Both the position numbers and the translations under genes were made by a program. 64,000 nucleotides of DNA from a virus: IMG/VR virus record IMGVR_UViG_3300026118_000002, positions 1 through 64,000 of that record. One strand, 5' to 3'. The notes under the pieces were generated by a model. That model did no database searches. It saw only the letters and a list, made by a program, of their open reading frames with translations, and was not told the origin of the DNA. Of this stretch, positions 1 to 64,000 are shown piece after piece (within the stretch, counting starts at the first letter, position 1; each line of letters opens with the position of its first letter).

Positions 1-92
1 CGGCGTAGGCGGCGTAGGCGGCGTAGGCGGCGTAGGCGGCGTCGGCGGCGGCGTAGGCGGCGTAGGCGGCGTAGGCGGCGGCGGCGGCGGCG
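1..92. repeat. 9-bp tandem repeat (CGGCGTAGG) and GCC run
   Basis: About six perfect or near-perfect copies of a 9-bp unit are followed by a variant copy, three more copies and a run of GCC triplets. Read leftward in the frame of the overlapping gene it encodes repeated Ala-Ala-Tyr with one Asp variant. The unit is a multiple of three, so copy number can change without breaking the frame. The array continues beyond the window. Confidence 0.85.
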
Positions 93-641
93 GCTCGTGC
101 GCTTCGCCAGTCGGAGACCGCAACAGTGATGCCATCTAGTTGTTGCTGATAGAGATCAGCAACATGCTGAATCGCTGTACGCTGTGCGTCCGTTCGCGCG
201 AACTTGATAATGCCGTCCTGCGGATCGGCGAGCAACCATGCCGCGAACTGCGGCCATATACGAGAGAGGTCCGCACCGACCGGGATCGCCTCAGCAAAGC
301 GCGCTGGCCACTGCCGTGCCTGCTCAATCGGCAATCCTTCAAAAATGCCATCCTCAAGACGAGCAAGTAGGCGCGGCACACCGATCAGTTCCTCGTAGGC
401 CGTGTGGCTGTCATAATCGAGATCGCTACGTTTTGTGATGATGCGCAGCGACTCGATCGAGCATCCTATCGCGCATCCACGTCCAAAGCTCTCGAAATGC
501 CAGCCGTTGACATTGTAGACTTGGCCTGCTGTATCGTCGTCCTGATACGAGCCTTGAACGATCTTGTCTTGCTCTTGGTGCCACTTCAGCAAGCGCACGA
601 ACTGTGCTTTCAGTTGCGGATCGTTGTGATAAGCAATCACT
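1..641 (-). CDS. Hypothetical protein with Ala-Tyr repeat tail, 3' end outside window
   Basis: An open frame of 213 codons starts with GTG at 641-639 and runs off the left edge, so the C-terminus is missing. AGGAG lies about nine bases before the GTG. The first 180 or so residues look like an ordinary folded protein, with a Gly/Cys-containing stretch (GWHFESFGRGCAIGCS) near residue 50. The last part is a low-complexity tail of Ala-Ala-Tyr triplets. It is the last visible gene of the leftward early run that begins at 2674. I do not recognise the family. The start is chosen from the ribosome site, because no ATG fits the open frame. Confidence 0.7.
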
Positions 642-817
642 CTTTGTCTCCTTTTATACCCCGAGCCAATTGGTATCTGCGAGGCATACACCCCAAGACA
701 GCACACCTCGCAGATGCCCGTGCGTTCATTGAGATTGACCCGAACTTGGCATCACCCCCTCGTGTCTGCGCTACTCTGACGTATGCCCCAATGGGGCTGG
801 CGGGCGGATCGGGACGC

Positions 818-997
818 CTAGCCTGTCTGAATAACCTCCACATCCTCGATCAGAAAGATCACTGGACACACCACCGGCAGCGGAGTCTCTGTGCCGGGAT
901 AGAGCGTGAGTTCGACAGACACCCGCTCGTACGGCAGCAACTCGATCACCGGGCCGGTCTTCCCGCTCGGCACCCGCACCACGTCGCCGGGCTTCAT
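818..997 (-). CDS. Small hypothetical protein, 59 aa
   Basis: ATG at 997-995 overlaps the TGA of the upstream 341-residue gene as ATGA, which points to translational coupling. The product begins MKPGDVVRVPSGKTGPVIE and ends at a TAG at 820-818. The VRVPSGKTGPV start resembles small SH3-like or KOW-like beta-barrel folds, but that is a weak impression only. No function is assigned. The 176 bases between this gene and the next leftward gene hold no convincing frame, only that gene's ribosome site. Confidence 0.7.
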   Translation of the reverse strand: MKPGDVVRVPSGKTGPVIELLPYERVSVELTLYPGTETPLPVVCPVIFLIEDVEVIQTG

Positions 998-2019
998 AGT
1001 GCCTCTCCGCTGCCGCGATACGGCTCACCGAACAGCGTCGTGATACTCATCACGTCATCAGCCAGCGCACCATCATCGCCCCATCCGCTATTCGGGTCGT
1101 CCGACGGGTCGGAGAGGTTCACCGTGTGGCGCTTCCAGTTCTCTGGATCGATCCCCGGATCGCGCATTGTCAGATCACCACCCGCGTTGCGATACGCTTG
1201 CCATGCGTCGTGGTACTCATCGCTATCCGGCGATGCCGTACACAGAAGTAGTCGGTCGTGTGCGACTTGTAGTCCAGGTAGCAGGCAGAGCGCGGGGTCT
1301 GCGGTGGCAAGGAGTCGCTCGTCTGCCGTCATCGCCGCGATCCGCGCCGTCACGTTCGCACTCACCCGCGCGACGATCGCAGCCTCGTCAGGCGGCGCGG
1401 GCCATGTGCGACCCGGCATCGCAGCGAGGATGGCGGCGAGTTCGGCGTCATCCGGCGCGAACAGCAGTTCGAGGAGATCAGGGCAGGACTGGATCGGATG
1501 CGGGGCCTTCTCGCAGGCGGCGCAGACCGAGGGCTTGTCGCTACCCTGCTTCTCTTTTTCGATGCAGTCATGGCAAACGAGTGTGCCTGTTGAGACGGGC
1601 GCACCGCACTTGGAGCAGACCGGGCCTGCGAACTCCGCATCCCAGTCCTCAGCCTGCCAGCGCTCTAGTGTGGCCGAGACATGCGACCGCGCCGCCGCGA
1701 TCTGCTCCATGTTCGTGATCTCGTCGCCAACGACTACCTGCTGCGCGTCGGCCAGCAGTCCAAGCAGCCGCTCACTGGCATCCTCGCGCGTGATGTCACC
1801 GTCAAGCCACTGCTCGACAATGCCGACCGCTGCGTCTTTGAACGACCGCGCGGCGACGAACAGCCGACGCTGGCGCAACTCCGCGCACGCCTCAGCAAGA
1901 GCGAAGAGCGCGTCGAAGTGGCGCAGCACCTTGTCCTGTGTGTGTGTGTGTGTTGGCTGCTGACTGAGGCGAAAAGCGGCACTGTTCAGATTGACGCTGG
2001 CGAAAGGTTGGAGGGTCAT
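994..2019 (-). CDS. Hypothetical zinc-ribbon protein, 341 aa
   Basis: It starts at ATG 2019 behind AAGGAGCAACGCC; the next gene upstream has almost the same ribosome-site sequence. The N-terminal third is helical and charged. A CSKCGAPV...CHDC pair near residue 150, followed by CAAC, looks like a zinc ribbon. The C-terminal third is acidic. A TG dinucleotide tract near 1937-1952 encodes THTHT close to the start. The gene belongs to the leftward early run and is coupled to the 59-residue gene after it. I do not recognise the family; the cysteine pattern supports metal binding and possibly nucleic-acid contact. Confidence 0.75.
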   Translation of the reverse strand: MTLQPFASVNLNSAAFRLSQQPTHTHTQDKVLRHFDALFALAEACAELRQRRLFVAARSFKDAAVGIVEQWLDGDITREDASERLLGLLADAQQVVVGDEITNMEQIAAARSHVSATLERWQAEDWDAEFAGPVCSKCGAPVSTGTLVCHDCIEKEKQGSDKPSVCAACEKAPHPIQSCPDLLELLFAPDDAELAAILAAMPGRTWPAPPDEAAIVARVSANVTARIAAMTADERLLATADPALCLLPGLQVAHDRLLLCTASPDSDEYHDAWQAYRNAGGDLTMRDPGIDPENWKRHTVNLSDPSDDPNSGWGDDGALADDVMSITTLFGEPYRGSGEAL

Positions 2020-2050
2020 GGCGTTGCTCCTTGCTCATTGTGTGTGCTAC

Positions 2051-2422
2051 TTAGGCGATTCTTCCGTACCGAGCGAGCAAATTCGTTTGCTCATCGTCCA
2101 GCCCTTCGTATCCTTGTTCGACAGCCCACTCATCAAAGCGGGTCTGCTTGCCGAAATGACAGTTGTCACAGACACCGCCGATCCCGATGTAGGTCGGCAT
2201 GCTTTCACCAGCTGTCACTACAGTATTGCCGCAGGATTCGCAGTGGAAGTCGAATGAGCAACCGCAAACGCCAGAGTCGGAAGGGCATTCGTGGCGTTCC
2301 CATTGTGCTTTTCTTTGTGCGAACGAGAACGCCTGCCCCTGCATACGCAGCCCGTCAATGCGGTCGTAGTGCTCGTCGTCGGCGGTGCGGGGTGTGAGCG
2401 AGAGGTCGTTGTGGTAGCCCAT
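2051..2422 (-). CDS. Hypothetical zinc-binding protein, 123 aa
   Basis: The start is ATG 2422 behind AAGGAGCAACGACC. The protein has cysteine groups CGCSFDFHCESCG near residues 53-65 and CDNC near residue 86, consistent with a small zinc finger. It sits between the Cro-like gene and the 341-residue zinc-ribbon gene, so it is probably expressed early from the promoter at 2709-2737. The function is unknown. Confidence 0.75.
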   Translation of the reverse strand: MGYHNDLSLTPRTADDEHYDRIDGLRMQGQAFSFAQRKAQWERHECPSDSGVCGCSFDFHCESCGNTVVTAGESMPTYIGIGGVCDNCHFGKQTRFDEWAVEQGYEGLDDEQTNLLARYGRIA

Positions 2423-2443
2423 GGTCGTTGCTCCTTGTGTGTG

Positions 2444-2674
2444 CTAGTTGGCGGCGACGGGATCGGAGGCTGTGGGGCAGTGTTTTACGGCTAGAGGCAA
2501 AAGGGCATTAGCGGCAGGACCAAGATCGTGCCCGTGTCGCCACTTCCAAAGAGTGACGTGATGAACACCAAGCTGCCGTGCAAGTTCAACCCAGGTGATG
2601 TTTCCGCGCTCCCGTCGCTCTCGTTCAAGGAGGTCGTTAACCAGCTCGGTTGTAGGCTCGGTTGTGGTAATCAT
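2444..2674 (-). CDS. Cro-like helix-turn-helix regulator, 76 aa
   Basis: A helix-turn-helix is visible at about residues 27-48 (WVELARQLGVHHVTLWKWRHG). The protein is short and has no other domain, as in Cro and Cox type regulators. It is the first gene of the leftward run and is divergent from the XRE repressor at 2827. A consensus promoter (TTGACA, 17 bp, TATAAT) and two ATATGC-N6-GCATAT type operators lie just upstream. The likely role is control of the lysis-lysogeny decision at these operators. The family is clear; the lytic role is inferred from position. Confidence 0.8.
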   Translation of the reverse strand: MITTTEPTTELVNDLLERERRERGNITWVELARQLGVHHVTLWKWRHGHDLGPAANALLPLAVKHCPTASDPVAAN

Positions 2675-2692
2675 GAAATATGCCCCTACGAA

Positions 2693-2729
2693 TTATGCTT
2701 ATAGGCATATTATATGCGTAAGAGCATAT
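2693..2729. promoter_or_regulatory. Tandem operators of the switch region
   Basis: Two dyads share the pattern ATATGC-N6-GCATAT. One is at 2712-2729 and perfect. The other is at 2693-2710 and has one mismatch (TTATGC on the left arm). Their centres are 19 bp apart, about two helical turns, which suits cooperative binding by two dimers. They cover the -10 and start of the early promoter, so binding should block leftward transcription. The bound protein is inferred to be one or both of the flanking HTH proteins. Confidence 0.7.
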
Positions 2730-2737
2730 TCTGTCAA
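2709..2737 (-). promoter_or_regulatory. Early leftward promoter
   Basis: Read leftward, TTGACA (2737-2732) and TATAAT (2714-2709) are separated by exactly 17 bp, a full match to the sigma-70 consensus. It drives the Cro-like gene and probably the whole leftward early run. Both operator copies overlap or abut the -10 region. Confidence 0.85.
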
Positions 2738-2745
2738 GAGGGGGA

Positions 2746-2767
2746 TATATCGTGAGAATACGATATA
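2746..2767. promoter_or_regulatory. Inverted repeat between the divergent promoters
   Basis: An 8-bp perfect inverted repeat, TATATCGT and ACGATATA, is separated by 6 bp. It lies between the leftward promoter and the rightward repressor promoter. Its sequence differs from the two operators at 2693-2729, so it may be the site of the other regulator. Confidence 0.5.
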
Positions 2768-2781
2768 GTCATCGCAATACG

Positions 2782-2810
2782 TTGCGTATACGCAAACCTT
2801 ATGCTATAGT
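2782..2810 (+). promoter_or_regulatory. Rightward repressor promoter with palindrome
   Basis: TTGCGT (2782-2787) and TATAGT (2805-2810) are 17 bp apart. The -35 box is half of a perfect 14-bp palindrome, TTGCGTATACGCAA, at 2782-2795. The predicted start near 2817 lies after the AGGAGG at 2811-2816. The message would then begin at or next to the ATG at 2818, as in leaderless phage repressor messages, unless an upstream promoter is also used. Confidence 0.55.
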
Positions 2811-2826
2811 AGGAGGCATGACAAAC

Positions 2827-3246
2827 ATGGCGGTTGCAGCCTATTTCCAGACGTTACGCGACAATCGCCGCGCACCGAATGGAAAGCGCCTGACGCAGGC
2901 GCAGTTGGCGCGAGCGGTAGGTAAGCATCTTCGTCGTAAAGTTGATCAGTCTACCATTAGTAAAATCGAGTCGGGTAAAGAGACTCCTATGGGCGATGTT
3001 ATGGCCGCTATGCTTACTGTGCTTGGTGGTCGTTTAGAGGATGTGTTGCGGTTGGCGGGAAGTGAAGATGCGCCCGACAAGGGAAGGGAATTAGCGCGAG
3101 AAGTACTTGTGGCGGAAATCCCGACTGAGGGTGAACTGGAGCGGCTTATTGCCGATTGGCATGCTGATGAGCAGATGCAGCGTTCTCTTCGCCGGGTATG
3201 GCGCGCTCGCTCTGGTATTCATGCCACCGGCGACGCAAATCAGTAA
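2827..3246 (+). CDS. XRE-family repressor, 139 aa
   Basis: The N-terminal helix-turn-helix (LTQAQLARAVGKHL, then DQSTISKIESGKETP) matches the XRE/Cro-C1 fold over residues 10-75. The C-terminal half is helical and lacks the Ser-Lys self-cleavage domain of LexA-like repressors, so induction by RecA-driven cleavage is unlikely. The start is uncertain: ATG 2827 has AGGAGG ten bases upstream, while ATG 2818 has it one base away but could serve a leaderless message. It is divergent from the Cro-like gene and is the best candidate for the lysogeny repressor. The last 101 bases overlap a convergent membrane-protein gene. Confidence 0.8.
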   Translation: MAVAAYFQTLRDNRRAPNGKRLTQAQLARAVGKHLRRKVDQSTISKIESGKETPMGDVMAAMLTVLGGRLEDVLRLAGSEDAPDKGRELAREVLVAEIPTEGELERLIADWHADEQMQRSLRRVWRARSGIHATGDANQ

Positions 3247-3427
3247 TAGCCTCATCTGCACCTTGATCTGAGGCAGCCCAGCTTACCATGCAGAACATTG
3301 GCAATGCACCAGTTAGCATGACCACTGCAATAATCCATTCGATCAATCCGCCGGTGCAAGTGAGCGCAACGGCGAAGAACATGATTATGATGCAGTAGGC
3401 CCACTTGACTTTACGGAGTCGTGACAT
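3146..3427 (-). CDS. Small membrane protein, 93 aa
   Basis: The start is ATG 3427 behind AAGGA. Two hydrophobic segments are visible, at about residues 9-25 (WAYCIIIMFFAVALTC) and 29-50, followed by a charged cytoplasmic-type tail. It faces the repressor gene and overlaps its end by 101 bases. Next to a repressor, small membrane proteins are often lysogenic-conversion or superinfection-exclusion genes, but nothing here proves that. The call rests on membrane segments and a good ribosome site. Confidence 0.6.
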   Translation of the reverse strand: MSRLRKVKWAYCIIIMFFAVALTCTGGLIEWIIAVVMLTGALPMFCMVSWAASDQGADEAITDLRRRWHEYQSERAIPGEENAASAHQHANRQ

Positions 3428-3454
3428 AGCCAATTCCTTACGAATGGATTGAAA

Positions 3455-3479
3455 CCCTCCGACCACGATTGTCGGCACC
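3455..3479 (+). repeat. Leader hairpin repeat, copy 1
   Basis: A 25-bp element, CCCTCCGACCACGATTGTCGG plus a few bases in two overlapping halves, contains the stem CCGAC/GTCGG around a 7-base loop. A near-identical copy is at 4586-4610. Both copies lie 20-30 bases before the start codon of a rightward gene. Confidence 0.7.
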
Positions 3480-3497
3480 ATAGCAATGGAGGGATGT

Positions 3498-3926
3498 ATG
3501 GATACCACGACGATTTTTTGTGTTGTTGTTCCGCTCCTCGTCCTTTTCGTCGTTGCTATCGCGCGAATGGGGCGGCAAAACGACACCAGGCGGGCCTTAG
3601 CGGAAGCTCACACCGCCTATCAGGATGCTCTGAAAGCGCTGAAAGCAAATCCAACCGGCTCCGATCTTCGCCAACGGGCGCTTACACTTGGCCGCGCCTA
3701 CGCGAACCTGACGCGCGACAAAAAAGGAGTCACCGTCTATGATGAGATGGCGGTGATGAACGATCTCAGCGCAGCGACGGCGGGTGCGACAACCGCAGTG
3801 ACTCCGCCAGTGGCAACCAGCTCGGTTGAGGATCGGCTGAAGGCACTGGACGCGCTGCGCGCCAAGGGCGTTGTGAGTGAGCAAGAGTTTACAGCACGTC
3901 GGCAGAAGATTCTCGATGAACTGTAG
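3498..3926 (+). CDS. Membrane-anchored protein with SHOCT-like C-terminus, 142 aa
   Basis: The first 25 residues form one membrane segment (FCVVVPLLVLFVVAIA). The middle is helical and the end (DRLKALDALRAKGVVSEQEF, then RRQKILDEL) matches the short SHOCT motif found at the ends of many bacterial proteins. ATG 3498 is chosen because GGAGGG ends four bases before it; ATG 3486 would include that site in the coding region. It is preceded by the repeated leader hairpin also found before the lipoprotein gene. The role is unknown. Confidence 0.75.
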   Translation: MDTTTIFCVVVPLLVLFVVAIARMGRQNDTRRALAEAHTAYQDALKALKANPTGSDLRQRALTLGRAYANLTRDKKGVTVYDEMAVMNDLSAATAGATTAVTPPVATSSVEDRLKALDALRAKGVVSEQEFTARRQKILDEL

Positions 3927-3961
3927 CGGATCAGCAGACATAAGCTACCTTGGGACTATAC

Positions 3962-4261
3962 ATGACCACAGAAAACCCAGCGCCGATGTCGCTGGCTGAC
4001 TATGAGGCAATTAAACGTTGGCTTCGTCAGCAACACCCTGATCTCGCGGATGGTCAATGTGTTCGGTGTCAGCGCGAGGTTCCGCTGTGGGGACTCCGTC
4101 TGGTTCCGCTTCCTGGTCCGAATATCGCGCCGATGCTTGCGGTGGGTTGTCCGCTGTGTGGTCACATACTTCTATTTGATTCATTGAAGGCGGGAGTGCG
4201 TGATGCAATAGGGCTGCCCCGCGATATGAATCTGGATTCAACGGATCGGGATCAGCCATGA
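3962..4261 (+). CDS. Zinc-ribbon protein, 99 aa
   Basis: CVRC near residue 33 and CPLCGH near residue 68 form a two-knuckle zinc ribbon. Both knuckles are well spaced for metal binding, which is the main support for this frame. It starts at ATG 3962; no strong ribosome site is visible. It follows the SHOCT-like gene and is overlapped on the opposite strand by an open frame from 4403 to 4011. The function is unknown. Confidence 0.65.
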   Translation: MTTENPAPMSLADYEAIKRWLRQQHPDLADGQCVRCQREVPLWGLRLVPLPGPNIAPMLAVGCPLCGHILLFDSLKAGVRDAIGLPRDMNLDSTDRDQP

Positions 4262-4403
4262 AGTGCATTTCGCGGTTTTCATCAAACACAATCAGGTACG
4301 CACCGCACGATCGTGCAGTATTCCAGGCAGCGATAGCGTCTTGTGCGATCTGTCTGATGCGTTGTTCTTGCTGAGGGGTAAGGATGCTTTGTGTAGTATC
4401 CAC
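4011..4403 (-). CDS. Hypothetical protein antisense to zinc-ribbon gene, 130 aa
   Basis: The non-overlapping first half reads like real protein (LTPQQEQRIRQIAQDAIAAW and later CGAYLIVFDENREMHFM). GTG 4403 has GAAAGG seven bases upstream. The frame extends back to ATGs at 4499 and 4523, but that stretch spans a terminator hairpin. The second half is fully antisense to the zinc-ribbon gene at 3962-4261, so one of the two may be non-coding there. I keep both, with modest confidence in this one. Confidence 0.4.
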   Translation of the reverse strand: MDTTQSILTPQQEQRIRQIAQDAIAAWNTARSCGAYLIVFDENREMHFMADPDPLNPDSYRGAALLHHALPPSMNQIEVCDHTADNPPQASARYSDQEAEPDGVPTAEPRADTEHIDHPRDQGVADEANV

Positions 4404-4422
4404 GTCGGGGCCTTTCACGAGG

Positions 4423-4453
4423 AAAACAAAAAGACCCGGCGCAATGCCAGGTC
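4423..4453 (-). terminator. Leftward intrinsic terminator
   Basis: Read leftward, GACCTGGC and GCCGGGTC pair with one mismatch around a 5-base loop, followed by TTTTTGTTTT. It lies 20 bases upstream of the GTG at 4403, so leftward transcription would meet it before that gene. Confidence 0.75.
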
Positions 4454-4518
4454 GGTCATAGGCTTGGCACATGGGTTGCTGGGAAAATGGTTTTTTCATT
4501 CTATCATATCTGTCAACT

Positions 4519-4579
4519 ACCACCTCTGGTGGTGCAAAGATAGGGAAAACCCTACGGTGTGGTAGGGAAAATCCCTACC
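4519..4579. repeat. Three adjacent small hairpins
   Basis: Three perfect short inverted repeats stand in a row: ACCACC/GGTGGT (4519-4533), TAGGG/CCCTA (4541-4554) and GGTAGGG/CCCTACC (4561-4579). The last two have A-rich loops. They fill the gap between the 4403 gene and the lipoprotein gene. They may be protein-binding RNA or DNA sites; there is no T-run on the plus strand. Confidence 0.5.
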
Positions 4580-4585
4580 GTGAAT

Positions 4586-4610
4586 CCCTCCGACCACGAT
4601 CGTCGGTGTC
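4586..4610 (+). repeat. Leader hairpin repeat, copy 2
   Basis: This copy matches 3455-3479 at nearly every base over CCCTCCGACCACGAT and GTCGG, with a T-to-C change in the loop. It precedes the lipoprotein gene as copy 1 precedes the SHOCT-like gene, suggesting shared control of two envelope proteins. Confidence 0.7.
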
Positions 4611-4637
4611 GTATCGTTTAGCCAGGAGGGGGATTTC

Positions 4638-5252
4638 ATGCCCGATCGTTATCGTGCTCTGTCGGTCGTTGCAGCACTGCTTCTCGCTTTACTTGTCGTT
4701 GCCTGTGGCGGAACAACCACATCAGGCACAACCATCGTGCCTGCTGCTACCAGCGCACCAGCGACAGGCGGCGCGACTGCGCAGAGCGCGCCAGATGCGA
4801 CCGCCCCTGTTGTAGCAGATACCACCGCAGCGCCAGTAGAGCCGACGGCAGCAACCGCCCAGATCGCCAACGTCGGCGATCGGATAGAGCAGGGCGGTGT
4901 GGCGTTTACGGTCACAAAGGCCGAGCGAAACGACAAGCCAAGTCAGTTCGCGGTTGCCAAAGAGGGCAATACCTTTATCGTCGCCGAAGTGCTGATCGAG
5001 AATGTCAGTTCGGCTGATAAGATCATGTACAATCCGTTCTTCGCTAAGCTGAAGGACGCCGATGGCTTTGAGTATCAGATCGCCTTTGGCGCGGATCAGG
5101 CGCTGAGTAATGGCGAACTGGCGAAAGGCGAGAAGGCGCGCGGAAACCTGTTGTTCGAGGTGAAGAAGACCGCAAAGGGGCTAGTCCTGTCGTATCAGCC
5201 TAATCCATTCGACAGTAACTCGCTTCTGCATGTATCGATCCCTGACGCCTAA
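4638..5252 (+). CDS. DUF4352-type lipoprotein, 204 aa
   Basis: A lipoprotein signal is clear: a hydrophobic stretch ending LVVAC near residue 23, with cysteine as the likely lipid-modified residue. A Thr/Ala/Pro-rich linker of about 50 residues follows, then a beta-rich domain (VGDRIEQGGVAFTVTKAER, then TFIVAEVLIENVS) typical of the DUF4352 immunoglobulin-like family. GGAGGGG precedes the ATG. It is expected to be exported and anchored outside the cell membrane, and may be a lysogenic surface protein or act in superinfection exclusion. The role is inferred only from location. Confidence 0.85.
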   Translation: MPDRYRALSVVAALLLALLVVACGGTTTSGTTIVPAATSAPATGGATAQSAPDATAPVVADTTAAPVEPTAATAQIANVGDRIEQGGVAFTVTKAERNDKPSQFAVAKEGNTFIVAEVLIENVSSADKIMYNPFFAKLKDADGFEYQIAFGADQALSNGELAKGEKARGNLLFEVKKTAKGLVLSYQPNPFDSNSLLHVSIPDA

Positions 5253-5337
5253 CCGCGTCGGGACATAGCGAAGCCGAGCGACGGCGCGTGTCAGGCACTA
5301 CTCGTCAACGCGCCACGCCCGGCCCGTCACACATCAT

Positions 5338-5381
5338 AGCGTATCTCGTGTCGCCGCGCAAGCGATGACACGAGATACGCT
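5338..5381. repeat. 15-bp perfect inverted repeat
   Basis: AGCGTATCTCGTGTC (5338-5352) pairs perfectly with 5367-5381 around a 14-base loop. There is no T-run. The right arm ends at the -35 box of the promoter at 5381, so this may be an operator or a terminator of the lipoprotein transcript. It lies in a 390-base gene-free stretch (5253-5642) that also holds two promoters and one terminator. Confidence 0.7.
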
Positions 5382-5409
5382 TGACGGCGTTGGTGATCGG
5401 TGGTAGGAT
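5381..5409 (+). promoter_or_regulatory. Promoter reading into terminator
   Basis: TTGACG and TAGGAT are separated by 17 bp. Transcription would start near 5416 and meet the strong terminator at 5446-5483, giving an RNA of roughly 70 bases unless read-through occurs. Confidence 0.5.
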
Positions 5410-5445
5410 AGGCGCATCATCCTCCCCTTCTCACCCAGTTGCTCA

Positions 5446-5483
5446 CACCCCCGCCGTGCTCGATAGCACGGCGGGGGTGTTTT
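5446..5483 (+). terminator. Intrinsic terminator, 15-bp stem
   Basis: CACCCCCGCCGTGCT (5446-5460) pairs perfectly with 5465-5479 around the loop CGAT, followed by TTTTGTGTG. This is a textbook strong rho-independent terminator. Confidence 0.9.
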
Positions 5484-5518
5484 GTGTGTGTGTGAAAACA
5501 ACGTTATCTGATTGTCAT

Positions 5519-5548
5519 TTGACATGTGGCTATGTAATCGGCTATACT
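5519..5548 (+). promoter_or_regulatory. Promoter of the lysis region
   Basis: TTGACA (5519-5524) and TATACT (5543-5548) are 18 bp apart. The upstream sequence ATTGTCATTTGACA is nearly the same as ATTGTCACTTGACA at the 17401 promoter, hinting at shared recognition. It lies downstream of the terminator and 95 bases before the amidase gene. Confidence 0.75.
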
Positions 5549-5642
5549 AGGCGCGAGGCACTACTCAATCGGCGCAAGCCGGGGCGGGTGGTGTCTTTTC
5601 TGATTCCACGCCCGCGACCGGCATTCTGGCGAATGGGTCAGC

Positions 5643-6500
5643 ATGCCACAGCTCACACCACAACTCGATAGCCTCATTTCACTTGATCTCAGCGCCCAGA
5701 TCGCGCAAATCCCACTCCATGCGGGTCATTCCGTTTTGCCCCCGCGCGGTCCCGAGCAGTACATCACGCTCCATTACTCAGGCGTCGATTACTCTGATCG
5801 CTCCCCAGCAGCAGAGAGGGCGCGTATCCTTGAAGAGGCGCGCTATCAGATCAACCATGACTACGGAACCCCCGGCAACCCTGCCTTCCCCGATGGACTC
5901 CTGTACGACATCGTTGTGCTCTCCGAAGGCATTGCTGTGCTCACACGCCGCAAGCGCGTCCAGCTCTGGCACTGTGGCAACGTAGCGGGCAACAAACTAA
6001 GCTGGGCGGTACACCTGATGCTCGGCCCCAACCAAGACGCCACTGACGCGCAGTGGACCATGACGACGCGCGTGTTCGACGCACTCATGGTCGATTGCAG
6101 TATCGCCCGCGTCAACGTGATCGGCCACGGCGAATGGCCGCGCAAGACCGGTCTACCACAGCCCAGCACAGCCTATCGGGTGCTGCCGGGGCAATCCGAG
6201 TGTCCCGGACGTGTGCTGCATGGACGCTTGGCGGCATGGCGGTCAAGTACCCCGCCCATTCCCGCCGCGTCTGACATCTGGGCGCTGTGGGGCAGCCGCT
6301 ATGCGCTCCCTGTCGAGGCGCGCAACAACGGTATCCCAGCCTTCTGGAAGTCCAACACCTGGCTTGGCGAGGCACGTTCAGAGGAAACGTTCCCCGGCGC
6401 GGGTGATGTGAGCGTGTGTGTGTTCCAGTCGGGCTATATTGTGTACGAGAAGGCAACCGGGCATTGCACGGTTCAGCATCTCGAATCGAGGCTGCCGTGA
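5643..6500 (+). CDS. N-acetylmuramoyl-L-alanine amidase (endolysin), 285 aa
   Basis: The protein matches the amidase-2/PGRP fold. It has the first zinc histidine in ITLHYSG (His44), the central WHCG motif, a VIGHGEW segment, and a CPG turn near the domain end as in T7-like lysozymes. It would cut the amide bond between muramic acid and the stem peptide. There is no signal peptide, so release would need a holin. A C-terminal region of about 90 residues after the amidase domain may bind the wall. It is the first gene after the 5519 promoter and overlaps the next gene by one base. Confidence 0.8.
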   Translation: MPQLTPQLDSLISLDLSAQIAQIPLHAGHSVLPPRGPEQYITLHYSGVDYSDRSPAAERARILEEARYQINHDYGTPGNPAFPDGLLYDIVVLSEGIAVLTRRKRVQLWHCGNVAGNKLSWAVHLMLGPNQDATDAQWTMTTRVFDALMVDCSIARVNVIGHGEWPRKTGLPQPSTAYRVLPGQSECPGRVLHGRLAAWRSSTPPIPAASDIWALWGSRYALPVEARNNGIPAFWKSNTWLGEARSEETFPGAGDVSVCVFQSGYIVYEKATGHCTVQHLESRLP

Positions 6501-6706
6501 TGGTCGCATCCGCTACGCTCTACACCGTCGGCGCACTCGGAGCGCCGCTGTATCTCGCGGCGAGGCGCGGGCCGCAAGTCGGGTCACTGTTCCCCGGCGC
6601 GCGGGTGCCCGGTGAGTTGTGTGTCGGCGAGCGCATTCACGATAACGATCGGTGGGTGTGTATGGGGATATTCTACGCCTGGTCAGAGCGGCTGAAGGCA
6701 GCCTGA
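6500..6706 (+). CDS. Hypothetical protein, 68 aa
   Basis: ATG 6500 overlaps the TGA of the amidase gene (TGATG). The sequence MVASATLYTVGALGAPLYLA suggests one hydrophobic N-terminal segment, followed by a basic, Gly/Pro-rich part. It may be a small membrane partner of the endolysin, but it is too short to assign. Confidence 0.55.
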   Translation: MVASATLYTVGALGAPLYLAARRGPQVGSLFPGARVPGELCVGERIHDNDRWVCMGIFYAWSERLKAA

Positions 6707-6723
6707 GACTAAAGGGAAGCGTA

Positions 6724-6753
6724 CCTAGCGGCAGCTCACGACTAACCGCTAGG
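6724..6753. repeat. Inverted repeat in intergenic gap
   Basis: CCTAGCGG and CCGCTAGG form an 8-bp perfect stem with a 14-base loop, between the 68-residue gene and the next one. There is no T-run, so it is a weak terminator or a binding site. Confidence 0.45.
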
Positions 6754-6782
6754 CACTAAGCCGCATAGCGAGATGCAGCCTA

Positions 6783-7025
6783 ATGAAAAGTATATCACAG
6801 CGCACAATCCAGGCAGAACGCTTAACAACTCGCTTGCGCTACCAGGAGTGGCTAGGCCGACTCTCGCCACACGAGAGCGCCGCTGTCTTTCAAGCCGCCG
6901 ATTGGTTCGCGACGGTCCATGCGCTCGACATGGACGCACTCTATGCCCTGATCGGCGTATTGGAGGCACGACTCGCGCGACACGAGCAACGGATTGTCGT
7001 CTTAGAGCAGGCGCGGGATGCCTGA
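6783..7025 (+). CDS. Hypothetical helical protein, 80 aa
   Basis: This is a mostly helical, charged protein (HESAAVFQAADWFATVHALD) with a C-terminal coiled-coil-like stretch (LEARLARHEQRIVVLEQARD). It overlaps the next gene by eight bases. No membrane segment is seen. The function is unknown. Confidence 0.6.
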   Translation: MKSISQRTIQAERLTTRLRYQEWLGRLSPHESAAVFQAADWFATVHALDMDALYALIGVLEARLARHEQRIVVLEQARDA

Positions 7026-7518
7026 TTGGAGTGCCATTGTGTTAGCACTGGGGGGGTTGTTAGGCGGCGGCGGCATCGCGGCACTCATTCGTGCGCGCAG
7101 CCAGAATCGCGTTGACGAGCGTGCGCAGCTCACGACCGAGCAGCAGTCGTTTCGTCAGTCGATGGCTGAGCAGATCGCTGGGCTACGGGTACAGCTCACT
7201 GATGGCGCGAAGCGCAACGATGGGCTTGAGCAGGAACTGCGCACGCAGGGCAAAGAGCTTGCCGCGCTTGGCACGAAAAACGAGTATCAGGAGCGCCAAT
7301 TGCATGAGCAGGCTGAGCAGATCGCTGATCTCCGCACGCAGAACGCGACACAAGCTCAGCAGATCGCGGCGTTGACGGAAGAGAAGGCGGTGGTCATTCA
7401 GCGCTTGCAGGCGGAAGTGCTCAAGAATGATTTCCTGACACGCGAGATCAACGAGTTACGCCACGAGGTCTCACGGATGCGAGAGAAGTTACCGGTGCGG
7501 GCAGAGGCAACGCCATGA
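7018..7518 (+). CDS. Membrane-anchored coiled-coil protein, 166 aa
   Basis: One N-terminal membrane segment (residues 5-25, VLALGGLLGGGGIAALI) is followed by about 120 residues of coiled coil rich in Glu, Gln and Leu. This shape (single anchor plus long helix) resembles inner-membrane spanins or lysis accessory proteins, and it sits beside endolysin and holin candidates. It overlaps the next gene by four bases. The lysis role is inferred. Confidence 0.65.
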   Translation: MPDWSAIVLALGGLLGGGGIAALIRARSQNRVDERAQLTTEQQSFRQSMAEQIAGLRVQLTDGAKRNDGLEQELRTQGKELAALGTKNEYQERQLHEQAEQIADLRTQNATQAQQIAALTEEKAVVIQRLQAEVLKNDFLTREINELRHEVSRMREKLPVRAEATP

Positions 7519-8084
7519 CCGCAGAGTGGACAGTCGAGACACTCAAAGAACACCTTGACGCGCTGTTCGAGGAGCATAATCACGCGCACACGCGCCAGCA
7601 TGCCGCTGCGGAGGTCGTGACTACTGCCGCGAACGCCGCACACGAGAAGCAGGACGCTCTCAGTAAAGAGCACATCGAAACACGATTCGTTGAGCATGAA
7701 CGACTGACCGCGCAGCGCTTTTCGGCACAAGAGAAGGCAGTTACGGCAGCGTTTTCGGCACAAGAGAAGGCGATTTCGGCAGCCCTCGCCGCCGCAAGCA
7801 CAGCCGTGAGCAAGGCAGAAACCGCCGCTGAAAAACGTTTCGAGGGCGTGAACGAGTTCCGCGCCCAACTCTCCGATCAGCAGCGGACCTTCATACCGCG
7901 TCAAGAGGCCGATGCGGAGTTTCGTGCGATGCGCGAGCGAATCGAAGGACTGACCACGCGACTCGATCGCTCTGAGGGGCGCAGCAGTGGTGTCCATGCC
8001 AGCACCGGAATGATGATAACGATCATCCTGGTTGCCGTCGCTGTGATGGGGTTACTGATCAAGTTCCTGCCGCTTGGTACCTAA
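7515..8084 (+). CDS. Coiled-coil protein with C-terminal membrane segment, 189 aa
   Basis: An ATGA overlap couples it to the previous gene. Residues 1-150 are helical, with an internal near-repeat (RFSAQEKAVTAAFSAQEKAI). The C-terminus has one membrane segment (MMITIILVAVAVMGLLIKFL). It is a mirror image of its neighbour (C-terminal versus N-terminal anchor), so the two may pair through their coiled coils. Similar proteins are common in phage lysis cassettes. Confidence 0.65.
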   Translation: MTAEWTVETLKEHLDALFEEHNHAHTRQHAAAEVVTTAANAAHEKQDALSKEHIETRFVEHERLTAQRFSAQEKAVTAAFSAQEKAISAALAAASTAVSKAETAAEKRFEGVNEFRAQLSDQQRTFIPRQEADAEFRAMRERIEGLTTRLDRSEGRSSGVHASTGMMITIILVAVAVMGLLIKFLPLGT

Positions 8085-8165
8085 ACAACCGCATATCCCG
8101 CGCGCCCACGCGGCGCGTTGTCTCATACTCACGCGAGCCCGCGCGCTCGCAGGAAGTCACGTCCT

Positions 8166-9185
8166 ATGAGCCTCAAGCGATGGCTCACCTACTCACCTGT
8201 TCGCGTCGGTTCTGTTCTTGTGCTGATGATTATCGCGGTGCTGCTTGCGTCGTCTCTCGCGCGGCCCGCAACGCATATCCACGCCGCACCGATGACAGCG
8301 GTCGCAACGCTGGGTACCGCGACACTCACTGTTGCTGACTGCCCAGCGGGTACCGTTCTTCTGAACAGCCAAGCGTGGTTTACGGCGTTCGCTGGGCAGA
8401 CAGGTCACGATTTTGGGCACACGCATTTGGAGTTTTGCTACCCTGCCGGAAGAGTATTCAACGGGAATGCGGCTGTCCCGTTTACCTTCCTTCTGACGAT
8501 GCACGACAACCCCGGCGGTGCGCTGACCGGGATCGCGATTCAGGTGTTCGGTAATTACGGTGCGATTCAGGTTGCGAAGCAGGCATTCAAGCCGGCCTAC
8601 ACTTGCGCCGATACCTGCTCATGGCTCGTCACACTCACGCTCGATCTGACGAAGGTACCAAAGTCGGGACGGCAAGAACTGCGCGTCCGTCCAAGTGTTA
8701 CCGAGAGCGACGGAGCCAAGAGCATTATCTCTACGTCGTACCCATTCCCGATCGCGAGCGATAAGCCAAAAGATGACTATCGCGGGGAGTCGTACTGGCA
8801 AGGCAAGGGATGGTACGACACGCCGCCGGGGATCGAATACGCAAAGGCGCAACTCCTTAGTCTGATGCCTATCGGCCCGATCAGTGGGGTATGGACGCCA
8901 ACGGTTGGTTGCCAGTCATCCGCACTACCGGTCACGTCATGTCTTGTGGCATTGGATTCAAATTTCCATATGGGCGATAACGGGGTTGTCTTGTATCAGG
9001 GCACCGGGGCGTACAAAGGAACGGTGAGAATCGACACACGCTCGCTCGCTCCTGGCTGGCACAAGCTGATCATTCGCTCTGATGTGCGGGTTGCGTCAGT
9101 CGGCAGCACGAACAGTGGATTGCTCGGTATCTCATTCTACGTCTCGCAGCAGGGCGCGGTGTCTGCTGCTGGCATTCGTCAATAA
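8166..9185 (+). CDS. Secreted or membrane-anchored protein, 339 aa
   Basis: ATG 8166 follows AGGAAG by nine bases. A basic start and a hydrophobic stretch (VGSVLVLMIIAVLLASSLA) form a signal peptide or anchor. The remaining 290 residues look like an extracellular beta-rich domain with paired cysteines (VADCPAG, EFCYPAG, TCADTCSW, GCQSSALPVTSC), which could form disulphides. I do not recognise the family. Its place between lysis membrane proteins and the holin candidate suggests an envelope role. Confidence 0.7.
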   Translation: MSLKRWLTYSPVRVGSVLVLMIIAVLLASSLARPATHIHAAPMTAVATLGTATLTVADCPAGTVLLNSQAWFTAFAGQTGHDFGHTHLEFCYPAGRVFNGNAAVPFTFLLTMHDNPGGALTGIAIQVFGNYGAIQVAKQAFKPAYTCADTCSWLVTLTLDLTKVPKSGRQELRVRPSVTESDGAKSIISTSYPFPIASDKPKDDYRGESYWQGKGWYDTPPGIEYAKAQLLSLMPIGPISGVWTPTVGCQSSALPVTSCLVALDSNFHMGDNGVVLYQGTGAYKGTVRIDTRSLAPGWHKLIIRSDVRVASVGSTNSGLLGISFYVSQQGAVSAAGIRQ

Positions 9186-9205
9186 CCAACCAAAGGGGAT
9201 TTTCG

Positions 9206-9553
9206 ATGGTTATGATCACATTTAGTCCTGAAGATGCGCAGATCGTCTACGGGCTGATCGCGTCGTTCCTGGTCCCATTCGTCATCTCGGCACTCAAGCG
9301 CGCGTCCTGGTCAGCCGGTGCGAAATTCGCGCTCGCCGTTGTGGTCTGCCTGCTCGCTGGTGCGCTGTCGGTCTATATGGCCGGTACGTTTACCGGCCCT
9401 ACGTCGGTCATTGTCGTGGGCGCGGCGATCTTCACAGCGGCTCAGGCTCACTTTGCTACCTGGTTCCAGTCGTTAGGTTTGGAATCGTGGCTCAATCCTG
9501 GCAGCGATGCGCCAGTGAATGTAGCACCGACGCCGATCTCGCGTCTGCCGTAG
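9206..9553 (+). CDS. Holin candidate, 115 aa
   Basis: Three hydrophobic segments are visible, at about residues 12-30, 40-58 and 64-82, with a short hydrophilic tail. Size and topology fit class I holins. AAAGGGG precedes the ATG. It lies in the lysis region between the amidase and the glucosaminidase. Other small membrane proteins nearby (10392, 10496, 12738) are alternatives. Confidence 0.6.
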   Translation: MVMITFSPEDAQIVYGLIASFLVPFVISALKRASWSAGAKFALAVVVCLLAGALSVYMAGTFTGPTSVIVVGAAIFTAAQAHFATWFQSLGLESWLNPGSDAPVNVAPTPISRLP

Positions 9554-9555
9554 CG

Positions 9556-9771
9556 ATGGATATCGAAGCCTACGCCGCACTCGTTGCCGCCTATCGTCAG
9601 GCGCGGCGGGCGTGGCAGAGCCCGATCGTGCAGCAGGGTGCGATGCTGCTGGGGATGGACGAGCGATCGTTCTGCCATATGCTGATATGGCTGCGCACGG
9701 GCGCGGTGGTACATCAGGCGTACGATCGAGCATTCACGGAGGCGGGCGACGATTCACAGGAGACCCCATGA
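9556..9771 (+). CDS. Hypothetical protein, 71 aa
   Basis: A small helical protein (AYAALVAAYRQARRAWQSP). It starts at ATG 9556, just after the holin candidate's stop, and its TGA overlaps the next ATG. Its C-terminal motif (VVHQAYDRAFTEAGDD) resembles the end of the 99-residue protein at 10109 (AVRAAHEQVFAEAGSD), so the two may be distant paralogues. Confidence 0.55.
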   Translation: MDIEAYAALVAAYRQARRAWQSPIVQQGAMLLGMDERSFCHMLIWLRTGAVVHQAYDRAFTEAGDDSQETP

Positions 9772-10112
9772 CGAGCTTATCCCGCCAACAGACGCTACCG
9801 CTCTTCTGGTGGCTACAGCCATCGCGCTACCAGAATCAGCCGCACGCCTACGTGTGTCCGCTCCTGATGACGCTCTCTGCGCTGCTCTGGCGCGTGCGCG
9901 GGAAGCATGCCGTGTGGAGTGCGGCGACGTGGGGGCAGTACACCGATCGTGATATTGATGAGCCGACGCCGGGATGGATTTCGCCCGCGCGGGTCGTTAT
10001 TGGTCACTGCGAGGCAGACTGCCTGTTCCCGCGAAGGCTTATTGAGAAAGAATGCGACTTCTGGAATGGCCGGATCGGAGTTCGCATACGAAGCCCGCGC
10101 CGCAAGCGATGA
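9768..10112 (+). CDS. Hypothetical protein, 114 aa
   Basis: ATG 9768 overlaps the previous TGA. The product is Trp-rich (LFWWLQPSRYQNQ), with a Cys pair in HCEADC and a basic C-terminus. No domain is recognised. The end overlaps the next ATG, so the run 9556-10408 is translationally coupled. Confidence 0.5.
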   Translation: MTSLSRQQTLPLFWWLQPSRYQNQPHAYVCPLLMTLSALLWRVRGKHAVWSAATWGQYTDRDIDEPTPGWISPARVVIGHCEADCLFPRRLIEKECDFWNGRIGVRIRSPRRKR

Positions 10113-10408
10113 TCGCAACCGCCACAGTGCATGAAACAGCAAACGGCACGCACGTTGGCTCATACACATTCGAGGCACCATGTTGGCGAGACTGTGTGTA
10201 CGGCATTCTTTATTGGCTACGAATCGAAGTGCTGCCGTATTGGCCGATCGATGCGCTACGTCTTTCGTGGTTCAACGATACCGATCGGGACATCGCAGCC
10301 GCGCTCTACGGCATCGGATTGAGTCATTCTCTCGTTGATCAACAGGCGGTACGCGCTGCGCACGAACAGGTATTTGCAGAGGCCGGCAGCGATGCGTCTC
10401 AGAGATGA
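10109..10408 (+). CDS. Hypothetical protein, 99 aa
   Basis: It begins MIATATVHETANGTHVG and continues with aromatic segments (CVYGILYWLRIEVLPYW). The C-terminal tail resembles that of the 71-residue protein at 9556. The function is unknown. Confidence 0.5.
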   Translation: MIATATVHETANGTHVGSYTFEAPCWRDCVYGILYWLRIEVLPYWPIDALRLSWFNDTDRDIAAALYGIGLSHSLVDQQAVRAAHEQVFAEAGSDASQR

Positions 10409-10499
10409 TCGTGGCTGTGTTATCGCCATCGGGCTATCCGTCGCGCTGCTCGCTATCTGCGCGCTGCTGCTGATTGCGGCGCTAATGGGGCACTTATGA
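10392..10499 (+). CDS. Single-pass membrane microprotein, 35 aa
   Basis: It begins MRLRDDRG and then has one strong membrane segment (AIGLSVALLAICALLLIAAL). It overlaps the gene before by 17 bases and the next by ATGA. It could be an antiholin or pinholin-like peptide; only topology and overlap support this. Confidence 0.5.
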   Translation: MRLRDDRGCVIAIGLSVALLAICALLLIAALMGHL

Positions 10500-10708
10500 T
10501 CAGTCTAATCGCCTTTTGCATCTTCGTCGCCTTCGTCGGGCTGGCTACTTTCTTCGTGTGGCTGAATCATCGTCCGACGCGCACCACGTACACGCTGGTG
10601 CAACGCCGCGCGGCTTGGCATGTCAGCGGCGGCAAGGCATCGGCGCGACATGCAACCACCGAAGAGGCGCTGCTAGACATGAGCAGCCGCGTGAAGGGCG
10701 ACGAGTGA
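10496..10708 (+). CDS. Membrane protein, 70 aa
   Basis: The N-terminus is one membrane segment (LIAFCIFVAFVGLATFFVWL), followed by a basic soluble tail. The stop overlaps the GTG of the RlpA-like gene. It is a possible spanin or holin partner. Confidence 0.55.
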   Translation: MISLIAFCIFVAFVGLATFFVWLNHRPTRTTYTLVQRRAAWHVSGGKASARHATTEEALLDMSSRVKGDE

Positions 10709-11079
10709 TCGGCGCAATCCGTAGCACGGCGCTGGCGCTGCTGCTGGGAGCGATGCCGTTCGGCGGGTCGGTCATGCACGGCTACGCAGCGAGGTACGAT
10801 CCTGGCGTATTCGAGCAGGTACGCGCGAACCGGGGGATGCCGCACGCCGACTGCTACATCGCCTCGGATCGGCACCCGCTCGGGGCGCTGGTGCGGATCG
10901 AGGGTGTGCGAACGGGCGTGTGGCGGATCGCGCAAGTGACCGACATGTCGGCCCCGAAGGATAAGGCGCGACACCTGCGATCTGGCTTGGTGGAATTAGA
11001 CTACGCATGCGCGCGAGCGATTTGTGGACATGTCTCTGAGCCGTGGCGCGAATGCCCGGTGATCGTACGAGGAGCCTGA
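10705..11079 (+). CDS. RlpA-like double-psi barrel protein, secreted, 124 aa
   Basis: GTG 10705 overlaps the previous stop (GTGA). A signal-like start (STALALLLGAMPFGGS) is followed by GYAARYDPG and then HPLGALVRIEGVRTGVW and AQVTD, which follow the pattern of RlpA-type double-psi beta-barrels. Some members of that fold cut glycan strands as lytic transglycosylases, with Asp as catalyst; an Asp is present in VTD. It likely acts on peptidoglycan outside the membrane. Fold assignment is by motif only. Confidence 0.55.
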   Translation: MIGAIRSTALALLLGAMPFGGSVMHGYAARYDPGVFEQVRANRGMPHADCYIASDRHPLGALVRIEGVRTGVWRIAQVTDMSAPKDKARHLRSGLVELDYACARAICGHVSEPWRECPVIVRGA

Positions 11080-11081
11080 TC

Positions 11082-11636
11082 ATGACGACCCTTCCTGGCA
11101 CGTTTGGCCCTGACAATCGCTACAAGACCTACACCAACGCCCCCTCGCAGGTCACCGATGCCGCTGGCGTCGAGTTTCGTGGCCTGCTGGCGAGCGACAG
11201 TAAGCAGGCGAATAAGCTCTGCTACGTCGTGGTGCGGATGGACACGCAGGCGGTGATCTTCGCATCCCCAGCGGGTGCGGGTAGCGGCAGCATCAGCGCC
11301 GCGCCGAGCGGGCCGCTGAAGGTCGTCTACAACGTCGCGCAGAACGCGGGCACGGACACGCTGAGCACGGCGATTCCTGATGTGTTCACGCCGTTCGTGA
11401 TTGAGTCGACCGTGCGGGCGATCCTTGCTACCGTCGCGCAGCAGATTCGCACGAATAAAGACACGACCGGGCTGAACCAATCGATCTATCAGAAGATCGT
11501 CGGCTACGCCGCCTCGACGCACGCCGCGCTGGTTGCCGAGATAGTGAAGAAGGTCGGCGAAATCTACGGGCTCACTGCCGCACCGCAGCCGAGCGCGGCG
11601 AGTCCGCAGGCGGCGCACCCGGATGTGGAGATGTAG
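11082..11636 (+). CDS. Hypothetical protein, 184 aa
   Basis: The sequence starts MTTLPGTFGPDNRYKTYTN and has a small-residue-rich middle (AGAGSGSISAAPSG) and a helical C-terminal half (ALVAEIVKKVGEIYG). No signal peptide or catalytic motif is seen. It lies between two wall-hydrolase genes. Confidence 0.6.
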   Translation: MTTLPGTFGPDNRYKTYTNAPSQVTDAAGVEFRGLLASDSKQANKLCYVVVRMDTQAVIFASPAGAGSGSISAAPSGPLKVVYNVAQNAGTDTLSTAIPDVFTPFVIESTVRAILATVAQQIRTNKDTTGLNQSIYQKIVGYAASTHAALVAEIVKKVGEIYGLTAAPQPSAASPQAAHPDVEM

Positions 11637-11638
11637 CT

Positions 11639-11848
11639 ATGGCAGAACTTCCGCGCCGTTCGTTTCTGGTGAATCTTGGGCTTTTGCCTTTTACGATCAG
11701 GGGGCTGTCTAGTAGTGTGCCGATACAGAAGCCGAACGAGATGCCCGTTGCTGTTGATACGGAGTCACCTTCACCGGGCGTGGCGACGGGCGGATGGGTC
11801 ACGATCACGGTCAATGGTGTGCCTTGCAGGTTTCCCGTTGTTCCCTAG
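11639..11848 (+). CDS. Small protein with twin-arginine-like start, 69 aa
   Basis: The N-terminus reads PRRSFLVNLGLLPFTI, close to the S-R-R-x-F-L-K signal that directs folded proteins to the Tat exporter. A short beta-rich tail follows. A Tat-exported protein this short would be unusual, so the match may be chance. Confidence 0.5.
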   Translation: MAELPRRSFLVNLGLLPFTIRGLSSSVPIQKPNEMPVAVDTESPSPGVATGGWVTITVNGVPCRFPVVP

Positions 11849-11857
11849 AAAGCACAT

Positions 11858-12493
11858 ATGACCTACACGCCCGACAGCCCGCTCATCGGCCCATCGCACG
11901 CCACGGCGGCGCAGTGTGCGGCGTACATCCTTGCGCGCCCGCATGGCGAGTACGACGAACACGATATCGCTGAGGTAATCGTGCCGGGCTATGTGCGTGT
12001 GTGTGAGCGGGTGGGGCTGGACTGGACGCTTCTGATTGCGCAGATGTGTCACGAGACAGCGTATCTGAGCAGTTGGTGGTCACAACGACCGAGGCGCAAT
12101 CCGGCAGGGATAGGGGTAACCGGGTACAGCACGAATCCTCGTCATTTAGTGCCGGCTGGGCCAGGGTGGGTATATCGTGGCAATACACTTGTCGAGGGCT
12201 GCGCGTTCGCCTCGTGGACTGATGACGCGATACCCTGCCACGCCGGGCGCTTGCTCGCCTACGCACTCACGGATGCGGACATTGCGCCGTTCCCAACCGG
12301 GCGCGATCCTGAGTTGCACCAAGCGCAGCGCAGCCTGATTGCACAGGCACTCGCCGTGCGTCCGCTGCCTCCGTCGTATCGTGGGGTTGCGCCGAGTCTG
12401 CGAGGACTAGCGGGGCGATGGGCGGTGCCGGGGGCGACCTACCCGGATAAGATCGTGACGATCGCGAATGCGATTGTGCGGGTGAGGGCGTAG
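11858..12493 (+). CDS. Glucosaminidase/lysozyme-like peptidoglycan hydrolase, 211 aa
   Basis: The start PLIGPSHATAAQCAAYILAR and the core AQMCHETAYLSSWW match the glucosaminidase (GH73-like) proteins encoded in Chloroflexota genomes. The catalytic Glu would be Glu66. The later PAGIGVTG segment is also typical. It would cut the glycan backbone. There is no signal peptide, so export would depend on the holin, or the protein could be virion-bound. Two other wall-active genes, the amidase and the RlpA-like protein, are close by. Confidence 0.75.
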   Translation: MTYTPDSPLIGPSHATAAQCAAYILARPHGEYDEHDIAEVIVPGYVRVCERVGLDWTLLIAQMCHETAYLSSWWSQRPRRNPAGIGVTGYSTNPRHLVPAGPGWVYRGNTLVEGCAFASWTDDAIPCHAGRLLAYALTDADIAPFPTGRDPELHQAQRSLIAQALAVRPLPPSYRGVAPSLRGLAGRWAVPGATYPDKIVTIANAIVRVRA

Positions 12494-12495
12494 TC

Positions 12496-12738
12496 ATGGC
12501 GTATTCTGTAAGGCACCCATGGAAATGTGAGCGCTGTGGTACTGTCTGGGCTGCGTGCCCGCCGTTCTGTGGTTGCTCTGAGTATTCAACCGTGTCCACT
12601 ACAACCGTAACGACGGGTGGGTCTCCTGTGTTGATTCCTGCTGCTTGGCGTTGCACATGTGCTGCGTATCCGGTTATTGATACGCGCTGCCCTGTGCATG
12701 GAGTGCGGTTTGTTTCGAGTTCATGGAGGACACATTGA
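12496..12738 (+). CDS. Cysteine-rich small protein, 80 aa
   Basis: CERCGTVW, CPPFCGCS, CTCAAYP and RCPVHG give eight or more cysteines, enough for two zinc sites. It is coupled by one-base overlap to the next gene. The function is unknown. Confidence 0.6.
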   Translation: MAYSVRHPWKCERCGTVWAACPPFCGCSEYSTVSTTTVTTGGSPVLIPAAWRCTCAAYPVIDTRCPVHGVRFVSSSWRTH

Positions 12739-12959
12739 TGATCCGTGCGCTTGGCTACGCGCTGCTGCTGAATATCCTGTACGTGCTGATCGTCATAGTG
12801 AACCTAGTCGCGTTTGGGTTCTTCAATCTTGGCGTCGTGATCATCGCGCCGCTTGTGTGTGGGGCGCTGCTGCCTATTCAGTACGATTCTGTTCGGCAGA
12901 AGTATGCGCGGAAGCAACCAACGCACGATGTGGTGTCTTCCGAGATCGTGTGTTGGTGA
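12738..12959 (+). CDS. Two-pass membrane protein, 73 aa
   Basis: GGAGG lies eight bases before ATG 12738. Two hydrophobic segments (LLLNILYVLIVIVNLVAF and LGVVIIAPLVCGALL) form a hairpin, with a charged C-terminal tail. It is a holin-size alternative to the 9206 gene. Confidence 0.6.
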   Translation: MIRALGYALLLNILYVLIVIVNLVAFGFFNLGVVIIAPLVCGALLPIQYDSVRQKYARKQPTHDVVSSEIVCW

Positions 12960-13042
12960 TGTCCCTTCGTCATCCGCTGCAATGGCTGCTGTGGGGCCCG
13001 CTGTCTGCCGTTGCCGCGCGGGTGTGGCCTAGATTTGAGTGA
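12959..13042 (+). CDS. Microprotein, 27 aa
   Basis: ATG 12959 overlaps the preceding TGA (ATGA). The product (MSLRHPLQWLLWGPLSAVAA, then RVWPRFE) is amphipathic and Trp-rich. It ends five bases before the terminase small-subunit start. Support is the coupled start and the clean stop only. Confidence 0.4.
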   Translation: MSLRHPLQWLLWGPLSAVAARVWPRFE

Positions 13043-13046
13043 GTGT

Positions 13047-13715
13047 GTGAGTGCTGGGTTGACCGATAAGCAAGCGCTGTTTGTGCGAGAGTACCTAGCC
13101 TGCCTGAATGCCGCTGAAGCAGCTCGAAGGGCAGGCTATTCAGAGCACACCGCACGACAGCAAGGGCAGCGCCTGTTGACAAATGTTGACATTGTTGAAG
13201 CAGTGCGTATCGGACTCGCCGAGCGCGCGATGCCTACCGACGAGGTGCTGACGCGGCTTGCTGACATTGCACGCGGCGACATGGGTGATTTCCTGCGCAT
13301 TGACGAGGAGGAGATCACCCTGAGCCAAACACTGGCCTATGTTACGCAGCAGGAAGCGGGGGGTGCCGTAAGTGCTGCTGTCTCTCGCCTAAAGGGTGAA
13401 GATTCGGGCAATAAGGATGAGCCGCGCCGGGCATTACTTATCACAACCGAGACGGTTAAGCGCCCGATCGCGCGACTCGATCTTATGCAGGCTGGTCGGC
13501 GCGGGCTACTACGCCTCGTCAAGAAATACTCGCTTGACGACAAGGGTAAGGTCGCAATCGAGTTGTATAGCGCGCAAGACGCACTGAACACGTCAGCGAA
13601 GATACACGGACTGCTCAAAGAGCAGTCAACGAATCTGAATGTGACACCCGATGAACTCAAGAACATGAGTGACGAGGATTTCAACGAACTTGCTCGGAAG
13701 CGTGGCCTCCTCTAA
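13047..13715 (+). CDS. terS: Terminase small subunit, 222 aa
   Basis: The N-terminal pattern LTDKQALFVREYL, AAEAARRAGYSEHTARQQG is the DNA-binding helix-turn-helix of the terminase-2 small subunit family. This protein recognises phage DNA and feeds it to the large subunit. The middle region (ADIARGDMGDFLRID) is also typical. GTG 13047 is the most likely start. It overlaps the large-subunit gene. Confidence 0.85.
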   Translation: MSAGLTDKQALFVREYLACLNAAEAARRAGYSEHTARQQGQRLLTNVDIVEAVRIGLAERAMPTDEVLTRLADIARGDMGDFLRIDEEEITLSQTLAYVTQQEAGGAVSAAVSRLKGEDSGNKDEPRRALLITTETVKRPIARLDLMQAGRRGLLRLVKKYSLDDKGKVAIELYSAQDALNTSAKIHGLLKEQSTNLNVTPDELKNMSDEDFNELARKRGLL

Positions 13716-15213
13716 CGGTCTCAGCGACCTTGATATTCTCATTGAGCGTGAGCGTAGGCGACGTATCGCTCTGGCGAACGTGGTGCTTGACCCGTACCGC
13801 GCCGATCCTACTGCCTTCATCGATGAGTGTGTCTCGATTGACAATGCGCAGAGCGGCGACTCGGCTGATGCGCAGCATGAGACGATGCCGTTCCATCTCT
13901 GGCCGGCGCAAGCTGATCTGCTTGCCGCAATCCACACCGAACGCCTGCTGCTGATCTTGAAAGCACGCCAACTCGGTATCTCCTGGTTGGTGTGTGCCTA
14001 CGCGCTCTGGCTGTGTCTGTTCCGCCCTGGTCGCCTGGTGCTGATGTTCTCGATCGGGCAAGGTGAAGCCAATGAGATGCTGCGCCGCGTCAACGTGATG
14101 TACTGGCGGCTGAGCAGCGCGTTGCGCGATAGTTTGCCGCATCTTGTCAAGGAGAACACTGAGGAGATGACATGGGCTAACGGCTCACGCATCCAGTCGC
14201 TTCCCGCGCGTAAGACGGCGGGCTCTGGCTACACGGCGTCGTTGGTCATCCTTGACGAGTTTGCCAAGAACACGAGCGCGAGAGAGATTTACACCGCTGT
14301 CAAGCCAACCGTGGATGGAGGCGGGCAGATGATCATCCTCTCGTCTGCGCACGGCGTCGGCAATTTGTTTCACGAGATGGTCACACGCGCACTCGCGCGC
14401 CTCGGTCGCTTCGCCTTTCGTTTCCTGCCATGGACGGCGCGGCCTGGTCGTGATGCGGCGTGGTACAGTGCTGTTGCGGCGGATGCGGTGGACTCGTCGC
14501 TAATGAAGCAGGAGTATCCCGCGACGCCGGAAGAGGCATTCGAGGCGACGGAGGTTGACTCGTTCCTGTCGAATATCCAGCTCTGGGATGCGTGCCGAGA
14601 CGACACGCTGCCGCCGCTCGGACCGCATGAGCCGTGCGTCTTGGCGATGGACGGCTCAGAGAGTGACGACACCTTCCCACTGGTGCTGATCTCGCGCCAT
14701 CCTGCCGACCCGGTGCGGTTCGCCGTGCGCTACTGTCATATCTTCACGCCGGTTCCTGGTGTGGTGCTGGATGACACCGAGATTGAGGCGGAGATACGCG
14801 ATCTGTGCCGGCGCTTTGCGATTGTCGAAATCGCCTTCGACCGCGCGCTGATCGGCCAACTGATGCGCCGGCTCACGACACAGACGGTCAATGGGCCACC
14901 ACCAATTCCGGTCTCAGCGGAGAAGTTCAATCAGGGCGGTGATCGACTTGTCGCCGATAAGTTTCTCTACGACCTGATTCTTCAGCGCCGGATCGCGCAC
15001 AACGGACAGGAAGACTTACGCCAGCACGTCGCGAATGCGAATAAGAAGAAGGACGCGAGCGGGCGTATCCGCATCGTCAAGCGCACGCATCGACTCAAGA
15101 TCGATGCGTGTGTGGCGACGGCGATGGGCGTGATGCGTGCGTCGGAGGTGCTGTCGTTCGTTGCGTGGGACTCCGCGCAACTTGAGCCATTAAGTACAGG
15201 ACGGAACGTATAG
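13669..15213 (+). CDS. terL: Terminase large subunit, 514 aa
   Basis: The ATPase shows a Walker A variant, KARQLGIS (residues 98-105), and Walker B VILDEF (193-198). The nuclease domain begins with VLAMDGSE, whose Asp328 is the first metal ligand. The protein powers DNA packaging into the prohead and cuts DNA. The start could be GTG 13669 or GTG 13702; the latter gives only a 14-base overlap with the small-subunit gene. It is followed without a gap by the portal gene. Confidence 0.9.
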   Translation: MTRISTNLLGSVASSNGLSDLDILIERERRRRIALANVVLDPYRADPTAFIDECVSIDNAQSGDSADAQHETMPFHLWPAQADLLAAIHTERLLLILKARQLGISWLVCAYALWLCLFRPGRLVLMFSIGQGEANEMLRRVNVMYWRLSSALRDSLPHLVKENTEEMTWANGSRIQSLPARKTAGSGYTASLVILDEFAKNTSAREIYTAVKPTVDGGGQMIILSSAHGVGNLFHEMVTRALARLGRFAFRFLPWTARPGRDAAWYSAVAADAVDSSLMKQEYPATPEEAFEATEVDSFLSNIQLWDACRDDTLPPLGPHEPCVLAMDGSESDDTFPLVLISRHPADPVRFAVRYCHIFTPVPGVVLDDTEIEAEIRDLCRRFAIVEIAFDRALIGQLMRRLTTQTVNGPPPIPVSAEKFNQGGDRLVADKFLYDLILQRRIAHNGQEDLRQHVANANKKKDASGRIRIVKRTHRLKIDACVATAMGVMRASEVLSFVAWDSAQLEPLSTGRNV

Positions 15214-16677
15214 ATGCTCGGTACCTCGACCAACTGGCTTGCTGCCGTCTCGCGCCTGCTTCGGCGCGATCATCGGCAGACCTCGTGGGCCTGGATTGAT
15301 CGTCAATCCTCCTATCTGTTGTTCGACTCCTACTACGCCAACACTGCCTACGAGCGCCTGTTCGACGGCGGGCAGCGCGACGCGATCAACGCCTCACTTG
15401 GCAACGCCGCCGCTGCGGACATTGCTGGACTGTACAACCCGGTCGCGAACGTGGTTGACCTATATCTGAACGTGTTCGGCGGTAATTTCGGCGATGAGAT
15501 TCAAGTCGAGCCAACCGGCAACGCGACACCAGCGCTCGTCAATGTCATCGGTCAAATCTGGCGATGGTCGAATCTCTCCGTCGAAAAGCAGCCACTGTGC
15601 CGCTATGCTGCAACGCATGGCAACGTCGGGCTACGCATCGTCGCGCGCAATGACCCCGATCTGACGAAGCGCCGTGTGTATCTCAAGCCAGAGCACCCGC
15701 GCATCATTCGTGATCTTGAGCGCGACGAGCGTGGCAACATTACTGCGATCCAACTCGAATACGACGTGACCAGCGGGCTCGCCGAGAAGGCCACGACGAT
15801 CACGGTGCGCGAAGAGTTGACCACGGAGATGATCCGCTCGTGGCGCGTATCCGGCGGCACCTCGCTCGTCCCCTACGATCTCTTTGCCAAGGCCGATAAC
15901 GGCCCGCGTTGGGAGTACCCGAACGCGCTCGGTATCGTCCCGTACGTGCTCCTCAGGCACGAGTACACCGGTGATACCTGGGGGCGTAATGCCTTCTATA
16001 AAGCGCTGAGCCCACTGAACCGACTGAACGCGCTGATCACGCATGTCGATGTTCAAGTGCATAGGCACGTCAACGGCGTGCTGTTCATCGCCGCGAGTGG
16101 CGCGGCCCCGACGACCATCGATCTGTCTGGGCTCAAGGTCGCATACGTCGATACGCGCAACAGCGCCACGACGCCATTTATGCAGTGGATGGTCGCGCCG
16201 CTCGATTTGCTTGGCGCAATCGCCGAGATCAATCTTCAGCTCGACATGATCGAGGATAGCTTGCCGGAACTCAAGGCGACGGCGGGGAAGTTCCTGTCAG
16301 GCCAGAGCGGGCAGACAATCGCAGAACTGCGCAAGCCGGCTGAGGAGAAGGTCAATCTCGCGCGGGCGAACTACGAGTCGGCACTGATCGATGCACAGAA
16401 AATAGCGGTTTCATGGATGGTGCTGCTTGGTATGGCTGATGTGGGCACCGGGATGGGCACGCGCGCCGCCGCCGACGCTGCATTCGCGGGCGGCTATGAG
16501 GATCATCGCTTCAATACGCGCCCGCTGCTTTCGCTGACGAGCCCGCCGCCCGCGCCACTGTCAATACCAGGAGCCGCGCCTGTTGTAGCGACACCCCCGG
16601 CTGTACCGCCAGCGCAGGGCGGGACGCCACAGCCGGTGTCGATGGATATGACGACAAAAGCCGGGGGTGCGTCATGA
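15214..16677 (+). CDS. Portal protein, 487 aa
   Basis: Length, position after the terminase, and segments such as NPVANVVDLYLNVFGG, LYKALSPLNRLNALI-like helices and a long C-terminal helix fit the SPP1 gp6-type portal. It forms the 12-fold ring through which DNA passes. The last 50 residues are Pro/Ala-rich and probably disordered. It overlaps the HExxH gene by four bases. Confidence 0.8.
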   Translation: MLGTSTNWLAAVSRLLRRDHRQTSWAWIDRQSSYLLFDSYYANTAYERLFDGGQRDAINASLGNAAAADIAGLYNPVANVVDLYLNVFGGNFGDEIQVEPTGNATPALVNVIGQIWRWSNLSVEKQPLCRYAATHGNVGLRIVARNDPDLTKRRVYLKPEHPRIIRDLERDERGNITAIQLEYDVTSGLAEKATTITVREELTTEMIRSWRVSGGTSLVPYDLFAKADNGPRWEYPNALGIVPYVLLRHEYTGDTWGRNAFYKALSPLNRLNALITHVDVQVHRHVNGVLFIAASGAAPTTIDLSGLKVAYVDTRNSATTPFMQWMVAPLDLLGAIAEINLQLDMIEDSLPELKATAGKFLSGQSGQTIAELRKPAEEKVNLARANYESALIDAQKIAVSWMVLLGMADVGTGMGTRAAADAAFAGGYEDHRFNTRPLLSLTSPPPAPLSIPGAAPVVATPPAVPPAQGGTPQPVSMDMTTKAGGAS

Positions 16678-17138
16678 ACGACACCATCCACGAATCAGTG
16701 CCCGCGCATCGTCAGCCATCAGATGAGGCAATCGCCTATTTTCAAGACTGCCGACGCTTGCTCGGCATCAGCGATACATGGCACCTCTGGCTTGAGGTCG
16801 CTGATGCGCCATACGGCAATGAGGAAGCAGACGGCGCGGCTGATCTTGAGGCGCGTTACCTCAAAGGCACGATCATCTATCGGCGCAATTTGACCGATGC
16901 GCGTCGCCCGTTCGTGCTGATGCATGAGGCGTTCCATGTGGTCTTTGCGCCACTCCAACTCGCACATGATCGCGTGGTCGAACTACTACCAGAGGCGCTA
17001 CAGACGCACGCACGCGAGCTGCTGTGTGATGCGGAAGAGCAGATCATTGAGCAACTGACCCGTGCGCTGCAAGCACAGATTACGCCACCGAAAGACGATG
17101 CGGTTACACCTAGCGATACGGACAAGGAATCGTCATGA
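16674..17138 (+). CDS. HExxH metallopeptidase-like protein, 154 aa
   Basis: Residues 84-88 read HEAFH inside a hydrophobic helix (FVLMHEAFHVVFAPL), the zinc-binding signature of zincin peptidases. Downstream acidic residues could supply a third ligand. The gene sits between portal and scaffold, where many phages encode the head-maturation protease, usually an S14, S49 or S78 serine type. A zinc protease here may process the capsid or scaffold. ATGA overlaps join it to both neighbours. Motif seen; function inferred. Confidence 0.6.
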   Translation: MNDTIHESVPAHRQPSDEAIAYFQDCRRLLGISDTWHLWLEVADAPYGNEEADGAADLEARYLKGTIIYRRNLTDARRPFVLMHEAFHVVFAPLQLAHDRVVELLPEALQTHARELLCDAEEQIIEQLTRALQAQITPPKDDAVTPSDTDKESS

Positions 17139-17350
17139 CCACACTGAACAGCACCGCAATCCCGCTTCACACACACACCGCGCCAATCATTGCCGCGCCG
17201 GTGCTGTTCCTCTGCCCCTACTGCGGTCATGGCGTACGCGAGCATATGCGCTTGTCCTATCCGCCGTCGGTTGTGGGGGCGTATCAGCCGGTCTATCGGT
17301 GTGTGTGCGGACGGCATTTCGGGCTGCCGATCACGCGGGATGAGGAGTGA
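17135..17350 (+). CDS. Zinc-finger protein, 71 aa
   Basis: CPYCGH near residue 27 and CVCG near residue 58 form a zinc ribbon similar in outline to the Com translational regulators of Mu-like phages. The coupled position just before the promoter and leader at 17401-17585 would suit a regulator, but this is a guess. Confidence 0.6.
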   Translation: MTTLNSTAIPLHTHTAPIIAAPVLFLCPYCGHGVREHMRLSYPPSVVGAYQPVYRCVCGRHFGLPITRDEE

Positions 17351-17400
17351 GGCGGCATAGATGTGGGCTATGTCTATCGCCGTTACCATAGAATTGTCAC

Positions 17401-17429
17401 TTGACACCAGCGTGCGCGCGTGCTAGACT
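17401..17429 (+). promoter_or_regulatory. Head-module promoter
   Basis: TTGACA (17401-17406) and TAGACT (17424-17429) are 17 bp apart. The upstream bases ATTGTCACTTGACA match ATTGTCATTTGACA at 5511-5524. Transcription would begin near 17436 and read through a structured leader before the scaffold gene. Confidence 0.8.
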
Positions 17430-17439
17430 AAAGGCTACT

Positions 17440-17517
17440 GATCAGGGTGGCAGTGTGAGTTGAACACGCTGGCCTAACAGCACGGAAATGCAGGTGGAAT
17501 GCCTGCCCGCCCTGATC
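17440..17517 (+). ncRNA. Candidate structured leader RNA
   Basis: The predicted 5' end of the transcript starts an 11-bp closing stem, GATCAGGGTGG (17440-17450) with 17507-17517, containing one G-U pair. Inside are three small hairpins: GTGT/ACAC, GCTG/CAGC and GCAGG/CCTGC, the last with a 7-base loop. The outline is cloverleaf-like, but conserved tRNA bases are missing. A terminator follows after 26 bases, so this may be a sensor domain of an attenuator. No known riboswitch class is recognised. Confidence 0.4.
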
Positions 17518-17543
17518 TCCTAAGTTCATCCATCCGACGATCC

Positions 17544-17585
17544 AACGGGTCGCATCTCTTACGAGACGTGACCCGTTTTGTTTTG
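17544..17585 (+). terminator. Attenuator-like terminator before scaffold gene
   Basis: AACGGGTCGCATCTC pairs with 17563-17577 over 15 positions with one mismatch around the loop TTAC, followed by TTTGTTTTG. It lies downstream of the 17401 promoter and 20 bases before the scaffold start. Expression of the head genes from that promoter must therefore read through it. A near copy stands at 37859-37899. Confidence 0.85.
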
Positions 17586-17604
17586 CCCAGAATAAGGAAC
17601 CACC

Positions 17605-18192
17605 ATGAGCGACCCCACACCGCAGCCGGCGGGTGCCCCGGCGAACGAACCCCCGGCCCAGCCGCCGGCCCCGATTGTTGCGGCGATCCCACCGACGCCT
17701 GCTCCGGCAAGCGCGGGATTTACCCAGGAACAGTTGAATAGTGCCATCGCCGACGAGAAGCGCAAGTGGAAAAAGCAGCAGGACGATGCGGCTGCCGAGA
17801 TCAAGCGCAAGGCGGATGAGGACGCGGCGGCAGCGCGCGGCGAATTTGAAAAGCTCGCCAACGACCGCGCGACCCTGATCGCGAAGCTCGAAGCTGATCA
17901 CGCGACGGTGACTGCGCAACTTACAGCGTATCAAGAAGAGATGGAGCGCCAGATCAAGGCGCGCGTCAAGGTGCTGCCGGAAGAGATTCGTGAGATGAAG
18001 CCAGACGGCGATCCGTTGGTCGTGTACGCCTGGCTGACGAAAGCCGAGGCAGCGGTGACCAAGCTCACGCCCCCGACGGCGACGGTACTCGGCACACCGC
18101 CCGGCCCGGTCGGCGGTGGCGCACAGCCAAGCGCGTTTGCGAATGGCGATCTGCTCGCACAGAAGCGCGCGAGTGGCGACTATGCGATCTAA
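17605..18192 (+). CDS. Scaffold protein, 195 aa
   Basis: A Pro/Ala-rich N-terminus (about 40 residues) is followed by a long charged coiled coil (EKRKWKKQQDDAAAEIKRKA and onward) and a short basic C-terminus. This is the usual make-up of phage scaffolding proteins, which guide capsid assembly and leave before packaging. AAGGA precedes the ATG. It is the first gene after the promoter, leader and terminator cassette. Confidence 0.75.
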   Translation: MSDPTPQPAGAPANEPPAQPPAPIVAAIPPTPAPASAGFTQEQLNSAIADEKRKWKKQQDDAAAEIKRKADEDAAAARGEFEKLANDRATLIAKLEADHATVTAQLTAYQEEMERQIKARVKVLPEEIREMKPDGDPLVVYAWLTKAEAAVTKLTPPTATVLGTPPGPVGGGAQPSAFANGDLLAQKRASGDYAI

Positions 18193-18204
18193 CAGGAGTT
18201 CTTC

Positions 18205-18606
18205 ATGGCTCTGATTACGAAAGATGCGAATGCGAGCTTGGACGCGGCCAGCGCCGCCGACGCGCCGCAGCGCTCAAGTCTGACGGCGGGCGAGGCGCTC
18301 GACAGCCTTGCGCCGTGCTATATCAAGGGTGCCGATGGACTCGTGTACATGTCCAACGGCACGGCAGCGAATGAGGCGTCGGGCTTTGACGGCTTTACGC
18401 CGAAAGCCTACGCCATCGGCGCGTCCATGGTCACGTTGTTCGGCATCGGCACCAAGATGCGCTATGCAACCGGACTGACCCCCGGCGCAAAGCTGTACAT
18501 CGCCGCAACCAAGGGCCGGCTCGATGACACCGCAACCACCGGTGACGCGGTGGGAGTCGCGCGTGCTATCAACGCAACCACGATCCGCATCACGCGCGAC
18601 GTGTAG
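18205..18606 (+). CDS. Head decoration (cement) protein, 133 aa
   Basis: A small beta-rich protein (GADGLVYMSNGTAANEASG, then GLTPGAKLYIAATKGRLDD and a final ITRDV strand) lies between scaffold and major capsid genes. Sequence style and position fit the DUF2190-like capsid decoration family, which stabilises the shell after expansion. ACAGGAG precedes the ATG. Confidence 0.75.
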   Translation: MALITKDANASLDAASAADAPQRSSLTAGEALDSLAPCYIKGADGLVYMSNGTAANEASGFDGFTPKAYAIGASMVTLFGIGTKMRYATGLTPGAKLYIAATKGRLDDTATTGDAVGVARAINATTIRITRDV

Positions 18607-18627
18607 CTGGCAAAGGAAGAATAGACT

Positions 18628-19695
18628 ATGGCTCCGATCGTTGGCACATACGATATTAGCTCACTCCTCAGCGTGCGCTTTCAGTCCATCGATGCGTTCG
18701 GCATCGATACGGTCGTGCAGGTGCTCAAAGACGACCTTGCGGCGCATAACGCGATCGTGCAGGAAATGATGGCCGATCTGTGCTTTAGCACCGTCGATAC
18801 ACAGGGCATCTACGGCACCGGCACGACCGGCGAGATGAATGAGGTTGACGAGTACGGGCGCACGGAGACGCAAAAGCAGACACCCGGCGCGCCGGTGGCC
18901 TGGCCGTTGCGCCTATTCCAATTTGCCGTCGGCTGGACGGCGAAGTACATGGAGATCGCCACGCCCGCTGATCTGGCCTTGCAGCAGATCGATGCCGAGA
19001 AGGCGCATATGAAGGCGCTCCGTCGCGATGTGAAGCGCGCGATCTATGGCAGCGCGAACTACACCTATATCGATCACCTGATCAATAACTATCCGCTGCT
19101 GGTCAAGCGCTTCGTCAACGCCGACAGCGCGGCGATCCCGGATGCCCCCGACGGTTCGACGTTCAACGCATCCTCGCACACGCACTACGACGCATCGGCG
19201 ACGCTGACCACTGCGGTGGTTGACGCGGCGATCACCGACCTGATCGAGCACGGCCACGGCGGGCGCGTCAAGCTCGCCATTCACTACAGCAACGCCGCCG
19301 CGTTCGCTGCGCTAACCGGCTTCGTCGCCGCGCTGCCGCAGTATATCCAGGTGCCGGCCTACAACGTCGCAACGCCAAGCGTCCGCACCGATCTCGGCAA
19401 TCAGTACAACCGGCTCGTCGGCTACTACAACACCGCTGAGGTGTGGGTCAAGCCATGGGCAATCGCGGGTTATATGTTCCTGTGGGATAGCGCATCAAAC
19501 GGCAAGCCGCTGGCGTATCGGCAGCGCAACACGCTAGCTACCCGACAAGGTCTGCGACTTGCGGCGGAACTGCCCGACTACCCGCTCTACGCCAAGTACT
19601 ATGAGGCTGAGTTCGGCATCGGTCAATGGGTACGCACCAACGGCGTGGTCGTGCAATTCACCAACGCGTCGTATCAAGACCCAGTTATAACCTAA
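18628..19695 (+). CDS. Major capsid protein, 355 aa
   Basis: Size, position after scaffold and decoration genes, and a sequence with a long internal helix (LALQQIDAEKAHMKALRRDV) and C-terminal beta strands fit an HK97-fold capsid protein. There is no clear cleaved N-terminal delta domain; the separate scaffold gene supports that. AAAGGAAG precedes the ATG. It should be the most abundant product of this operon. Confidence 0.8.
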   Translation: MAPIVGTYDISSLLSVRFQSIDAFGIDTVVQVLKDDLAAHNAIVQEMMADLCFSTVDTQGIYGTGTTGEMNEVDEYGRTETQKQTPGAPVAWPLRLFQFAVGWTAKYMEIATPADLALQQIDAEKAHMKALRRDVKRAIYGSANYTYIDHLINNYPLLVKRFVNADSAAIPDAPDGSTFNASSHTHYDASATLTTAVVDAAITDLIEHGHGGRVKLAIHYSNAAAFAALTGFVAALPQYIQVPAYNVATPSVRTDLGNQYNRLVGYYNTAEVWVKPWAIAGYMFLWDSASNGKPLAYRQRNTLATRQGLRLAAELPDYPLYAKYYEAEFGIGQWVRTNGVVVQFTNASYQDPVIT

Positions 19696-19708
19696 TCGGA
19701 GGCGTGCG

Positions 19709-19786
19709 ATGGGCAAGCCGAGTAAGGGCACCAAGAAGGATATGCGCCTCAGTGAAAACAAGCGCGTATCTACAAAGAAAAAATGA
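19709..19786 (+). CDS. Basic microprotein after capsid gene, 25 aa
   Basis: CGGAGG lies six bases before ATG 19709. The peptide starts MGKPSKGTKKDMRLSENK and ends in a run of lysines; about ten of 25 residues are basic. The strong ribosome site and conserved-looking position between capsid and connector genes argue it is made. Possible roles are DNA binding or filling capsid gaps; there is no direct evidence. Confidence 0.6.
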   Translation: MGKPSKGTKKDMRLSENKRVSTKKK

Positions 19787-19795
19787 GGCACCACT

Positions 19796-20101
19796 ATGCC
19801 GGATACCATTCTCGGCGGCGCATACCTCGCCGCTGATGGCAAGACATGGCACAACGCAAACGGCGAGCCGTTGACAGAAGATCAGGTGCATGCAGCCAAG
19901 CGCCTGCATACCCGTCGCGCGAATGATCTCGCAGCGCGCGAGTCGGAGCGTGTCAACCAGGCCGTGCGCAACGACCCGATCGCGCAGGCGCTCTTGACTC
20001 AGGCGGCAGCGCAGATGCCTGTCGCGCAACTCCCGCACCCGACGCAAACCAGCGAGCCGCCGCCCGATCCGCAGGGCGGCAAGGGCAAAAAGAGCGAGTA
20101 G
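19796..20101 (+). CDS. Hypothetical head-region protein, 101 aa
   Basis: The first 20 residues resemble a short beta domain (GGAYLAADGKTWHNANGEPL). A helix (AAKRLHTRRANDLAARESER) and a Pro/Gly/Lys-rich disordered tail follow. Its place between capsid and connector genes suggests a head accessory protein. Confidence 0.6.
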   Translation: MPDTILGGAYLAADGKTWHNANGEPLTEDQVHAAKRLHTRRANDLAARESERVNQAVRNDPIAQALLTQAAAQMPVAQLPHPTQTSEPPPDPQGGKGKKSE

Positions 20102-20108
20102 AGCACGC

Positions 20109-20510
20109 ATGTCTTACTCCGATACGCTCGAAACCGATACGGATCGCATCCGTGCCTACATCGGCGATACGTCGAATGACCCGGCGACAGAGATGGTCAC
20201 CGATGACCACATTGACACGGTGCGCGGCTTCTCATCCACACTATCAAATGCGGTCGCATTTCTGGCGAATGAACTAGCAGTACGCTACGCACAAGAGCCA
20301 GGACGAGTCACGTTGCCGAGCGGCCTAACCGTCGCGTGGCAGGATCGGGTCAAGACCTGGCTCGACATCGCCGCGCTCGCCCGCACCGGCGCGCTCATTC
20401 CGCAGACCGGCGGCGTATCGTTCGTGCCGGCGACGTTTAGCGATGGCTCCGTGGTGCCGGACGAGTACGGACGGGCGACGATCTTTAACTGGTGGTATCC
20501 GCGATGGTAG
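20109..20510 (+). CDS. Head-tail connector (adaptor), 133 aa
   Basis: The opening (DTDRIRAYIGDTSNDPATEM) and the four-helix pattern match the gp6/gp15-like adaptors that bind beneath the portal. A tail with FNWWYPRW ends the protein. It overlaps the head-closure gene by seven bases. Confidence 0.7.
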   Translation: MSYSDTLETDTDRIRAYIGDTSNDPATEMVTDDHIDTVRGFSSTLSNAVAFLANELAVRYAQEPGRVTLPSGLTVAWQDRVKTWLDIAALARTGALIPQTGGVSFVPATFSDGSVVPDEYGRATIFNWWYPRW

Positions 20511-20866
20511 CGCTGATCAGCGCCGCCACGATTGCCAAGCTCACACAGATCGATGAGCGGGCGATGAACGAGTCGTTCACTATCACGAGCGTCACGCGCG
20601 TTGACGACGGCGGTGGCAGCAGCACGGAGACGACTAGTACCGTTACGACGCCGGGTTACATGTGGAGCGTGAGCGGTGACGAGGCGGGGGCGGATCAGAT
20701 CAAAGCGCGCGGGCGACACCGTATCGCTGTGCCAAAGGACGTGAGCGTATTGGCGACGGCGCGGATCACGCAGGTTGCGACCGGGCGACAGTTCGTGGTG
20801 AAGTACCCGTTTCCGATCAGTGCCTATTCAACCAGTCTGATCGTCGGCGTCGAAGACAAGGGCTAG
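20504..20866 (+). CDS. Head closure (stopper) protein, 120 aa
   Basis: A small beta-rich protein (ESFTITSVTRVDDGGGSSTE, later RHRIAVPKDVSVLATARIT) of the right size and place for an SPP1 gp16-like stopper, which closes the connector after packaging. ATG 20504 overlaps the adaptor stop. Confidence 0.65.
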   Translation: MVALISAATIAKLTQIDERAMNESFTITSVTRVDDGGGSSTETTSTVTTPGYMWSVSGDEAGADQIKARGRHRIAVPKDVSVLATARITQVATGRQFVVKYPFPISAYSTSLIVGVEDKG

Positions 20867-20869
20867 CGT

Positions 20870-21541
20870 ATGTCGATCACGATTGTCAGTGACCAATTTA
20901 CCGAAGCCTCCACGATCGCGCTCACGTCGCATGTGCCCAGCACCGCCGGTGCCGGCTACACGACGATTGACTCGACCGGCACGTCCGTGCTGAATAACGA
21001 TGCGGCGGATGTGGTGATTATCTCGCTCACGGCGACGGCGGCGGGGCACTTCGTTGCATCCGCGCCCGATCCGAGTGGTGCGGAGTACACCGTCAGCTTC
21101 ACGGTCCCCGTCGGCGACACCGGCTCGGCAACCCGCCCGCTGCGCCTGATCGCGCGCTGGACGGATGTGAGCAATCACTATCATTTTCGCCTGTTACCGG
21201 ACGCGCACGCGAGTCCATCGCAGCGGCTGGTCAAGGTGGTTGCGGGCACCTTGACCGAACTGGCGAACGCGGATAACCCGACCGTCGGCGGGGATGTGTT
21301 CCAGCTTATCATCACGGACGCGCTGAAGACGGTGACACAAAACGGCGTGGTCGTGTTATCCAGCACCGATAACAGCATTACAGCGGCGGGCAAGGCCGGG
21401 TTCGGCATGGGCAAATTGACGGCGGGCGATACCAGCGGCAACGTCAATACCGGCTCCTGGCAAATAGATAACTATAGCGTGACGATGCCGGGGATGTTTC
21501 CGCCCTTTCCGCCCGCGATGGGCACGTACGCGCGCATGTGA
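20870..21541 (+). CDS. Lectin-like structural protein, 223 aa
   Basis: The start (SDQFTEASTIALTSHVP) and the strand pattern, with RWTDVSNHYHFRLLPD and a final NTGSWQIDNYSV, fit a concanavalin-like jelly roll as used in phage adhesion proteins. A similar domain opens the fibre protein at 38115. It may sit on the virion surface and bind sugars. A Pro/Phe-rich tail ends it. Confidence 0.6.
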   Translation: MSITIVSDQFTEASTIALTSHVPSTAGAGYTTIDSTGTSVLNNDAADVVIISLTATAAGHFVASAPDPSGAEYTVSFTVPVGDTGSATRPLRLIARWTDVSNHYHFRLLPDAHASPSQRLVKVVAGTLTELANADNPTVGGDVFQLIITDALKTVTQNGVVVLSSTDNSITAAGKAGFGMGKLTAGDTSGNVNTGSWQIDNYSVTMPGMFPPFPPAMGTYARM

Positions 21542-21547
21542 GGCGAT

Positions 21548-21997
21548 ATGGCACGCGGTTCCTATAGCGTCTCGGCGCAAGCGCAGACGATTAGCACGGC
21601 GATAACCATTCTGGAGATCACCGCGCCAGCAGCGGGCGTGATCTTCGTGACCGATGCCTGGCTTTCCGCCGCGACGGTCACGGCGGGCACGGCACGGCTT
21701 CAACTCTTGCGCAAGACCGCAACCGTGACCGGCACTGCCAGCCCGCCGACGCCGGTGTGTCTCGACGGGACGGCGACGAGTGGCGTAACGATCAAGTGGA
21801 AAGCAACCGCCGAAGGCACCGACGGCGGCATCATCCGTGAGTATAACCTGCGGCTTGACGGCGGTGAGGTGCTGTATCTGCCCATCCCTGATAAGCAGGT
21901 GTTTGTGCCGCCATCGGGGATTATCGCGCTGAAGTTTCCTGCCGCGCCCACATCAAGCGCGTACACCTTCGGCATTGAGTATACCGAGTATGTCTAG
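21548..21997 (+). CDS. Hypothetical structural protein, 149 aa
   Basis: A compact beta-rich protein (FVTDAWLSAATVTAGTARLQ) ending in FGIEYTEYV. It lies in a row of probable virion surface proteins between connector and tail genes. No family is recognised. Confidence 0.6.
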   Translation: MARGSYSVSAQAQTISTAITILEITAPAAGVIFVTDAWLSAATVTAGTARLQLLRKTATVTGTASPPTPVCLDGTATSGVTIKWKATAEGTDGGIIREYNLRLDGGEVLYLPIPDKQVFVPPSGIIALKFPAAPTSSAYTFGIEYTEYV

Positions 21998-22028
21998 CAC
22001 GATCTGCGCATCGTAAAGGATAGCCGTC

Positions 22029-22676
22029 ATGGCCGTTACTGCACAACTCTATCGAAAAGCCCCGATCAACCTGGCTGGCTCAACCGTCTCGGGCAACGCG
22101 CCGATCGACTGGCTTACCGATACGATCAAGGTCATGCTCTGTACCTCGGCCTACACGCCGAACGCCGATACGCATGTGTTCAAATCCGATGTCACGAATG
22201 AGATCAGCGGCACCGGCTATACCGCAACCGGCGTCGCCTTAGCGTCGCCGACCGTCGTGTACACCGCAGCAGGCTCGTGGGCAACCACCTGGGCCGCAAC
22301 CACCGCCTATACGGTTGGGCAGATCGTGCGCAAGGTCACGACCAACGGACACCTCTATGTGTGTGTGATCGCGGGCACATCCGGCGGCACGGAGCCAACA
22401 TGGCCGACTACGAGCCGCATGACCGTCGTTGACAGCACGGTCACCTGGGCCGAGTGTGGCGCGGGCATCAATATCTTCAGCGGCGCGAACACATCATGGA
22501 CCTCATCGACGTTGACCGCGCGCTACGCCGTGCTGTATGACAGCACACCCGCGACGGATGCCACGCGCCCGCTGATCGCCTATGTGGATTTCGGCGCGGA
22601 CCAGACGACGAATAACGGTACCTTTCAAATCAACTGGGATACCACGTACGGTATCTTCTACGTGACCGTCGGCTAG
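22029..22676 (+). CDS. Virion protein with carbohydrate-binding-like insert, 215 aa
   Basis: The middle (TTAYTVGQIVRKVTTNGHLY, VCVIAGTSGG, PTWP, then VTWAECG) is the small aromatic module common in phage surface proteins and resembling CBM5/12 chitin-binding domains. The flanking parts are beta-rich (IKVMLCTSAYTPN; RPLIAYVDFGADQTTN) and typical of minor tail proteins. It may bind host surface sugars. Confidence 0.65.
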   Translation: MAVTAQLYRKAPINLAGSTVSGNAPIDWLTDTIKVMLCTSAYTPNADTHVFKSDVTNEISGTGYTATGVALASPTVVYTAAGSWATTWAATTAYTVGQIVRKVTTNGHLYVCVIAGTSGGTEPTWPTTSRMTVVDSTVTWAECGAGINIFSGANTSWTSSTLTARYAVLYDSTPATDATRPLIAYVDFGADQTTNNGTFQINWDTTYGIFYVTVG

Positions 22677-22689
22677 ACCGGAGGGGGCT

Positions 22690-24675
22690 ATGCCCTTCGT
22701 CTTCCGTCGCCCGCCGGACGTACGCCAGCAGCATAGTGCGATAGCACTCATGGGCGGCGCGTCGCCGGATGTCACGATTGCTGCGCCTGCCGCGTCTGTC
22801 GATATGCAGGGCAACTCACCGGGGCTCTCCGCAGGCGCAACGCTGCTGTTGGTGGCGGTGTTCGCGTTTGCCGTCGCTGCGCCCCCGGCGGTGTCGGCCA
22901 GCACGACAATTAACGCACCGCCCGCCGCATCCGCTCGCGCAACCGGCAGCGCGCCTGCGATCAGTACTGGTGCAACCGGCAGCGCGCCCGCATCATCGGC
23001 CCGAAGCGACGCCCGCCCGGCAAGCCTGAGCACAGGGATAACCATAAGCCCGCCCGCCGGGGGCATGAGCACCTACGCCGCGCCGGGGACGATCAGCACC
23101 GGGGCAGCCAGCAGTGCGCCTGCTGGCGCAGCGACTAGCCAAGCGACGCCGTCCAGCATCAGTACTGGGCTTACGCTCGGGGCGGTGTCCACCGGCGGTA
23201 CAGGGCAGGCTCGTGCGCCGACGCTGATCGTGGGCAGCAGCAGCAGTATCCCCGCGAGCGGCATGCGCGCCGAGAGTAGCGCACCTGCGATCAGTACCGG
23301 CGTTGCCCTCAGCAGCCCAGCACCTAGCAGCAGCGCCCGCGCGAACGTGCCCACACTCACGAGCGGCAGCACGTTGCTTGCCCCAGCCGGGGGCGGCGCA
23401 ACGACGGCGAGCCCGCCGAGTGTGAGTAGCGGCGTAGGCATGAGCGCCACGCCGAGCAGCGCCGACACACGCGGCAACGCGCCGAGTCTTGCGATTAGCA
23501 GCACGCTTGCCGCAGTATCCGGGAGTAGTGCGACACAGGCAGGCGCACCCGCCGTAGTGCTGTCGGTCATGGTGAACGCACCAGCATCGGGGTCGAATGC
23601 GCGCACCGGCATAGCGGCACTCCTCAGTAGCAGTCTGTTTGCGAGCCCAGCGGGGTCTGGCGCGGCGTATACCATCCCGCCGGCGGTCGTGACGGGCATC
23701 GTCGCCCCAGCCCCACCAGCCGGGGCAAGCGCCAATAGTAGCGCGCCGCTTCTCAGTAGCGCAAGCACGTTTGCCGCGCCGGGGGCATTTGGCAGCGCCG
23801 GTACGGGTATCCCGACGATCAGTAGCGGGCTTGCACTAGCGGGGCCGCCGAGCACTGCCACTGGACAGAGCCGCCCGCCGAGTCTCAGTATCGGCGTTGG
23901 GCTGCCCAGTAGTGCGGCGACGGCGAACGTGGGTAGCGCGCCGCCGGGACTGACAACCAGCAGCGTCCTGCCCAGTGGTAGCGCAGCGGCGCAGAGCTAC
24001 GCCGCATCGCCGCTCGTCGTCACCGGAGCGGTCGCCGCCCCATCAGGCGCAGGGCTCGCCGCCGTTGCGGTTGCTCCTACGTTGCATACCGATAGCGCGT
24101 TCGTCGTCACGAGCGGCGGCGCGTACGCGGGAGCGGGAGCGCCGGCCGTATCGGTTGCTACTGCCACCCTGGTGGGCGCGCCAGCGGGCGTAGCGGCGAC
24201 AGGGACGGTGAGTCCAGCCCTAGCCGTCGGTAGCATCAGCAGCGCAGCACCGATACCGATCAGTGCTGGTGTGGGTGCGCCGGGGTTGTCGCTTAGCGTA
24301 ACGATCCGCCCGCCCGCCGTGTCATCTGCGGCCGGGTGCGCGATACCAGCGACGGTAAGCGGCAGTGCGATCGGCGCATTGTTCGCGAGCGGGGCCGCGT
24401 ACAGCGTAGCGCCGGGACTGCATGTATCGCTAGCGCTGGAGGGTATTGGGGGTGCATGCAGGGCAGAAGCCACCGCGCCGACGATCACGAGTGGTACGCC
24501 GGTGTCTCACGGTCGCATCCGTGTCGCTTGGCACACGGCGCAGCCGCGCACGACATGGCGCGCGGCGCAACCGAGGGCACCAGGGAGCGCACGCCAGCCC
24601 GGTAGTGCATGGCGTATGAGCGCGCCGGGGGCGACGTGGACAGCCACACAGCCGCATATTGAGGGTAGCGAGTAA
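22690..24675 (+). CDS. Repeat-rich surface/tail protein, 661 aa
   Basis: After about 40 residues the protein is built of some 24 tandem 22-residue repeats with the outline P-x-[ILV]-S-x-G-x-x-[LIV]-x-x-A-P-A followed by Ala/Ser/Gly-rich residues. The strict period suggests a solenoid or long fibre. The last 55 residues switch to a short Trp-based repeat (TTWRAAQPRAPG, GATWTATQPH). Comparable Ala/Pro repeat proteins occur among minor tail genes of actinobacterial phages. It is likely exposed on the virion. Confidence 0.7.
   Translation: MPFVFRRPPDVRQQHSAIALMGGASPDVTIAAPAASVDMQGNSPGLSAGATLLLVAVFAFAVAAPPAVSASTTINAPPAASARATGSAPAISTGATGSAPASSARSDARPASLSTGITISPPAGGMSTYAAPGTISTGAASSAPAGAATSQATPSSISTGLTLGAVSTGGTGQARAPTLIVGSSSSIPASGMRAESSAPAISTGVALSSPAPSSSARANVPTLTSGSTLLAPAGGGATTASPPSVSSGVGMSATPSSADTRGNAPSLAISSTLAAVSGSSATQAGAPAVVLSVMVNAPASGSNARTGIAALLSSSLFASPAGSGAAYTIPPAVVTGIVAPAPPAGASANSSAPLLSSASTFAAPGAFGSAGTGIPTISSGLALAGPPSTATGQSRPPSLSIGVGLPSSAATANVGSAPPGLTTSSVLPSGSAAAQSYAASPLVVTGAVAAPSGAGLAAVAVAPTLHTDSAFVVTSGGAYAGAGAPAVSVATATLVGAPAGVAATGTVSPALAVGSISSAAPIPISAGVGAPGLSLSVTIRPPAVSSAAGCAIPATVSGSAIGALFASGAAYSVAPGLHVSLALEGIGGACRAEATAPTITSGTPVSHGRIRVAWHTAQPRTTWRAAQPRAPGSARQPGSAWRMSAPGATWTATQPHIEGSE
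22810..24490 (+). repeat. 66-bp coding repeat array
   Basis: About 24 degenerate units of 66 bp encode the 22-residue repeats of the overlapping gene. The protein period is conserved more strictly than the DNA, so the array is old and kept by selection on the protein. Two or three units deviate by one or two residues. Confidence 0.75.
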
Positions 24676-25019
24676 TGCCAACAACGATCAACACACCCGC
24701 AGTCGAGCGCAGTACCTATGTGCTCACGGCTGATTTTACCGACGAGACTGGCGCGGCGGTGGTACCAAACGCGGGACTCAACTGGACGCTCATGACGAAG
24801 GCGGGTCGGGTAATCAATAGCCGGTTGAGTGTGCCGATTACGCCTGCTTCGTCAATCACAATCGTGCTGAGCGGTGACGATCTGGCGCTGGTGGATGGCG
24901 AGACCAAGGGGCGTCGCGTGCTGATCGAGGGCACCTACGACAGCGATCTCGGCGCGGGTCTCGCGATCCGCGATCAGCTGACCTTCTCAATTGTGAATCT
25001 GACGGAGGCGATCTCATGA
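24675..25019 (+). CDS. Immunoglobulin-like structural protein, 114 aa
   Basis: A beta-sandwich-like pattern (YVLTADFTDETGAAVVPNAG, then LNWTLMTKAGRVINSR) fits small Ig-like domains seen in tail and capsid accessory proteins. Its ATG overlaps the stop of the repeat protein and its own end overlaps the next gene. Confidence 0.6.
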   Translation: MPTTINTPAVERSTYVLTADFTDETGAAVVPNAGLNWTLMTKAGRVINSRLSVPITPASSITIVLSGDDLALVDGETKGRRVLIEGTYDSDLGAGLAIRDQLTFSIVNLTEAIS

Positions 25020-25366
25020 CGCTGAATATGGCGGGACTCCAGACCTTCCGCGCGGGGCTGGCCGACGCGATCGATGCGGGCTGCGAGGAAACCGCTGATC
25101 AGGTGCTCGCGATCCGCGATCCGCTCACGCCGGTGCTCTCGGGGGAATTGCTCGACACGGGCACGGTTGTTCAGATCGCAAGTGGGCATTGGCAGGTGCG
25201 CGAGGGTGATGGACTGCCGGATGCGCGGGCAAGCTATACCGAGTATGGCACCTCCAAAGCACCCGCCCAGCCGCATATGACGCCAGCCGCAGAGCAGGGG
25301 CGCGAGTTGCTACCAGTGAATATCGCCGCCCGGCTTGCCGCGCTCGCAGAACAGAGCAGCGTATGA
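25016..25366 (+). CDS. Tail completion protein (HK97 gp10-like), 116 aa
   Basis: The segment ASYTEYGTSKAPAQPHMTPA followed by EQGRE is the hallmark of the HK97 gp10 family, which joins tail to head. The N-terminal helix (FRAGLADAIDAGCEETADQV) also fits. It is coupled to both neighbours by four-base overlaps. Confidence 0.8.
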   Translation: MTLNMAGLQTFRAGLADAIDAGCEETADQVLAIRDPLTPVLSGELLDTGTVVQIASGHWQVREGDGLPDARASYTEYGTSKAPAQPHMTPAAEQGRELLPVNIAARLAALAEQSSV

Positions 25367-25587
25367 AGGTGATCGCAGACAAGACGCTCGGATGGCAAAA
25401 GGCCATTGCTTACCTGAACGGTGAACGGATGGACTGGTGTACCGAGGCGGATGATGTTGCCGGGTATGTGATCGTCCATGTCGCCGAGCGAGCGCCTGAT
25501 GGTCGTGTGCATTTTCAGCTTGACGAGCATGGCGAGCCGGTCACCCGCATGCTGTCGGGCAATGTCGAGATCAGGATGAACGGATGA
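25363..25587 (+). CDS. Hypothetical protein, 74 aa
   Basis: A small acidic protein with a beta-hairpin-like end (DGRVHFQLDEHGEPVTRMLS). It lies between tail completion and tail terminator genes with ATGA overlaps on both sides. The function is unknown. Confidence 0.6.
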   Translation: MKVIADKTLGWQKAIAYLNGERMDWCTEADDVAGYVIVHVAERAPDGRVHFQLDEHGEPVTRMLSGNVEIRMNG

Positions 25588-26009
25588 GTCCAACACCGAT
25601 CTTGGACGCGATCACGCTTGTGCGTGTCGCCATCCGCAACGCGCTAAAGCCGCTTGCCGCACCGCATGGTGTGTACTGGCTACAGGCTGATCAGAGTACG
25701 CCCGATCAACCGGTTGCCTATCCCTACATTATCTTTCAGTCGCAAGACCTGGGCGGAAAAGATGTGAAGCATCTGGGCGATTACGGTTGGCAAGGACTCG
25801 TGACGATCCGCGCGCTGGCCGATGGACCAGCGGGAAAACTCCGAGGGGCCGAGGCGCTGTTAGTAGCGGTCTTACCAGGGATGGATAGCCTTGCATCGGC
25901 GGGCTATGGATTCTTTGTCGAGCATGAGCGCCCGCTGGTCTTGCCGCCGGATGTGGATGGGATATGGCAGGCGGGATCGATCTATCGCGTGGGGATGTAT
26001 AGCGCATGA
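25584..26009 (+). CDS. Tail terminator protein, 141 aa
   Basis: The start helix (LDAITLVRVAIRNALKPLA) and beta core (YPYIIFQSQDLG; WQGLVTIRALADG) match the gpU/DUF3168-like terminators that cap the tail tube. Its position right after the completion protein supports this. It overlaps the glycosyltransferase gene by four bases. Confidence 0.7.
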   Translation: MSPTPILDAITLVRVAIRNALKPLAAPHGVYWLQADQSTPDQPVAYPYIIFQSQDLGGKDVKHLGDYGWQGLVTIRALADGPAGKLRGAEALLVAVLPGMDSLASAGYGFFVEHERPLVLPPDVDGIWQAGSIYRVGMYSA

Positions 26010-28009
26010 CGGATCGCACACTGAACATCACATGGGGCGGCACGGCACCCTGGCTAAACTACGGATACGGCGTCACGACCGAACTGGTTGTGCCGCGCCT
26101 TCGTGATCGCCTCGGTCACGAAATGAGCATCAGCGCCTACTACGGGCTGCCGGGTGGCAAGCTGACTTGGCGCGGCATCCCGGTCTATCCATCCGGCTTT
26201 GCGGCCTTCGGTAACGATATTCACGCTGCGAATGCCAGGCAAGCGGGTGCCGATCTGCTCATAACGCACCAGGACGCCTGGCCGCAGTCGCCCGCGCAAC
26301 TCACCGCGAACGGCACGCGCTGGTGTGCGTGGGCTCCCATCGATAGTGAGCCCATCGCACCGCAGATCGCGATCCGGCTGAAAGAGTGCTATCAGGCGAT
26401 TGCGCTCTCACACTTCGGTCAGCAGCAGGCCGCCGCCGCCGGACTCGATCTACCGCTCGTGGTCCAGGGCGTTGACACCGGCGTCTTCACGCCCGGCAGC
26501 AAAGCCGAGGCGCGCGAACGCCTCGGATGGCCGCAGGATGCGTTTATCGTCGGCATGGTCGCGATGAACACCGGCTACCCGTCGCGCAAAGCTTATCCGC
26601 AGCAGTTAGAGGCGTTCGGTCAGTTCTTCCAGCGCCATAGCGATGCCATGATCTATCTGCACTGCTTTGGCGAACCGGAACTGGATGAGAACGCGATCCC
26701 GCTCGTGTGGCACCTGGAGCGCTACGGCGCACAGCACGCGGCGCTGTGGGCCGATCCTTATCAACTCGCCGTCGGCTACACGCAAGCGCAGATGGTGGAC
26801 CGCTACCGCGCCTTTGACGTGCTCTTGTGTGTGAGTATGAGCGAGGGTTTCGGCATCCCCTTAATCGAGGCGCAGGCGTGTGGCTGCCCTGTCATCGTCG
26901 GCGACTGGACGGCGATGAGCGAGAACTGCTACACCGGCTGGAAGGTCGCAAAAGAGGATAGCGAGCCGTGGCCGACATCCCCGCTGCGCTGCTTCTGGCG
27001 CTTGCCACATATCGGCGCGATTGTTGAGAAGTTAGAACTGGCGTACATCACACAACACGTCGCTGGTCCTGATCACCCGTCTAGCAGGCGGGCTCTTGGT
27101 GAGCGGGCACGCGCTGCTGTTGTTGCTAATCACGATCAGGACATGCTGATCGATACGCAATGGCGCGCGGTGCTGAACGACCTTGCGCAGCGCATCGCTG
27201 ATGAGCCGACGCCCTGGCACCGCCATCAGTGGGCTGCCTATGGGCATCAGAACGGGCGCGGCGTGATTATGCCGTGTACGGTCAGGGATTGCCCGGCTGA
27301 GAGCACTGGTGATGCGATTGCACCAACAGGCTTCCCGCTCGTGATCGACGGCATCACGCTCGACATCGCCGACGATCCGAACGGTGGGGTCAAGCACGCG
27401 ATCGCACACGAGATCACCTCGGTCTACCGGCTGCAAGACCTGGTCTTTCAGCCCGGCGATGTGGTGATCGACGTGGGCGCACATGTCGGCGTGGTGAGCT
27501 GTTATCTCGCAAAGAAGTGGCCGCGCATTTTCATTATAGCAATCGAGCCTGTTCCTGCAAATTATGATCGGCTCGTGCGGAACGTGGTAACGAACGGCTG
27601 CGCGAACGTGAAACACATCCATTCCGCTATCACGAGTGATCGACGCGATCTACTGCTCTCTGGCGATCCGGGAGTCAACAGCGGTCACTACAGCGCCTTT
27701 GCTGAGACCGGGCCAGACAGCATACTCGTTGCCAGTATGACGCTTGGCGATCTGCTAGAGACCTATGGCATCCCTTACATTGCCATGTTGAAACTCGACT
27801 GCGAGGGCGCAGAATACGAGATCGTCTATGGACCAGAACTACTCCATCGAATGGATACGCTTGTGATGGAGGTCCATGAGAACGCGCGGCTGATTGCCGC
27901 GCATGGCACCGGCGCGGCACTTGTGGAATACGCCAATCGCTTCATCCCGATCGTGCGCACGAGCGTGATCACGATTCCTGATGCGGAGGAGGTACCGCAT
28001 GGCCGTTGA
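26006..28009 (+). CDS. Glycosyltransferase-FkbM methyltransferase fusion, 667 aa
   Basis: Residues 1-420 form a GT-B glycosyltransferase: SEGFGIPLIEAQACGCPVI near residue 280 carries the E-x7-E motif of family GT4. Residues 450-667 form an FkbM-type methyltransferase with the SAM loop VIDVGAHVGVVSCYL near 487 and KLDCEGAEYEI near 594. The expected job is to add a sugar and methylate it or another sugar. The gene lies in the tail operon with overlaps on both sides (terminator gene before, 70-residue protein after). The substrate could be a virion protein; the fusion and place are unusual. Confidence 0.8.
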   Translation: MTDRTLNITWGGTAPWLNYGYGVTTELVVPRLRDRLGHEMSISAYYGLPGGKLTWRGIPVYPSGFAAFGNDIHAANARQAGADLLITHQDAWPQSPAQLTANGTRWCAWAPIDSEPIAPQIAIRLKECYQAIALSHFGQQQAAAAGLDLPLVVQGVDTGVFTPGSKAEARERLGWPQDAFIVGMVAMNTGYPSRKAYPQQLEAFGQFFQRHSDAMIYLHCFGEPELDENAIPLVWHLERYGAQHAALWADPYQLAVGYTQAQMVDRYRAFDVLLCVSMSEGFGIPLIEAQACGCPVIVGDWTAMSENCYTGWKVAKEDSEPWPTSPLRCFWRLPHIGAIVEKLELAYITQHVAGPDHPSSRRALGERARAAVVANHDQDMLIDTQWRAVLNDLAQRIADEPTPWHRHQWAAYGHQNGRGVIMPCTVRDCPAESTGDAIAPTGFPLVIDGITLDIADDPNGGVKHAIAHEITSVYRLQDLVFQPGDVVIDVGAHVGVVSCYLAKKWPRIFIIAIEPVPANYDRLVRNVVTNGCANVKHIHSAITSDRRDLLLSGDPGVNSGHYSAFAETGPDSILVASMTLGDLLETYGIPYIAMLKLDCEGAEYEIVYGPELLHRMDTLVMEVHENARLIAAHGTGAALVEYANRFIPIVRTSVITIPDAEEVPHGR

Positions 28010-28211
28010 TGCCACGGTCGTCTTGCGACTCGACCCCGCCGATGTGGAGCGTATCCAGGCGATTCTGACCCAGCAGGTCGAAATCATCGGCCTACTCAAC
28101 GAGCTGCTGAAACGGCAGCCTGCGAACGCCGATCTCATTGGCCCATTTCTGAACGATCCGGCAGCGACTATCTTTCATCCCCGGCGCGAGCCGGAAGGCA
28201 ACGGCGAATAA
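27999..28211 (+). CDS. Hypothetical protein, 70 aa
   Basis: GGAGG lies eight bases before ATG 27999, inside the end of the fusion gene. A helix (ADVERIQAILTQQVEIIGLL) is followed by GPFLNDPAATI. The neighbouring tail tube protein contains GPFLNDAGNL, a curious shared word. It may be a tube partner; the function is unknown. Confidence 0.6.
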   Translation: MAVDATVVLRLDPADVERIQAILTQQVEIIGLLNELLKRQPANADLIGPFLNDPAATIFHPRREPEGNGE

Positions 28212-28226
28212 CCAGAGGAGATCATC

Positions 28227-28622
28227 ATGCCACTTCCGATCCAAGGCCCCAACGGCAAAGTTCTGGCCGGCACCGTCCCGCTCATCTTCATCCAAGACTG
28301 GACCGGCGACATTAAGCAGGAAAAACAGGTGCTTGGCCCGTTTCTGAATGACGCGGGCAATCTCTACTACTCGCGCACGTCGCGCAGTCTCGCGTGGTCC
28401 ATGAAGGGCATCGTGCCGAGCGGGCGTGATGCGAGCCAGACCGGCATCATCACCGCGCTCACCGGCGGCACCGATACGCCGATCACGCTGATGTCAACGG
28501 CGGGGTACACCGTCACGATTACCAACGCCTTTGTCGAGAGCGTGAAATTAGGCCACGACGCAAAAGGGACGGCAACATTCGAGGCGTCGGGACTCGATGA
28601 CGGCGGCTTTGTGGTCGTATAA
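28227..28622 (+). CDS. Major tail tube protein, 131 aa
   Basis: Placed between the neck genes and the chaperone/tape measure genes, with a beta-barrel-like strand pattern (IFIQDWTGDIKQEKQVLG; YTVTITNAFVESVKLGHD; ATFEASGLDD) typical of tail tube subunits. It would polymerise to form the non-contractile tail. AGAGGAG precedes the ATG. Confidence 0.7.
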   Translation: MPLPIQGPNGKVLAGTVPLIFIQDWTGDIKQEKQVLGPFLNDAGNLYYSRTSRSLAWSMKGIVPSGRDASQTGIITALTGGTDTPITLMSTAGYTVTITNAFVESVKLGHDAKGTATFEASGLDDGGFVVV

Positions 28623-28652
28623 GCTAGATACTAGCTTTAGATACTGTTAGGA

Positions 28653-29126
28653 ATGTGTGTGTCTGACTTTGATGAGTTCAACCCCTCGTCGCAACTGAAC
28701 GGGGCGGGCGGCGACTATGCGACCGCCGACGATCTGCTCACGCTCTCGGATATGTTCGAGCAGGACGTGACGATCACCCGCTGGCACAAGAACGGCAAGC
28801 CGCTCAAGATTCGTGTACGGGCGCTTGACCTTGATCAGCAAGAGCGCATCCTGAACGACGCGCTTATTCAGAATGCGAAAACCGGGCTGTGGGAAACCAG
28901 CGACGCGGCCTATTGCGCAGCGACGTTGCGCGAGATGTGCGTGGTACCGAAGCTGAACGACGATCAGGCGCAGCGCATGCGCGGACATAATCCGACGATC
29001 ATCAAATCACTCGTGCGCTACGGATGGAAGCTCTCTACGCTCGATGACAGTCGCCTGGAAGCAGAGGCCGCGAAGCTTGCCGAACAGCACGCCACAACTG
29101 AGTCTGTCACTGAAAGCGGCGCATAA
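28653..29126 (+). CDS. Tail assembly chaperone, first frame, 157 aa
   Basis: Acidic, helical protein (ATADDLLTLSDMFEQDVTIT; RALDLDQQERILNDALIQ) directly before the tape measure region, as with gpG-type chaperones. The following gene is in the +1 frame, and the two open frames overlap from 29044 to 29126. The chaperone binds the tape measure during tail assembly. Confidence 0.7.
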   Translation: MCVSDFDEFNPSSQLNGAGGDYATADDLLTLSDMFEQDVTITRWHKNGKPLKIRVRALDLDQQERILNDALIQNAKTGLWETSDAAYCAATLREMCVVPKLNDDQAQRMRGHNPTIIKSLVRYGWKLSTLDDSRLEAEAAKLAEQHATTESVTESGA

Positions 29127-29139
29127 TACGCAGCGTTGG

Positions 29140-29541
29140 GTGCGTGTGATCGCGAAACGCTACCACTGCCCCGCTGCGGTTATGCGTCATCAGCTCCGCA
29201 CCGCGCGCAACCTCGAAGAAGAGGTTGCGCCGATTATTGCCGACTACATCCTGGCTGAGGCCCGCGCGCTGAACCAAGGCGATAACACACTAGCGGATGA
29301 TGATGTCAGTGTGCTGAGTGTGGCGATCCGGCGCTGCGCGGCACTGCTCGCGCCGACGCAGGCACTGCCGACACGCCAGGCGCTGTTCGGCGGCACGCCG
29401 GTGAAGACGCTGAAAGACTATGAGACGGATGCGCCGGTTGTGCCGCGTGAGCAGCAGGACTCAGCGACACAGGCGCGCTTGGATGCGCAGACGAACGATA
29501 TTCTGGCGCTGTTGAAAGCTGATCAGCGACCGATGGAGTAA
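29140..29541 (+). CDS. Tail assembly chaperone, second frame, 133 aa
   Basis: This frame is open from before 29044, but the part before about 29125 reads as a shadow of the first chaperone. It may be made by a +1 (or -2) frameshift near the end of the first gene, or from its own GTG 29140, which lacks a good ribosome site. The helical sequence (LEEEVAPIIADYILAEARAL) and place fit the gpT part of a G-GT pair. Confidence 0.6.
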   Translation: MRVIAKRYHCPAAVMRHQLRTARNLEEEVAPIIADYILAEARALNQGDNTLADDDVSVLSVAIRRCAALLAPTQALPTRQALFGGTPVKTLKDYETDAPVVPREQQDSATQARLDAQTNDILALLKADQRPME

Positions 29542-29548
29542 ACGCACT

Positions 29549-32443
29549 TTGGGTCAAGTTGCCGCAGAATTGGTCGTAGAAGTCCAGGGCCGTGCCGTCA
29601 ACGTTGACGAGATACTCGCGCGCGTGGAGACGGAGGCACGACAGACCGATGCGGCGGCGCAGCAGCTTGCGGCGACGTTTAGCAGCCAGCTCGCCAGTGC
29701 AGGGCAGGCGGGTGCGGCGTCAATCCAACAGGTAGTGGAGGCGTTGCGCACGGCAAGCGCGGCGGCGGGACTTGATGAGTCGCAATTCCTCACATTAGCC
29801 GGGGCGCTCTCGCAAGAGGCGCTCGCGGCGGGTAATGCGGCGCAAGCCGATCAGATTCTTGAGCAGGCACTCCTGTCCGAGTCGCAACGCGCGCAGCAGG
29901 CAACAAGTGCGATCACGCAACTCTCACAGGCTCAACAGCAGCAATCGCAATCGGCTGGGCTTGGCGCGTCCTACGGGAATGCGTTCGCGGGCAGCCTGAC
30001 CAGTATCATTGGTCCGGCAGCGGCAGCGGGCGCAGCGATTCAACTCGTACGTAGCGCGATCGGACAGGCCGAAGAGGGATTCAAGCTTCAGGCGTCATTC
30101 GACCAAGCGCATGCCTCACTTGCGATCCTGCTTAACGGCGTACGCGATAGCGGCGCGGTGTGGGCGGGCGCGGCAGCGTTTGCGGATCGCTACAAGCTGA
30201 CGCAGCAGGAAGTAACCGAGGCGGTTCAAGCATCCTCTCGCGTCATCCGGCAGACCAAAGCGCCAATCGAGGATGTCTTAGGCGCATTCGCACGACTCAA
30301 AGTGCTAGCTCCCGAGAAGTCGTTTCAGGACGCGGCGCGTGCGCTTGGCGAATTGCAGGCAGGACAGACCGGCAGCCTAAATAAGATGTTTAACGTGCCG
30401 CTCGCCTATGCGCACAAGATGAAACAGGAGATCGACGGCGGCGCGGATGCCGTGGTGGTGCTGAATAAATATCTGGATACCACCGGCGTCACGATGGGCG
30501 CGCTCGACGCGCAGACGAAGGGCGCGACCGGCAAGCTCAAGGAAATGGCGCAAGCCAGCGAGCGATTGCAACTTGCTTTGAGCGGCGGATCGGGCGGGCC
30601 GGGACTGGCTCTTATTGACGAGAAGATCGCAATCACGACTGGATTGACCCGCGTGCTGTCGGCAGACACGGCGCAAATGGGACAGAGCATCGTCCAGGCC
30701 GGGCAGCAGGGCAGCACGTCATTCCAGGGACTGATCTCCGCGCTTGGTCCGTTAGGCCCGCTCATCTCACAAGCCACTGGCTACGCGGGCGCGCACGCCG
30801 ATGCACTACGGGCCGATGCGGCAGCGGCTCAGGCACAAGCCACCGCTGCGGCGGAAGCATCACAGGGGATCAATCTCCAATCGTCGGCGATGATTCAGGC
30901 TGCCGCTGCCGCTGAGGCTGCGCGTCAGGCTGCCGCCGATCACGCGATTGCTGTGCAAGACAGCGCGCAAGCATCCGCTGCCGATAGCATCGCTAAGAAC
31001 GAGCAGGCGTCTGTCACCGAACTGCTCACCCTCCAGACCAACAACACGGTTAGCGCCTTTCTTGATCTGAATCCGAATCTGAGCGCGAGCGCGGCGGCGG
31101 CGGCGGCGGCGGCAGCGGGCTACGCCCCCGAGATCGCCAAGCTGATCGAAATGGCGGCGCGGGCGCGAGACGCACGAGGCGAGATCGCAGCACTGAATGC
31201 GCAAGCTGGCATTGCGTCGCGCACTCAGCAGGACTTTCGTGCGGGCGAGAGATCGGGGGGCGAATTTAACACTGCCGCTGATCAGGCGCGCGCGGCGGGC
31301 GCGCGACAGGCACAACTCCGCATCACACAAGAGGCCACCGACGCGGAAGACAAGTACAACCGACAGATCGGTAACTTCGGCCCAGTGCGGGCGCGGATCG
31401 AGTCTGAACTTGCGCTTGCGCGGGCGCGCGGCGACAAGGCAGCCGAATTTAACGCACTCACACAACTTGATCAGCTTGACGATAAAGTAGCAAAAGCGCA
31501 CAAGGCGCGCGGTGGGGCCAAACTCTCCGACACACAGAAACTCGACAACAGCCTCCTTGCACAGCAGGACAAAACCAACAATCAGGCTGAAGACGCCGCG
31601 CTCAAACACGAGAAGAAAATCGAGGCCATAGAACAGGCAGCCTACCAAAAGCGCCTTGACGCTGAGAAAGCATTCAATCAAGACGAACTTGACGCGAACG
31701 CTTCCTTCTACGAGCAACTGGGCTCCGTCGGTAGTAGCGGCAACGCCAAGATCGATCAGCAGCTCCGCAAAGAGTTGAGTGCGCGCCGTGAGAACGCGGT
31801 ACTGGAAGCGCAGAAACTGGGCGGCGATCAGGGCGATGCGTTTCTCAAGGCGAGTGAGGCGGCGATCTCCAAAGAAGGCCAGATCCAAGACAAGATCAAC
31901 AAGGCCAAACAAGAGAAGAACGGCGGGGAAGCGGAGTACCAGGCGGGCATTCTCGCACTGCAAAAGAAGGCTGACGATGCGCGACTCGAATCAATCCGCA
32001 CCGGCGGCAGCCAGATCGAGAATGAGCGCAAGAAGCAACTTGCGGACGAGGATAGCGCGTACCAGGAGCAGACTGGTAAGATTCAGACAGCCGCCGAGCG
32101 CGCACGCGATGCCAAGATTCTTGCCGCCGAGCGATCCGGGAAAGCCATTGACGTAGAGAATTTGAAGTTAGGCAAGCAAGCCGATCTACTTGACCGCATT
32201 GGCGGTGCGGCGGGCGGGCGAACAACCACGCCGCTTGGCACCCCAACGACTGCCGGTGCTGCCCCGCCGGCAGCGCTCGGCGGCGCAACGGTCGCTGGGC
32301 CATCAGGACCGCTTGACCTGAGTGCGCTCTTGTCTAAGCTTGACGAACTGAAAGACGCAGTCGTGGCAGCGGAGCGGCAAGGGGCGCAACAGGTCACAAG
32401 TGCGGTCCGTGGTGCGCAAGCGAGCGGCGGGGTCGCGGGCTGA
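29549..32443 (+). CDS. Tape measure protein, 964 aa
   Basis: The longest gene in the window, Ala/Gln-rich and mostly coiled coil, with a small-residue core (GSLTSIIGPAAAAGAAIQLV) near 160 and a Lys/Glu-rich C-terminal half. It sets tail length. TTG 29549 is the start fitting the frame. The length predicts a tail of roughly 140 nm at the usual 1.5 Angstrom per residue. It ends in a Gly/Pro-rich segment and overlaps the next ATG. Confidence 0.9.
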   Translation: MGQVAAELVVEVQGRAVNVDEILARVETEARQTDAAAQQLAATFSSQLASAGQAGAASIQQVVEALRTASAAAGLDESQFLTLAGALSQEALAAGNAAQADQILEQALLSESQRAQQATSAITQLSQAQQQQSQSAGLGASYGNAFAGSLTSIIGPAAAAGAAIQLVRSAIGQAEEGFKLQASFDQAHASLAILLNGVRDSGAVWAGAAAFADRYKLTQQEVTEAVQASSRVIRQTKAPIEDVLGAFARLKVLAPEKSFQDAARALGELQAGQTGSLNKMFNVPLAYAHKMKQEIDGGADAVVVLNKYLDTTGVTMGALDAQTKGATGKLKEMAQASERLQLALSGGSGGPGLALIDEKIAITTGLTRVLSADTAQMGQSIVQAGQQGSTSFQGLISALGPLGPLISQATGYAGAHADALRADAAAAQAQATAAAEASQGINLQSSAMIQAAAAAEAARQAAADHAIAVQDSAQASAADSIAKNEQASVTELLTLQTNNTVSAFLDLNPNLSASAAAAAAAAAGYAPEIAKLIEMAARARDARGEIAALNAQAGIASRTQQDFRAGERSGGEFNTAADQARAAGARQAQLRITQEATDAEDKYNRQIGNFGPVRARIESELALARARGDKAAEFNALTQLDQLDDKVAKAHKARGGAKLSDTQKLDNSLLAQQDKTNNQAEDAALKHEKKIEAIEQAAYQKRLDAEKAFNQDELDANASFYEQLGSVGSSGNAKIDQQLRKELSARRENAVLEAQKLGGDQGDAFLKASEAAISKEGQIQDKINKAKQEKNGGEAEYQAGILALQKKADDARLESIRTGGSQIENERKKQLADEDSAYQEQTGKIQTAAERARDAKILAAERSGKAIDVENLKLGKQADLLDRIGGAAGGRTTTPLGTPTTAGAAPPAALGGATVAGPSGPLDLSALLSKLDELKDAVVAAERQGAQQVTSAVRGAQASGGVAG

Positions 32444-32823
32444 TGAGCTACTTGACGATGTATGGCAACGTATTCGACGGACTGCCGAATGGCACAGATG
32501 GGCAGGCGCATTGGCAGCCCACGAGTTATGCCGTCAAAGAGAAGCGGGTCAACGTCGTCCTAGAGGCAGCCAACGGCACGCGCAATCTTGTCGAGCGTAG
32601 CGTCTTGAAGCATGTTTGGGAGATCGGATGGGAGCCGACGAACAACGCGACGATGCTGACCTTACGAGGGATCGCGCGCCTCTATACCACATTCACGCTG
32701 ATCGACATAGAGGCGGTATCGTTCACCGCGCAAATCGAAGACGAGTTCGCGCCAGAATGGGCGTTCAATACCCCGGCAGGCGCGGCGTTCTGGAAGTGCA
32801 AACTCGTTATTCACGAGAAATAA
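32443..32823 (+). CDS. Tail tip protein, 126 aa
   Basis: A beta-rich protein with aromatic strands (LTMYGNVFDGLPNG; HVWEIGWEPTNNATM) in the position of small tail-tip proteins after the tape measure gene. Its stop abuts the next ATG. No family is recognised with certainty. Confidence 0.6.
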   Translation: MSYLTMYGNVFDGLPNGTDGQAHWQPTSYAVKEKRVNVVLEAANGTRNLVERSVLKHVWEIGWEPTNNATMLTLRGIARLYTTFTLIDIEAVSFTAQIEDEFAPEWAFNTPAGAAFWKCKLVIHEK

Positions 32824-34320
32824 ATGCCGCTTAGTGACTATCTGCTTGAGATCAAACCTGCCGGTACCTGGATACCCATCGCCGATGGGGATGTGCTCAG
32901 CGTGCGCGGCTCGTGGTCTGTATCGAGCAACGAAAACAGTGGTGTGGCGTTCGGCGACGATACGGATGCGTCAATCTCAGGTGAACTCACACTGAATAAT
33001 TGGTCAAATATCAACCACTTCACGCCAATCCGCTATACCACGACGATGGATGCGGATACAACCAAGACCTTTACCGGTGTGATCACGCGACACGCGCGCG
33101 ACATGAGCAAGATCAGCCTTGACGCGACGGGGATGAAGGCCCTTGTAGCCGCAACCAAGGTGTACTCACCCTCATTCGCGCGCCGACCCGTCGCCACGAA
33201 GACGACAAGTAGCAGCATCGAGAATCCAGCGACAGCCGGCTATGTGGCGGGGCATATCAACTATTTGCTCTTTACCGCCGGCGGATGGCCGTACGAGCAA
33301 GCAGGCAGCAACCCCACAGCGACGTTTTACTACAGTTGCGACCATGCCGTTCTCGCGCCAGACTGGACGTGGGCTGCCGGGGAGGATGCGTGGGCCGAAT
33401 GTTTGCAACTCGCCAAGGATAGCGGCGGGCAGATGTACCAGGACGCGAATGGCGTCGTGCGCTATCGGCAGATCGTCGGCTATGGCGGGCAGACAACGAG
33501 CGACACGTTGACCGAGGGCGACTATGCCGAGATCGAGCAGGTGATTGATCCGGGCTTGATCTTCGCGACCAAGATCACCTGTCAGTACGTGCCACGACGA
33601 CGGCTGGGCTTGCAAGAGATCGCCGACGACACCACACCACACCATATCGAGCCCGGCGAGACGGCGACGATCGTGATCGAACAACAGAATCCCATTGCCT
33701 TCAACGCCGATGGCACACACTCACTTGAAGCCGCAACACCGGGCGGCTCGCAACTCAAGCCGGCAGCGCTCGTGGTTGCGCAGCAGGACGGCACGACGAT
33801 TCAGCAAGGCGCGGGCGGCTATGCGCACACGCTCGACGTGAAGGCTGCGCGGGTCACCATTACGGTGACGAACAATTCAAGCAAGGCATGTACGGTATGG
33901 CGCGTGCGTCTGAACGCCTGCCCGATCGTCGTAGGGGAGGCGGGCAGCGTGTCAGCCGATAGCGGCGCAACGCCGGTGGTTGAGCGCATCCTAGAGCAGT
34001 CGCCGTACATTCAGAACGCGAGCGCGGCGCAGAGAATAGCCGATATGACGCTTGCCTTCTACGGCGCGGCCCGCCCGATGGTGACTGCGCGCGGCTGTGT
34101 GCATATCCCGAGCCGCGCAATCGGTAATGCGCTGTTGCTGACGTGTACGCCGTGGTCTATGAGTGCGCAGAAACATGTCGTGCTCAGTAAATCACATGAT
34201 GACACAGGCGTGAAGGATGATCTGGTTTTGGCGTACGTGGAGGATTTGCCCGCTACGTCGGCGTTTTTCATTGTTGGACATACCTATGTAGCGTCGGATA
34301 ACCGGCTGTTGGGGTGGTGA
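32824..34320 (+). CDS. Baseplate hub-like tail protein, 498 aa
   Basis: The N-terminal 120 residues (GSWSVSSNENSGVAFGDDTD; TTKTFTGVITRHARDMSK) and the middle follow the pattern of tail-hub proteins that resemble gp27 or Tal N-termini. These form the ring at the tail tip. The central part has an inserted beta domain (residues 260-400). No enzyme motif is seen. It is the second gene after the tape measure gene, as expected. Confidence 0.65.
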   Translation: MPLSDYLLEIKPAGTWIPIADGDVLSVRGSWSVSSNENSGVAFGDDTDASISGELTLNNWSNINHFTPIRYTTTMDADTTKTFTGVITRHARDMSKISLDATGMKALVAATKVYSPSFARRPVATKTTSSSIENPATAGYVAGHINYLLFTAGGWPYEQAGSNPTATFYYSCDHAVLAPDWTWAAGEDAWAECLQLAKDSGGQMYQDANGVVRYRQIVGYGGQTTSDTLTEGDYAEIEQVIDPGLIFATKITCQYVPRRRLGLQEIADDTTPHHIEPGETATIVIEQQNPIAFNADGTHSLEAATPGGSQLKPAALVVAQQDGTTIQQGAGGYAHTLDVKAARVTITVTNNSSKACTVWRVRLNACPIVVGEAGSVSADSGATPVVERILEQSPYIQNASAAQRIADMTLAFYGAARPMVTARGCVHIPSRAIGNALLLTCTPWSMSAQKHVVLSKSHDDTGVKDDLVLAYVEDLPATSAFFIVGHTYVASDNRLLGW

Positions 34321-34412
34321 GTGTGGGCAGGATTCTAACCTACCTGACATTGACGGTTCGCGCTCCCCGTCGCATCTGCCCGCATCAGCATAGACTGCGC
34401 GATCACACTCAC
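34317..34412 (-). ncRNA. Candidate leftward small RNA
   Basis: Read leftward, an extended -10 box (TGCTATAAT at 34429-34421) would start an RNA at about 34413. Its 5' end, GTGAGTGTG, pairs perfectly over 9 bp with 34325-34317 at the 3' side. Inside are TCGCGC/GCGCGA and a GGTAGG/CCTGCC hairpin with a 7-base loop just before the closing strand, similar in place to the last hairpin of the 17440 element. There is no terminator T-run. This is the only content of the gap 34321-34433. Confidence 0.35.
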
Positions 34413-34433
34413 TTGAGAGGATTATAGCACAAA

Positions 34434-35915
34434 ATGCCAATCTGGGAGCAATTGCCGGCCTTCTACGCCAACAGTGAGCAGATCGATAGCTCGACTGACC
34501 TGAACCTGATGCGTGTTGCGACTGGGCTGATCGATCGCTGGTCGTATCGCAACGAGCCGGCCTTTGACTCGTCTACAGGCGTGGATCGAATTAACACGCC
34601 TGGCTACTATGATCTTACGACTCCACTCCGTATCTGGTGGGGGTCGGCGCTCTACGTCACTGGCTGCACAACGCTGACAATCGAGGGCTTCGGCGCAAAG
34701 TCCAGCGCCGAACTGCTCAAGGTCTATATCAACGGCACGGACGTGTCGGGGAGCGGTACCGCACTGGGCACGATTACCTTGCCCACTGGCTCGTCTGCCG
34801 CGTTTAGCCAGGCATTCACGGTCACTGGCTTGACCGATGGCACGGTGGTACCGATCGAGATACGGGCTGAGGGCACGCACCTGTCAACGGCGACGTGGGT
34901 GATTATGGATGTCTATTTCAGCGCGATCACGAAGAGCGGATGGGTCGCTGCGCCGTCGTTCGCCGCCGTCGCCGATGCGACCGATCCCGTCAAGCTGAAC
35001 GGGCTGTGCTTCTCACTCCAATGGATGTTCGAGCGCATGCGGCTCATCCCGATGGTGCCCCGACTCGCGCTCTTTTACAACTTAGGCCCGTTCAAAGACC
35101 CCAGCAGTGGCGATCCACAGCACACCAACCGCCCGATGTGGTATGGCTCGATTGGCCGCTACTATGCCAATGCCGAACTACGGATCGCGGGCGTGATCCA
35201 GAGTTTGACCACGACGGGCTACAACTTCACAGTCTATCTGAACGGCACACTCGCCTACACCAGCCCGACCTACGGCATCGGCAGCACCTACCCTGACGTA
35301 CGAATCGCGCTCTCATCCTACACGCTTGGCAGCCGTGTGCGCGTCCACATTCTCGCCAGCGCAACGAATGGCGGGACGAGCAACCCGCTGCGCTTCACCC
35401 GATGGACGTTAGGGATATGCCACGCCTACGCCGATAGTAGCGGCTGGCCGTATGCAACACTGCCTGCGAAGTTCGTGGGACCATCGGCAAGTACGAACGC
35501 CGATGCGCTACGCATCAAGCTCGCGAACCTTGCGACGATTGTGAACAATGCCAAGGCGCGGATCGATGCACGGCCTGAGCAGTGGGCGCGTTCACGGGCG
35601 ATGCGGCGCTACTACACACGCAATACCTTCACGGAGCAGTTACTGGTTGCCCGCGCCCGCCCGCATGTACCACAGCGATCAGGGAGTGAATTGTTTGTCA
35701 AAGGCAAGGATATTAAGGTCGGCTACGGGCCGATCACGGTCACCGTGGATGCGGCGGCGAACGGCTTTGAGAACTACCAATATCAACGCCAAGAGAGTGT
35801 GAGTGGGGCGGAAGCGGGGGCGCTCGTGGCGATGGATGGGCTGAAGGGGCTCGACGTAGGGGAAGCCTACGCGATTTTAGGCGATCCGCTCTACGCTGCC
35901 GAATATATTTCCTAG
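34434..35915 (+). CDS. Tail tip/fibre protein, 493 aa
   Basis: A long, mainly beta protein with two lectin-like or jelly-roll-like parts (LTIEGFGAKSSAELLKVYIN at about 80; YNFTVYLNGTLAYTSPTYG at about 265), each describing an insertion of a short repeat-like strand set. It lies after the hub gene. It probably forms part of the receptor-binding apparatus. GAGAGG is 13 bases before the ATG. Confidence 0.6.
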   Translation: MPIWEQLPAFYANSEQIDSSTDLNLMRVATGLIDRWSYRNEPAFDSSTGVDRINTPGYYDLTTPLRIWWGSALYVTGCTTLTIEGFGAKSSAELLKVYINGTDVSGSGTALGTITLPTGSSAAFSQAFTVTGLTDGTVVPIEIRAEGTHLSTATWVIMDVYFSAITKSGWVAAPSFAAVADATDPVKLNGLCFSLQWMFERMRLIPMVPRLALFYNLGPFKDPSSGDPQHTNRPMWYGSIGRYYANAELRIAGVIQSLTTTGYNFTVYLNGTLAYTSPTYGIGSTYPDVRIALSSYTLGSRVRVHILASATNGGTSNPLRFTRWTLGICHAYADSSGWPYATLPAKFVGPSASTNADALRIKLANLATIVNNAKARIDARPEQWARSRAMRRYYTRNTFTEQLLVARARPHVPQRSGSELFVKGKDIKVGYGPITVTVDAAANGFENYQYQRQESVSGAEAGALVAMDGLKGLDVGEAYAILGDPLYAAEYIS

Positions 35916-36319
35916 GGAGCAGGATGCAACACACACGCACGTTTCAGCGCGTCAATCAGCGCCATGAATGCGGCGGCACTGCGAATATCAGGATCGGTGC
36001 CGTACAGCTCTCGCCAGACAGCACGCGCCCAGCGCACCGGTTCGGCATCATCGGGGATCGGCGGGTCACCACGCATCACGGAGCGGATCATACTCAGCCA
36101 TACGGCACGCCAGACTGCGGTATTCGGCAGCAGAGTCATCGGGCCGACCGACTCGGCGATAGTAGACATGCGCGCAATAACCAGGTCTGGCATGCGGCCC
36201 ATGCGGGCCTGTAGTATAAATTGCTCGCGCTCTACGAGCAAAGCGGCTCGCGCACGAGACTCGGGATTATGACTCAGGGCGAGACCGCCAATGATCACTG
36301 TTAGTTGTTCGATGTTCAT
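35912..36319 (-). CDS. Leftward gene inside the tail operon, 135 aa
   Basis: A mostly helical protein (MNIEQLTVIIGGLALSHN; WRAVWLSMIRSVMRGDPP) encoded against its neighbours. An extended -10 box, TGCTATACT, ends seven bases before ATG 36319, so the message would be leaderless. Such single genes with their own promoter are typical morons, expressed in lysogens. It ends four bases inside the preceding rightward gene. No family is recognised, and no HTH is obvious. Confidence 0.65.
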   Translation of the reverse strand: MNIEQLTVIIGGLALSHNPESRARAALLVEREQFILQARMGRMPDLVIARMSTIAESVGPMTLLPNTAVWRAVWLSMIRSVMRGDPPIPDDAEPVRWARAVWRELYGTDPDIRSAAAFMALIDALKRACVLHPAP

Positions 36320-36325
36320 AGCACC

Positions 36326-36334
36326 AGTATAGCA
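36326..36334 (-). promoter_or_regulatory. Extended -10 promoter of the moron gene
   Basis: Leftward TGCTATACT, with no -35 match. The start falls on or next to the A of ATG 36319. The longer word TTGTGCTATA recurs leftward at 34421-34432 and at 45980-45990. Confidence 0.65.
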
Positions 36335-36344
36335 CAAGAACACA

Positions 36345-37778
36345 ATGCCACCTAGACCCATAGGTAAAAACCGCACCATTCGCCGGATCGACGGTGCCTC
36401 ACAGCAGCCCTTCTCGCTCGCATCGGGCGACGGCGGCGTTATTCCGCAGACCGCACCGCCATCGCCGCCGACGATCGCCGCGCCGACGGGTCTTGCGTTG
36501 ACTACCGCGCTCTACTCAGCCGTCACCCCAGCCGCGCGCATCAGTGCGACCTGGAATGGGCTTGAAAGCTACGACAACGAACTGTACGCCGTGCAAATCT
36601 CCACCGATAGCGCGTTCGCGGTCGCACTGACAGAGACCTATCGCACCGGCGTCAACCAGACGAGCATGCTGATCGACAATCGGCGCGTGAACACACTGTA
36701 CTATGTGCGCGTGGCGGTGATTGTCGGCGACACACAGAGCGATTGGAGCGCGGCGGTCAGTACTACAACTGGGATCGATACGGTCGCACCAAGCCCGCCG
36801 ACGGGCATCACGGCAGCCTTTTTCAATGCTGGCGATCTGCTCATCACATGGACAAATCCAACCGAGACGAACTTCAGAGACGTGGAGGTCACGATCTGGA
36901 CGAGTTCCGCCAAGACAACCCAACTCTGGATTGCCAACACCGCAACCGGGCGCTTCGTCTTCACATCGGGGATGAACGGTCAAGCGACGGCGGGTGTGTA
37001 CGATCCGGCGCTGTATGTCGAACTGCGGTCGCGCAACTGGAATGAGGCGTACAGCGCTGCCGTGAACGCCTCAGCGACGCTCGCGCGACCGACAACCCCT
37101 GCTGGACTCACGTCGAGTTGGGCAGGTGACACCGGGGCGGCTGGCCCCGATTGTACCGTGCGCTGGACCGCACTCGTGAACTACCGCTATTGGCTCACGA
37201 TTGACAGTGTCGCGCGGGCGCTAGGTATCACGGATCAATTTACCGAGACGCTCGACGCGAATCGCACCGATCATAGTGGCACGCCCGATCAAGTGCTGAG
37301 TCTGTCGCTCGTGGCAGTTGACGCGTTAGGGCAGACCAGCGCCGCGCCCGCAATCGCCACAGCGACGAATGCCGCGCCCGCCGCGCCGACCGTCACGCTC
37401 ACACCGGGGTTTTCATTCCTGATCGCAAACGTGACCAGCGCCGCCGCCGCTGATTTCTTGAGTTACGAATATGTCTGGAAGCGCGACGGCACGACCGTGC
37501 GCACGCTACCGAGCCCAGCCGCCCAGCAGCAGTACGAGTTGACTACGACTGAGGATGGTGGACAGCATAGCTGGACGGTCGCCGTACGCCAGAAAGACGT
37601 ATTTGGGCAATTCAGCAGCGCCACCACAAGTAGTGCGGTTGTCTTAGAGGCACTGACGCTCGGCACACTCCGCGCGGGCGCGTACTACTCCGATAGCGAC
37701 GGCGGCACATCGGCGACACTCAAGGCTGCATTGGCAGATGATGTAAGATCATCGGGGGGGGTCGTGTATAGCGCATAG
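36345..37778 (+). CDS. Fibronectin type III tail protein, 477 aa
   Basis: Residues 45-240 contain two FN3-like domains (RISATWNGLESYDNELYAVQ; DTVAPSPPTGITAAFFNAGD; DLLITWTNPTETNFRDVEV), common on tail tips and fibres. Two more beta domains follow. The last 40 residues (LRAGAYYSDSDGGTSATLKA and on) closely resemble the separate 61-residue protein encoded at 37920. It is likely surface-exposed and involved in attachment. Confidence 0.7.
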   Translation: MPPRPIGKNRTIRRIDGASQQPFSLASGDGGVIPQTAPPSPPTIAAPTGLALTTALYSAVTPAARISATWNGLESYDNELYAVQISTDSAFAVALTETYRTGVNQTSMLIDNRRVNTLYYVRVAVIVGDTQSDWSAAVSTTTGIDTVAPSPPTGITAAFFNAGDLLITWTNPTETNFRDVEVTIWTSSAKTTQLWIANTATGRFVFTSGMNGQATAGVYDPALYVELRSRNWNEAYSAAVNASATLARPTTPAGLTSSWAGDTGAAGPDCTVRWTALVNYRYWLTIDSVARALGITDQFTETLDANRTDHSGTPDQVLSLSLVAVDALGQTSAAPAIATATNAAPAAPTVTLTPGFSFLIANVTSAAAADFLSYEYVWKRDGTTVRTLPSPAAQQQYELTTTEDGGQHSWTVAVRQKDVFGQFSSATTSSAVVLEALTLGTLRAGAYYSDSDGGTSATLKAALADDVRSSGGVVYSA

Positions 37779-37792
37779 CGGCACGCGGAATA

Positions 37793-37801
37793 TGCTATAA
37801 T
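37793..37801 (+). promoter_or_regulatory. Extended -10 promoter
   Basis: TGCTATAAT gives a consensus -10 with the TG extension; no -35 match is visible. The start near 37808 would precede a hairpin (GGGCAGC/GCTGTCC) and then the terminator at 37859. Confidence 0.7.
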
Positions 37802-37858
37802 ACACAGCAGGGGCAGCACGCGCGCTGTCCACACACAACTGAATTCATCCGACGATCC

Positions 37859-37899
37859 AACGGGTCGTAACTCTTGCGAGTTACGACCCGTTTTGTTGT
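37859..37899 (+). terminator. Attenuator-like terminator, second copy
   Basis: AACGGGTCGTAACTC pairs perfectly over 15 bp with 37878-37892 around TTGC, followed by TTTGTTGTG. The preceding TTCATCC and CCGACGATCC are also found before the 17544 terminator. The stems of the two copies differ at several positions but keep pairing. It lies between a promoter and the 61-residue gene. Confidence 0.85.
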
Positions 37900-37919
37900 G
37901 TCTGAAAAGAGAAACGCAT

Positions 37920-38105
37920 ATGAAGCCCATCGCACCCACACCGCCCGCCGCGCCGGTCATCCCGGCTCCGCAGGTGCCCGCACTTACGGCGCTACGCGCG
38001 GGGGCGATCTATAAAGACAGCACCGGCAGAAGTAGCGCAGTCTTGGCGGTGCTGAAAGACGACAATCGTGCGGCGGGCAGCCCCGGCATTACCTACGGGC
38101 CGTAG
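37920..38105 (+). CDS. Small fibre-module protein, 61 aa
   Basis: A Pro/Ala-rich start (APTPPAAPVIPAPQVPAL) leads into TALRAGAIYKDSTGRSSAVL and a GITYGP end. This repeats the C-terminal 40 residues of the FN3 protein upstream. It is the first gene after the second attenuator cassette. It may be a free copy of a binding or trimerisation module. Only a weak GAGA ribosome site is seen. Confidence 0.6.
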   Translation: MKPIAPTPPAAPVIPAPQVPALTALRAGAIYKDSTGRSSAVLAVLKDDNRAAGSPGITYGP

Positions 38106-38114
38106 AGGAACAGT

Positions 38115-39902
38115 ATGACCAGCATCCCGATCTCGATGCTCCGTGATGACTTTTCCGATGGTGCGTTTGCGCTCGCGTGGGGCGCATCGGCGACGCTCGG
38201 CAGCGCGACATTTACCGAGGCAGCCGGGCGTGCGACGATTACGCTCCCCTCATCCGTCGCTGGTAGCCACGAAGCGGCATTCGCGACCGGCGCGGTGTAC
38301 AACCTGACGGGCGACGGCTGCACGATCAACATTCAGACGATGGTTGCGACCGGCGTTGCGGCGACCGCCTATTTCGATCTGCGGCTCGATAACAACAACT
38401 ACCTCCGCTGGCGACAGGTCAGCAACGTCATCACAGCCCGCTCGATGGTTGCGGCGGTCGATACGCAGCTTTTCACCGCTACGTGGAGCGCAACGACCTA
38501 CCAGTATCTGCGCATCCGTGAGTCGGGCGGCACGATCTTTTTCGACAGCAGCACGAACGGTACGACATGGACGAACCGCGCATCCGTCGCGAACCCATTC
38601 GCGGTCACAAGCCTAGCGGTGTGGCTTGGCGCGCTGTGCGGCACCGTCGCCAGCCCCGGCACGTTCAAGATCGAGGATGTGAATCTGATCCTGCCTGCAC
38701 TCACGACGAACTGGCACTGGACACAGACGGAGTGGCCGCTCTTCAACCGCTATCGCAACATCACGATCGCGGCGACGAGCGGGCAAGGCTATCTTGCGAC
38801 CGCCAGTAGCGTGGATGCGAGCGGCAACCTCGTGTCGCCGCAGTATTGGAGTGGCCCGCTCGCGGGCGATGCCGAGACCCTGACCAGTCAAGCAACACAG
38901 ACTGCCGCACAAGCGATGGCGGTCAACTTGCCACTCGACGGTCGCTGGGGCTTGCCGCAGATGGTGGAGGCGCGCTACGTCCGCCTGTACCACCGCTCGA
39001 TTACCGGCAGTAGCTACACACTCCGAGAGGACTATCCGCGCCGGCTGTTGCAGGCTGATGATGTGGAGGCAGAGGTATTCCGTGGGCTGCGCTACGAGGG
39101 GCACCAGTTCATCTGTGATCAGCTCTCGGCGCTCAGCGCGAACGTGGGCGTGCTCACGGCGGGCGTGATCGATGGGGTGACGATCTACGCGGGCGGACAA
39201 AAAATACGCCTCGACGCGACCGGTCTACAGATCAATACACATCTCACATCGGTTTTTGACTCCGCTCGCGCGATCTCCTTTACGGACAGCACACGCAAGG
39301 TTAGTCTAATCGAGTCCTATACCGACGGCATCTTTGATGACATCCGCATCGGTGTCTATAAGGCCGGCACTTTTATGAATCTCGGCTCACGGATGATCAT
39401 TGCGGACGATATTACCGCAACGAATGGAAGCTCGATCACCCTTAGTCTCTTGAATGCACCCGGTGCATTCAACTTCCGTAATGGCGGCTTGAACATCGGT
39501 ACAACAGCAGCTGGTGCGGCAGATGGACAGATCGCCTCTACGGGCGTATCGGCGCTCGGCGGCGCGACGCTCGACGCCAACATTGCGCTCGGCGTGAAAG
39601 GCCCCGGCACGACGACGGCGACGCGCGGGCTGCGTGTCACCAACGCAGCCGCCGCGATCTCGCTGGACGTGTATGACGATCGTACCGTCGCCATTCCTGG
39701 TGGACTCAACGTTGGAACTGCCGTTGGCGCAGTTGCGGGGCAGATCAAAATAAGCGGAGCCATATTGGTAGGAACAACGATTCAGACGAGCCAGAATATA
39801 CCATGGAGCTTTGGTGGAGTTACTGCCGGCAACCCCGGCACGCCCACCAAATACGCAACTGTCGTTATTAGTGGGGTTACGTGCAAAGTCCCACTTCTAT
39901 AA
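38115..39902 (+). CDS. Tail fibre protein, 595 aa
   Basis: Residues 1-195 form a lectin-like jelly roll (LRDDFSDGAFALAWG; YLRWRQVSNVITARS; FFDSSTNGTTWTN). The middle is helical and resembles a shaft start (DDVEAEVFRGLRYEGHQF). The C-terminal 250 residues carry repeating Gly-rich strands (GGLNIGTTAAG; GGLNVGTAVGAVAG), typical of trimeric fibres. It is probably the main receptor-binding fibre. Confidence 0.75.
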   Translation: MTSIPISMLRDDFSDGAFALAWGASATLGSATFTEAAGRATITLPSSVAGSHEAAFATGAVYNLTGDGCTINIQTMVATGVAATAYFDLRLDNNNYLRWRQVSNVITARSMVAAVDTQLFTATWSATTYQYLRIRESGGTIFFDSSTNGTTWTNRASVANPFAVTSLAVWLGALCGTVASPGTFKIEDVNLILPALTTNWHWTQTEWPLFNRYRNITIAATSGQGYLATASSVDASGNLVSPQYWSGPLAGDAETLTSQATQTAAQAMAVNLPLDGRWGLPQMVEARYVRLYHRSITGSSYTLREDYPRRLLQADDVEAEVFRGLRYEGHQFICDQLSALSANVGVLTAGVIDGVTIYAGGQKIRLDATGLQINTHLTSVFDSARAISFTDSTRKVSLIESYTDGIFDDIRIGVYKAGTFMNLGSRMIIADDITATNGSSITLSLLNAPGAFNFRNGGLNIGTTAAGAADGQIASTGVSALGGATLDANIALGVKGPGTTTATRGLRVTNAAAAISLDVYDDRTVAIPGGLNVGTAVGAVAGQIKISGAILVGTTIQTSQNIPWSFGGVTAGNPGTPTKYATVVISGVTCKVPLL

Positions 39903-39914
39903 GGAGGAAGTACC

Positions 39915-40229
39915 ATGTCTGCGCCTTTTGAGAACACCGCAGTAAAAATCCAGGCGTCGCAACGGGTGGAGAACATCCCCGGCATGTTTAGAACCATCAA
40001 ACAGATGGCGGATGAGGTGGTTGTGCTCATGGATCAGTATGTCGCAACGGTCGGAGCTGATCCGGCTGATATTGTGCTCCATGCAGCAATGGACTATCTC
40101 TATGACGATCCAGACGAGCGGGCCGCGTTTATAGATATGCGTGATGACTGCTTTGCGCTCGCTGCCAATTGGCATACGAATCACGCGGATGTCCTCGCTA
40201 TCACAGAGCCACCTCCACCCGCTCCATGA
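39915..40229 (+). CDS. Hypothetical protein, 104 aa
   Basis: AAGGAGG is the strongest ribosome site of this region. The acidic sequence (DPADIVLHAAMDYLYDDPDE) aligns with the product of 40480 (DPGDIIIHDTINLAYGGGE), so the two look like diverged duplicates. It follows the fibre gene, where fibre-assembly chaperones often lie; that role is a guess. Confidence 0.6.
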   Translation: MSAPFENTAVKIQASQRVENIPGMFRTIKQMADEVVVLMDQYVATVGADPADIVLHAAMDYLYDDPDERAAFIDMRDDCFALAANWHTNHADVLAITEPPPPAP

Positions 40230-40453
40230 TCACCACCAACGGCACGCACGCCGCCATCCTGGACGCGGAAATGCGCCTCACCACGATTCGTGAGGCGCTG
40301 GCGATCCGCGCGCGCCTGCTCGCCCGCATCGCCGAACTAGAAGCCGCCGAGCGTGAGACCGAGATGCAACTGATTGTCATCCGTAATCTGCTGGCGGATG
40401 AACGACGGTTACTGACTCCACCCGCACCGCAAGCGACGATCTTCGAGGCATAG
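40226..40453 (+). CDS. Coiled-coil protein, 75 aa
   Basis: Nearly the whole protein is one helix (LTTIREALAIRARLLARIAE; LEAAERETEMQLIVIRNLLA). ATGA overlap couples it to the gene before. The function is unknown; it may be a fibre-assembly factor. Confidence 0.6.
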   Translation: MITTNGTHAAILDAEMRLTTIREALAIRARLLARIAELEAAERETEMQLIVIRNLLADERRLLTPPAPQATIFEA

Positions 40454-40479
40454 GGCGCACTCCGCAACGGATCGCGGCG

Positions 40480-40734
40480 ATGCGCGGCACGCCCGATATG
40501 GTTGGGATCATCCAGACCATCTATCAGCAGATTCAGGTGCTTGCGGCCTTGCGCGTGCCGTACAACAACGTTGAGGACGGCGGCACCGACCCAGGCGACA
40601 TCATCATTCACGACACGATCAATCTCGCGTACGGGGGCGGGGAGCGCGCGAACATCTTCGATAAGGCTGGCACCTTGGAGGATGCGGTGTCGGCATGGGA
40701 CCCCTCTGATGAGTTGCTGATCTTTTCGTTCTAA
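40480..40734 (+). CDS. Hypothetical protein, 84 aa
   Basis: A helix (MVGIIQTIYQQIQVLAALRV) is followed by an acidic region matching the 39915 product. It is the last intact gene of the late operon. After it, 40735-40857 holds only an open frame without a start codon, ending IIAAIQRVLGVTEAG, possibly a gene remnant. Confidence 0.6.
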   Translation: MRGTPDMVGIIQTIYQQIQVLAALRVPYNNVEDGGTDPGDIIIHDTINLAYGGGERANIFDKAGTLEDAVSAWDPSDELLIFSF

Positions 40735-40867
40735 CGGAGATCGGGCTGAATCAGGCGCTCTCGGAACAAGCAATCGCCGCTCGCGTCGCACCGAGGCGCG
40801 GGCGACGATCATCGCAGCTATTCAGCGCGTACTAGGGGTGACTGAGGCGGGGTAGCGGAGACATAGA

Positions 40868-40895
40868 GCAGCCCCCTGGATTACCAGGGGGCTGC
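40868..40895 (+). terminator. Terminator of the late operon
   Basis: GCAGCCCCCTGG pairs perfectly with CCAGGGGGCTGC around ATTA. The downstream sequence has only a short T-run. It stands between the converging late and early transcripts and may stop both. Confidence 0.8.
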
Positions 40896-40927
40896 GGTGG
40901 CATGTTTAGGCACGAGGGCTGGACTGA

Positions 40928-41170
40928 TCATTTGCTTTCTTTCGACGGCCACGGTCGCCCGTGCGCCGGTGGCGTGAAGGTATCGAGCGCGTCCTGCTCG
41001 ATCTGCCACGTCGCCCGCGTACCACTACCGAGCGATGTGGCAGGCAGCGCGCCAGAGCGACACCAGGCGGCGATGTGGCGGGCGCGCGGTGGGTAGGTCT
41101 CACCATGGACTCTGATGAGTACACCGCGTGCGGCGAGCAGCGCGGCGGCTTCGGCAGTGGTCAGCTTCAT
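40928..41170 (-). CDS. Excisionase-like helix-turn-helix protein, 80 aa
   Basis: The sequence LTTAEAAALLAARGVLIR, a GETYPPRARHIAAWCRSG wing and ATWQIEQDAL follow the MerR/excisionase-like HTH family (helix_turn_helix_17). ATG 41170 overlaps the stop of the preceding gene. It is the last gene of a two-gene leftward unit driven from 41681-41709. It may regulate that unit or aid excision, though the integrase is 14 kb away. Confidence 0.65.
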   Translation of the reverse strand: MKLTTAEAAALLAARGVLIRVHGETYPPRARHIAAWCRSGALPATSLGSGTRATWQIEQDALDTFTPPAHGRPWPSKESK

Positions 41171-41643
41171 TGCGCCACCCTTGTTTTGTTGGCTTCCTGC
41201 ATGACCAAGTCCCGATAACTGTACGTGCTGGAACTCCATCGTCCCTCCCCGCCAACCAACTCAACGCTCCCGTATTTATTCAGAATAACCTGCACCAGAT
41301 CGCCACCGTAGCGACGAGCGACCTTGTCAGCGCGGCGCTGAAGAAACCCAGCCGAGTAACTACGGCTGCAAAAGATAAAATCAGCGCCGAAATGCACTGG
41401 CTCGCCGTCTAACTCGCCCGTGCGGGATGACTTGAGATCGATCATACCGTCAAACGTCGCGCCCTCGAACCGCCCAACCACCTGCTCAACATCAGCCAAG
41501 AGCGGTCCGTCAGTCCAGCCGATGCTGATGGATGCGCCGCCGCTATATGTCTTACTCTTGACCCTGAATGTAATCGTCGGGAAACTCGCTTTGAGCGCGA
41601 CACGGACGAGTTTGGCGGTCTCTGCACAGGTGATGTATTTCAT
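41167..41643 (-). CDS. LPD29-like protein, 158 aa
   Basis: The sequence MKYITCAETAKLVRVALKA, VKSKTYSGGASISIGWTDGP and FDGMIDLKSS match the LPD29 domain described in large polyvalent proteins of phages and other mobile elements. Its biochemical role is unknown. It is the first gene after a promoter overlapped by a 10-bp inverted repeat. Confidence 0.75.
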   Translation of the reverse strand: MKYITCAETAKLVRVALKASFPTITFRVKSKTYSGGASISIGWTDGPLLADVEQVVGRFEGATFDGMIDLKSSRTGELDGEPVHFGADFIFCSRSYSAGFLQRRADKVARRYGGDLVQVILNKYGSVELVGGEGRWSSSTYSYRDLVMQEANKTRVAQ

Positions 41644-41675
41644 TACTTTATGCTTTCGCTATGTCACTTCTTACT

Positions 41676-41709
41676 CTTTAAGTATAACACAGTATCATAC
41701 TTAAAGCAA
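41676..41709 (-). promoter_or_regulatory. Promoter with overlapping 10-bp palindromic operator
   Basis: Leftward TTGCTT and TATACT lie 17 bp apart. The perfect inverted repeat CTTTAAGTAT (41676-41685) with ATACTTAAAG (41697-41706), spacer 11, covers both boxes. A repressor bound here would shut off the LPD29-like and HTH genes. Confidence 0.75.
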
Positions 41710-41813
41710 GCGAATAGCCCGTTATACAGGCGCGGATTTTCGGCTACTTCGGGCAGCGCAGCCGAGGCGACGCTCACCGCCATCCGCGCGCTCGTTGCGG
41801 CGTAGCGCAACAA

Positions 41814-41843
41814 AGCGGCCCCGGCGAGTTCGCCGGGGCCGCT
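41814..41843 (-). terminator. Leftward terminator, 12-bp stem
   Basis: AGCGGCCCCGGC pairs perfectly with 41832-41843; read leftward it is followed by TTTGTTG. It ends the leftward run whose last gene is at 41863. The bases 41710-41813 hold no gene, only a startless rightward frame ending LTAIRALVAA. Confidence 0.8.
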
Positions 41844-41862
41844 GCTATGAGGAGGCGAGGGG

Positions 41863-42117
41863 CTAGAGCAAGCCGCCGTCCTCTTCGATCATGCCGTCCA
41901 GAAAGGCATCTGCGGTGTCGGGGTGCCCAAAGCATCGCACCCCGGTGGGATCGCCCGCCGCATCATAGAGCGCGGCCCGGATCAGGCTCCCGTCCCCCGA
42001 TGCCGAGGGGACGATTTGGACAATAGCGGATCGCATCTTCGTTCGCACGCCGCTGCGCTGATATGCGCGGCATGCCTCGGAGTCGGACTGAAACTGTGTC
42101 CATTCGGTTGCGTTCAC
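41863..42117 (-). CDS. Hypothetical protein, 84 aa
   Basis: A small protein with a helical start (TEWTQFQSDSEACRAYQRSG) and a beta part (SLIRAALYDAAGDPTGVRC), ending acidic. It is the last gene of the leftward unit that starts at 43781. The function is unknown. Confidence 0.6.
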   Translation of the reverse strand: MNATEWTQFQSDSEACRAYQRSGVRTKMRSAIVQIVPSASGDGSLIRAALYDAAGDPTGVRCFGHPDTADAFLDGMIEEDGGLL

Positions 42118-42151
42118 TTTGATTCCTCTCTGCCGCTATTCGGCGGCACTG

Positions 42152-42499
42152 CTACCATCCCCAGCCGCGCCGTCGTCGCTCCGCAGCATAGACATCCGAG
42201 CGCGCCTGCTCTGCCTCATACGACGCATCCCCGCGAAGCCGCGCCGTCTCCTCGTCGCGCTGCTGCGAGCGCGACCACGTTGCGAGATCGCCATCCGTTG
42301 CGAGCCGCAAGTCGAAATCTTCTTTCGCCGCCGCTAGGCGCGAATAAACCACCGCCACGTCATCGGGAATAGGCGCATTCGAAGACCAAAGATCAAGTAC
42401 TCCATCTGGCAGACGAACAACCGCTGCGTCGTCTGGTTGTGATGTCGGATTTCGCTGTAAGAGCGAAATCAACTCATCCCGTGTAACTGGGTCCATCAT
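42152..42499 (-). CDS. Hypothetical protein, 115 aa
   Basis: ATG 42499 follows GAGAGGA. The sequence is acidic and helical (VTRDELISLLQRN; DDVAVVYSRLAAAKEDFDLR), with an Arg-rich end (AAERRRRGWGW). The family is unknown. Confidence 0.6.
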   Translation of the reverse strand: MMDPVTRDELISLLQRNPTSQPDDAAVVRLPDGVLDLWSSNAPIPDDVAVVYSRLAAAKEDFDLRLATDGDLATWSRSQQRDEETARLRGDASYEAEQARSDVYAAERRRRGWGW

Positions 42500-42592
42500 T
42501 TTTTCCTCTCTGCCACATTGTACTGCGCGTCTCCATACGACGCGACCGCTTGTTGGAGTTGTCATCGTGCTCCCCTTACTCTCGCCGCCTCT

Positions 42593-42619
42593 GCGGCGCC
42601 TACGCCGCGTAGGCGCCGC
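42593..42619. terminator. Hairpin over a stop codon
   Basis: GCGGCGCCTACG pairs with CGTAGGCGCCGC (12 bp, loop CCG) and includes the TAG of the gene that ends at 42600. There is no T-run, so it may be a weak terminator or an mRNA-end stabiliser. Confidence 0.5.
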
Positions 42620-43307
42620 TCTCGCTAGTCCGTCGCTCTTCGTCTAGGCAGATTTGCTGCACGCGCTGCCTTGAGATACCATAGGCTGCGCCTATTTTTT
42701 CAAGTGTCTCGCCGTTCCGGTGACGTTCGGTAATAACGCGATTCCGAACAACCAACTGCTGTTGGCGCGACTCTCGATCCGATAGTCTCTTTTGTGCCTC
42801 TTGGCTCTGGCAGTCAGCACATGTCTTGCGTGTGGCTACTTTACCCACCATCTGCCGCCCGCAGCTTTGGCAGAGTTTCACCGCAGCGTGGTGTTTAATT
42901 GTGATGCGACGAATAAACACCGGGTCTGGTTCTGCCGGTACAAATGAAGCGAGATCGATCATGCAGAAATAGGCACTCATCCGTGTCTCGTATATTCCGG
43001 CCATAAGACCGAGCCTTACAAGCGTGGCCTCACCGACCGAGATGCGCGGAATACTGTTGCTCGCAGGGCCGACGATCGCGTAACTTGATTCCGAGTGCGA
43101 CGGGCGAATACAGACAAATCCCCCACGACGATAGATGCTTACCCGCGCTGGCTGACCCATCGCCTGCCATCGCGCGCGGCCAATGAACACCCGCGCTGCA
43201 CCTGTTCCAGTCTCGCTGGCGCGCTCTTCTACGCGCACGAATGTCGCCCCTGTGCCTTCGGGTCTCCCTGCGTTCGGGGCACCCTTCTGCGGTCCGCGCT
43301 TACCCAT
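42600..43307 (-). CDS. Zinc-ribbon protein with sigma-region-4-like HTH, 235 aa
   Basis: A zinc ribbon (CQSCGRQMVG, then CADC) near residues 150-170 is followed by TERHRNGETLEKIGAAYGIS and RQRVQQI, a pattern very close to sigma-70 region 4, which binds the -35 box. The N-terminal half contains two beta-rich halves (RVFIGRARWQAMGQPARVSI). It may be a phage transcription factor that redirects host RNA polymerase. ATG 43307 overlaps the previous stop. Confidence 0.65.
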   Translation of the reverse strand: MGKRGPQKGAPNAGRPEGTGATFVRVEERASETGTGAARVFIGRARWQAMGQPARVSIYRRGGFVCIRPSHSESSYAIVGPASNSIPRISVGEATLVRLGLMAGIYETRMSAYFCMIDLASFVPAEPDPVFIRRITIKHHAAVKLCQSCGRQMVGKVATRKTCADCQSQEAQKRLSDRESRQQQLVVRNRVITERHRNGETLEKIGAAYGISRQRVQQICLDEERRTSESGAYAA

Positions 43308-43596
43308 CACACATCACCCGTGCTGTCCAAAGCGCCGCTATGATCCGATCGATCTCGCGACACAGCGGGCTATTATAATCAAGCGTCTCGCGCTGCTCAT
43401 TTAGCCAGGTCAGCAGGATCGGCGTCTCTTCCGTCATTAGCAGAACTACCGCACGTCCCTCAGCAATCGCCACGTCGAGCTGATAGGCACTACCGGTGCC
43501 GGGGTGCGGACCGGTCTTCGCAACAAGCCCTGCGGCGGCGGCGGCGGCTCGCTTTGCCGCCGCCTGCTGCTCGGTAAGATTCTGGTTGCGCGGCAT
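43300..43596 (-). CDS. Hypothetical protein, 98 aa
   Basis: It starts with an Ala-rich basic helix (QQAAAKRAAAAAAGLVAK), then LDVAIAEGRAVVLLMTEETP and a C-terminal helix. ATG 43596 overlaps the stop of the 61-residue gene. The function is unknown. Confidence 0.55.
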   Translation of the reverse strand: MPRNQNLTEQQAAAKRAAAAAAGLVAKTGPHPGTGSAYQLDVAIAEGRAVVLLMTEETPILLTWLNEQRETLDYNSPLCREIDRIIAALWTARVMCDG

Positions 43597-43781
43597 CACA
43601 GCGCAACCAAAACCAACTCACGCCAGTTCGTCGGGGCTGCAACGAAATCACCATCCTCATCACTGTACGGCATGACCTGTTCGCCATCGCATTCGCCGAG
43701 CCACGCGCCTTCACCATTCTCGTAAATACCGTCCGCATCCGCGAACCCCTCAACCGCCACTGGCTTGATTTGATAGTCCAT
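43596..43781 (-). CDS. Acidic small protein, 61 aa
   Basis: Very acidic (FADADGIYENGEGAWLGECD; YSDEDGDF). First gene after the 43821-43849 promoter. Acidic small early proteins sometimes mimic DNA or inhibit host enzymes, but no direct sign is present beyond charge. Confidence 0.55.
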   Translation of the reverse strand: MDYQIKPVAVEGFADADGIYENGEGAWLGECDGEQVMPYSDEDGDFVAAPTNWRELVLVAL

Positions 43782-43797
43782 TGCTGTGCCCTTTCGT

Positions 43798-43849
43798 AAC
43801 TATATAGTTTAGCTACCTGTATGATACACCTAAACTATATAGTTGTCAA
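43798..43849 (-). promoter_or_regulatory. Promoter with two identical 12-bp palindromic operators
   Basis: Leftward TTGACA (43849-43844) and TATCAT (43826-43821) lie 17 bp apart. The perfect palindrome AACTATATAGTT occurs at 43833-43844, in the spacer and -35 box, and again at 43798-43809, in the transcribed leader. Two copies 35 bp apart suggest cooperative repression. Confidence 0.8.
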
Positions 43850-43878
43850 GCACTTTATCGTATTCTTGCGATATTGCG

Positions 43879-44178
43879 CTACCCCATCCACCGCGCATAA
43901 ACCGCGCTTTCCTCAACCCACGCTTCATAGCTCCCCTCGCGCAAGCCCAGCTCTTCGGCGGGCTGCTCGCCGATGCTCAAGCGCGGCATCGCCTTGCGCG
44001 GGTAGTTGACCTTGCGCGGCTTGCCACCTGCGCGGGGATCGCCTGGCTGATACAGCACGATCTCCGTGTCGCCGATGCGCTCGGCAATCAGCATCGGCGG
44101 GAAGCCGAGCGGCTTCAGCAACTCCTCGCTGATCGAGAGATGGCGCGTTCCCTCATTCCACCGCAGCCGAAGGCTCAT
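43879..44178 (-). CDS. Hypothetical protein, 99 aa
   Basis: Two similar halves are visible: RHLSISEELLKPLGFPP with AERIGDTEIVLY, and PRLSIGEQPAEELGLREGSY with EAWVEE. The LSI.EE...LG pattern resembles AbrB or SpoVT-type swapped-hairpin domains. It may bind DNA. It is the last gene of the unit beginning at 45029. Confidence 0.6.
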   Translation of the reverse strand: MSLRLRWNEGTRHLSISEELLKPLGFPPMLIAERIGDTEIVLYQPGDPRAGGKPRKVNYPRKAMPRLSIGEQPAEELGLREGSYEAWVEESAVYARWMG

Positions 44179-44558
44179 GATACGCCCCCTAAGCGCCGCG
44201 CCCGCTCCTCTAGAATGAGCCGCGCCACGAACTGCGCGGCGGCAGCGTCCTGCTCAATGCCGAGGCGCACGGCGTCCTCAGCAGCCATCACGGAGAGGGC
44301 GGTGCGGGCGTCGGGGCCGATGGTGCCCGCCCAGATTGCCGCCTCTATTATGTCGTGCGTGCAATCGGCGGCAGCATGGAACAAGTCACGCGGCGCATGC
44401 AGGATGAGTTCACTTAGGATTGCGTCTCGCTCATCCTCAGCGGCCCATCCCAGTTCGTCGCTGAGGCGTTTTGCAGCATCCTTGCTTATCCGCCGACGCA
44501 CGCGAGTGGGCTTCCCGCGTGCGGCTGTGCGATTGCCACTGCCTGGCTTACTGGGCAT
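44175..44558 (-). CDS. Hypothetical helical protein, 127 aa
   Basis: A basic N-terminus (NRTAARGKPTRVRRRISKDA) is followed by helices (DERDAILSELILHAPRDLFH). ATG 44558 lies inside the end of the previous gene; its own stop overlaps the next ATG. The function is unknown. Confidence 0.6.
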   Translation of the reverse strand: MPSKPGSGNRTAARGKPTRVRRRISKDAAKRLSDELGWAAEDERDAILSELILHAPRDLFHAAADCTHDIIEAAIWAGTIGPDARTALSVMAAEDAVRLGIEQDAAAAQFVARLILEERARRLGGVS

Positions 44559-44820
44559 TGTTGACCCATGTTGCAGCGCACCACGTATCAAGAGATTCGC
44601 GCCCACCCGCATAGTCAGAGACATCAGGCAGCCCATTGAGCGGGAGCCCCTGCCGACTTGCTTCTGCGACCATCTCCTCGACCGCTTGGCGTTGGCTCAC
44701 GCCGCGCCCGATAATCGTCAACGTGCCTGGCATTTCCGACACAACCTCGACTGCCCCGCCGCGTGTGATGTCGTGGATATATGCTCGCTCAGAGCGCCAC
44801 GCCACATGATCAAGCTGCAT
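44548..44820 (-). CDS. Hypothetical protein, 90 aa
   Basis: GGGAG lies seven bases before ATG 44820. The sequence (MQLDHVAWRSERAYIHDITR; TIIGRGVSQRQAVEEMVAEA) is mixed alpha/beta. It overlaps both neighbours. The function is unknown. Confidence 0.6.
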   Translation of the reverse strand: MQLDHVAWRSERAYIHDITRGGAVEVVSEMPGTLTIIGRGVSQRQAVEEMVAEASRQGLPLNGLPDVSDYAGGRESLDTWCAATWVNNAQ

Positions 44821-45029
44821 TACTTTACTCCCTTCAGAAACGCATCTGCCGTCTCTGCAACTGGCCCGGTCGGCCATGCCGCTTTCGCCTCCCTACACAT
44901 CTCAGCAACGTCTTGGCGATCATCATCCATTACCACACGAAGTCGCGCCAATCCGTTGATTGCCCGATCTAGCGCCCACTGCGTTCGCTGCTCGTCTGCG
45001 ATTGTGTCTGCCGTGAAGTGCTTGCTCAT
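44820..45029 (-). CDS. Hypothetical protein, 69 aa
   Basis: A helical, acidic protein (ALDRAINGLARLRVVMDDDR). First gene of its leftward unit, 45 bases after a perfect-consensus promoter. The function is unknown. Confidence 0.6.
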   Translation of the reverse strand: MSKHFTADTIADEQRTQWALDRAINGLARLRVVMDDDRQDVAEMCREAKAAWPTGPVAETADAFLKGVK

Positions 45030-45067
45030 TGCCGTGCTCTCTTTCGTGTCCTTGTTTGCTTCCTGTG

Positions 45068-45102
45068 ATTATCATTATACACGAATGATAATGTATTGTC
45101 AA
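45068..45102 (-). promoter_or_regulatory. Consensus promoter with 9-bp palindromic operator
   Basis: Leftward TTGACA (45102-45097) and TATAAT (45079-45074) lie exactly 17 bp apart, a perfect match. The inverted repeat ATTATCATT (45068-45076) with AATGATAAT (45084-45092) covers the -10 box. Further GATAATGATA at 45108-45117 looks like a second half-site. Confidence 0.85.
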
Positions 45103-45148
45103 TAGGCGATAATGATAGTCAAGCCCCACTTTCGCCACACACAGCGCA

Positions 45149-45169
45149 GCCCCCGGCAGTGCCGGGGGC
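45149..45169 (-). terminator. Terminator hairpin
   Basis: GCCCCCGGC and GCCGGGGGC pair over 9 bp around AGT. It lies between the 45102 promoter and the end of the nuclease gene at 45222, so it should end leftward transcripts from that gene. No long T-run is present. Confidence 0.6.
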
Positions 45170-45221
45170 GGCTATGACGACGGCGCATACGACGCTGATC
45201 AGCGGCGCGTAGGGATGCGGG

Positions 45222-45914
45222 TTAGCGCAGCACCGGATGGCTGTCTTTGTCGAGATCGCGGAAGCGAGGATCGACAGGTGGGCTGAAAGCGATTACACGC
45301 TCGCCGGTTGCATCACGCACACGCAGGGTGCGGTCGGGCTCAGGCAAGCCCAAACGTTTGCGAGTCTCCGCGACTTCCTGGCTGACGGCGGCGTTGTCAC
45401 CTCGCAGGATTCCCTCGCGCCGTAGGTCGGTAATCGTCCATCCATGTGTCAAGAGTTCGTCAAGAACCGCCTGCCGTGTTCTGTCAAGTGCGGAGCGCGG
45501 CGGCTTTGGCGGATCGGCAGACAGATTGACCAGGACCGCGCTCCGCACAGTCGCTCTCAGTGTCCATGGGTGCAACCGCTTCCAATAAGGCGGCGCACAT
45601 GGGAGTTCGCCACAGTCTCTTAGTTCAACTGCCCTACGAATCAGAGTATCCATATAGGCATTGCTCCATACCCAAAACCATTCACCACGGATGCGTCGAT
45701 GCTGTAATTGCTCATGAATCCATTGCTCGACATCATAGGCCCGTACACATTCGATGCATGTTATGTATCGAATCTCAAGAGGGCAATCCGTCTGGGACTG
45801 CTTTAGTCGGCGAGCGGGATTGGTGGTTATGCCTACTTTAACGAATCCGCCGCGTCCTGCACGGGCAACATAGAGATGGGTAATCTGATCTTTTGTTTGT
45901 GGTATACTTTGCAT
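45222..45914 (-). CDS. GIY-YIG nuclease-like protein (MUG113/T5orf172), 230 aa
   Basis: Residues 12-80 (HLYVARAGRGGFVKVGITTN; RRLKQSQTDCPLEI; EQWIHEQLQHRRIRGEWFWV) match the GIY-YIG superfamily branch that includes T5orf172 and MUG113, with the final Glu of the active site in the HRRIRGEWF region. The C-terminal half is basic and may bind DNA. GGAGG precedes ATG 45914. It may act in recombination, mobility or host DNA attack. Confidence 0.75.
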   Translation of the reverse strand: MQSIPQTKDQITHLYVARAGRGGFVKVGITTNPARRLKQSQTDCPLEIRYITCIECVRAYDVEQWIHEQLQHRRIRGEWFWVWSNAYMDTLIRRAVELRDCGELPCAPPYWKRLHPWTLRATVRSAVLVNLSADPPKPPRSALDRTRQAVLDELLTHGWTITDLRREGILRGDNAAVSQEVAETRKRLGLPEPDRTLRVRDATGERVIAFSPPVDPRFRDLDKDSHPVLR

Positions 45915-45940
45915 TGTTGCCCTACCTCCATAGGGTGACA

Positions 45941-45984
45941 ATAATAAGAGGTGTGGGGAAGATATTCCCCACACCTCTTATTAT
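45941..45984. terminator. 20-bp perfect inverted repeat, bidirectional terminator
   Basis: A 20-bp arm at 45941-45960 pairs perfectly with 45965-45984 around GATA; the centre is GTGTGGGGAA/TTCCCCACAC. It lies upstream of the nuclease gene and overlaps the -10 box of its promoter. In a transcript from the upstream gene the full hairpin forms; in the nuclease's own message only about half would. Confidence 0.8.
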
Positions 45985-46008
45985 AGCACAAATGCACTGA
46001 ATGATCAA
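45980..46008 (-). promoter_or_regulatory. Promoter of the nuclease gene
   Basis: Leftward TTGATC (46008-46003) and TATAAT (45985-45980) lie 17 bp apart, with the TG extension. The start near 45973 falls inside the 20-bp inverted repeat. Confidence 0.7.
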
Positions 46009-46010
46009 TG

Positions 46011-46036
46011 TTTTATGGCGTTGTTATGCCATAAAA
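46011..46036 (-). terminator. Hairpin after membrane-protein operon
   Basis: TTTTATGGC pairs with GCCATAAAA over 9 bp, loop of 8, immediately after the stop of the gene ending at 46037. The A/T-rich stem base gives a T-run leftward. Confidence 0.6.
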
Positions 46037-46570
46037 CTACTCTAGCGGCTGATAGGACAGATCGGGGTCATTGTGAAATATCGCCCGTGTCGGGCGCTGT
46101 GCAATCGGAGTTAGAGTCTCGGATGACTCTGCCAGCGCTTCGTCTTTTGCGCGTAGTTTTCGCATCAATACAGTGAAGTCGTTATAGTTGCCACCAACCA
46201 AGCTGTAAATCTTTTTGCCGCTGTACGCGGGCTTCCCCGTTGATATCATCTGTCCTGCAAGGATCGTGACTATCTCCTCATATGTTAAGTCTGAAGGAAC
46301 GGATGCGAGATCGAAGCCCGCTGTATCAGTACCAGATACCGATACAGATACCGGTACCTCTTTTTTGATACCAGACCTCTGTGGCTGGGTCGCTACCTGC
46401 TGATCGAATGCCGGAGAACTACACACACACATCGGTTCGCCCTGATAAGGCCTTACAACCTCAGCATCATGAATAATGCCATAGTCCTCTAAAATAGGCC
46501 GCGCGATATAGAACCACAGCCAACCGGCAATGATGATCGCGACGAAGATACCGAACAAAGCAGCGACCAT
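46037..46570 (-). CDS. Membrane-anchored protein, 177 aa
   Basis: One N-terminal membrane segment (MVAALFGIFVAIIIAGWLWF) and a soluble domain with a helical C-terminal part (LTYEEIVTILAGQMISTGKP; NDFTVLMRKLRAKDEAL) that resembles a small DNA-binding or replication-initiator winged helix. It is in a group of membrane proteins (46037-48167). The role is unknown. Confidence 0.65.
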   Translation of the reverse strand: MVAALFGIFVAIIIAGWLWFYIARPILEDYGIIHDAEVVRPYQGEPMCVCSSPAFDQQVATQPQRSGIKKEVPVSVSVSGTDTAGFDLASVPSDLTYEEIVTILAGQMISTGKPAYSGKKIYSLVGGNYNDFTVLMRKLRAKDEALAESSETLTPIAQRPTRAIFHNDPDLSYQPLE

Positions 46571-46580
46571 AGCGACCCCC

Positions 46581-47105
46581 TCAGTCGTGCCGCACCGCGA
46601 TGAACTCTGGCAGGACATCTCCCGCGACGATTAGCAGTGCGGCAAGGTACCAGGCGACAAGCGCATTCAGTGGTGTCCAATATGCCTGGACATTATAGTA
46701 CACTGAAATGCCGAGCGCCACAAGATACAACGCCCACCAGCGCTTGTCACGGCGCGAGAATTGACGCGCACCATACTGTACCAGAGTTAGGACAACCTGA
46801 ACACCGACTGCCAGCACTAGCATTATCGGCGCGGCGGCTACGTCCTGAATAAGGCGGAACGGCGCGGCAAGCGGTGCGGGCTTGCCGATCTGTCCGTAGA
46901 ATGTGCCGAATACAGACAGGATGACGAGCGCAACAACCGCAGTATAGAGCAGTGCGATAAAGGCGCGCTCGATTGCTGCTGGCCGCAAGAAACCTAGACG
47001 TGATTTCCCGTGCTGCTTAGACTCTATCGCCTCACTCCGCACCGGCGATGCATGGCGCGGCTTCTCCGCTGCCTGTCGGCGCTGCTCTGCTGCCTGATCG
47101 ACCAT
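46581..47105 (-). CDS. Polytopic membrane protein, 174 aa
   Basis: A basic cytoplasmic N-terminus (about 45 residues) is followed by four hydrophobic segments (FIALLYTAVVALVILSVFG; IMLVLAVGVQVVLTLVQYG; WALYLVALGISVYYNVQ; LVAWYLAALLIVAGDVL). It may insert in the membrane with its neighbours. No family is recognised. Confidence 0.7.
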   Translation of the reverse strand: MVDQAAEQRRQAAEKPRHASPVRSEAIESKQHGKSRLGFLRPAAIERAFIALLYTAVVALVILSVFGTFYGQIGKPAPLAAPFRLIQDVAAAPIMLVLAVGVQVVLTLVQYGARQFSRRDKRWWALYLVALGISVYYNVQAYWTPLNALVAWYLAALLIVAGDVLPEFIAVRHD

Positions 47106-47117
47106 ATACTTGCCTCC

Positions 47118-47327
47118 TTAAAAGCTCACATCGCGCCAAGAGTAATACCGAATGTCGCCGCCATAAAGTTGCACGCCTATCTGTTCACGTCCGTCGGGAT
47201 TCAGATCAACGATCGCGCCGTAACCGTCTGGCGTCAGAACATCCTCATCACCGACGGTGTAGTCGGTCCTGCCAATAGATATACGGGCGGGCTTACCTGT
47301 TTCTTGGCTCGGCCTGTAGGTCAGCAT
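47118..47327 (-). CDS. Small beta-rich protein, 69 aa
   Basis: Short strands and turns (ARISIGRTDYTVGDEDVLTP; AIVDLNPDGREQIGVQLYGG; YYSWRDVSF) suggest a small barrel such as an SH3-like fold. It lies between two membrane-protein genes. The function is unknown. Confidence 0.6.
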   Translation of the reverse strand: MLTYRPSQETGKPARISIGRTDYTVGDEDVLTPDGYGAIVDLNPDGREQIGVQLYGGDIRYYSWRDVSF

Positions 47328-47351
47328 CGTTCTATTTCTCCTTCGTACTGC

Positions 47352-48167
47352 TCACCTTGCTATCAACTCAGGCAGTCGCCGCCGAATGGTGCTCACACTC
47401 GCGCCGCTTAGTGTCGCCAACTGCTCATAGGTCAGTCGGTAGCGTGCCACTTCGATTATCTCAACTTCCATCGGTGCCGGGCGATTGCTCATCTCACGCC
47501 GCAACCGCTCAACCTCCTGTCCGGCAAGTGCGCAGGCATGTTCAGCCGCCCCCCGCGTCTGCTCAATAAGTGTTCGCGCCTGTTCAAGCTGCTGCTCATA
47601 GCTGCTCAACTGCCGTTCAGTCAGTGCCAGCTTCTGCTCAAGCTCTGCTCGCGCCTGTTCACTCGCGCGCACCCGAATATCCACATACTGCCAGAAGATC
47701 ATCAGCCAAAACGCGAGCACCTTCATCGGCGCGTCATAGCCGCCGCGCAGCATGCGCCAACGCGCCGTGAATGCCGTCAAGAACACGAACAGCAGCGCAG
47801 GGAACACCCCCGCCGCAATTGTCGCCAGTAGCCAGCCGTAGCCGCCCGCGCGTAGTGCGGCATACGTGCCCGGCAGCGATGCCTGCACAAACAGATCAGC
47901 GCCGTGCGCGTAGTTCGTGCCGCTCGTTGCAACCAAGAGGACGATCGTCAACAGCGTCAGCCGACGACGCCATTGCGGGATGGCGATCGTCGCCAGTTCC
48001 GCGCCGACCGCGCCGATCTCGAACACGACCACCGCCGGCTTGCCCCACGTCTCGCCGTGGAATAACTCCATGGCTATCAGTGTCGCCGGGATAGACACTG
48101 ATAGGCACAGAAAGGCAACGATGCCAAAGAACCAGAGCGCCATATCTTTACGCGGTTGTGTGGTCAT
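47352..48167 (-). CDS. Membrane protein with coiled coil and C-terminal HTH, 271 aa
   Basis: Four or five membrane segments (first at residues 10-33, last near 155) are followed by a coiled coil (ASEQARAELEQKLALTERQL to about residue 220) and a C-terminal helix-turn-helix (YRLTYEQLATLSGASVSTIR, then RRLPELI). The arrangement would place a DNA-binding head at the end of a rod attached to the membrane, so it could tether phage DNA. Parts seen; role inferred. Confidence 0.7.
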   Translation of the reverse strand: MTTQPRKDMALWFFGIVAFLCLSVSIPATLIAMELFHGETWGKPAVVVFEIGAVGAELATIAIPQWRRRLTLLTIVLLVATSGTNYAHGADLFVQASLPGTYAALRAGGYGWLLATIAAGVFPALLFVFLTAFTARWRMLRGGYDAPMKVLAFWLMIFWQYVDIRVRASEQARAELEQKLALTERQLSSYEQQLEQARTLIEQTRGAAEHACALAGQEVERLRREMSNRPAPMEVEIIEVARYRLTYEQLATLSGASVSTIRRRLPELIAR

Positions 48168-48283
48168 TCACTCTCTCCATTCGCCTGTCGTACCGCCTTC
48201 TCGAACATCGCCCGCATCTCGGCAGCATTCGCCTCCAGATCGCCGCCGGGCATGCGCTGGATTGACGGGTCGCTCGTGATCAT
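48164..48283 (-). CDS. Microprotein, 39 aa
   Basis: It starts at ATG 48283, four bases inside the previous gene, and its TGA overlaps the ATG of the membrane-HTH gene. The helix NAAEMRAMFEKAVRQANGE is polar. Both-sided coupling supports it. Confidence 0.5.
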   Translation of the reverse strand: MITSDPSIQRMPGGDLEANAAEMRAMFEKAVRQANGESE

Positions 48284-48636
48284 CCGCTTGCCTCCTGTCC
48301 CTTCTCGCCTTCTTCAGCCTTCGTCCGCAGGCCCGCCGTCGCCCGCCGCACATCGTCGTTTGTCGGCGTGGCAGCAACGGAGTCATCGTCTACTTCACCA
48401 CAGGCAGCCAGCGCATCAGCCACAATCCGCCGCGCGCCGATGATCGACTTCATCTGTCCTGTCTGCCGAAGCGCTGCACATAGCCATGTGATCTCCGTAT
48501 CATGGCGCGCAAGCTCAGCGATCAGATAGTCAATATCAGCAGGCGCATTGCGGGCGAACACACCCGCAGCATGATAACTGCCTCGTTCAACGCGCGCCGC
48601 ATCTAGCCGCGCCTTGATTTCATCGATTCTGTTCAT
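48280..48636 (-). CDS. Hypothetical coiled-coil protein, 118 aa
   Basis: AGGAG precedes ATG 48636. The sequence DEIKARLDAARVERGSYHAA and DIDYLIAELARHDTEITWLC is a familiar type of small phage helical protein. It overlaps neighbours on both sides. The function is unknown. Confidence 0.6.
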   Translation of the reverse strand: MNRIDEIKARLDAARVERGSYHAAGVFARNAPADIDYLIAELARHDTEITWLCAALRQTGQMKSIIGARRIVADALAACGEVDDDSVAATPTNDDVRRATAGLRTKAEEGEKGQEASG

Positions 48637-49057
48637 TGTGCTCCTCGCATGCTTTATACGCCGCGCGCCCGATGGCGAGCGCCAGCGTTTCGGCGGATGT
48701 CCACTCGCACGGTGACTCGTCTTGGGGAGCACCGCGTGACCGAAAGATACAGCGATAGAGATCGGTAGGAAGTAAAAGCGGCGTTTGTAGTTGACACCGG
48801 TACCCGAGCGCTTCCATGCGATCGATGATCAAGAGCGCTGTCACGCGATCTCCACTCAAAGGACGTGGCGCATCCGCCCGACGCGTCGGTACAGGACGCA
48901 GCGAACAATCACCGGGCAGGCACCCGATGCTCTGCTCTGCCGACAGCGGCCAGCCGCAGACCCGACAGAGCGACTCATCCCACACGATGCCCATCACGAC
49001 CCGCTCGATCAGCGCGTCGAACTCAGGACCAGCAGGCATCTCGTCTATGTTGATCAT
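48620..49057 (-). CDS. Phage ABA-sandwich domain protein, 145 aa
   Basis: DEMPAGPEFDALIERVVMGI near the start and SAETLALAIGRAAYKACEE at the end are the characteristic edges of the phage ABA sandwich family. Between them lie a zinc-like CRVCGWPLS and CLPGDC. ATG 49057 follows a purine-rich site. The biochemical role of the family is not known. Confidence 0.75.
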   Translation of the reverse strand: MINIDEMPAGPEFDALIERVVMGIVWDESLCRVCGWPLSAEQSIGCLPGDCSLRPVPTRRADAPRPLSGDRVTALLIIDRMEALGYRCQLQTPLLLPTDLYRCIFRSRGAPQDESPCEWTSAETLALAIGRAAYKACEEHNEQNR

Positions 49058-49290
49058 TGGCTTTTCTCTTTTGCTATACGCCGATACACCGCCATGCACC
49101 GACGGCAGTCATTGAAGTCGGCAGGCGCATAATCGTGCGTCTCGAAATCCCACCATACACGCATATACGAAACCCCACAAAGCGTATGCCCCGGCTTGCC
49201 GTAATCATAGCCCTGCATGTGGATGACCGTGCGATTATCAGGGTTGCCCCATAACGGGCGCTGAGACCAACACACTGGCGTACACATCAT
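49054..49290 (-). CDS. Cysteine-rich protein, 78 aa
   Basis: It has the pattern C-x3-C near the start, a HTLCG turn and CRRC near residue 64, enough for one zinc site. ATGA overlaps on both sides. The function is unknown. Confidence 0.55.
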   Translation of the reverse strand: MMCTPVCWSQRPLWGNPDNRTVIHMQGYDYGKPGHTLCGVSYMRVWWDFETHDYAPADFNDCRRCMAVYRRIAKEKSQ

Positions 49291-49463
49291 CGTCCCTCGC
49301 TCACGCGCGGCCAGCCCGCACCGAACCCGTAATGGTTCTCAGCCCACGGCGACGCCCACACCGCACGCCGCGCCGCCTCTGGATCGTTCGCTAGCAGCGC
49401 GGCGACGATCTCACGATAGGCGGGATACGACAGCGTCTGAAGTGTCGCCGCCATGCCATCCAC
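49287..49463 (-). CDS. Hypothetical protein, 58 aa
   Basis: It starts with GTG 49463, or ATG 49454 three codons later. The sequence YREIVAALLANDPEAARRAV and HYGFGAGWPR is a helix followed by a loop. It overlaps the next gene by ATGA. It carries no clear ribosome site, perhaps because the HNH gene was inserted just upstream. Confidence 0.5.
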   Translation of the reverse strand: MDGMAATLQTLSYPAYREIVAALLANDPEAARRAVWASPWAENHYGFGAGWPRVSEGR

Positions 49464-49468
49464 GTTGA

Positions 49469-49960
49469 TTATTCAACAGTAATATCTTTCCACTTCTTGT
49501 TGCTTACAATAAGAAAGATATTAGCCTGCGTGACACCAAACATTCGCGCTAGTTCAGTTTGTCGATAACATCCCGTCGCATACAATCTTCGGATATCACG
49601 AACCCTTGACCAGTCAAGGACGGCTGCGGGGTTTAGCTCGCCGGACAACCCAACCGCACGCCCTTTTGCTTTTTTGTCTCGGTTATTGTCGCTATATGTA
49701 CCTTTGAACAAATGTGCGGGATTACAGCATGAGCGGTTGTCACATCGGTGCAGGACACATAAATCAGCAAGATCATTATGTGTCAAGATATAGGCAATAC
49801 GGTGGGCGTACTGAACCCTACCGTCCCACCGGACATGTCCATATCCAGACTTACCATGTGCCCCCATCCAGTTCCAGCATGCATCACTACCCTTACCACA
49901 ATCAACCCTTAACCAAAAGTTATCCTGTATACATGCACGTTTTTTCACTTCTTCCTCCAT
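49469..49960 (-). CDS. HNH homing-type endonuclease, 163 aa
   Basis: The core VLHRCDNRSCCNPAHLFKG is an HNH_3-type metal and catalytic motif, preceded by an AHRIAYILTHND helix. A C-terminal HTH (QTELARMFGVTQANIFLIVS) would give DNA specificity. Base composition is less GC-rich than its neighbours, suggesting independent entry as a mobile nuclease gene. It overlaps the end of the lipoprotein gene by 16 bases. Confidence 0.85.
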   Translation of the reverse strand: MEEEVKKRACIQDNFWLRVDCGKGSDACWNWMGAHGKSGYGHVRWDGRVQYAHRIAYILTHNDLADLCVLHRCDNRSCCNPAHLFKGTYSDNNRDKKAKGRAVGLSGELNPAAVLDWSRVRDIRRLYATGCYRQTELARMFGVTQANIFLIVSNKKWKDITVE

Positions 49961-50538
49961 TCCTGTCCAAACAAGACACCGCCACCATATCTATTACTTG
50001 ACCAGGGGCTTGCGATAAGTGCCCGATAAGCGAGGTCGGGGTTGTTCGTCTGTAGTCCGGTAACAATATCGTCGTAAAGGCCGTTGGTGAGTGTCGCTAC
50101 CGTGGCCGCCATACCGCTTTCATAATCAGGATAGGCCTTTACGCCGTCACTATCAATAGTCGCATATGCCCCATAGCCGGGCATGGTTGAGTTTAGCCAG
50201 TTATTGCGTTCCCATGCGCTGCTATATCCGCAGTTATGCATACATCCATCTTCAGCAAGCGACCATTCCACAAGCATCGCCACTGTCGTCGGGCTGGGCT
50301 GCGTATTGCCGAGATGCCGCAAGAGATCGACCGCCCACGCATCCCGCGATACGCTTCCATCGCCCGCCGCCGTCTCGGCATCGCTCTGCGCGACCGAAGA
50401 CACCGCACGGGGCACTGAGGTGGCTTGGCGTGGCGATATGCGCACGAGGTAGTTGCCGAGCGGCGTAGCGACCTGATAGGCGCTGGCGCAGCTTGTCAGC
50501 AGGAGTGCGAGTGTGAGTGTGGTGAGGGTGCGAGTCAC
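49945..50538 (-). CDS. Lipoprotein with lysozyme-like domain, 197 aa
   Basis: GTG 50538 overlaps the RNA ligase stop. LALLLTSCAS near residue 17 is a lipoprotein signal. The domain (DLLRHLGNTQPSPTTVAMLV; WSLAEDG; GVKAYPDYESGMAATVATL; ALIASPWSS) resembles the lysozyme-like domain in tail and lysis hydrolases, with Glu in WSLAEDG as possible catalyst. It may be a lipid-anchored wall hydrolase or exclusion factor. Its presence in the early region is unusual. Confidence 0.6.
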   Translation of the reverse strand: MTRTLTTLTLALLLTSCASAYQVATPLGNYLVRISPRQATSVPRAVSSVAQSDAETAAGDGSVSRDAWAVDLLRHLGNTQPSPTTVAMLVEWSLAEDGCMHNCGYSSAWERNNWLNSTMPGYGAYATIDSDGVKAYPDYESGMAATVATLTNGLYDDIVTGLQTNNPDLAYRALIASPWSSNRYGGGVLFGQEWRKK

Positions 50539-51242
50539 GAGTCGCCTTTCCAGGTATTCCACACAGGCGGCTCCCTGCTAATTTCGGGAAGATAGATGCC
50601 ATCGATCTTGTCAGGACGAACGTACTTCACAAGGAAGTCAACGACACCGCGCCGCTCAACGCGCCAAACTACACCCTCGACAACATCAAGCGCCCCGTGA
50701 CCAGAACAGACAACCGCGTCTAATGCCTGCTCTAACCCGAAAGCACCCCCTTGATGGAGGAGTCGTGGCGTCACAACTTCAGCCCGCCCCGCAACTGACA
50801 GTAGCATCTCGTAAGGAAGTCGTTGTGCGTCAACCATCAGATCAAGAGCAACGAAGGGCTCGTGCGGTAGCGCGTATCGTGTGCTATGCGCCTGTATTAG
50901 CCACTCCCCCACCAAGCGCTCACCATCGTTCAGTACCGAGAGGAAGCGCCGTTCGTTCGCCTCTACCCACCGTGCAAAGCGATGGTGCTGCTCATGTGGC
51001 GATGTATCGGCAAGATAACCAGCGCGGGTGAGCGCGAATAATTTCCCGCCGAGCCGCGCAACGCCGACGTTTGAGCCGTCAAGCTTTTCAGTAGCAATGA
51101 CAACATCGTGTCGATCTCGCGTGCGCTCACACGCGATTCGCGCTTGCCCTTCATGGCAGTGATGATCGCCCGGCCCCATCCGACTGCCTGGCAAGTGCGC
51201 AATCGACCCGTAGTTCTTTCTGTTCAGTGGCTTGTTCGCCAT
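50535..51242 (-). CDS. RNA ligase (Rnl2-like), 235 aa
   Basis: The nucleotidyltransferase motifs are in order: TEKLDGSN with adenylated Lys53, GEWL with Glu113, EGVVWRV with Glu189, and FLVKYVR with Lys206. It seals RNA ends using ATP, for example to repair tRNAs cut by host anticodon nucleases. No polynucleotide kinase gene is visible in the window. AAGGGA precedes ATG 51242. Confidence 0.85.
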   Translation of the reverse strand: MANKPLNRKNYGSIAHLPGSRMGPGDHHCHEGQARIACERTRDRHDVVIATEKLDGSNVGVARLGGKLFALTRAGYLADTSPHEQHHRFARWVEANERRFLSVLNDGERLVGEWLIQAHSTRYALPHEPFVALDLMVDAQRLPYEMLLSVAGRAEVVTPRLLHQGGAFGLEQALDAVVCSGHGALDVVEGVVWRVERRGVVDFLVKYVRPDKIDGIYLPEISREPPVWNTWKGDS

Positions 51243-51270
51243 CACACATCCCTTCGGAAATCTTCGGATT

Positions 51271-51978
51271 CTACGTGAGCCGCCGGAAGGCGATGACCCA
51301 CACAAACCGATTCGACTCAAATGAATAGCCGGGCTTGCCGTGCATCGAATCCCACGCTAATTGGAAATAGGCGCGTGGATACAGTTCGTCTTGCGGATCG
51401 CGTGGGCAGTACGCGGCTGCCCACGCCCCGATGCCTTCCGCCTCAGCGTCTTCGTCTGTGATCGATTGAATCCGCTGCACACTCACGCTCATGACTTCGT
51501 GTGTGATGCGCGATGCCCAACGCGGCATGAAGATAGATGCGCAGTGCGATGTCTGCTTGTGGTGCGTCCATACGATCATCGCCGCATCGTCGGCGCGGTC
51601 GCATCCAACCGGTTCATCATCGGCACGAAAGCGCCATTCGCCCGCTTCGTTCTCGTACATAGACTCACGAGTCCAGAGATGGTCTCCTACGACGCCGTAC
51701 GGACACCGGGCATGCCACAAGCCACCCTCGCAGTACCATTCGCCCGATTCCTCGTCAAACAGGATTTTGTCAGTATCCGGCCCGGTGAGTCCGATGATGA
51801 TGCCGCGATCTCGAATGGTCAGTCCTTTTATGATTCGCCGCGTCTGCCACTTGAGAGGCAGTGCTGCATTGATCGACTGCGCAGGCCATGTGCCGATCTT
51901 CGTGTTCAGAATCGCGCGTATCATCTCGCCTCGGAAGAGGATCGGACGCTCGCGTACCTTCGTTGCTGTTGTCATCAT
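51271..51978 (-). CDS. ASCH-domain protein, 235 aa
   Basis: ERPILFRGEMIRAILN near the start, WQTRRIIKGL, GDHLWTRESMYE and SIFMPRWASRITHEVMSVSV near residue 160 follow the common phage ASCH-domain pattern. ASCH folds are related to PUA and bind RNA or modified bases. The stop-start overlap with the membrane protein gene is ATGA. The role is unknown. Confidence 0.75.
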   Translation of the reverse strand: MMTTATKVRERPILFRGEMIRAILNTKIGTWPAQSINAALPLKWQTRRIIKGLTIRDRGIIIGLTGPDTDKILFDEESGEWYCEGGLWHARCPYGVVGDHLWTRESMYENEAGEWRFRADDEPVGCDRADDAAMIVWTHHKQTSHCASIFMPRWASRITHEVMSVSVQRIQSITDEDAEAEGIGAWAAAYCPRDPQDELYPRAYFQLAWDSMHGKPGYSFESNRFVWVIAFRRLT

Positions 51979-52706
51979 TTCCCCACTCCCACGCTCACAC
52001 GCGCGCCATCACTTCCGACATGGGCCTGCACATCTATCCCCGCTACGGGCGTACACCCCGCACCGCCATACGCCAGATCGAGCGCACACGCTGCCGCCCG
52101 CTCATCCGCCTCATGCTTGCGCCAATAGTCGCTATTCGCCAGCGCCCGCGCCATCAGCGCTGTGTCACCGCCCGATGGATCGACCGGGCGAATGACGACC
52201 GTCGGCAGTTCAGCGCCGATAGGCACCGGCGTCGCAGCAGCAGGATTGCCGCCGCTCGCCTGATCGACCGCGTTCGCCAGCGTATCCACGTCTGAGACGC
52301 TCGCCACATCCGCCGTCGGCAGCGGTAGCGCGGTCGGCTCTGCGAGCGGCGCGGCAGTGACGACAATGTACACCGGCGCTGACGTGGGCTGCGCTGACAC
52401 AAGCGGCGCACTCACGGGCTGCTGTGGCGCGCGGGGCGGAGTCGGCGCTGCCGCTGTCGCTAACGGGACGGTCGTCGGTGCGGCATCCACGCGCGTGATA
52501 CTGATGACGCCGCTCGTGCTCAGCGCGGCGAAGATGAACACCACAAGCGCCATAAGCGCGAGCAGGCCGAACACCACGCCGAACAGGCGCGCGGGGCGGC
52601 TTGTGCGGGGCGCTGACTGCGGTGAAACTGCGGTGGGCTGCGGCGGCGCTAAGAGCACCTGGATAAGCGCCGCGCGCTGCTCTGGCGTGAAGTCGGATAT
52701 TGACAT
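51975..52706 (-). CDS. Single-pass membrane protein with Pro/Ala-rich region, 243 aa
   Basis: A short cytoplasmic start, one membrane segment at about residues 42-65 (GVVFGLLALMALVVFIFAAL), then 90 residues rich in Pro, Ala, Thr and Val, and a C-terminal part with a Cys pair. The long disordered part would lie outside the membrane. The function is unknown. Confidence 0.65.
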   Translation of the reverse strand: MSISDFTPEQRAALIQVLLAPPQPTAVSPQSAPRTSRPARLFGVVFGLLALMALVVFIFAALSTSGVISITRVDAAPTTVPLATAAAPTPPRAPQQPVSAPLVSAQPTSAPVYIVVTAAPLAEPTALPLPTADVASVSDVDTLANAVDQASGGNPAAATPVPIGAELPTVVIRPVDPSGGDTALMARALANSDYWRKHEADERAAACALDLAYGGAGCTPVAGIDVQAHVGSDGARVSVGVGK

Positions 52707-53011
52707 TACGCATTCTCCTTATCAATCAACTCTGTAAGCGCGGCGATGCACTCCGCCGCAGTTACACTGCCATCTCGTCCATCGACCGCGTGAACGAAAC
52801 GAGCAGTCCAGGTAGGCACGCGACCCACGACAGTGCCACGCGGCCCCCACGCGGTGTCGAAGGAAATGCCGACGCACTCGCCCAGTGAGCGCTGCCAGCA
52901 GGCAACTGGACATCCATGCGGGGCACCGGTGGTGCCGAGCACATCTGTCGGCGCGTGAGAATCTACCCACGCGCGAAAGTCTTCCGCACTCCAATCCAGT
53001 CGAGACGTCAT
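52706..53011 (-). CDS. Hypothetical protein, 101 aa
   Basis: The sequence (WSAEDFRAWVDSHAPTDVLG, then CPVACWQRS and SVTAAECIAALTELIDKENA) is a typical small alpha/beta phage early protein. TAATG overlap joins it to the next gene. The function is unknown. Confidence 0.6.
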   Translation of the reverse strand: MTSRLDWSAEDFRAWVDSHAPTDVLGTTGAPHGCPVACWQRSLGECVGISFDTAWGPRGTVVGRVPTWTARFVHAVDGRDGSVTAAECIAALTELIDKENA

Positions 53012-53058
53012 TACTCACGCGCCCTTCTCGCCCGTAAAAGATTAGGCATCGCCAGGTC

Positions 53059-53355
53059 TCAGTTACCTACAACCTTCGACCAATTAACCTCGCTGATCGT
53101 CGCATCGGCATTCCCCGCGCGCAGCAGCGCCGCAAAGCCCGCCTGGATATGTGGCGCTAGCAGCATGCATTCGCCGTGAGCACGGATGCCGATCATCAGC
53201 GCGGGATTGCTCTTGATAAACTGCGTCACCGCGCACTCCACACACATGCCGCCGTTCGCGACCGTGTCGCGCCGCAGCAACTGCGCATCGGCGTTGTGCG
53301 ACGACTGCTCTTGGAGCGCGACGTTGCAGCGCGGGCAGTGGACGGCGTTAGACAT
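53059..53355 (-). CDS. Zinc-binding protein, 98 aa
   Basis: CPRC near residue 8 and CVECAV near residue 38 would bind zinc; the rest is helical. ATG 53355 overlaps the previous stop (TGATG). The function is unknown. Confidence 0.6.
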   Translation of the reverse strand: MSNAVHCPRCNVALQEQSSHNADAQLLRRDTVANGGMCVECAVTQFIKSNPALMIGIRAHGECMLLAPHIQAGFAALLRAGNADATISEVNWSKVVGN

Positions 53356-53564
53356 CACGGCTTCCTCTTCCGCGCCAACCGAGAGGCGCGAGACAACGCA
53401 CGTAGCCGATCTGTCGGCGAGAGTGTGCCCCATATCGCGCGATTCATCCCTTTGGACTCAACAACGTCCATGACAATCTCAAGCTCACTCCGCGCCGAGT
53501 CTGTGTTCGCGCGGATTGCCTCTGCGATGACTGCGATCAGTTGCTCTCGAAACGATGACCGCAT
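53355..53564 (-). CDS. Hypothetical protein, 69 aa
   Basis: Helical and basic at both ends (MRSSFREQLIAVIAEAIRAN; RLRALSRASRLARKRKP). A G-rich ribosome site lies seven bases before ATG 53564. It may bind nucleic acid. Confidence 0.6.
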   Translation of the reverse strand: MRSSFREQLIAVIAEAIRANTDSARSELEIVMDVVESKGMNRAIWGTLSPTDRLRALSRASRLARKRKP

Positions 53565-53578
53565 GCGCCTACCCCCCC

Positions 53579-53791
53579 CTACGCGCTCATCGTGAGCGTC
53601 GCTGACTGCTGCGCTCGCACACACGCACAGAACAAGCGCGCGTAGTGCTCACTTACAAAATCAGCGACCGGATTCATTGGCACGCCGTCATCGTCATCGA
53701 ACACCATCCAGCCGCTCAATTCTTCGTTGCAGCCAGCGTCTGGCGCAAAGAGCCAAAAATCACCAACCTTCTCCGGCTCGTCATTGTCCAT
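53579..53791 (-). CDS. Acidic small protein, 70 aa
   Basis: Strongly acidic (MDNDEPEKVGDFWLFAPDAG; VFDDDDGVP), similar in style to the 61-residue gene at 43596. It overlaps the preceding gene by 11 bases. The function is unknown. Confidence 0.55.
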   Translation of the reverse strand: MDNDEPEKVGDFWLFAPDAGCNEELSGWMVFDDDDGVPMNPVADFVSEHYARLFCACVRAQQSATLTMSA

Positions 53792-53969
53792 CGTACTCCC
53801 TCCGTAGCGGCTCCTGTTGCGGATGCTTTAGCCGCCATTCGAGATAGTCAGCGTACTGCTCTAGTTCGCGTAGATAGACGAAGAGCCGCGAGCTTTCCCA
53901 CGTGCCATTCCTGGCACGCTTAGGGCGCGGCATCGACATCGGCGGTGCGCCGTCCGTATTGCGTTTCAT
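53781..53969 (-). CDS. Hypothetical protein, 62 aa
   Basis: A basic start (MPRPKRARNGTWESS) and helix (VYLRELEQYADYLEWRLKH). The start is uncertain: ATG 53969 overlaps the previous gene by 50 bases, while ATG 53939 overlaps by 20. No ribosome site decides. Confidence 0.5.
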   Translation of the reverse strand: MKRNTDGAPPMSMPRPKRARNGTWESSRLFVYLRELEQYADYLEWRLKHPQQEPLRREYDGQ

Positions 53970-54261
53970 AACCGATCAGTCGCTCTCGTTCTCTGACAAG
54001 CCCCTCGGCGTACATCAGAAGATCGTCGTAGTCCCACAAGGCATCGGCGTTGCGCAGTCGCCCTGCGCGATTGCGGAGCGAGCGAATAATCACTAGTAGA
54101 CGATTGATCTCACCACGGAGATATGCACGTCCAGCGGCATCATCTGAGCAAAACCAAGGTCGTCGCTCCGTATCATAGACAACCGTGTGCGCAACCCCAT
54201 CACGTATGGCGACGCTGTGCGCGCTCAGCGCCATTCCACACATAGCACACTGATCACTCAT
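53920..54261 (-). CDS. Hypothetical protein with zinc-like start, 113 aa
   Basis: CAMCGMALS near residue 5 and FCSDDAAG near 37 look like half of a treble-clef finger; the rest is a long helix (LRGEINRLLVIIRSLRNRA). It precedes the basic 62-residue gene. The function is unknown. Confidence 0.6.
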   Translation of the reverse strand: MSDQCAMCGMALSAHSVAIRDGVAHTVVYDTERRPWFCSDDAAGRAYLRGEINRLLVIIRSLRNRAGRLRNADALWDYDDLLMYAEGLVRERERLIGYETQYGRRTADVDAAP

Positions 54262-54355
54262 GTCTCTCGCCTCCGATCAACACCTCTCGCCCGCCCGTCG
54301 CGGCATGCAGCGCGTACGTTGCGGGGCGGTGTGGTGCCTAGTCACAGGCTTGCGT

Positions 54356-54769
54356 TCAAGCGCGCCATCCGGCATTCATACCGAATACCATCGGATCGTG
54401 CGTTGACTCAGTAAGGTATGGACGGATGACGCCGAACCGATCCATGTGCCATATTCGCAGGTGATAATAGGCAGTGGCATCGAAAATATCCCACAACCAA
54501 CGGTACCAGTCATCTTTTGATTCTGTTACACCACTTGTCACTTCAACTTCCAGAAACCCCAAGACCAGTAGCTTCCCCTCAATAACGATGCGCCATGCGT
54601 CGGGTCGTGGCAAGGCATCACTAAACCCCTCTGAAAGTTCAGACCACTCACCTACCCATGATGGGGCTGTTTGCGCCTGATCGCAGAGTGCGGCACGCCA
54701 CGCATGCCCACGTATCCAGCCGTCTTGAATTGCACGGTTGATCAGAGCATCGTGATGTGTAACTGTCAT
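54356..54769 (-). CDS. Hypothetical protein, 137 aa
   Basis: ATG 54769 follows AAGGAATACATC. The central sequence (RIVIEGKLLVLGFLEVEVTS; WYRWLWDIFDATAYYHLR) resembles restriction-like nuclease cores in outline (an EVEV strand), but no complete PD-(D/E)xK motif can be claimed. It lies next to the attachment site and so near the edge of an integrated prophage. Confidence 0.6.
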   Translation of the reverse strand: MTVTHHDALINRAIQDGWIRGHAWRAALCDQAQTAPSWVGEWSELSEGFSDALPRPDAWRIVIEGKLLVLGFLEVEVTSGVTESKDDWYRWLWDIFDATAYYHLRIWHMDRFGVIRPYLTESTHDPMVFGMNAGWRA

Positions 54770-54782
54770 GATGTATTCCTTC

Positions 54783-54803
54783 CGTGGGTAGCGTTGTGGG
54801 TAA
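54783..54803. repeat. Integrase arm-type site, left
   Basis: CGTGGGTAGCGTTGTGGGTAA contains two direct half-repeats GTGGGTA. An almost identical copy at 55028-55048 differs at one base. The two flank the tRNA-derived core at 112 and 62 bp, the layout of integrase arm-binding sites. Confidence 0.7.
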
Positions 54804-54824
54804 TGTCTTGTCAAAAGACGTTCG

Positions 54825-54842
54825 GTATGCTATCATACCGCC
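54825..54842. repeat. Small palindrome between arm and core
   Basis: CGGTATG and CATACCG form a 7-bp perfect inverted repeat with a 4-base loop, close to TCTTGTCAAAAGA. It may be a site for a bending protein or the end of the 54356 gene's promoter. The rest of 54804-54914 holds no gene. Confidence 0.5.
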
Positions 54843-54916
54843 TAACACCCCTCGGCACTCCAATGCCACAAATACCATAGCCGTTCTGTGTCGAAACCCC
54901 TCAATAATATGGCCCT

Positions 54917-54966
54917 GCTGTTTCGTAAACAGCAGGTCAAGGGTTCAAGTCCCTTCACCGGCTCCA
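54917..54966 (+). other. attP: attP core: 3' part of tRNA-Thr (CGT)
   Basis: The stretch holds the anticodon arm GCTGT/ACAGC with loop TTCGTAA (anticodon CGT), the T-arm AAGGG-TTCAAGT-CCCTT, and the 3' acceptor strand CACCGGC, T, CCA. The 5' half of the tRNA is absent, so it is not a working gene. Phages with tyrosine integrases commonly carry the 3' end of their target tRNA so that integration restores it. The integrase gene is 270 bases away. The host target is therefore predicted to be tRNA-Thr(CGT). Confidence 0.85.
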
Positions 54967-55175
54967 GCATCAGGGCGCTGTAGAGGCGTCCTTTTTGCTG
55001 TCTGCTGTTCAGGCAGTGAGGTGCCTGCGTGGGTAGGGTTGTGGGTAAATTCCATGTTGACCGCTTGCTCGATCCTCCATACCACTTCTCGGTTGATCGA
55101 GCGCTGATCTTTCCGCGCCAACGCCGCAAGGTGCTCATGAAGCTCGTCGGATAATCGGATAGTCAGCTTCTTCAT
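54945..55175 (-). CDS. Ribbon-helix-helix regulator, 76 aa
   Basis: MKKLTIRLSDELHEHLAALA followed by RSINREVVWRIEQAV is the Arc/MetJ ribbon-helix-helix fold. The C-terminal 30 residues are Pro/Thr-rich and the last codons and stop come from the antisense of the tRNA core of attP. ATG 55175 has GAGAG upstream. It may control the integrase or assist excision. Integration joins a different sequence just past its end but keeps the core bases. Confidence 0.75.
   Translation of the reverse strand: MKKLTIRLSDELHEHLAALARKDQRSINREVVWRIEQAVNMEFTHNPTHAGTSLPEQQTAKRTPLQRPDAGAGEGT
55028..55048. repeat. Integrase arm-type site, right
   Basis: CGTGGGTAGGGTTGTGGGTAA, the second copy of the element at 54783-54803. 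It lies within the coding part of the ribbon-helix-helix gene. Confidence 0.7.
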
Positions 55176-55207
55176 ACACTCTCTGCCGTCATTTTGCCGT
55201 CTAGTAC

Positions 55208-55236
55208 AGTATACCACGGCTGTCAAGATCGTACAA
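55208..55236 (-). promoter_or_regulatory. Promoter of the ribbon-helix-helix gene
   Basis: Leftward TTGTAC (55236-55231) and TATACT (55213-55208) lie 17 bp apart. Another TTGACA lies within the spacer. The region ends just before the integrase stop. Confidence 0.6.
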
Positions 55237-55237
55237 G

Positions 55238-56362
55238 CTATGCCGCATGCCTGAGTACCTTGATCGACTCTAGCCGCTCCAATGCCTCTCGCATCGCTAC
55301 CACTTGCACCTTGACATAGCTCGATGTGACATCGGCATCAGCGTGACCCGCAATCGCCTGGATAATGTCGTGGCTTGCACCGGTATCACCTAGCCAAGAG
55401 AGGCAGGTGCGGCGTAAGAGGTGGAAATGAACATTGCGGATGCTGGCCCGTTTGAGCGCGGCCTTAAAATGCCGATCAAGATTGCGCTCACTCATTGGCG
55501 TGCCGCGCTCTGATGCGAACAGCAACCCGCTTTCTGGTACGCCTTCCGCCATAATTTGCTCAAGTCGCATCCGCAAAATACCGCACTGGCGATGCGTGAG
55601 TGGCAGTACGCGGATGCGACGGTTTTTCGTGTATTGCTCAATCGACGGCCTGCCGTCTATGTCCAGCACCTGCTGTCGGATCGTGATTGTACGGGCTTCG
55701 AGATCAAGTCCAGCGATCTCCAATCCGAGCAACTCGCCCTTGCGGATGCCTAATTCGACCGCAAGTACATACAGACCAGAGAGACGGTGTGATGTGACCG
55801 CTTCGAGAAGTGCGGCGGCTTCGAGGGTTGTTAAAGGATCAGGCTTCTCGTCATGCACAGGTGGTGTTTCAACCGCCAGGATCGGGTTGTATCCGATCCG
55901 TCGATCATCTGTCGCCTGAGTCAGTGCTGTTCGTAGGACGGTGTACGCATGACGGATCGTGCGTGGTGAGAAATTGCCGACTTTCATGTCGGCCAGCATT
56001 GCGCGGATATGATCGGCGGAAAGCGCTTCGAGCCTGATATGTCCGATACGAGGGGAGATGTAAAACTCACATATCTGTTTGTAGAAACGCAGTGTTTTGG
56101 GCTTTTTGTTCGGGGCGACGATGGTGGAAAGCCAGTGCGCAAGCCAATCATGGAGCGGGATTTTGCCACCGGGGATATTTACGCGTCCGTCTTTTTGCTG
56201 TTCAAGTTCCTTGCGTTTGGCTTTGGCGGCTGCTTCCGAAGCACAACGATAGTTGTATTGCTTGCCGTTTTGCGAGATATAGGCCCACCATTGTCCGTTT
56301 TTGTCCTGGTAGTAACCGCGCGCCCGGCGAGCGGGGCGCTTTGCATTCTTGGAGCTTCCCAT
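55238..56362 (-). CDS. int: Tyrosine integrase, 374 aa
   Basis: The catalytic residues are visible: Arg207 (GIRKGELLGL), Lys246 (YTKNRRIRVLPL), His314 and Arg317 (HFHLLRRTC), His340 (AGHADADVTS) and nucleophile Tyr349 (SSYVKV). Residues 1-70 form an AP2-like arm-binding domain (GYYQDKNGQWWAYI) and 70-170 the SAM-like core-binding domain. It should recombine attP with a host tRNA-Thr gene. GGAGG precedes ATG 56362. It lies beside attP and overlaps the excisionase-like gene. Confidence 0.95.
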   Translation of the reverse strand: MGSSKNAKRPARRARGYYQDKNGQWWAYISQNGKQYNYRCASEAAAKAKRKELEQQKDGRVNIPGGKIPLHDWLAHWLSTIVAPNKKPKTLRFYKQICEFYISPRIGHIRLEALSADHIRAMLADMKVGNFSPRTIRHAYTVLRTALTQATDDRRIGYNPILAVETPPVHDEKPDPLTTLEAAALLEAVTSHRLSGLYVLAVELGIRKGELLGLEIAGLDLEARTITIRQQVLDIDGRPSIEQYTKNRRIRVLPLTHRQCGILRMRLEQIMAEGVPESGLLFASERGTPMSERNLDRHFKAALKRASIRNVHFHLLRRTCLSWLGDTGASHDIIQAIAGHADADVTSSYVKVQVVAMREALERLESIKVLRHAA

Positions 56363-56547
56363 TTGTCGCCTCCTTGTTCCATCCATGCCACGAGCGCGTC
56401 AACGGACTTCGCAGACACGAGCGTTCCTTTTCCGCGCCCACTGGAAACAAGGATGCGTTCATGGATGAGCCGACGCACGGTTTGATAGCTGAGATTCAGG
56501 ATCGCTTGTGTCTCGCTCATTTTATAAAAAGCTGACTGAATTGTCAT
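56179..56547 (-). CDS. Excisionase-like HTH protein, 122 aa
   Basis: An HTH of the excisionase/MerR type is clear (ETQAILNLSYQTVRRLIHER) with a wing (GRGKGTLVSAKSVDALVAWM). This part ends before the integrase start at 56362; the frame then continues for 184 bases inside the integrase gene. Either the protein has a long tail, or the message is read with a shift. It is the natural candidate for the recombination directionality factor. Confidence 0.65.
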   Translation of the reverse strand: MTIQSAFYKMSETQAILNLSYQTVRRLIHERILVSSGRGKGTLVSAKSVDALVAWMEQGGDKWEAPRMQSAPLAGRAVTTRTKTDNGGPISRKTASNTTIVVLRKQPPKPNARNLNSKKTDA

Positions 56548-56644
56548 CTCGCCCTCACCCTCACACACCCGACGCCGCGTCACGCCGCGCCAGCAACGTC
56601 TCGCGCGGCGTCGTCATCGTCGCGCCGCCAGTATCTGCGATGCG

Positions 56645-57565
56645 TTAAACAGCCAATTCCATTACTTCCTGAGAGAGACGACGAACGGCAACCTCCACGT
56701 ACTCTACCCCAATCTCGATCCCGATCGCGCAACGGCCCAGGTTCTTGGCTGCCCGTAGTGTTGTGCCACTGCCTGCTGTGAAGTCCAATATCGTGTCGCC
56801 GGGGTTTGTATGCGTCGTGATAAGATACTCCATAAGCGCGAGCGGCTTTTGGTTAGGATGAAGTCCATCGAGCCGATTGCCGTTATTCATTGATATAATG
56901 GTTGTTGGATAATACTCATCACTGATACGGGTCGTTGAGTGGTGTTGCCCCCAAACGGACGAGGTGCGCCGCATCCCGCCCTTGGTGCGTAATGCTCCCT
57001 TGCGAAGAAGGGGATTGTAGGTTGCTACGCCGCTACAAAACACGGAGATTAGCTCATGCTGTCGTAATGGCTGATGTTTTGCGTTTAGATAGCCTGTCGG
57101 CATATGCTTATCCCAAATCCAATCGTATTTGTACCAACTAGGATTACTTGTTCGCAGTAGACTACTAAACGGCTCCTGTCCGAACAGCACGATTGCGCCA
57201 CGCGGCTTGATCAGTCGCTTTAACTCTCTCCACATCGCATCAAGCGGGATCGGACTATCCCACTCACTTGCTGTCGTGCCGTAGGGTGGATCACAAATGA
57301 CGGCATCAAGGCTGTGATCGGGCAGCGTCGGCATGACCTCTAGACAGTCACCGTGATAGATCGTGATACCGTTATGTTCATAGTAGGGCTGCATCGTCAT
57401 CTCATTATCCGTCTCGTCCGTCTCACTCACAACCGGCATCCCCGTCGCCCTATCGTCACTACTGCGATAGTAGCCCGCCCTCACCCCGCCACACTGCGGA
57501 CTGTACCAGTACCACGGCACGCCACTGCGCAGCACGCAGAGCGGCCAGGAGGTGCGCTGTGTCAT
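56645..57565 (-). CDS. DNA methyltransferase (DPPY type), 306 aa
   Basis: The catalytic DPPYGT (residues 92-97) comes before the SAM-binding DFTAGSGTT near residue 272, the beta-class order of N6-adenine or N4-cytosine methyltransferases. The first 55 residues (to TDNE) are an unusual Trp/Tyr-rich extension; ATG 57565 overlaps the stop of the next methyltransferase by ATGA, while ATG 57400 would give a family-typical start. No restriction enzyme is visible, so it likely protects phage DNA. Confidence 0.8.
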   Translation of the reverse strand: MTQRTSWPLCVLRSGVPWYWYSPQCGGVRAGYYRSSDDRATGMPVVSETDETDNEMTMQPYYEHNGITIYHGDCLEVMPTLPDHSLDAVICDPPYGTTASEWDSPIPLDAMWRELKRLIKPRGAIVLFGQEPFSSLLRTSNPSWYKYDWIWDKHMPTGYLNAKHQPLRQHELISVFCSGVATYNPLLRKGALRTKGGMRRTSSVWGQHHSTTRISDEYYPTTIISMNNGNRLDGLHPNQKPLALMEYLITTHTNPGDTILDFTAGSGTTLRAAKNLGRCAIGIEIGVEYVEVAVRRLSQEVMELAV

Positions 57566-58511
57566 AGCCACAACTCCGTACTGACCAGTTGCACACCATC
57601 AGTTCTGCGCGCCTGCATATCGCCATAGCCAAGATCGACGCCGATTGCGTTGCGCTGGAGCTTTGTCGCGGCACGTAAGGTTGTGCCGCTGCCGGCGAAC
57701 GGATCAAGGATCGTGTCACCGGTGCCGCTGCCTGCGAGAATGCAGCGTTCGGCGAGTGCCTGTGGCATCGGCGCGTAGTGCTCTTCAGCGGGAGCCCGTG
57801 CGATGGAATATCCCAGACAGTGCGACAGTGCCGATCAATGAGCGGGGCAAGTTGCGCGGTGCTGGGTTCGCGTCGCCCGGAATTGAGCGGCGCATTTACA
57901 ACGCCCTTCGATCCGCGCGGGGAGCGCGGATCGCCGTTGACCGCCGGTACCTTGACGGCATCCATATTGATATAATAGTTGCCCTGCTTACTGAATAAAA
58001 AGACTGTTTCATGGTCGCGACTGAACCGATCACCAGCCGCATTTCCCTCTGGCATCGCATTTCTTTTCCACCAGATGATCTCATTTCGCAGTACCCAGCC
58101 CTGATCTTGCAATGCAAACGCCACGCGCCACGGCATGCCCATCAGCGATTTTGGCGGCAATCCGGTCGTCACCCGCCGCGCACCGGGCCGATCTTGCGTC
58201 TGCTTTCCATGCAGACCGTCGGCGTGCTTGCCGCCTGTCGAGCCGCCCCATTTGCCGTCATTCGCGTAGCAGTCGCCTAAATTAAGGAACAACACACCGT
58301 TGTTTTTGAGTACGCGCCAGCACAGCAGGAACACATCTGCAAGCGCGGCGACATACTCGATATGCGTTTGCTCTTGGCCGATCTCGCGCGGGTCGTCTGT
58401 GTACGATCGCATCCTCCAATATGGGGGCGATGTGCAAATCATCTGCACGCTTCCAGTAGCAAGCGTCGGAAGGAGTTCACGGCTGTCGCCTTGTAATATT
58501 TCAATACTCAT
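57562..58511 (-). pseudogene. DNA methyltransferase (TSPPYW type), frameshifted
   Basis: The N-terminal frame (58511 to about 57796) carries TSPPYW (residues 27-32), FLNLGDCY and NEIIWWKR, typical of N4-cytosine and related methyltransferases. The C-terminal part (DTILDPFAGSGTTLRAA, GVDLGYGD) is in another frame, from about 57795 to the stop at 57562. Adding one base in the CCC at 57795-57797 would give WDIPSHGAPAEEHYAPMPQ and restore a full protein of about 315 residues. This could be a real inactivation, a programmed shift or an assembly error in a homopolymer. Confidence 0.75.
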
Positions 58512-58714
58512 CCCAGTTCCATCACTTCCTGCTTCGTCTTCATCGCCTCAAGCCGCGCTATCGCCTCCGCCAACTCCTTGCGCGTCTCCGATGCTCGCAC
58601 CGCGCTTGGCGAGTCCAGTCCCATTCGCTCGTGCAACGCAGCGTCTACCGCGTATCGTCGGCGCTCACGCTGCATGGCGGCGATAGCAAGGTCGATCGCG
58701 CGGTTGTTGGTCAC
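58508..58714 (-). CDS. Small helical protein, 68 aa
   Basis: GTG 58714 overlaps the stop of the DpdA-like gene; its own stop overlaps the methyltransferase start. The sequence (RAIDLAIAAMQRERRRYAVD; ASETRKELAEAIARLEAMK) is charged coiled coil. It may be a partner of the modification enzymes. Confidence 0.6.
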   Translation of the reverse strand: MTNNRAIDLAIAAMQRERRRYAVDAALHERMGLDSPSAVRASETRKELAEAIARLEAMKTKQEVMELG

Positions 58715-59595
58715 GTGCGCGCCGCCTCTAGTGTCGCCAGCCATTTTGTATAGTTGCGGATGTTCTCAATCGCGAGCTGCGCTGGCTGATACGCCGTGAA
58801 TTTCTCGTCCTTCGTGAAGGATTTGCGCTGCACACCGTCGCCACCAGCGTAGGACCGACCGAACACCGCCGCCATCTCCGTACCCGCGCTGTCGGTCGAG
58901 AGACGGACACCTTCACACATGCGTTCATATCCCGCTGCAAGCTCGATCGCCGGCGGATAAAGCACGCCGAGAATATGCACACGCGTGACCCCCGTGCGGC
59001 GCACCCGAGGGAGCACTCGGCGCAGCACCTCGTCAAAGATTGGCATCATTAACGTAGGCATGCGACCTATTATGCAGAAGCCGCCCAGCGCCAGCCAGTC
59101 GCGCCCTGGACGCATCAGCGGAAGGAGTGAGTCTACACACGCAAGATACTGGCGCGGCGTAGCGCCTTGTGCAGCGTAGGCGATCGCGCCACGTACGCTG
59201 CCACGTAGACGATGATACTCACGCGCGCTACGCAGCGTCTCGGCGACAGCGGGGGCGGCGCTCGTCTCGTCGCCGCGCACCTTGACGCGCTTACCGTTGA
59301 CGATCGCCTCGTCTACGCCGACAAGACAGTCATAGGTCACAATCGCCTCAGCATGCGAAGGCCCGCCGCTGTACTCGATCTGCGCTTCTAGCCGCAACTG
59401 CCGTTCAAGCGCCGTCCAAGGCTGAAGACGCAGCAGCATATCCCTTTCTTGAAAAGCTCCGCTGTCAATAACGTAGCGCGTGTGCGGACAGAGATCGACC
59501 CGATAGTGCGGGTTGACCATCGCCAGCCCACTCACACACTCAGGCGCAAACGCAAGGCAGTTCAGTTCGTTATTGTTTTTCGAGGGATAGAACAT
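58711..59595 (-). CDS. dpdA: DpdA-like DNA-guanine transglycosylase, 294 aa
   Basis: The TIM-barrel motifs of the tRNA-guanine transglycosylase superfamily are seen in order: VIDSGAF with Asp44, IAYAAQGATPRQYLACVD, WLALGGFC, VHILGV and STDSAGT with Asp235. The shorter length (about 295 residues) and missing tRNA-binding parts fit phage DpdA, which exchanges guanine in DNA for a 7-deazaguanine. No queuosine-precursor genes are seen in the window, so the base could come from the host or from genes outside it. It is coupled to both neighbours. Confidence 0.75.
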   Translation of the reverse strand: MFYPSKNNNELNCLAFAPECVSGLAMVNPHYRVDLCPHTRYVIDSGAFQERDMLLRLQPWTALERQLRLEAQIEYSGGPSHAEAIVTYDCLVGVDEAIVNGKRVKVRGDETSAAPAVAETLRSAREYHRLRGSVRGAIAYAAQGATPRQYLACVDSLLPLMRPGRDWLALGGFCIIGRMPTLMMPIFDEVLRRVLPRVRRTGVTRVHILGVLYPPAIELAAGYERMCEGVRLSTDSAGTEMAAVFGRSYAGGDGVQRKSFTKDEKFTAYQPAQLAIENIRNYTKWLATLEAART

Positions 59596-60131
59596 CACGC
59601 CCGCACCGCCTCTTTCGCCATTCGCGCGCGCCTCAGCTCACCTTCCACGAACAGCCCGCCGCCGATGGCATGTGCGATATGCTCAGATGGCAAATCCGTC
59701 AAAACAAACCGCGTGCGCGCTGCCCGACGCATCGCATCGGCATCGGCGTGTCCATTGCCAACCAGTGCCGCTTTGCCCTGCGTCGGCAGAAATGGCCGCA
59801 CCTCAAGGCCGAACGACGCGCCAATGCCGATGATTGCACCGCCCGCGTTCGCCAGCTTTTTGAACGTCTGTGGATTGACGCCCTGCCAGGCATCCTCATA
59901 GCACAACACAAACTCACCACACGGCACAAACGCCTGCAACTCAGCAGTGATCAGGCGTGCGATATCCCAGATGCGCTTGTGCGCGGCTTTCGAGCCCTTA
60001 TTCGGCGACCACAGCCACGTCTCCACCAGGCGCTCCTCGCCGTGATCGAATGCTAGCAGCGCGCCGCCAGCGGGGTTGTCGCCGCGCGTACCAGGGTCGA
60101 TACTCAGGATGTATAGTGTCTCACTCGCCAT
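59595..60131 (-). CDS. RuvC-like nuclease, 178 aa
   Basis: Residues 7-17 (YILSIDPGTRG, Asp12), CYEDAWQG (Glu79) and GHADADAMRRAART (Asp130, Asp132) follow the four acidic residues of RuvC-type Holliday junction nucleases. It likely resolves replication or recombination branches before packaging. TGATG overlap joins it to the DpdA-like gene. Confidence 0.8.
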   Translation of the reverse strand: MASETLYILSIDPGTRGDNPAGGALLAFDHGEERLVETWLWSPNKGSKAAHKRIWDIARLITAELQAFVPCGEFVLCYEDAWQGVNPQTFKKLANAGGAIIGIGASFGLEVRPFLPTQGKAALVGNGHADADAMRRAARTRFVLTDLPSEHIAHAIGGGLFVEGELRRARMAKEAVRA

Positions 60132-60261
60132 CGGCTTCCTCGATATCCACGCACTCCGCGCCACATTCGGGACACACACCCGCATCCGTCTCATTCCAAC
60201 GACCTTGCCAAGGACAATCGGTGCATTCGCACTCGGCTGGCCTTCTTGGTATTACTTTCAT
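60121..60261 (-). CDS. Zinc-ribbon microprotein, 46 aa
   Basis: CECTDCPWQG and CPECGAEC give a compact zinc ribbon. ATG 60261 overlaps the preceding stop, and its end lies 11 bases inside the RuvC gene. Coupling and cysteine spacing are the support. Confidence 0.65.
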   Translation of the reverse strand: MKVIPRRPAECECTDCPWQGRWNETDAGVCPECGAECVDIEEADGE

Positions 60262-60488
60262 CCCAGCGCCTTCTTTCCCTTATCCGTCAGTTCGTAGCGA
60301 TCCGTGCTGCCCACACGCGCAATCAGCCCACGTACCGCCAGCCCGCCACAGCTATTCCCGTTCACCCCATAACGCAACTTGCGTACGCTGACGAACCACC
60401 ACACGCTCTCGCTGCGATACAACTTTGCGCCGTCGCGCAGCGATCTCAGGATGTCGCGCTGGACCGCGCCGATACGCGACGTAGTCAT
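60258..60488 (-). CDS. Winged-helix-like protein, 76 aa
   Basis: The pattern QRDILRSLRDGAKLYRSES, YGVNGNSCGGLAVRGLIARV and DRYELTDKGKKALG is that of a small winged helix ending in the typical ELTDKGK wing. It may bind DNA as a regulator. ATGA overlap links it to the next gene. Confidence 0.7.
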   Translation of the reverse strand: MTTSRIGAVQRDILRSLRDGAKLYRSESVWWFVSVRKLRYGVNGNSCGGLAVRGLIARVGSTDRYELTDKGKKALG

Positions 60489-60751
60489 AGCGATAGTTCC
60501 TGCTGAACCGGACCCACGCGAGCCTCTTTCGCCGCAACCGCGTCAATCGCGGCGCGGGCTGCTGTGAGGTATTCGCGGCTTGGCTTCTTATCGATCTCTT
60601 GCCCATTCCTGTACGTTGCCCATACCGCGCGCTGTAACTCCCTCGGGACACGTCGCCAGTGAGCAGCACACATCAACAGTTTTGGTGATACGGGCTTCTC
60701 ACAGCCACGCGCGTGGCATGTGTGCGGTTGCTCGATTGGTGTTGTCATCAT
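60485..60751 (-). CDS. Zinc-finger-like protein, 88 aa
   Basis: The pattern C-x4-C (CHARGCEKP), then CAAHWRRVP, gives Cys/His ligands for one zinc. This motif (CAAHWRRVP.EL) is frequent in small phage early proteins. The rest is helical. The function is unknown. Confidence 0.65.
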   Translation of the reverse strand: MMTTPIEQPHTCHARGCEKPVSPKLLMCAAHWRRVPRELQRAVWATYRNGQEIDKKPSREYLTAARAAIDAVAAKEARVGPVQQELSL

Positions 60752-60969
60752 CGTCCTCTCAGTTCACGTCGCTGCTTGTTGTACATCCGCATGTAGTGAT
60801 TACGACAGCGCCCGCCGCGCGTCGCCGGCTGCTCACACTCTCGACAATGCTGTCCGCGCGGCTCGTACGTCGGCTCAAATGCCTGTGAGCGCCACCAGGA
60901 CAGATAGCAGGCATTGCAGCGACGCGCAGCCTGGATAGGCCGCAATCCACAGACCAGACAGAGCATCAT
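60748..60969 (-). CDS. Zinc-finger-like protein, 73 aa
   Basis: Two knuckles: CLVCGLRPIQAARRCNACY and HCRECEQPATRGGRCRNHY. The basic tail (RRELRGR) suggests nucleic-acid binding. The ATG at 60969 overlaps the preceding TGA. Confidence 0.65.
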   Translation of the reverse strand: MMLCLVCGLRPIQAARRCNACYLSWWRSQAFEPTYEPRGQHCRECEQPATRGGRCRNHYMRMYNKQRRELRGR

Positions 60970-61301
60970 CGCCCGCATCCTTCGTTTGCCCGTATCGGCT
61001 GCCCTGTATTCCACGCGGCAAGCTCGGCAAGCTCTTGGTTGTGTTGCCGTGCCGCCTCTTGGTCAGCCTGACGCTGCCGATAGCGATCCTCTTGGCGTAT
61101 ACGAAAGCACTTCACGCACACAAGTTCATCGGATTCGAGATCGTAGACCTCGTCAAAGAAGCCGAGATGAGAATCGACGCAGTACACCTGACGAACAATG
61201 CTGTACGTTCCGCCGATATTCCCCGCCTTAACCCAGTCATCCGCATCGTCGTATGTCTCGAAATACACGTCGCCAATGCGATATTGATACAGGCCGCTCA
61301 T
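60966..61301 (-). CDS. Hypothetical protein, 111 aa
   Basis: A beta-rich start (YQYRIGDVYFETYDDADDWV) with CVDSHLG and CVKCFRIR, then a charged helix (QEDRYRQRQADQEAARQHNQ). AGGAGAG precedes ATG 61301. The function is unknown. Confidence 0.6.
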   Translation of the reverse strand: MSGLYQYRIGDVYFETYDDADDWVKAGNIGGTYSIVRQVYCVDSHLGFFDEVYDLESDELVCVKCFRIRQEDRYRQRQADQEAARQHNQELAELAAWNTGQPIRANEGCGR

Positions 61302-61314
61302 TGCCCGCTCTCCT

Positions 61315-61485
61315 TCACCGCCATCCGCGCACACGCCGCGCCGAGTCTCGCCATTCGCGCTCGTCTACATCCTGTCGCTGCCACTCATCAGTTCTGACGC
61401 GGCGGGCGTTCGGGCAGCCACCAGCGCGATGGATGACAGCGGATTCAGTGTGCTGTCCTGCGACTTTGACGAGGACGGTGATCAT
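61315..61485 (-). CDS. Hypothetical protein, 56 aa
   Basis: The sequence MITVLVKVAGQHTESAVIHR and basic tail (VRTDEWQRQDVDE, then Arg-rich). ATG 61485 lies after GAGAC; earlier ATGs at 61506 and 61512 would overlap the previous gene. The start is uncertain. Confidence 0.45.
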   Translation of the reverse strand: MITVLVKVAGQHTESAVIHRAGGCPNARRVRTDEWQRQDVDEREWRDSARRVRGWR

Positions 61486-61495
61486 TGGCGTTGTC

Positions 61496-61837
61496 TCAAC
61501 TAGCATCGTCATTTCCTCTAATCGCCCGCCGCAACTCTGCCACCGTCGCCGCGCGGCGTTCCATTGTCATCGCAGCGCGTGCTTGGAGCGTTGCGGCAGC
61601 ATGCATCGCCTCAGCAGGCAGGCTGTACAAAAGCGTTGACCAGATATTCGCGCTATGCCGCATGTAATAACGCTGCAAGACAGGACTGAACAAAAGTTCC
61701 CACCCGTCGCTTTCAAGCGCGGCGAGCGTCGTCGTTGGCACCGGCGCAACCGGCGTGATCTCGGCTGGTGTGCTGGCGGCGCGCTGTGGTTGTGTGGCGC
61801 GGCGTGCGGTGAAGGCGCGCTGGCTACTTCGTGTCAT
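61496..61837 (-). CDS. Hypothetical protein, 113 aa
   Basis: A basic, Ala/Pro/Thr-rich N-terminal 35 residues are followed by a compact part (ALESDGWELLFSPVLQRYYM; TLLYSLPAEAMHAAATLQAR). It overlaps the preceding gene by 14 bases. The function is unknown. Confidence 0.55.
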   Translation of the reverse strand: MTRSSQRAFTARRATQPQRAASTPAEITPVAPVPTTTLAALESDGWELLFSPVLQRYYMRHSANIWSTLLYSLPAEAMHAAATLQARAAMTMERRAATVAELRRAIRGNDDAS

Positions 61838-62042
61838 TGTTCGCCTGCCGGAATGCGTTGACCGCTGCTACCACGAGGTACGCATCGGCGATGTCTCGCG
61901 CCTCGCAATTCTCCATATCGCCAAAACACATGACACATCGGCCATCGCCGGCAAAGACGGCGACCATACCCACATACCCATCTCGATTATCATCCACAAC
62001 CCACGGCAACGGGCTGTGTGCTTGCATCAAATCAGTCGTCAT
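61824..62042 (-). CDS. Hypothetical protein, 72 aa
   Basis: The start (MQAHSPLPWVVDDNRDGYVG) follows a common phage pattern in which a H-x-P-x-P-W motif opens a small beta domain; the end (ARDIADAYLVVAAVNAF) is a helix. The function is unknown. Confidence 0.65.
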   Translation of the reverse strand: MTTDLMQAHSPLPWVVDDNRDGYVGMVAVFAGDGRCVMCFGDMENCEARDIADAYLVVAAVNAFRQANNDTK

Positions 62043-62388
62043 AATCCGTCTCGCTCTCCAATACCAGAAACTCGTCTGTGCAATATCCGCACTGCACACA
62101 CTCGTAAAAATACGACTCGCGCCCGTCATCGCCGCACTGCTCGTGTCGCATCATCGGCGTCTCATAGCACACCGGCCCTGCATAGTCATCCATATCCCGC
62201 TCCCGCATCTCGTCCATCACCCTCGGATGCACACATCCCTGAAACGCTACACCACACGTAGGACACACGCCCTGCCCGCGCCCGTACAGCCGCTCGGCAT
62301 TGCCTGGCAGTGGACTCGCGGCAAGCCCGGTGAAGCCGACGTATGCCAGCGACGTACCGCGCCAGCCGCAGTGATTGCAGTCATACAT
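62032..62388 (-). CDS. Zinc-finger protein, 118 aa
   Basis: Three cysteine pairs: CNHCGWRG at the start, CPTCGVAF near residue 41, and CVQCGYC near the end. TGATG overlap with the preceding gene fixes ATG 62388. It is likely a two-zinc protein of unknown role. Confidence 0.65.
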   Translation of the reverse strand: MYDCNHCGWRGTSLAYVGFTGLAASPLPGNAERLYGRGQGVCPTCGVAFQGCVHPRVMDEMRERDMDDYAGPVCYETPMMRHEQCGDDGRESYFYECVQCGYCTDEFLVLESETDYDD

Positions 62389-62588
62389 CAGAACTTGCTC
62401 CATGTCTCTATTGCACATGTGCGATGGTACGGATACCCGGTCTGAAACGCAGGCACTTCGCCTGTATATTCAAAATAGCGCTCGCCGACTCCTATTCCCT
62501 TCTCGCACGCTCGGCACACGTGGGACTTTCGGGCTGTACGCCACTGTCCTGGCACATTGAAAGTCGGCTCGTTGTTTCGCTCATCCAT
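62388..62588 (-). CDS. Zinc-binding protein, 66 aa
   Basis: The sequence ARKSHVCRACEKGIGVGERY, with YHRTCAIE later, is a C-x2-C ... H-x2-C site. The pattern is frequent in phages of high-GC hosts. The function is unknown. Confidence 0.65.
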   Translation of the reverse strand: MDERNNEPTFNVPGQWRTARKSHVCRACEKGIGVGERYFEYTGEVPAFQTGYPYHRTCAIETWSKF

Positions 62589-62805
62589 GCCCCACTCCCT
62601 TACACCGCTCCATCTCCCTCAGCGCCCGCTCGCGTCGTCGCAGTGCCGTCTGCAACGACAGCGCCGCCTCCATCAGCGAGTCCTGCGAATGACCGTAGCC
62701 ACCGATGATGGCCGTCCAGTGTGCTACGTCGCGCTCTGCGGCAGCGAGGCGGCAGCGCGGGCAGTGGCAGGCGTGTGGGGCGTGCTGCTGGGCGATGGCT
62801 GTCAT
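62581..62805 (-). CDS. Hypothetical protein, 74 aa
   Basis: CHCPRCR near residue 14 and a long helix (QTALRRRERALREMERCKG). ATG 62805 overlaps the preceding stop. The function is unknown. Confidence 0.55.
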   Translation of the reverse strand: MTAIAQQHAPHACHCPRCRLAAAERDVAHWTAIIGGYGHSQDSLMEAALSLQTALRRRERALREMERCKGVGHG

Positions 62806-63257
62806 TCTGCGGCTTCTTTCTCGCACACAAAACCATCGATCGCATAGCAGGCGTCGAGCGCTGCCTGCAATATCTCTGTGACCGATGCGCTGACTGTCGG
62901 GTCTGCGAGTGCCGCTTTGATCGCGACAGTTAGATTATGCTTGTCGAACTCCAGGAAACTCGCCTGATCAACCCAACCGCTCGCGTACTCGTCAAGACGT
63001 TTGATTCGTTCGCGCAAGGCGTCGAAGAGTCCCGCGCGCTCGCGCAGCCCGTCGCACTCCGCCCGCAAGAAGAGTATTCTTGCCCAGCGTAATTCGCTTT
63101 CGCGCGCGATTGGTTCGAGCCGTGAAACCTCCTGCAATGCGGATTTGCGCCGTTCGTCAAAAATGGCAACCGATTTGAGTGCCGAATCGAGTTGTGCCCG
63201 TAGCAGATCGCGCTCTGCGCACACACGCGCTAGTTGTTCGTGCGCCTCAAATATCAT
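62802..63257 (-). CDS. Coiled-coil protein, 151 aa
   Basis: Long helices (EQLARVCAERDLLRAQLDSA; RERIKRLDEYASGWVDQA) with few turns. It lies in a chain of overlapping small genes. The function is unknown. Confidence 0.6.
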   Translation of the reverse strand: MIFEAHEQLARVCAERDLLRAQLDSALKSVAIFDERRKSALQEVSRLEPIARESELRWARILFLRAECDGLRERAGLFDALRERIKRLDEYASGWVDQASFLEFDKHNLTVAIKAALADPTVSASVTEILQAALDACYAIDGFVCEKEAAE

Positions 63258-63439
63258 CGCAACACCTCGATCGTTCGCTGATAATCCCAGCCGCGCCGCC
63301 TACACAGCGCCCTCAGCCGCCCCAGCGCCGCCGACTCCATCGCTGCCTCAGCACGCCAGTAGTCGCGCACCTCGGACCAACAGCCCGCCGCTGCTGCGGC
63401 CCACGGCGCGACAATGCGATCATCGTCGGCGTGGCTCAT
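63254..63439 (-). CDS. Hypothetical protein, 61 aa
   Basis: Helical (WRAEAAMESAALGRLRALCR), with Trp-rich ends. ATG 63439 overlaps the RNase H stop; its own stop overlaps the next ATG. The function is unknown. Confidence 0.55.
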   Translation of the reverse strand: MSHADDDRIVAPWAAAAAGCWSEVRDYWRAEAAMESAALGRLRALCRRRGWDYQRTIEVLR

Positions 63440-63966
63440 GCCAGTACCTCGATCTCGCGCTGGCGCATTAGGTACTCGCGCGCCCGACGCCCGCATGCCT
63501 CATCACAAAACACATTCCACTTGCTCACAGGACGCCCGCGCTTGCCGACGCCAGCCATAAGCTGCGCCTTCGTCGGATGCCCATCGAGCAGTTGCCACGA
63601 GCAGCCGCTGAACCAGCCGTCGCGCTGCATGCACTGAAGTCGCACGATCAGCCAATCCGGTACGTTCGCAAGTTTGGCAGCCAGAAAGACGCGCTGAAGT
63701 GACACCCAACTGTCGCTGTAGATCGCGCCTGTCCATGCATACGGAAGGCTCGCGCGCGCATTCAGGATGGCGAGCAGTTCTGTCAGGTTGTTCGTGATTG
63801 CGGGCAGCCCAGCCTCTGTCGGCGTGATGACGCTGCTTGCGCTTCTGACGATGCTGCCGTCGCGTACCTGGCACCATGCCCATGTGCCGCCGATCGGGCT
63901 TGGATTCGCGCCGATAACCCCGCCGTCGGCGTACACAGACTGAATGTCAATTAGTGATTCACTCAT
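63436..63966 (-). CDS. Ribonuclease H-like protein, 176 aa
   Basis: The acidic residues of the RNase HI fold are seen in order: VYADGGV (Asp14), TNNLTELLAILNA (Glu63) and IYSDSWVS (Asp85), with a later SCSWQLLDGH segment. It would remove RNA primers during phage DNA replication, which suggests that replication genes lie just upstream, beyond the right edge. ATG 63966 follows a GTGTGTG stretch without a strong ribosome site. Confidence 0.75.
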   Translation of the reverse strand: MSESLIDIQSVYADGGVIGANPSPIGGTWAWCQVRDGSIVRSASSVITPTEAGLPAITNNLTELLAILNARASLPYAWTGAIYSDSWVSLQRVFLAAKLANVPDWLIVRLQCMQRDGWFSGCSWQLLDGHPTKAQLMAGVGKRGRPVSKWNVFCDEACGRRAREYLMRQREIEVLA

Positions 63967-64000
63967 CACACACACTCACACTAATAGCCTTCCGGCGTAC

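Follow-up and report, generated by a model that had tools for sequence, protein, structure and literature searches.

In this temperate phage, the ribosome-binding site of the first head-assembly gene comes immediately after an intrinsic terminator, which is itself preceded by an untranslated leader and a predicted sigma70-type promoter. As read from the sequences, many related phages have this promoter-terminator order in the corresponding slot, and the phage itself repeats it before two other late-gene blocks. We tentatively favor a model, which we hold to fall somewhat short of probable, in which a late promoter for the head genes is gated by its terminator and opened by antitermination in a manner resembling lambda pR'-tR'. 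What is said here of promoter use, termination and read-through is predicted from sequence.

The window, that is, the whole stretch of DNA analysed, corresponds to positions 1 to 64,000 of a virus record of 77,332 bases (Table 1). The + strand carries most of the late genes, which span about 5.6 to 40 kb, and the - strand carries the early genes. The temperate lifestyle is indicated by the presence of an integrase and a repressor-like gene. The host is likely a member of the Chloroflexota, because relatives of the small head protein sit in Anaerolineae and Ardenticatenaceae assemblies (L293 and L294); the third assembled-genome match of this protein (L292) carries the label Rhodobacteraceae. 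To our knowledge, late-gene control in Chloroflexota phages is almost unstudied.

Table 1. Predicted control elements and genes in the window.
Feature	Position	Strand	Basis
Third module: promoter TATACT (5543-5548), hairpin (5557-5595), tail TTTTCTG	5519..5599	+	folding
Sigma70-type extended -10 promoter, TTGACA-17-TGCTAGACT	17401..17429	+	sequence; same-slot promoters in relatives
Closed multi-hairpin leader	17440..17517	+	folding; weak, sub-threshold resemblance to skipping-rope RNA
20 nt 5' of the terminator stem, largely common with the second module (TTCATCC..GACGATCC)	17524..17543	+	sequence comparison
Intrinsic terminator, stem 17544-17558/17563-17577, loop TTAC, tail TTTTGTTTTG	17544..17585	+	folding; compensatory changes relative to paralogue
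Ribosome-binding site AAGGAA of the scaffold-position gene	17594..17599	+	read directly
Scaffold-position gene, 195 aa, coiled-coil-like, first after the terminator	17605..18192	+	role inferred from flanking portal-position and head genes
Conserved small head (decoration-like) protein, bait for relatives	18205..18606	+	role inferred
Major head protein	18628..19695	+	phrog_3990, E 2e-32
Extended -10 promoter TGCTATAAT of the second module, with a short hairpin leader behind it	37793..37801	+	
Terminator of the second module, paralogous to that at 17544 (84% identity across 58 nt); a small tail-region gene follows at 37920	37859..37900	+	
Integrase	55238-56386		
Repressor-like gene	2752-3246		

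The promoter before the head genes combines a -35 hexamer TTGACA (17401-17406), a 17-nt spacer with a TG extension and a -10 hexamer TAGACT (17424-17429), and has the top + strand promoter score in the whole 77.3-kb record. Sites with nine of 12 consensus matches are not rarer than expected by chance (two found, 3.9 expected), so the support for this promoter comes from its position and from the relatives. Transcription is predicted to start at about 17436, 4 nt 5' of the closed leader structure. In that structure, a closing stem of 11 bp including one G-U (17440-17450/17507-17517; pair probabilities 0.97-1.0) encloses three hairpins (17453-17467, 17468-17481 and 17490-17506). The fold reaches -38.5 kcal/mol with a z-score of -3.85; none of 200 shuffled sequences folded as well, and neither did most windows of similar GC from the phage's own genome (29 of about 5250, or about 0.6%, did so). 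A short ORF in the leader (ATG near 17488, MQVECLPALIS), a candidate leader peptide, is devoid of a good ribosome-binding site. The terminator hairpin (17544-17577; z-score -5.94) has 15 stem positions, made up of 14 pairs, one of them G-U, and one A-C mismatch. The scaffold-position ATG follows about 20 nt past the T-tail, and this gap is too short for another promoter, so the promoter at 17401 could reach the head genes by read-through only. An earlier note on this DNA had proposed a good promoter, an 11-bp-closed multi-hairpin RNA starting at the predicted 5' end and a 15-bp-stem terminator with a T-tail, in this order before the scaffold gene, with transcripts that would stop unless read-through is allowed. 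The coordinates were right, folding reproduced the closing stem and the three hairpins, and the terminator and its tail were confirmed with a stem that is not perfect. The order also held, and so did the predicted dependence on read-through, both at a position that is conserved in relatives.

Two more modules of the same phage repeat this arrangement. The second carries a copy of the head-gene terminator, and the two hairpins (17544 and 37859-37892) differ at 4/15 stem positions. Two of these differences are two-sided and keep the pair (C-G to T-A and T-A to A-T), while a mismatch is replaced by a pair at the third and a G-U by a G-C at the fourth. With two copies, such compensatory changes are suggestive, not proof, of selection on the hairpin. 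The flank that both copies carry 5' of the stem did not turn out to be a shared phage element, as none of the 16 viral contigs carrying its 16-mer has it before a terminator. The hairpin of the third module was found by folding and falls below the strict rule of the terminator scan; the module precedes the endolysin gene, which starts at 5643. The whole region before that gene (5337-5600) is a dense control region with a long inverted repeat (AGCGTATCTCGTGTC..), where a promoter at 5404 with a terminator at 5445-5480 occurs besides the promoter at 5543 with its hairpin and T-tail.

The head-gene slot was then compared among related phages. The major head protein alone gave one close relative (65% identity) and a two-sequence alignment search gave five, and the adjoining small head protein gave 42 viral loci and three assembled-genome loci. 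Before the scaffold-position gene, many of these relatives have an extended -10 promoter, a leader of 30-120 nt and a strong terminator. A joint scan with fixed thresholds on the coding strand of 397 kb, with near-duplicates removed by hand, returned nine promoter-then-terminator pairs, of which eight, the window's own included, fell within the 450-nt slot before the scaffold gene, a figure to be read as enrichment and not as an exact probability since some examples were already known when the thresholds were chosen. Five block-shuffled versions of the same 397 kb gave no such pair. Further examples fall below the strict thresholds (L254, L262, L282, L293 and L294). Whole-record scans at a looser threshold returned pairs elsewhere too, some probably by chance, and many relatives are without the unit, often having no intergenic gap at the slot.

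The leaders between promoter and terminator are mostly not homologous among the relatives and are often barely folded. Short hairpin leaders are found in L249, L275 and L283 and nearly unstructured ones in L254 (-3.3 kcal/mol) and L262 (-3.7 kcal/mol); the leader of L272 takes a different three-hairpin fold, and that of L252 has a tRNA-like arm. Small common pieces occur within pairs of relatives only (L254/L262, L253/L283 and L293/L294), and an alignment of the scaffold proteins revealed no conserved blocks. No homologue of the window's multi-hairpin element was found among the matches listed in our searches. The earlier note had made its proposal depend on a homologous structure in relatives, which is missing for the multi-hairpin element and present for the promoter-terminator unit. 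In L254, L262, L272 and L275, the scaffold-gene promoter has TTGAC 7-8 nt 5' of the -10 hexamer, too close for a -35 element and possibly a candidate binding site between -35 and -10. This motif is absent from that position in the window's promoters, and no conserved DNA element was found in them.

These comparisons bear on the proposal, also made in the earlier note, that the layout is a riboswitch or an antitermination-controlled attenuator. A riboswitch or classical attenuator, whose leader would be refolded by a ligand or protein so as to disrupt the terminator, would agree with the presence of a structured 5' leader followed by a terminator. However, Rfam scans and the relatives' leaders revealed no conserved aptamer and no Rfam riboswitch, the Rfam scan of the whole window returned nothing, and no mutually exclusive pairing of leader and terminator rose above that of shuffled leaders (duplex -13.4 kcal/mol, shuffle mean -13.5 kcal/mol). 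Moreover, the relatives keep the position of the terminator without the window's leader, and theirs differ and are partly unstructured. Because the leaders are mostly non-homologous and the pairing is no better than shuffled, refolding control finds little support and we regard it as very improbable. The riboswitch half of the proposal is therefore unsupported, while antitermination control is still the best reading.

In the preferred model of a terminator-gated promoter, unaided transcripts from the 17401 promoter and from the upstream terminase and portal genes would end at about 17585; those from the promoter would be leader RNAs about 150 nt long. In the late phase of infection, polymerase would become resistant to terminators close to the promoter, most likely through an as yet unrecognised antiterminator encoded by the phage, and would go on to transcribe the scaffold, decoration and capsid genes. 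Leaders vary among the relatives, so the signal for loading would more likely be found around the promoter or in the polymerase than in any particular leader fold; possible roles of the closed multi-hairpin RNA are protection of the 5' end or assistance with loading. We prefer the gate because the promoter-then-terminator order, and not the reverse, persists before genes that must be strongly expressed. Speaking against it, neither N, Q nor any other known antiterminator was recognised among the proteins scanned, and no pause element was detected.

The same order could also arise from a fixed attenuator, a leaky terminator that sets the ratio of packaging, promoter and head transcripts without a dedicated antiterminator. 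It calls for no further component, and indeed no antiterminator was recognised: PHROG matching gave none in a scan of about 50 proteins, most of them from the early region, and the Q families PF06530, PF03589 and PF06323, the last scanned without a positive control, gave none above cut-off in the window's record and nine relatives, several of them fragments. The window's tail TTTTGTTTTG is interrupted, which makes partial read-through plausible. However, the terminators of L252, L254 and L275, with long stems and uninterrupted T runs, should stop polymerase efficiently, yet they precede the genes needed in the largest amounts. A fixed attenuator is a possible, rather unlikely explanation.

Alternatively, the unit might be a small-RNA gene producing a trans-acting noncoding RNA of about 150 nt, parked between the portal-side and scaffold genes. 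Its predicted product, a stable closed RNA from about 4 nt after the 5' end that ends in a terminator, would suit such a role, and phage skipping-rope RNAs share the promoter-RNA-terminator form. Against this, the slot is conserved and the RNA is not, and the head genes would be left without a nearby promoter of their own, which makes the small-RNA explanation unlikely in our judgement.

The terminator-gated late layout is already known, and the unit in the window would best be read as a variant of it. The lambda Q protein is loaded at a promoter-proximal site and suppresses termination before the late genes (PMC7171158). As at lambda pR'-tR', late genes in the window stand behind a predicted sigma70 promoter, a short leader that is not translated and an intrinsic terminator, and their expression would need read-through. 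In contrast to the lambda Q system, no Q of the tested families was detected above cut-off and no QBE or pause element was shown; a -10-like pause element was not enriched after the promoters over shuffles (p 0.70, 12 leaders). Also, lambda has one unit heading the late operon, whereas this phage has several units per genome, one of them amid the morphogenesis genes. The likeness to pR'-tR' is accordingly proposed for the layout, and membership of a Q family is not claimed.

In phage HK022, antitermination is achieved by a 5' RNA alone, and putL, just downstream of its promoter, gives a putRNA of about 70 nt with two stem-loops (PMC9378689). A put-like leader that itself binds RNA polymerase and confers terminator resistance in cis could be envisaged here too, as in both cases the transcript's 5' end forms a structured RNA of 70-80 nt upstream of a terminator, and the pairing in the window extends over 78 nt, beginning about 4 nt past the predicted start. 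However, the HK022 RNA consists of two adjacent stem-loops and serves early genes, whereas the window's leader is a three-hairpin junction closed by a long stem, precedes late genes and has a fold not conserved in relatives, which keep the same promoter-terminator layout with short or unstructured leaders. We consider a put-like leader decidedly improbable. Apart from the promoter-terminator layout, none of the components that define lambda Q or HK022 put was found. Conservation of the slot in distantly related phages that have no recognised Q means that they use an antiterminator of an unrecognised kind or else tolerate strong terminators in their most expressed operon. The further proposal that each late block of Chloroflexota phages is gated by its own promoter-leader-terminator unit, through a factor or RNA other than N, Q or put and with the three-hairpin leader as the RNA part, appears doubtful to us.

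The leader was also compared with known structured RNAs. It scored 16.7 bits against the skipping-rope RNA family RF02924 (threshold 36.7), with E-values of 0.0155 for the 77-kb record and 0.21 for a local scan, values of the kind that miRNA families attain by chance in other leaders. On a phage skipping-rope model built from nine phage members, with the window left out, the leader was missed with default filters and reached 14.1 bits once they were switched off, compared with 41-65 bits for strong matches not used in training and 26-29 bits for tRNAs. Skipping-rope RNAs resemble the window's leader in the long closing stem, the hairpins, a promoter and terminator of their own and the occurrence in phages, as well as in the GA(G/A)AUG linker (GAAAUG) and the last 3' hairpin abutting the closing stem. 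Closing stem, linker and abutting hairpin are not specific, because the same features arise in tRNAs, and the window's leader lacks the 5' GAGG..GGAA..GGcagCC part. Below threshold, below tRNAs on the phage model and without the 5' half, the leader was rejected as a skipping-rope RNA. Reading it as a tRNA or tRNA-like RNA found no support either, neither ARAGORN nor RF00005 having recognised it. The motif GGAAATGCAGG..CCTGCC recurs in phages and was discarded as well, its commonest example being a tRNA.

Rfam-confirmed skipping-rope RNAs were found in the phage contigs L059, L173, L179, L180, L193, L208, L215, L216 and L226. Several have a clear sigma70 promoter and a terminator, and those of L180, L208, L215 and L226 lie in or adjoin tRNA genes. 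Related closed RNAs with an AGAAACACG closing stem and the GGAAATGCAGG motif are present in L019 (minus strand, near 4082-4154) and L341 (3955-4027), and were called neither as tRNA nor as skipping-rope RNA. The relative G003 (L376, about 19100-19235) has a promoter with a tRNA-like sequence and a terminator downstream of it.

Other features were noted away from the head genes. In L291, two near-identical long hairpins (TGTTCATACAGTGAACA..TGTTCACTGTATGAACA) lie inside the replication-initiation gene region (4029-4157; record 67029-67157) and are possibly a replication origin, as in lambda O. In the window, two overlapping minus-strand ORFs (56645-58511) each match parts of the DNA methyltransferase family phrog_67, possibly representing a split or frameshifted gene. 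A strong hairpin at 45945-45985, with T-rich tails on both strands, abuts a minus-strand TGTGCTATAAT promoter.
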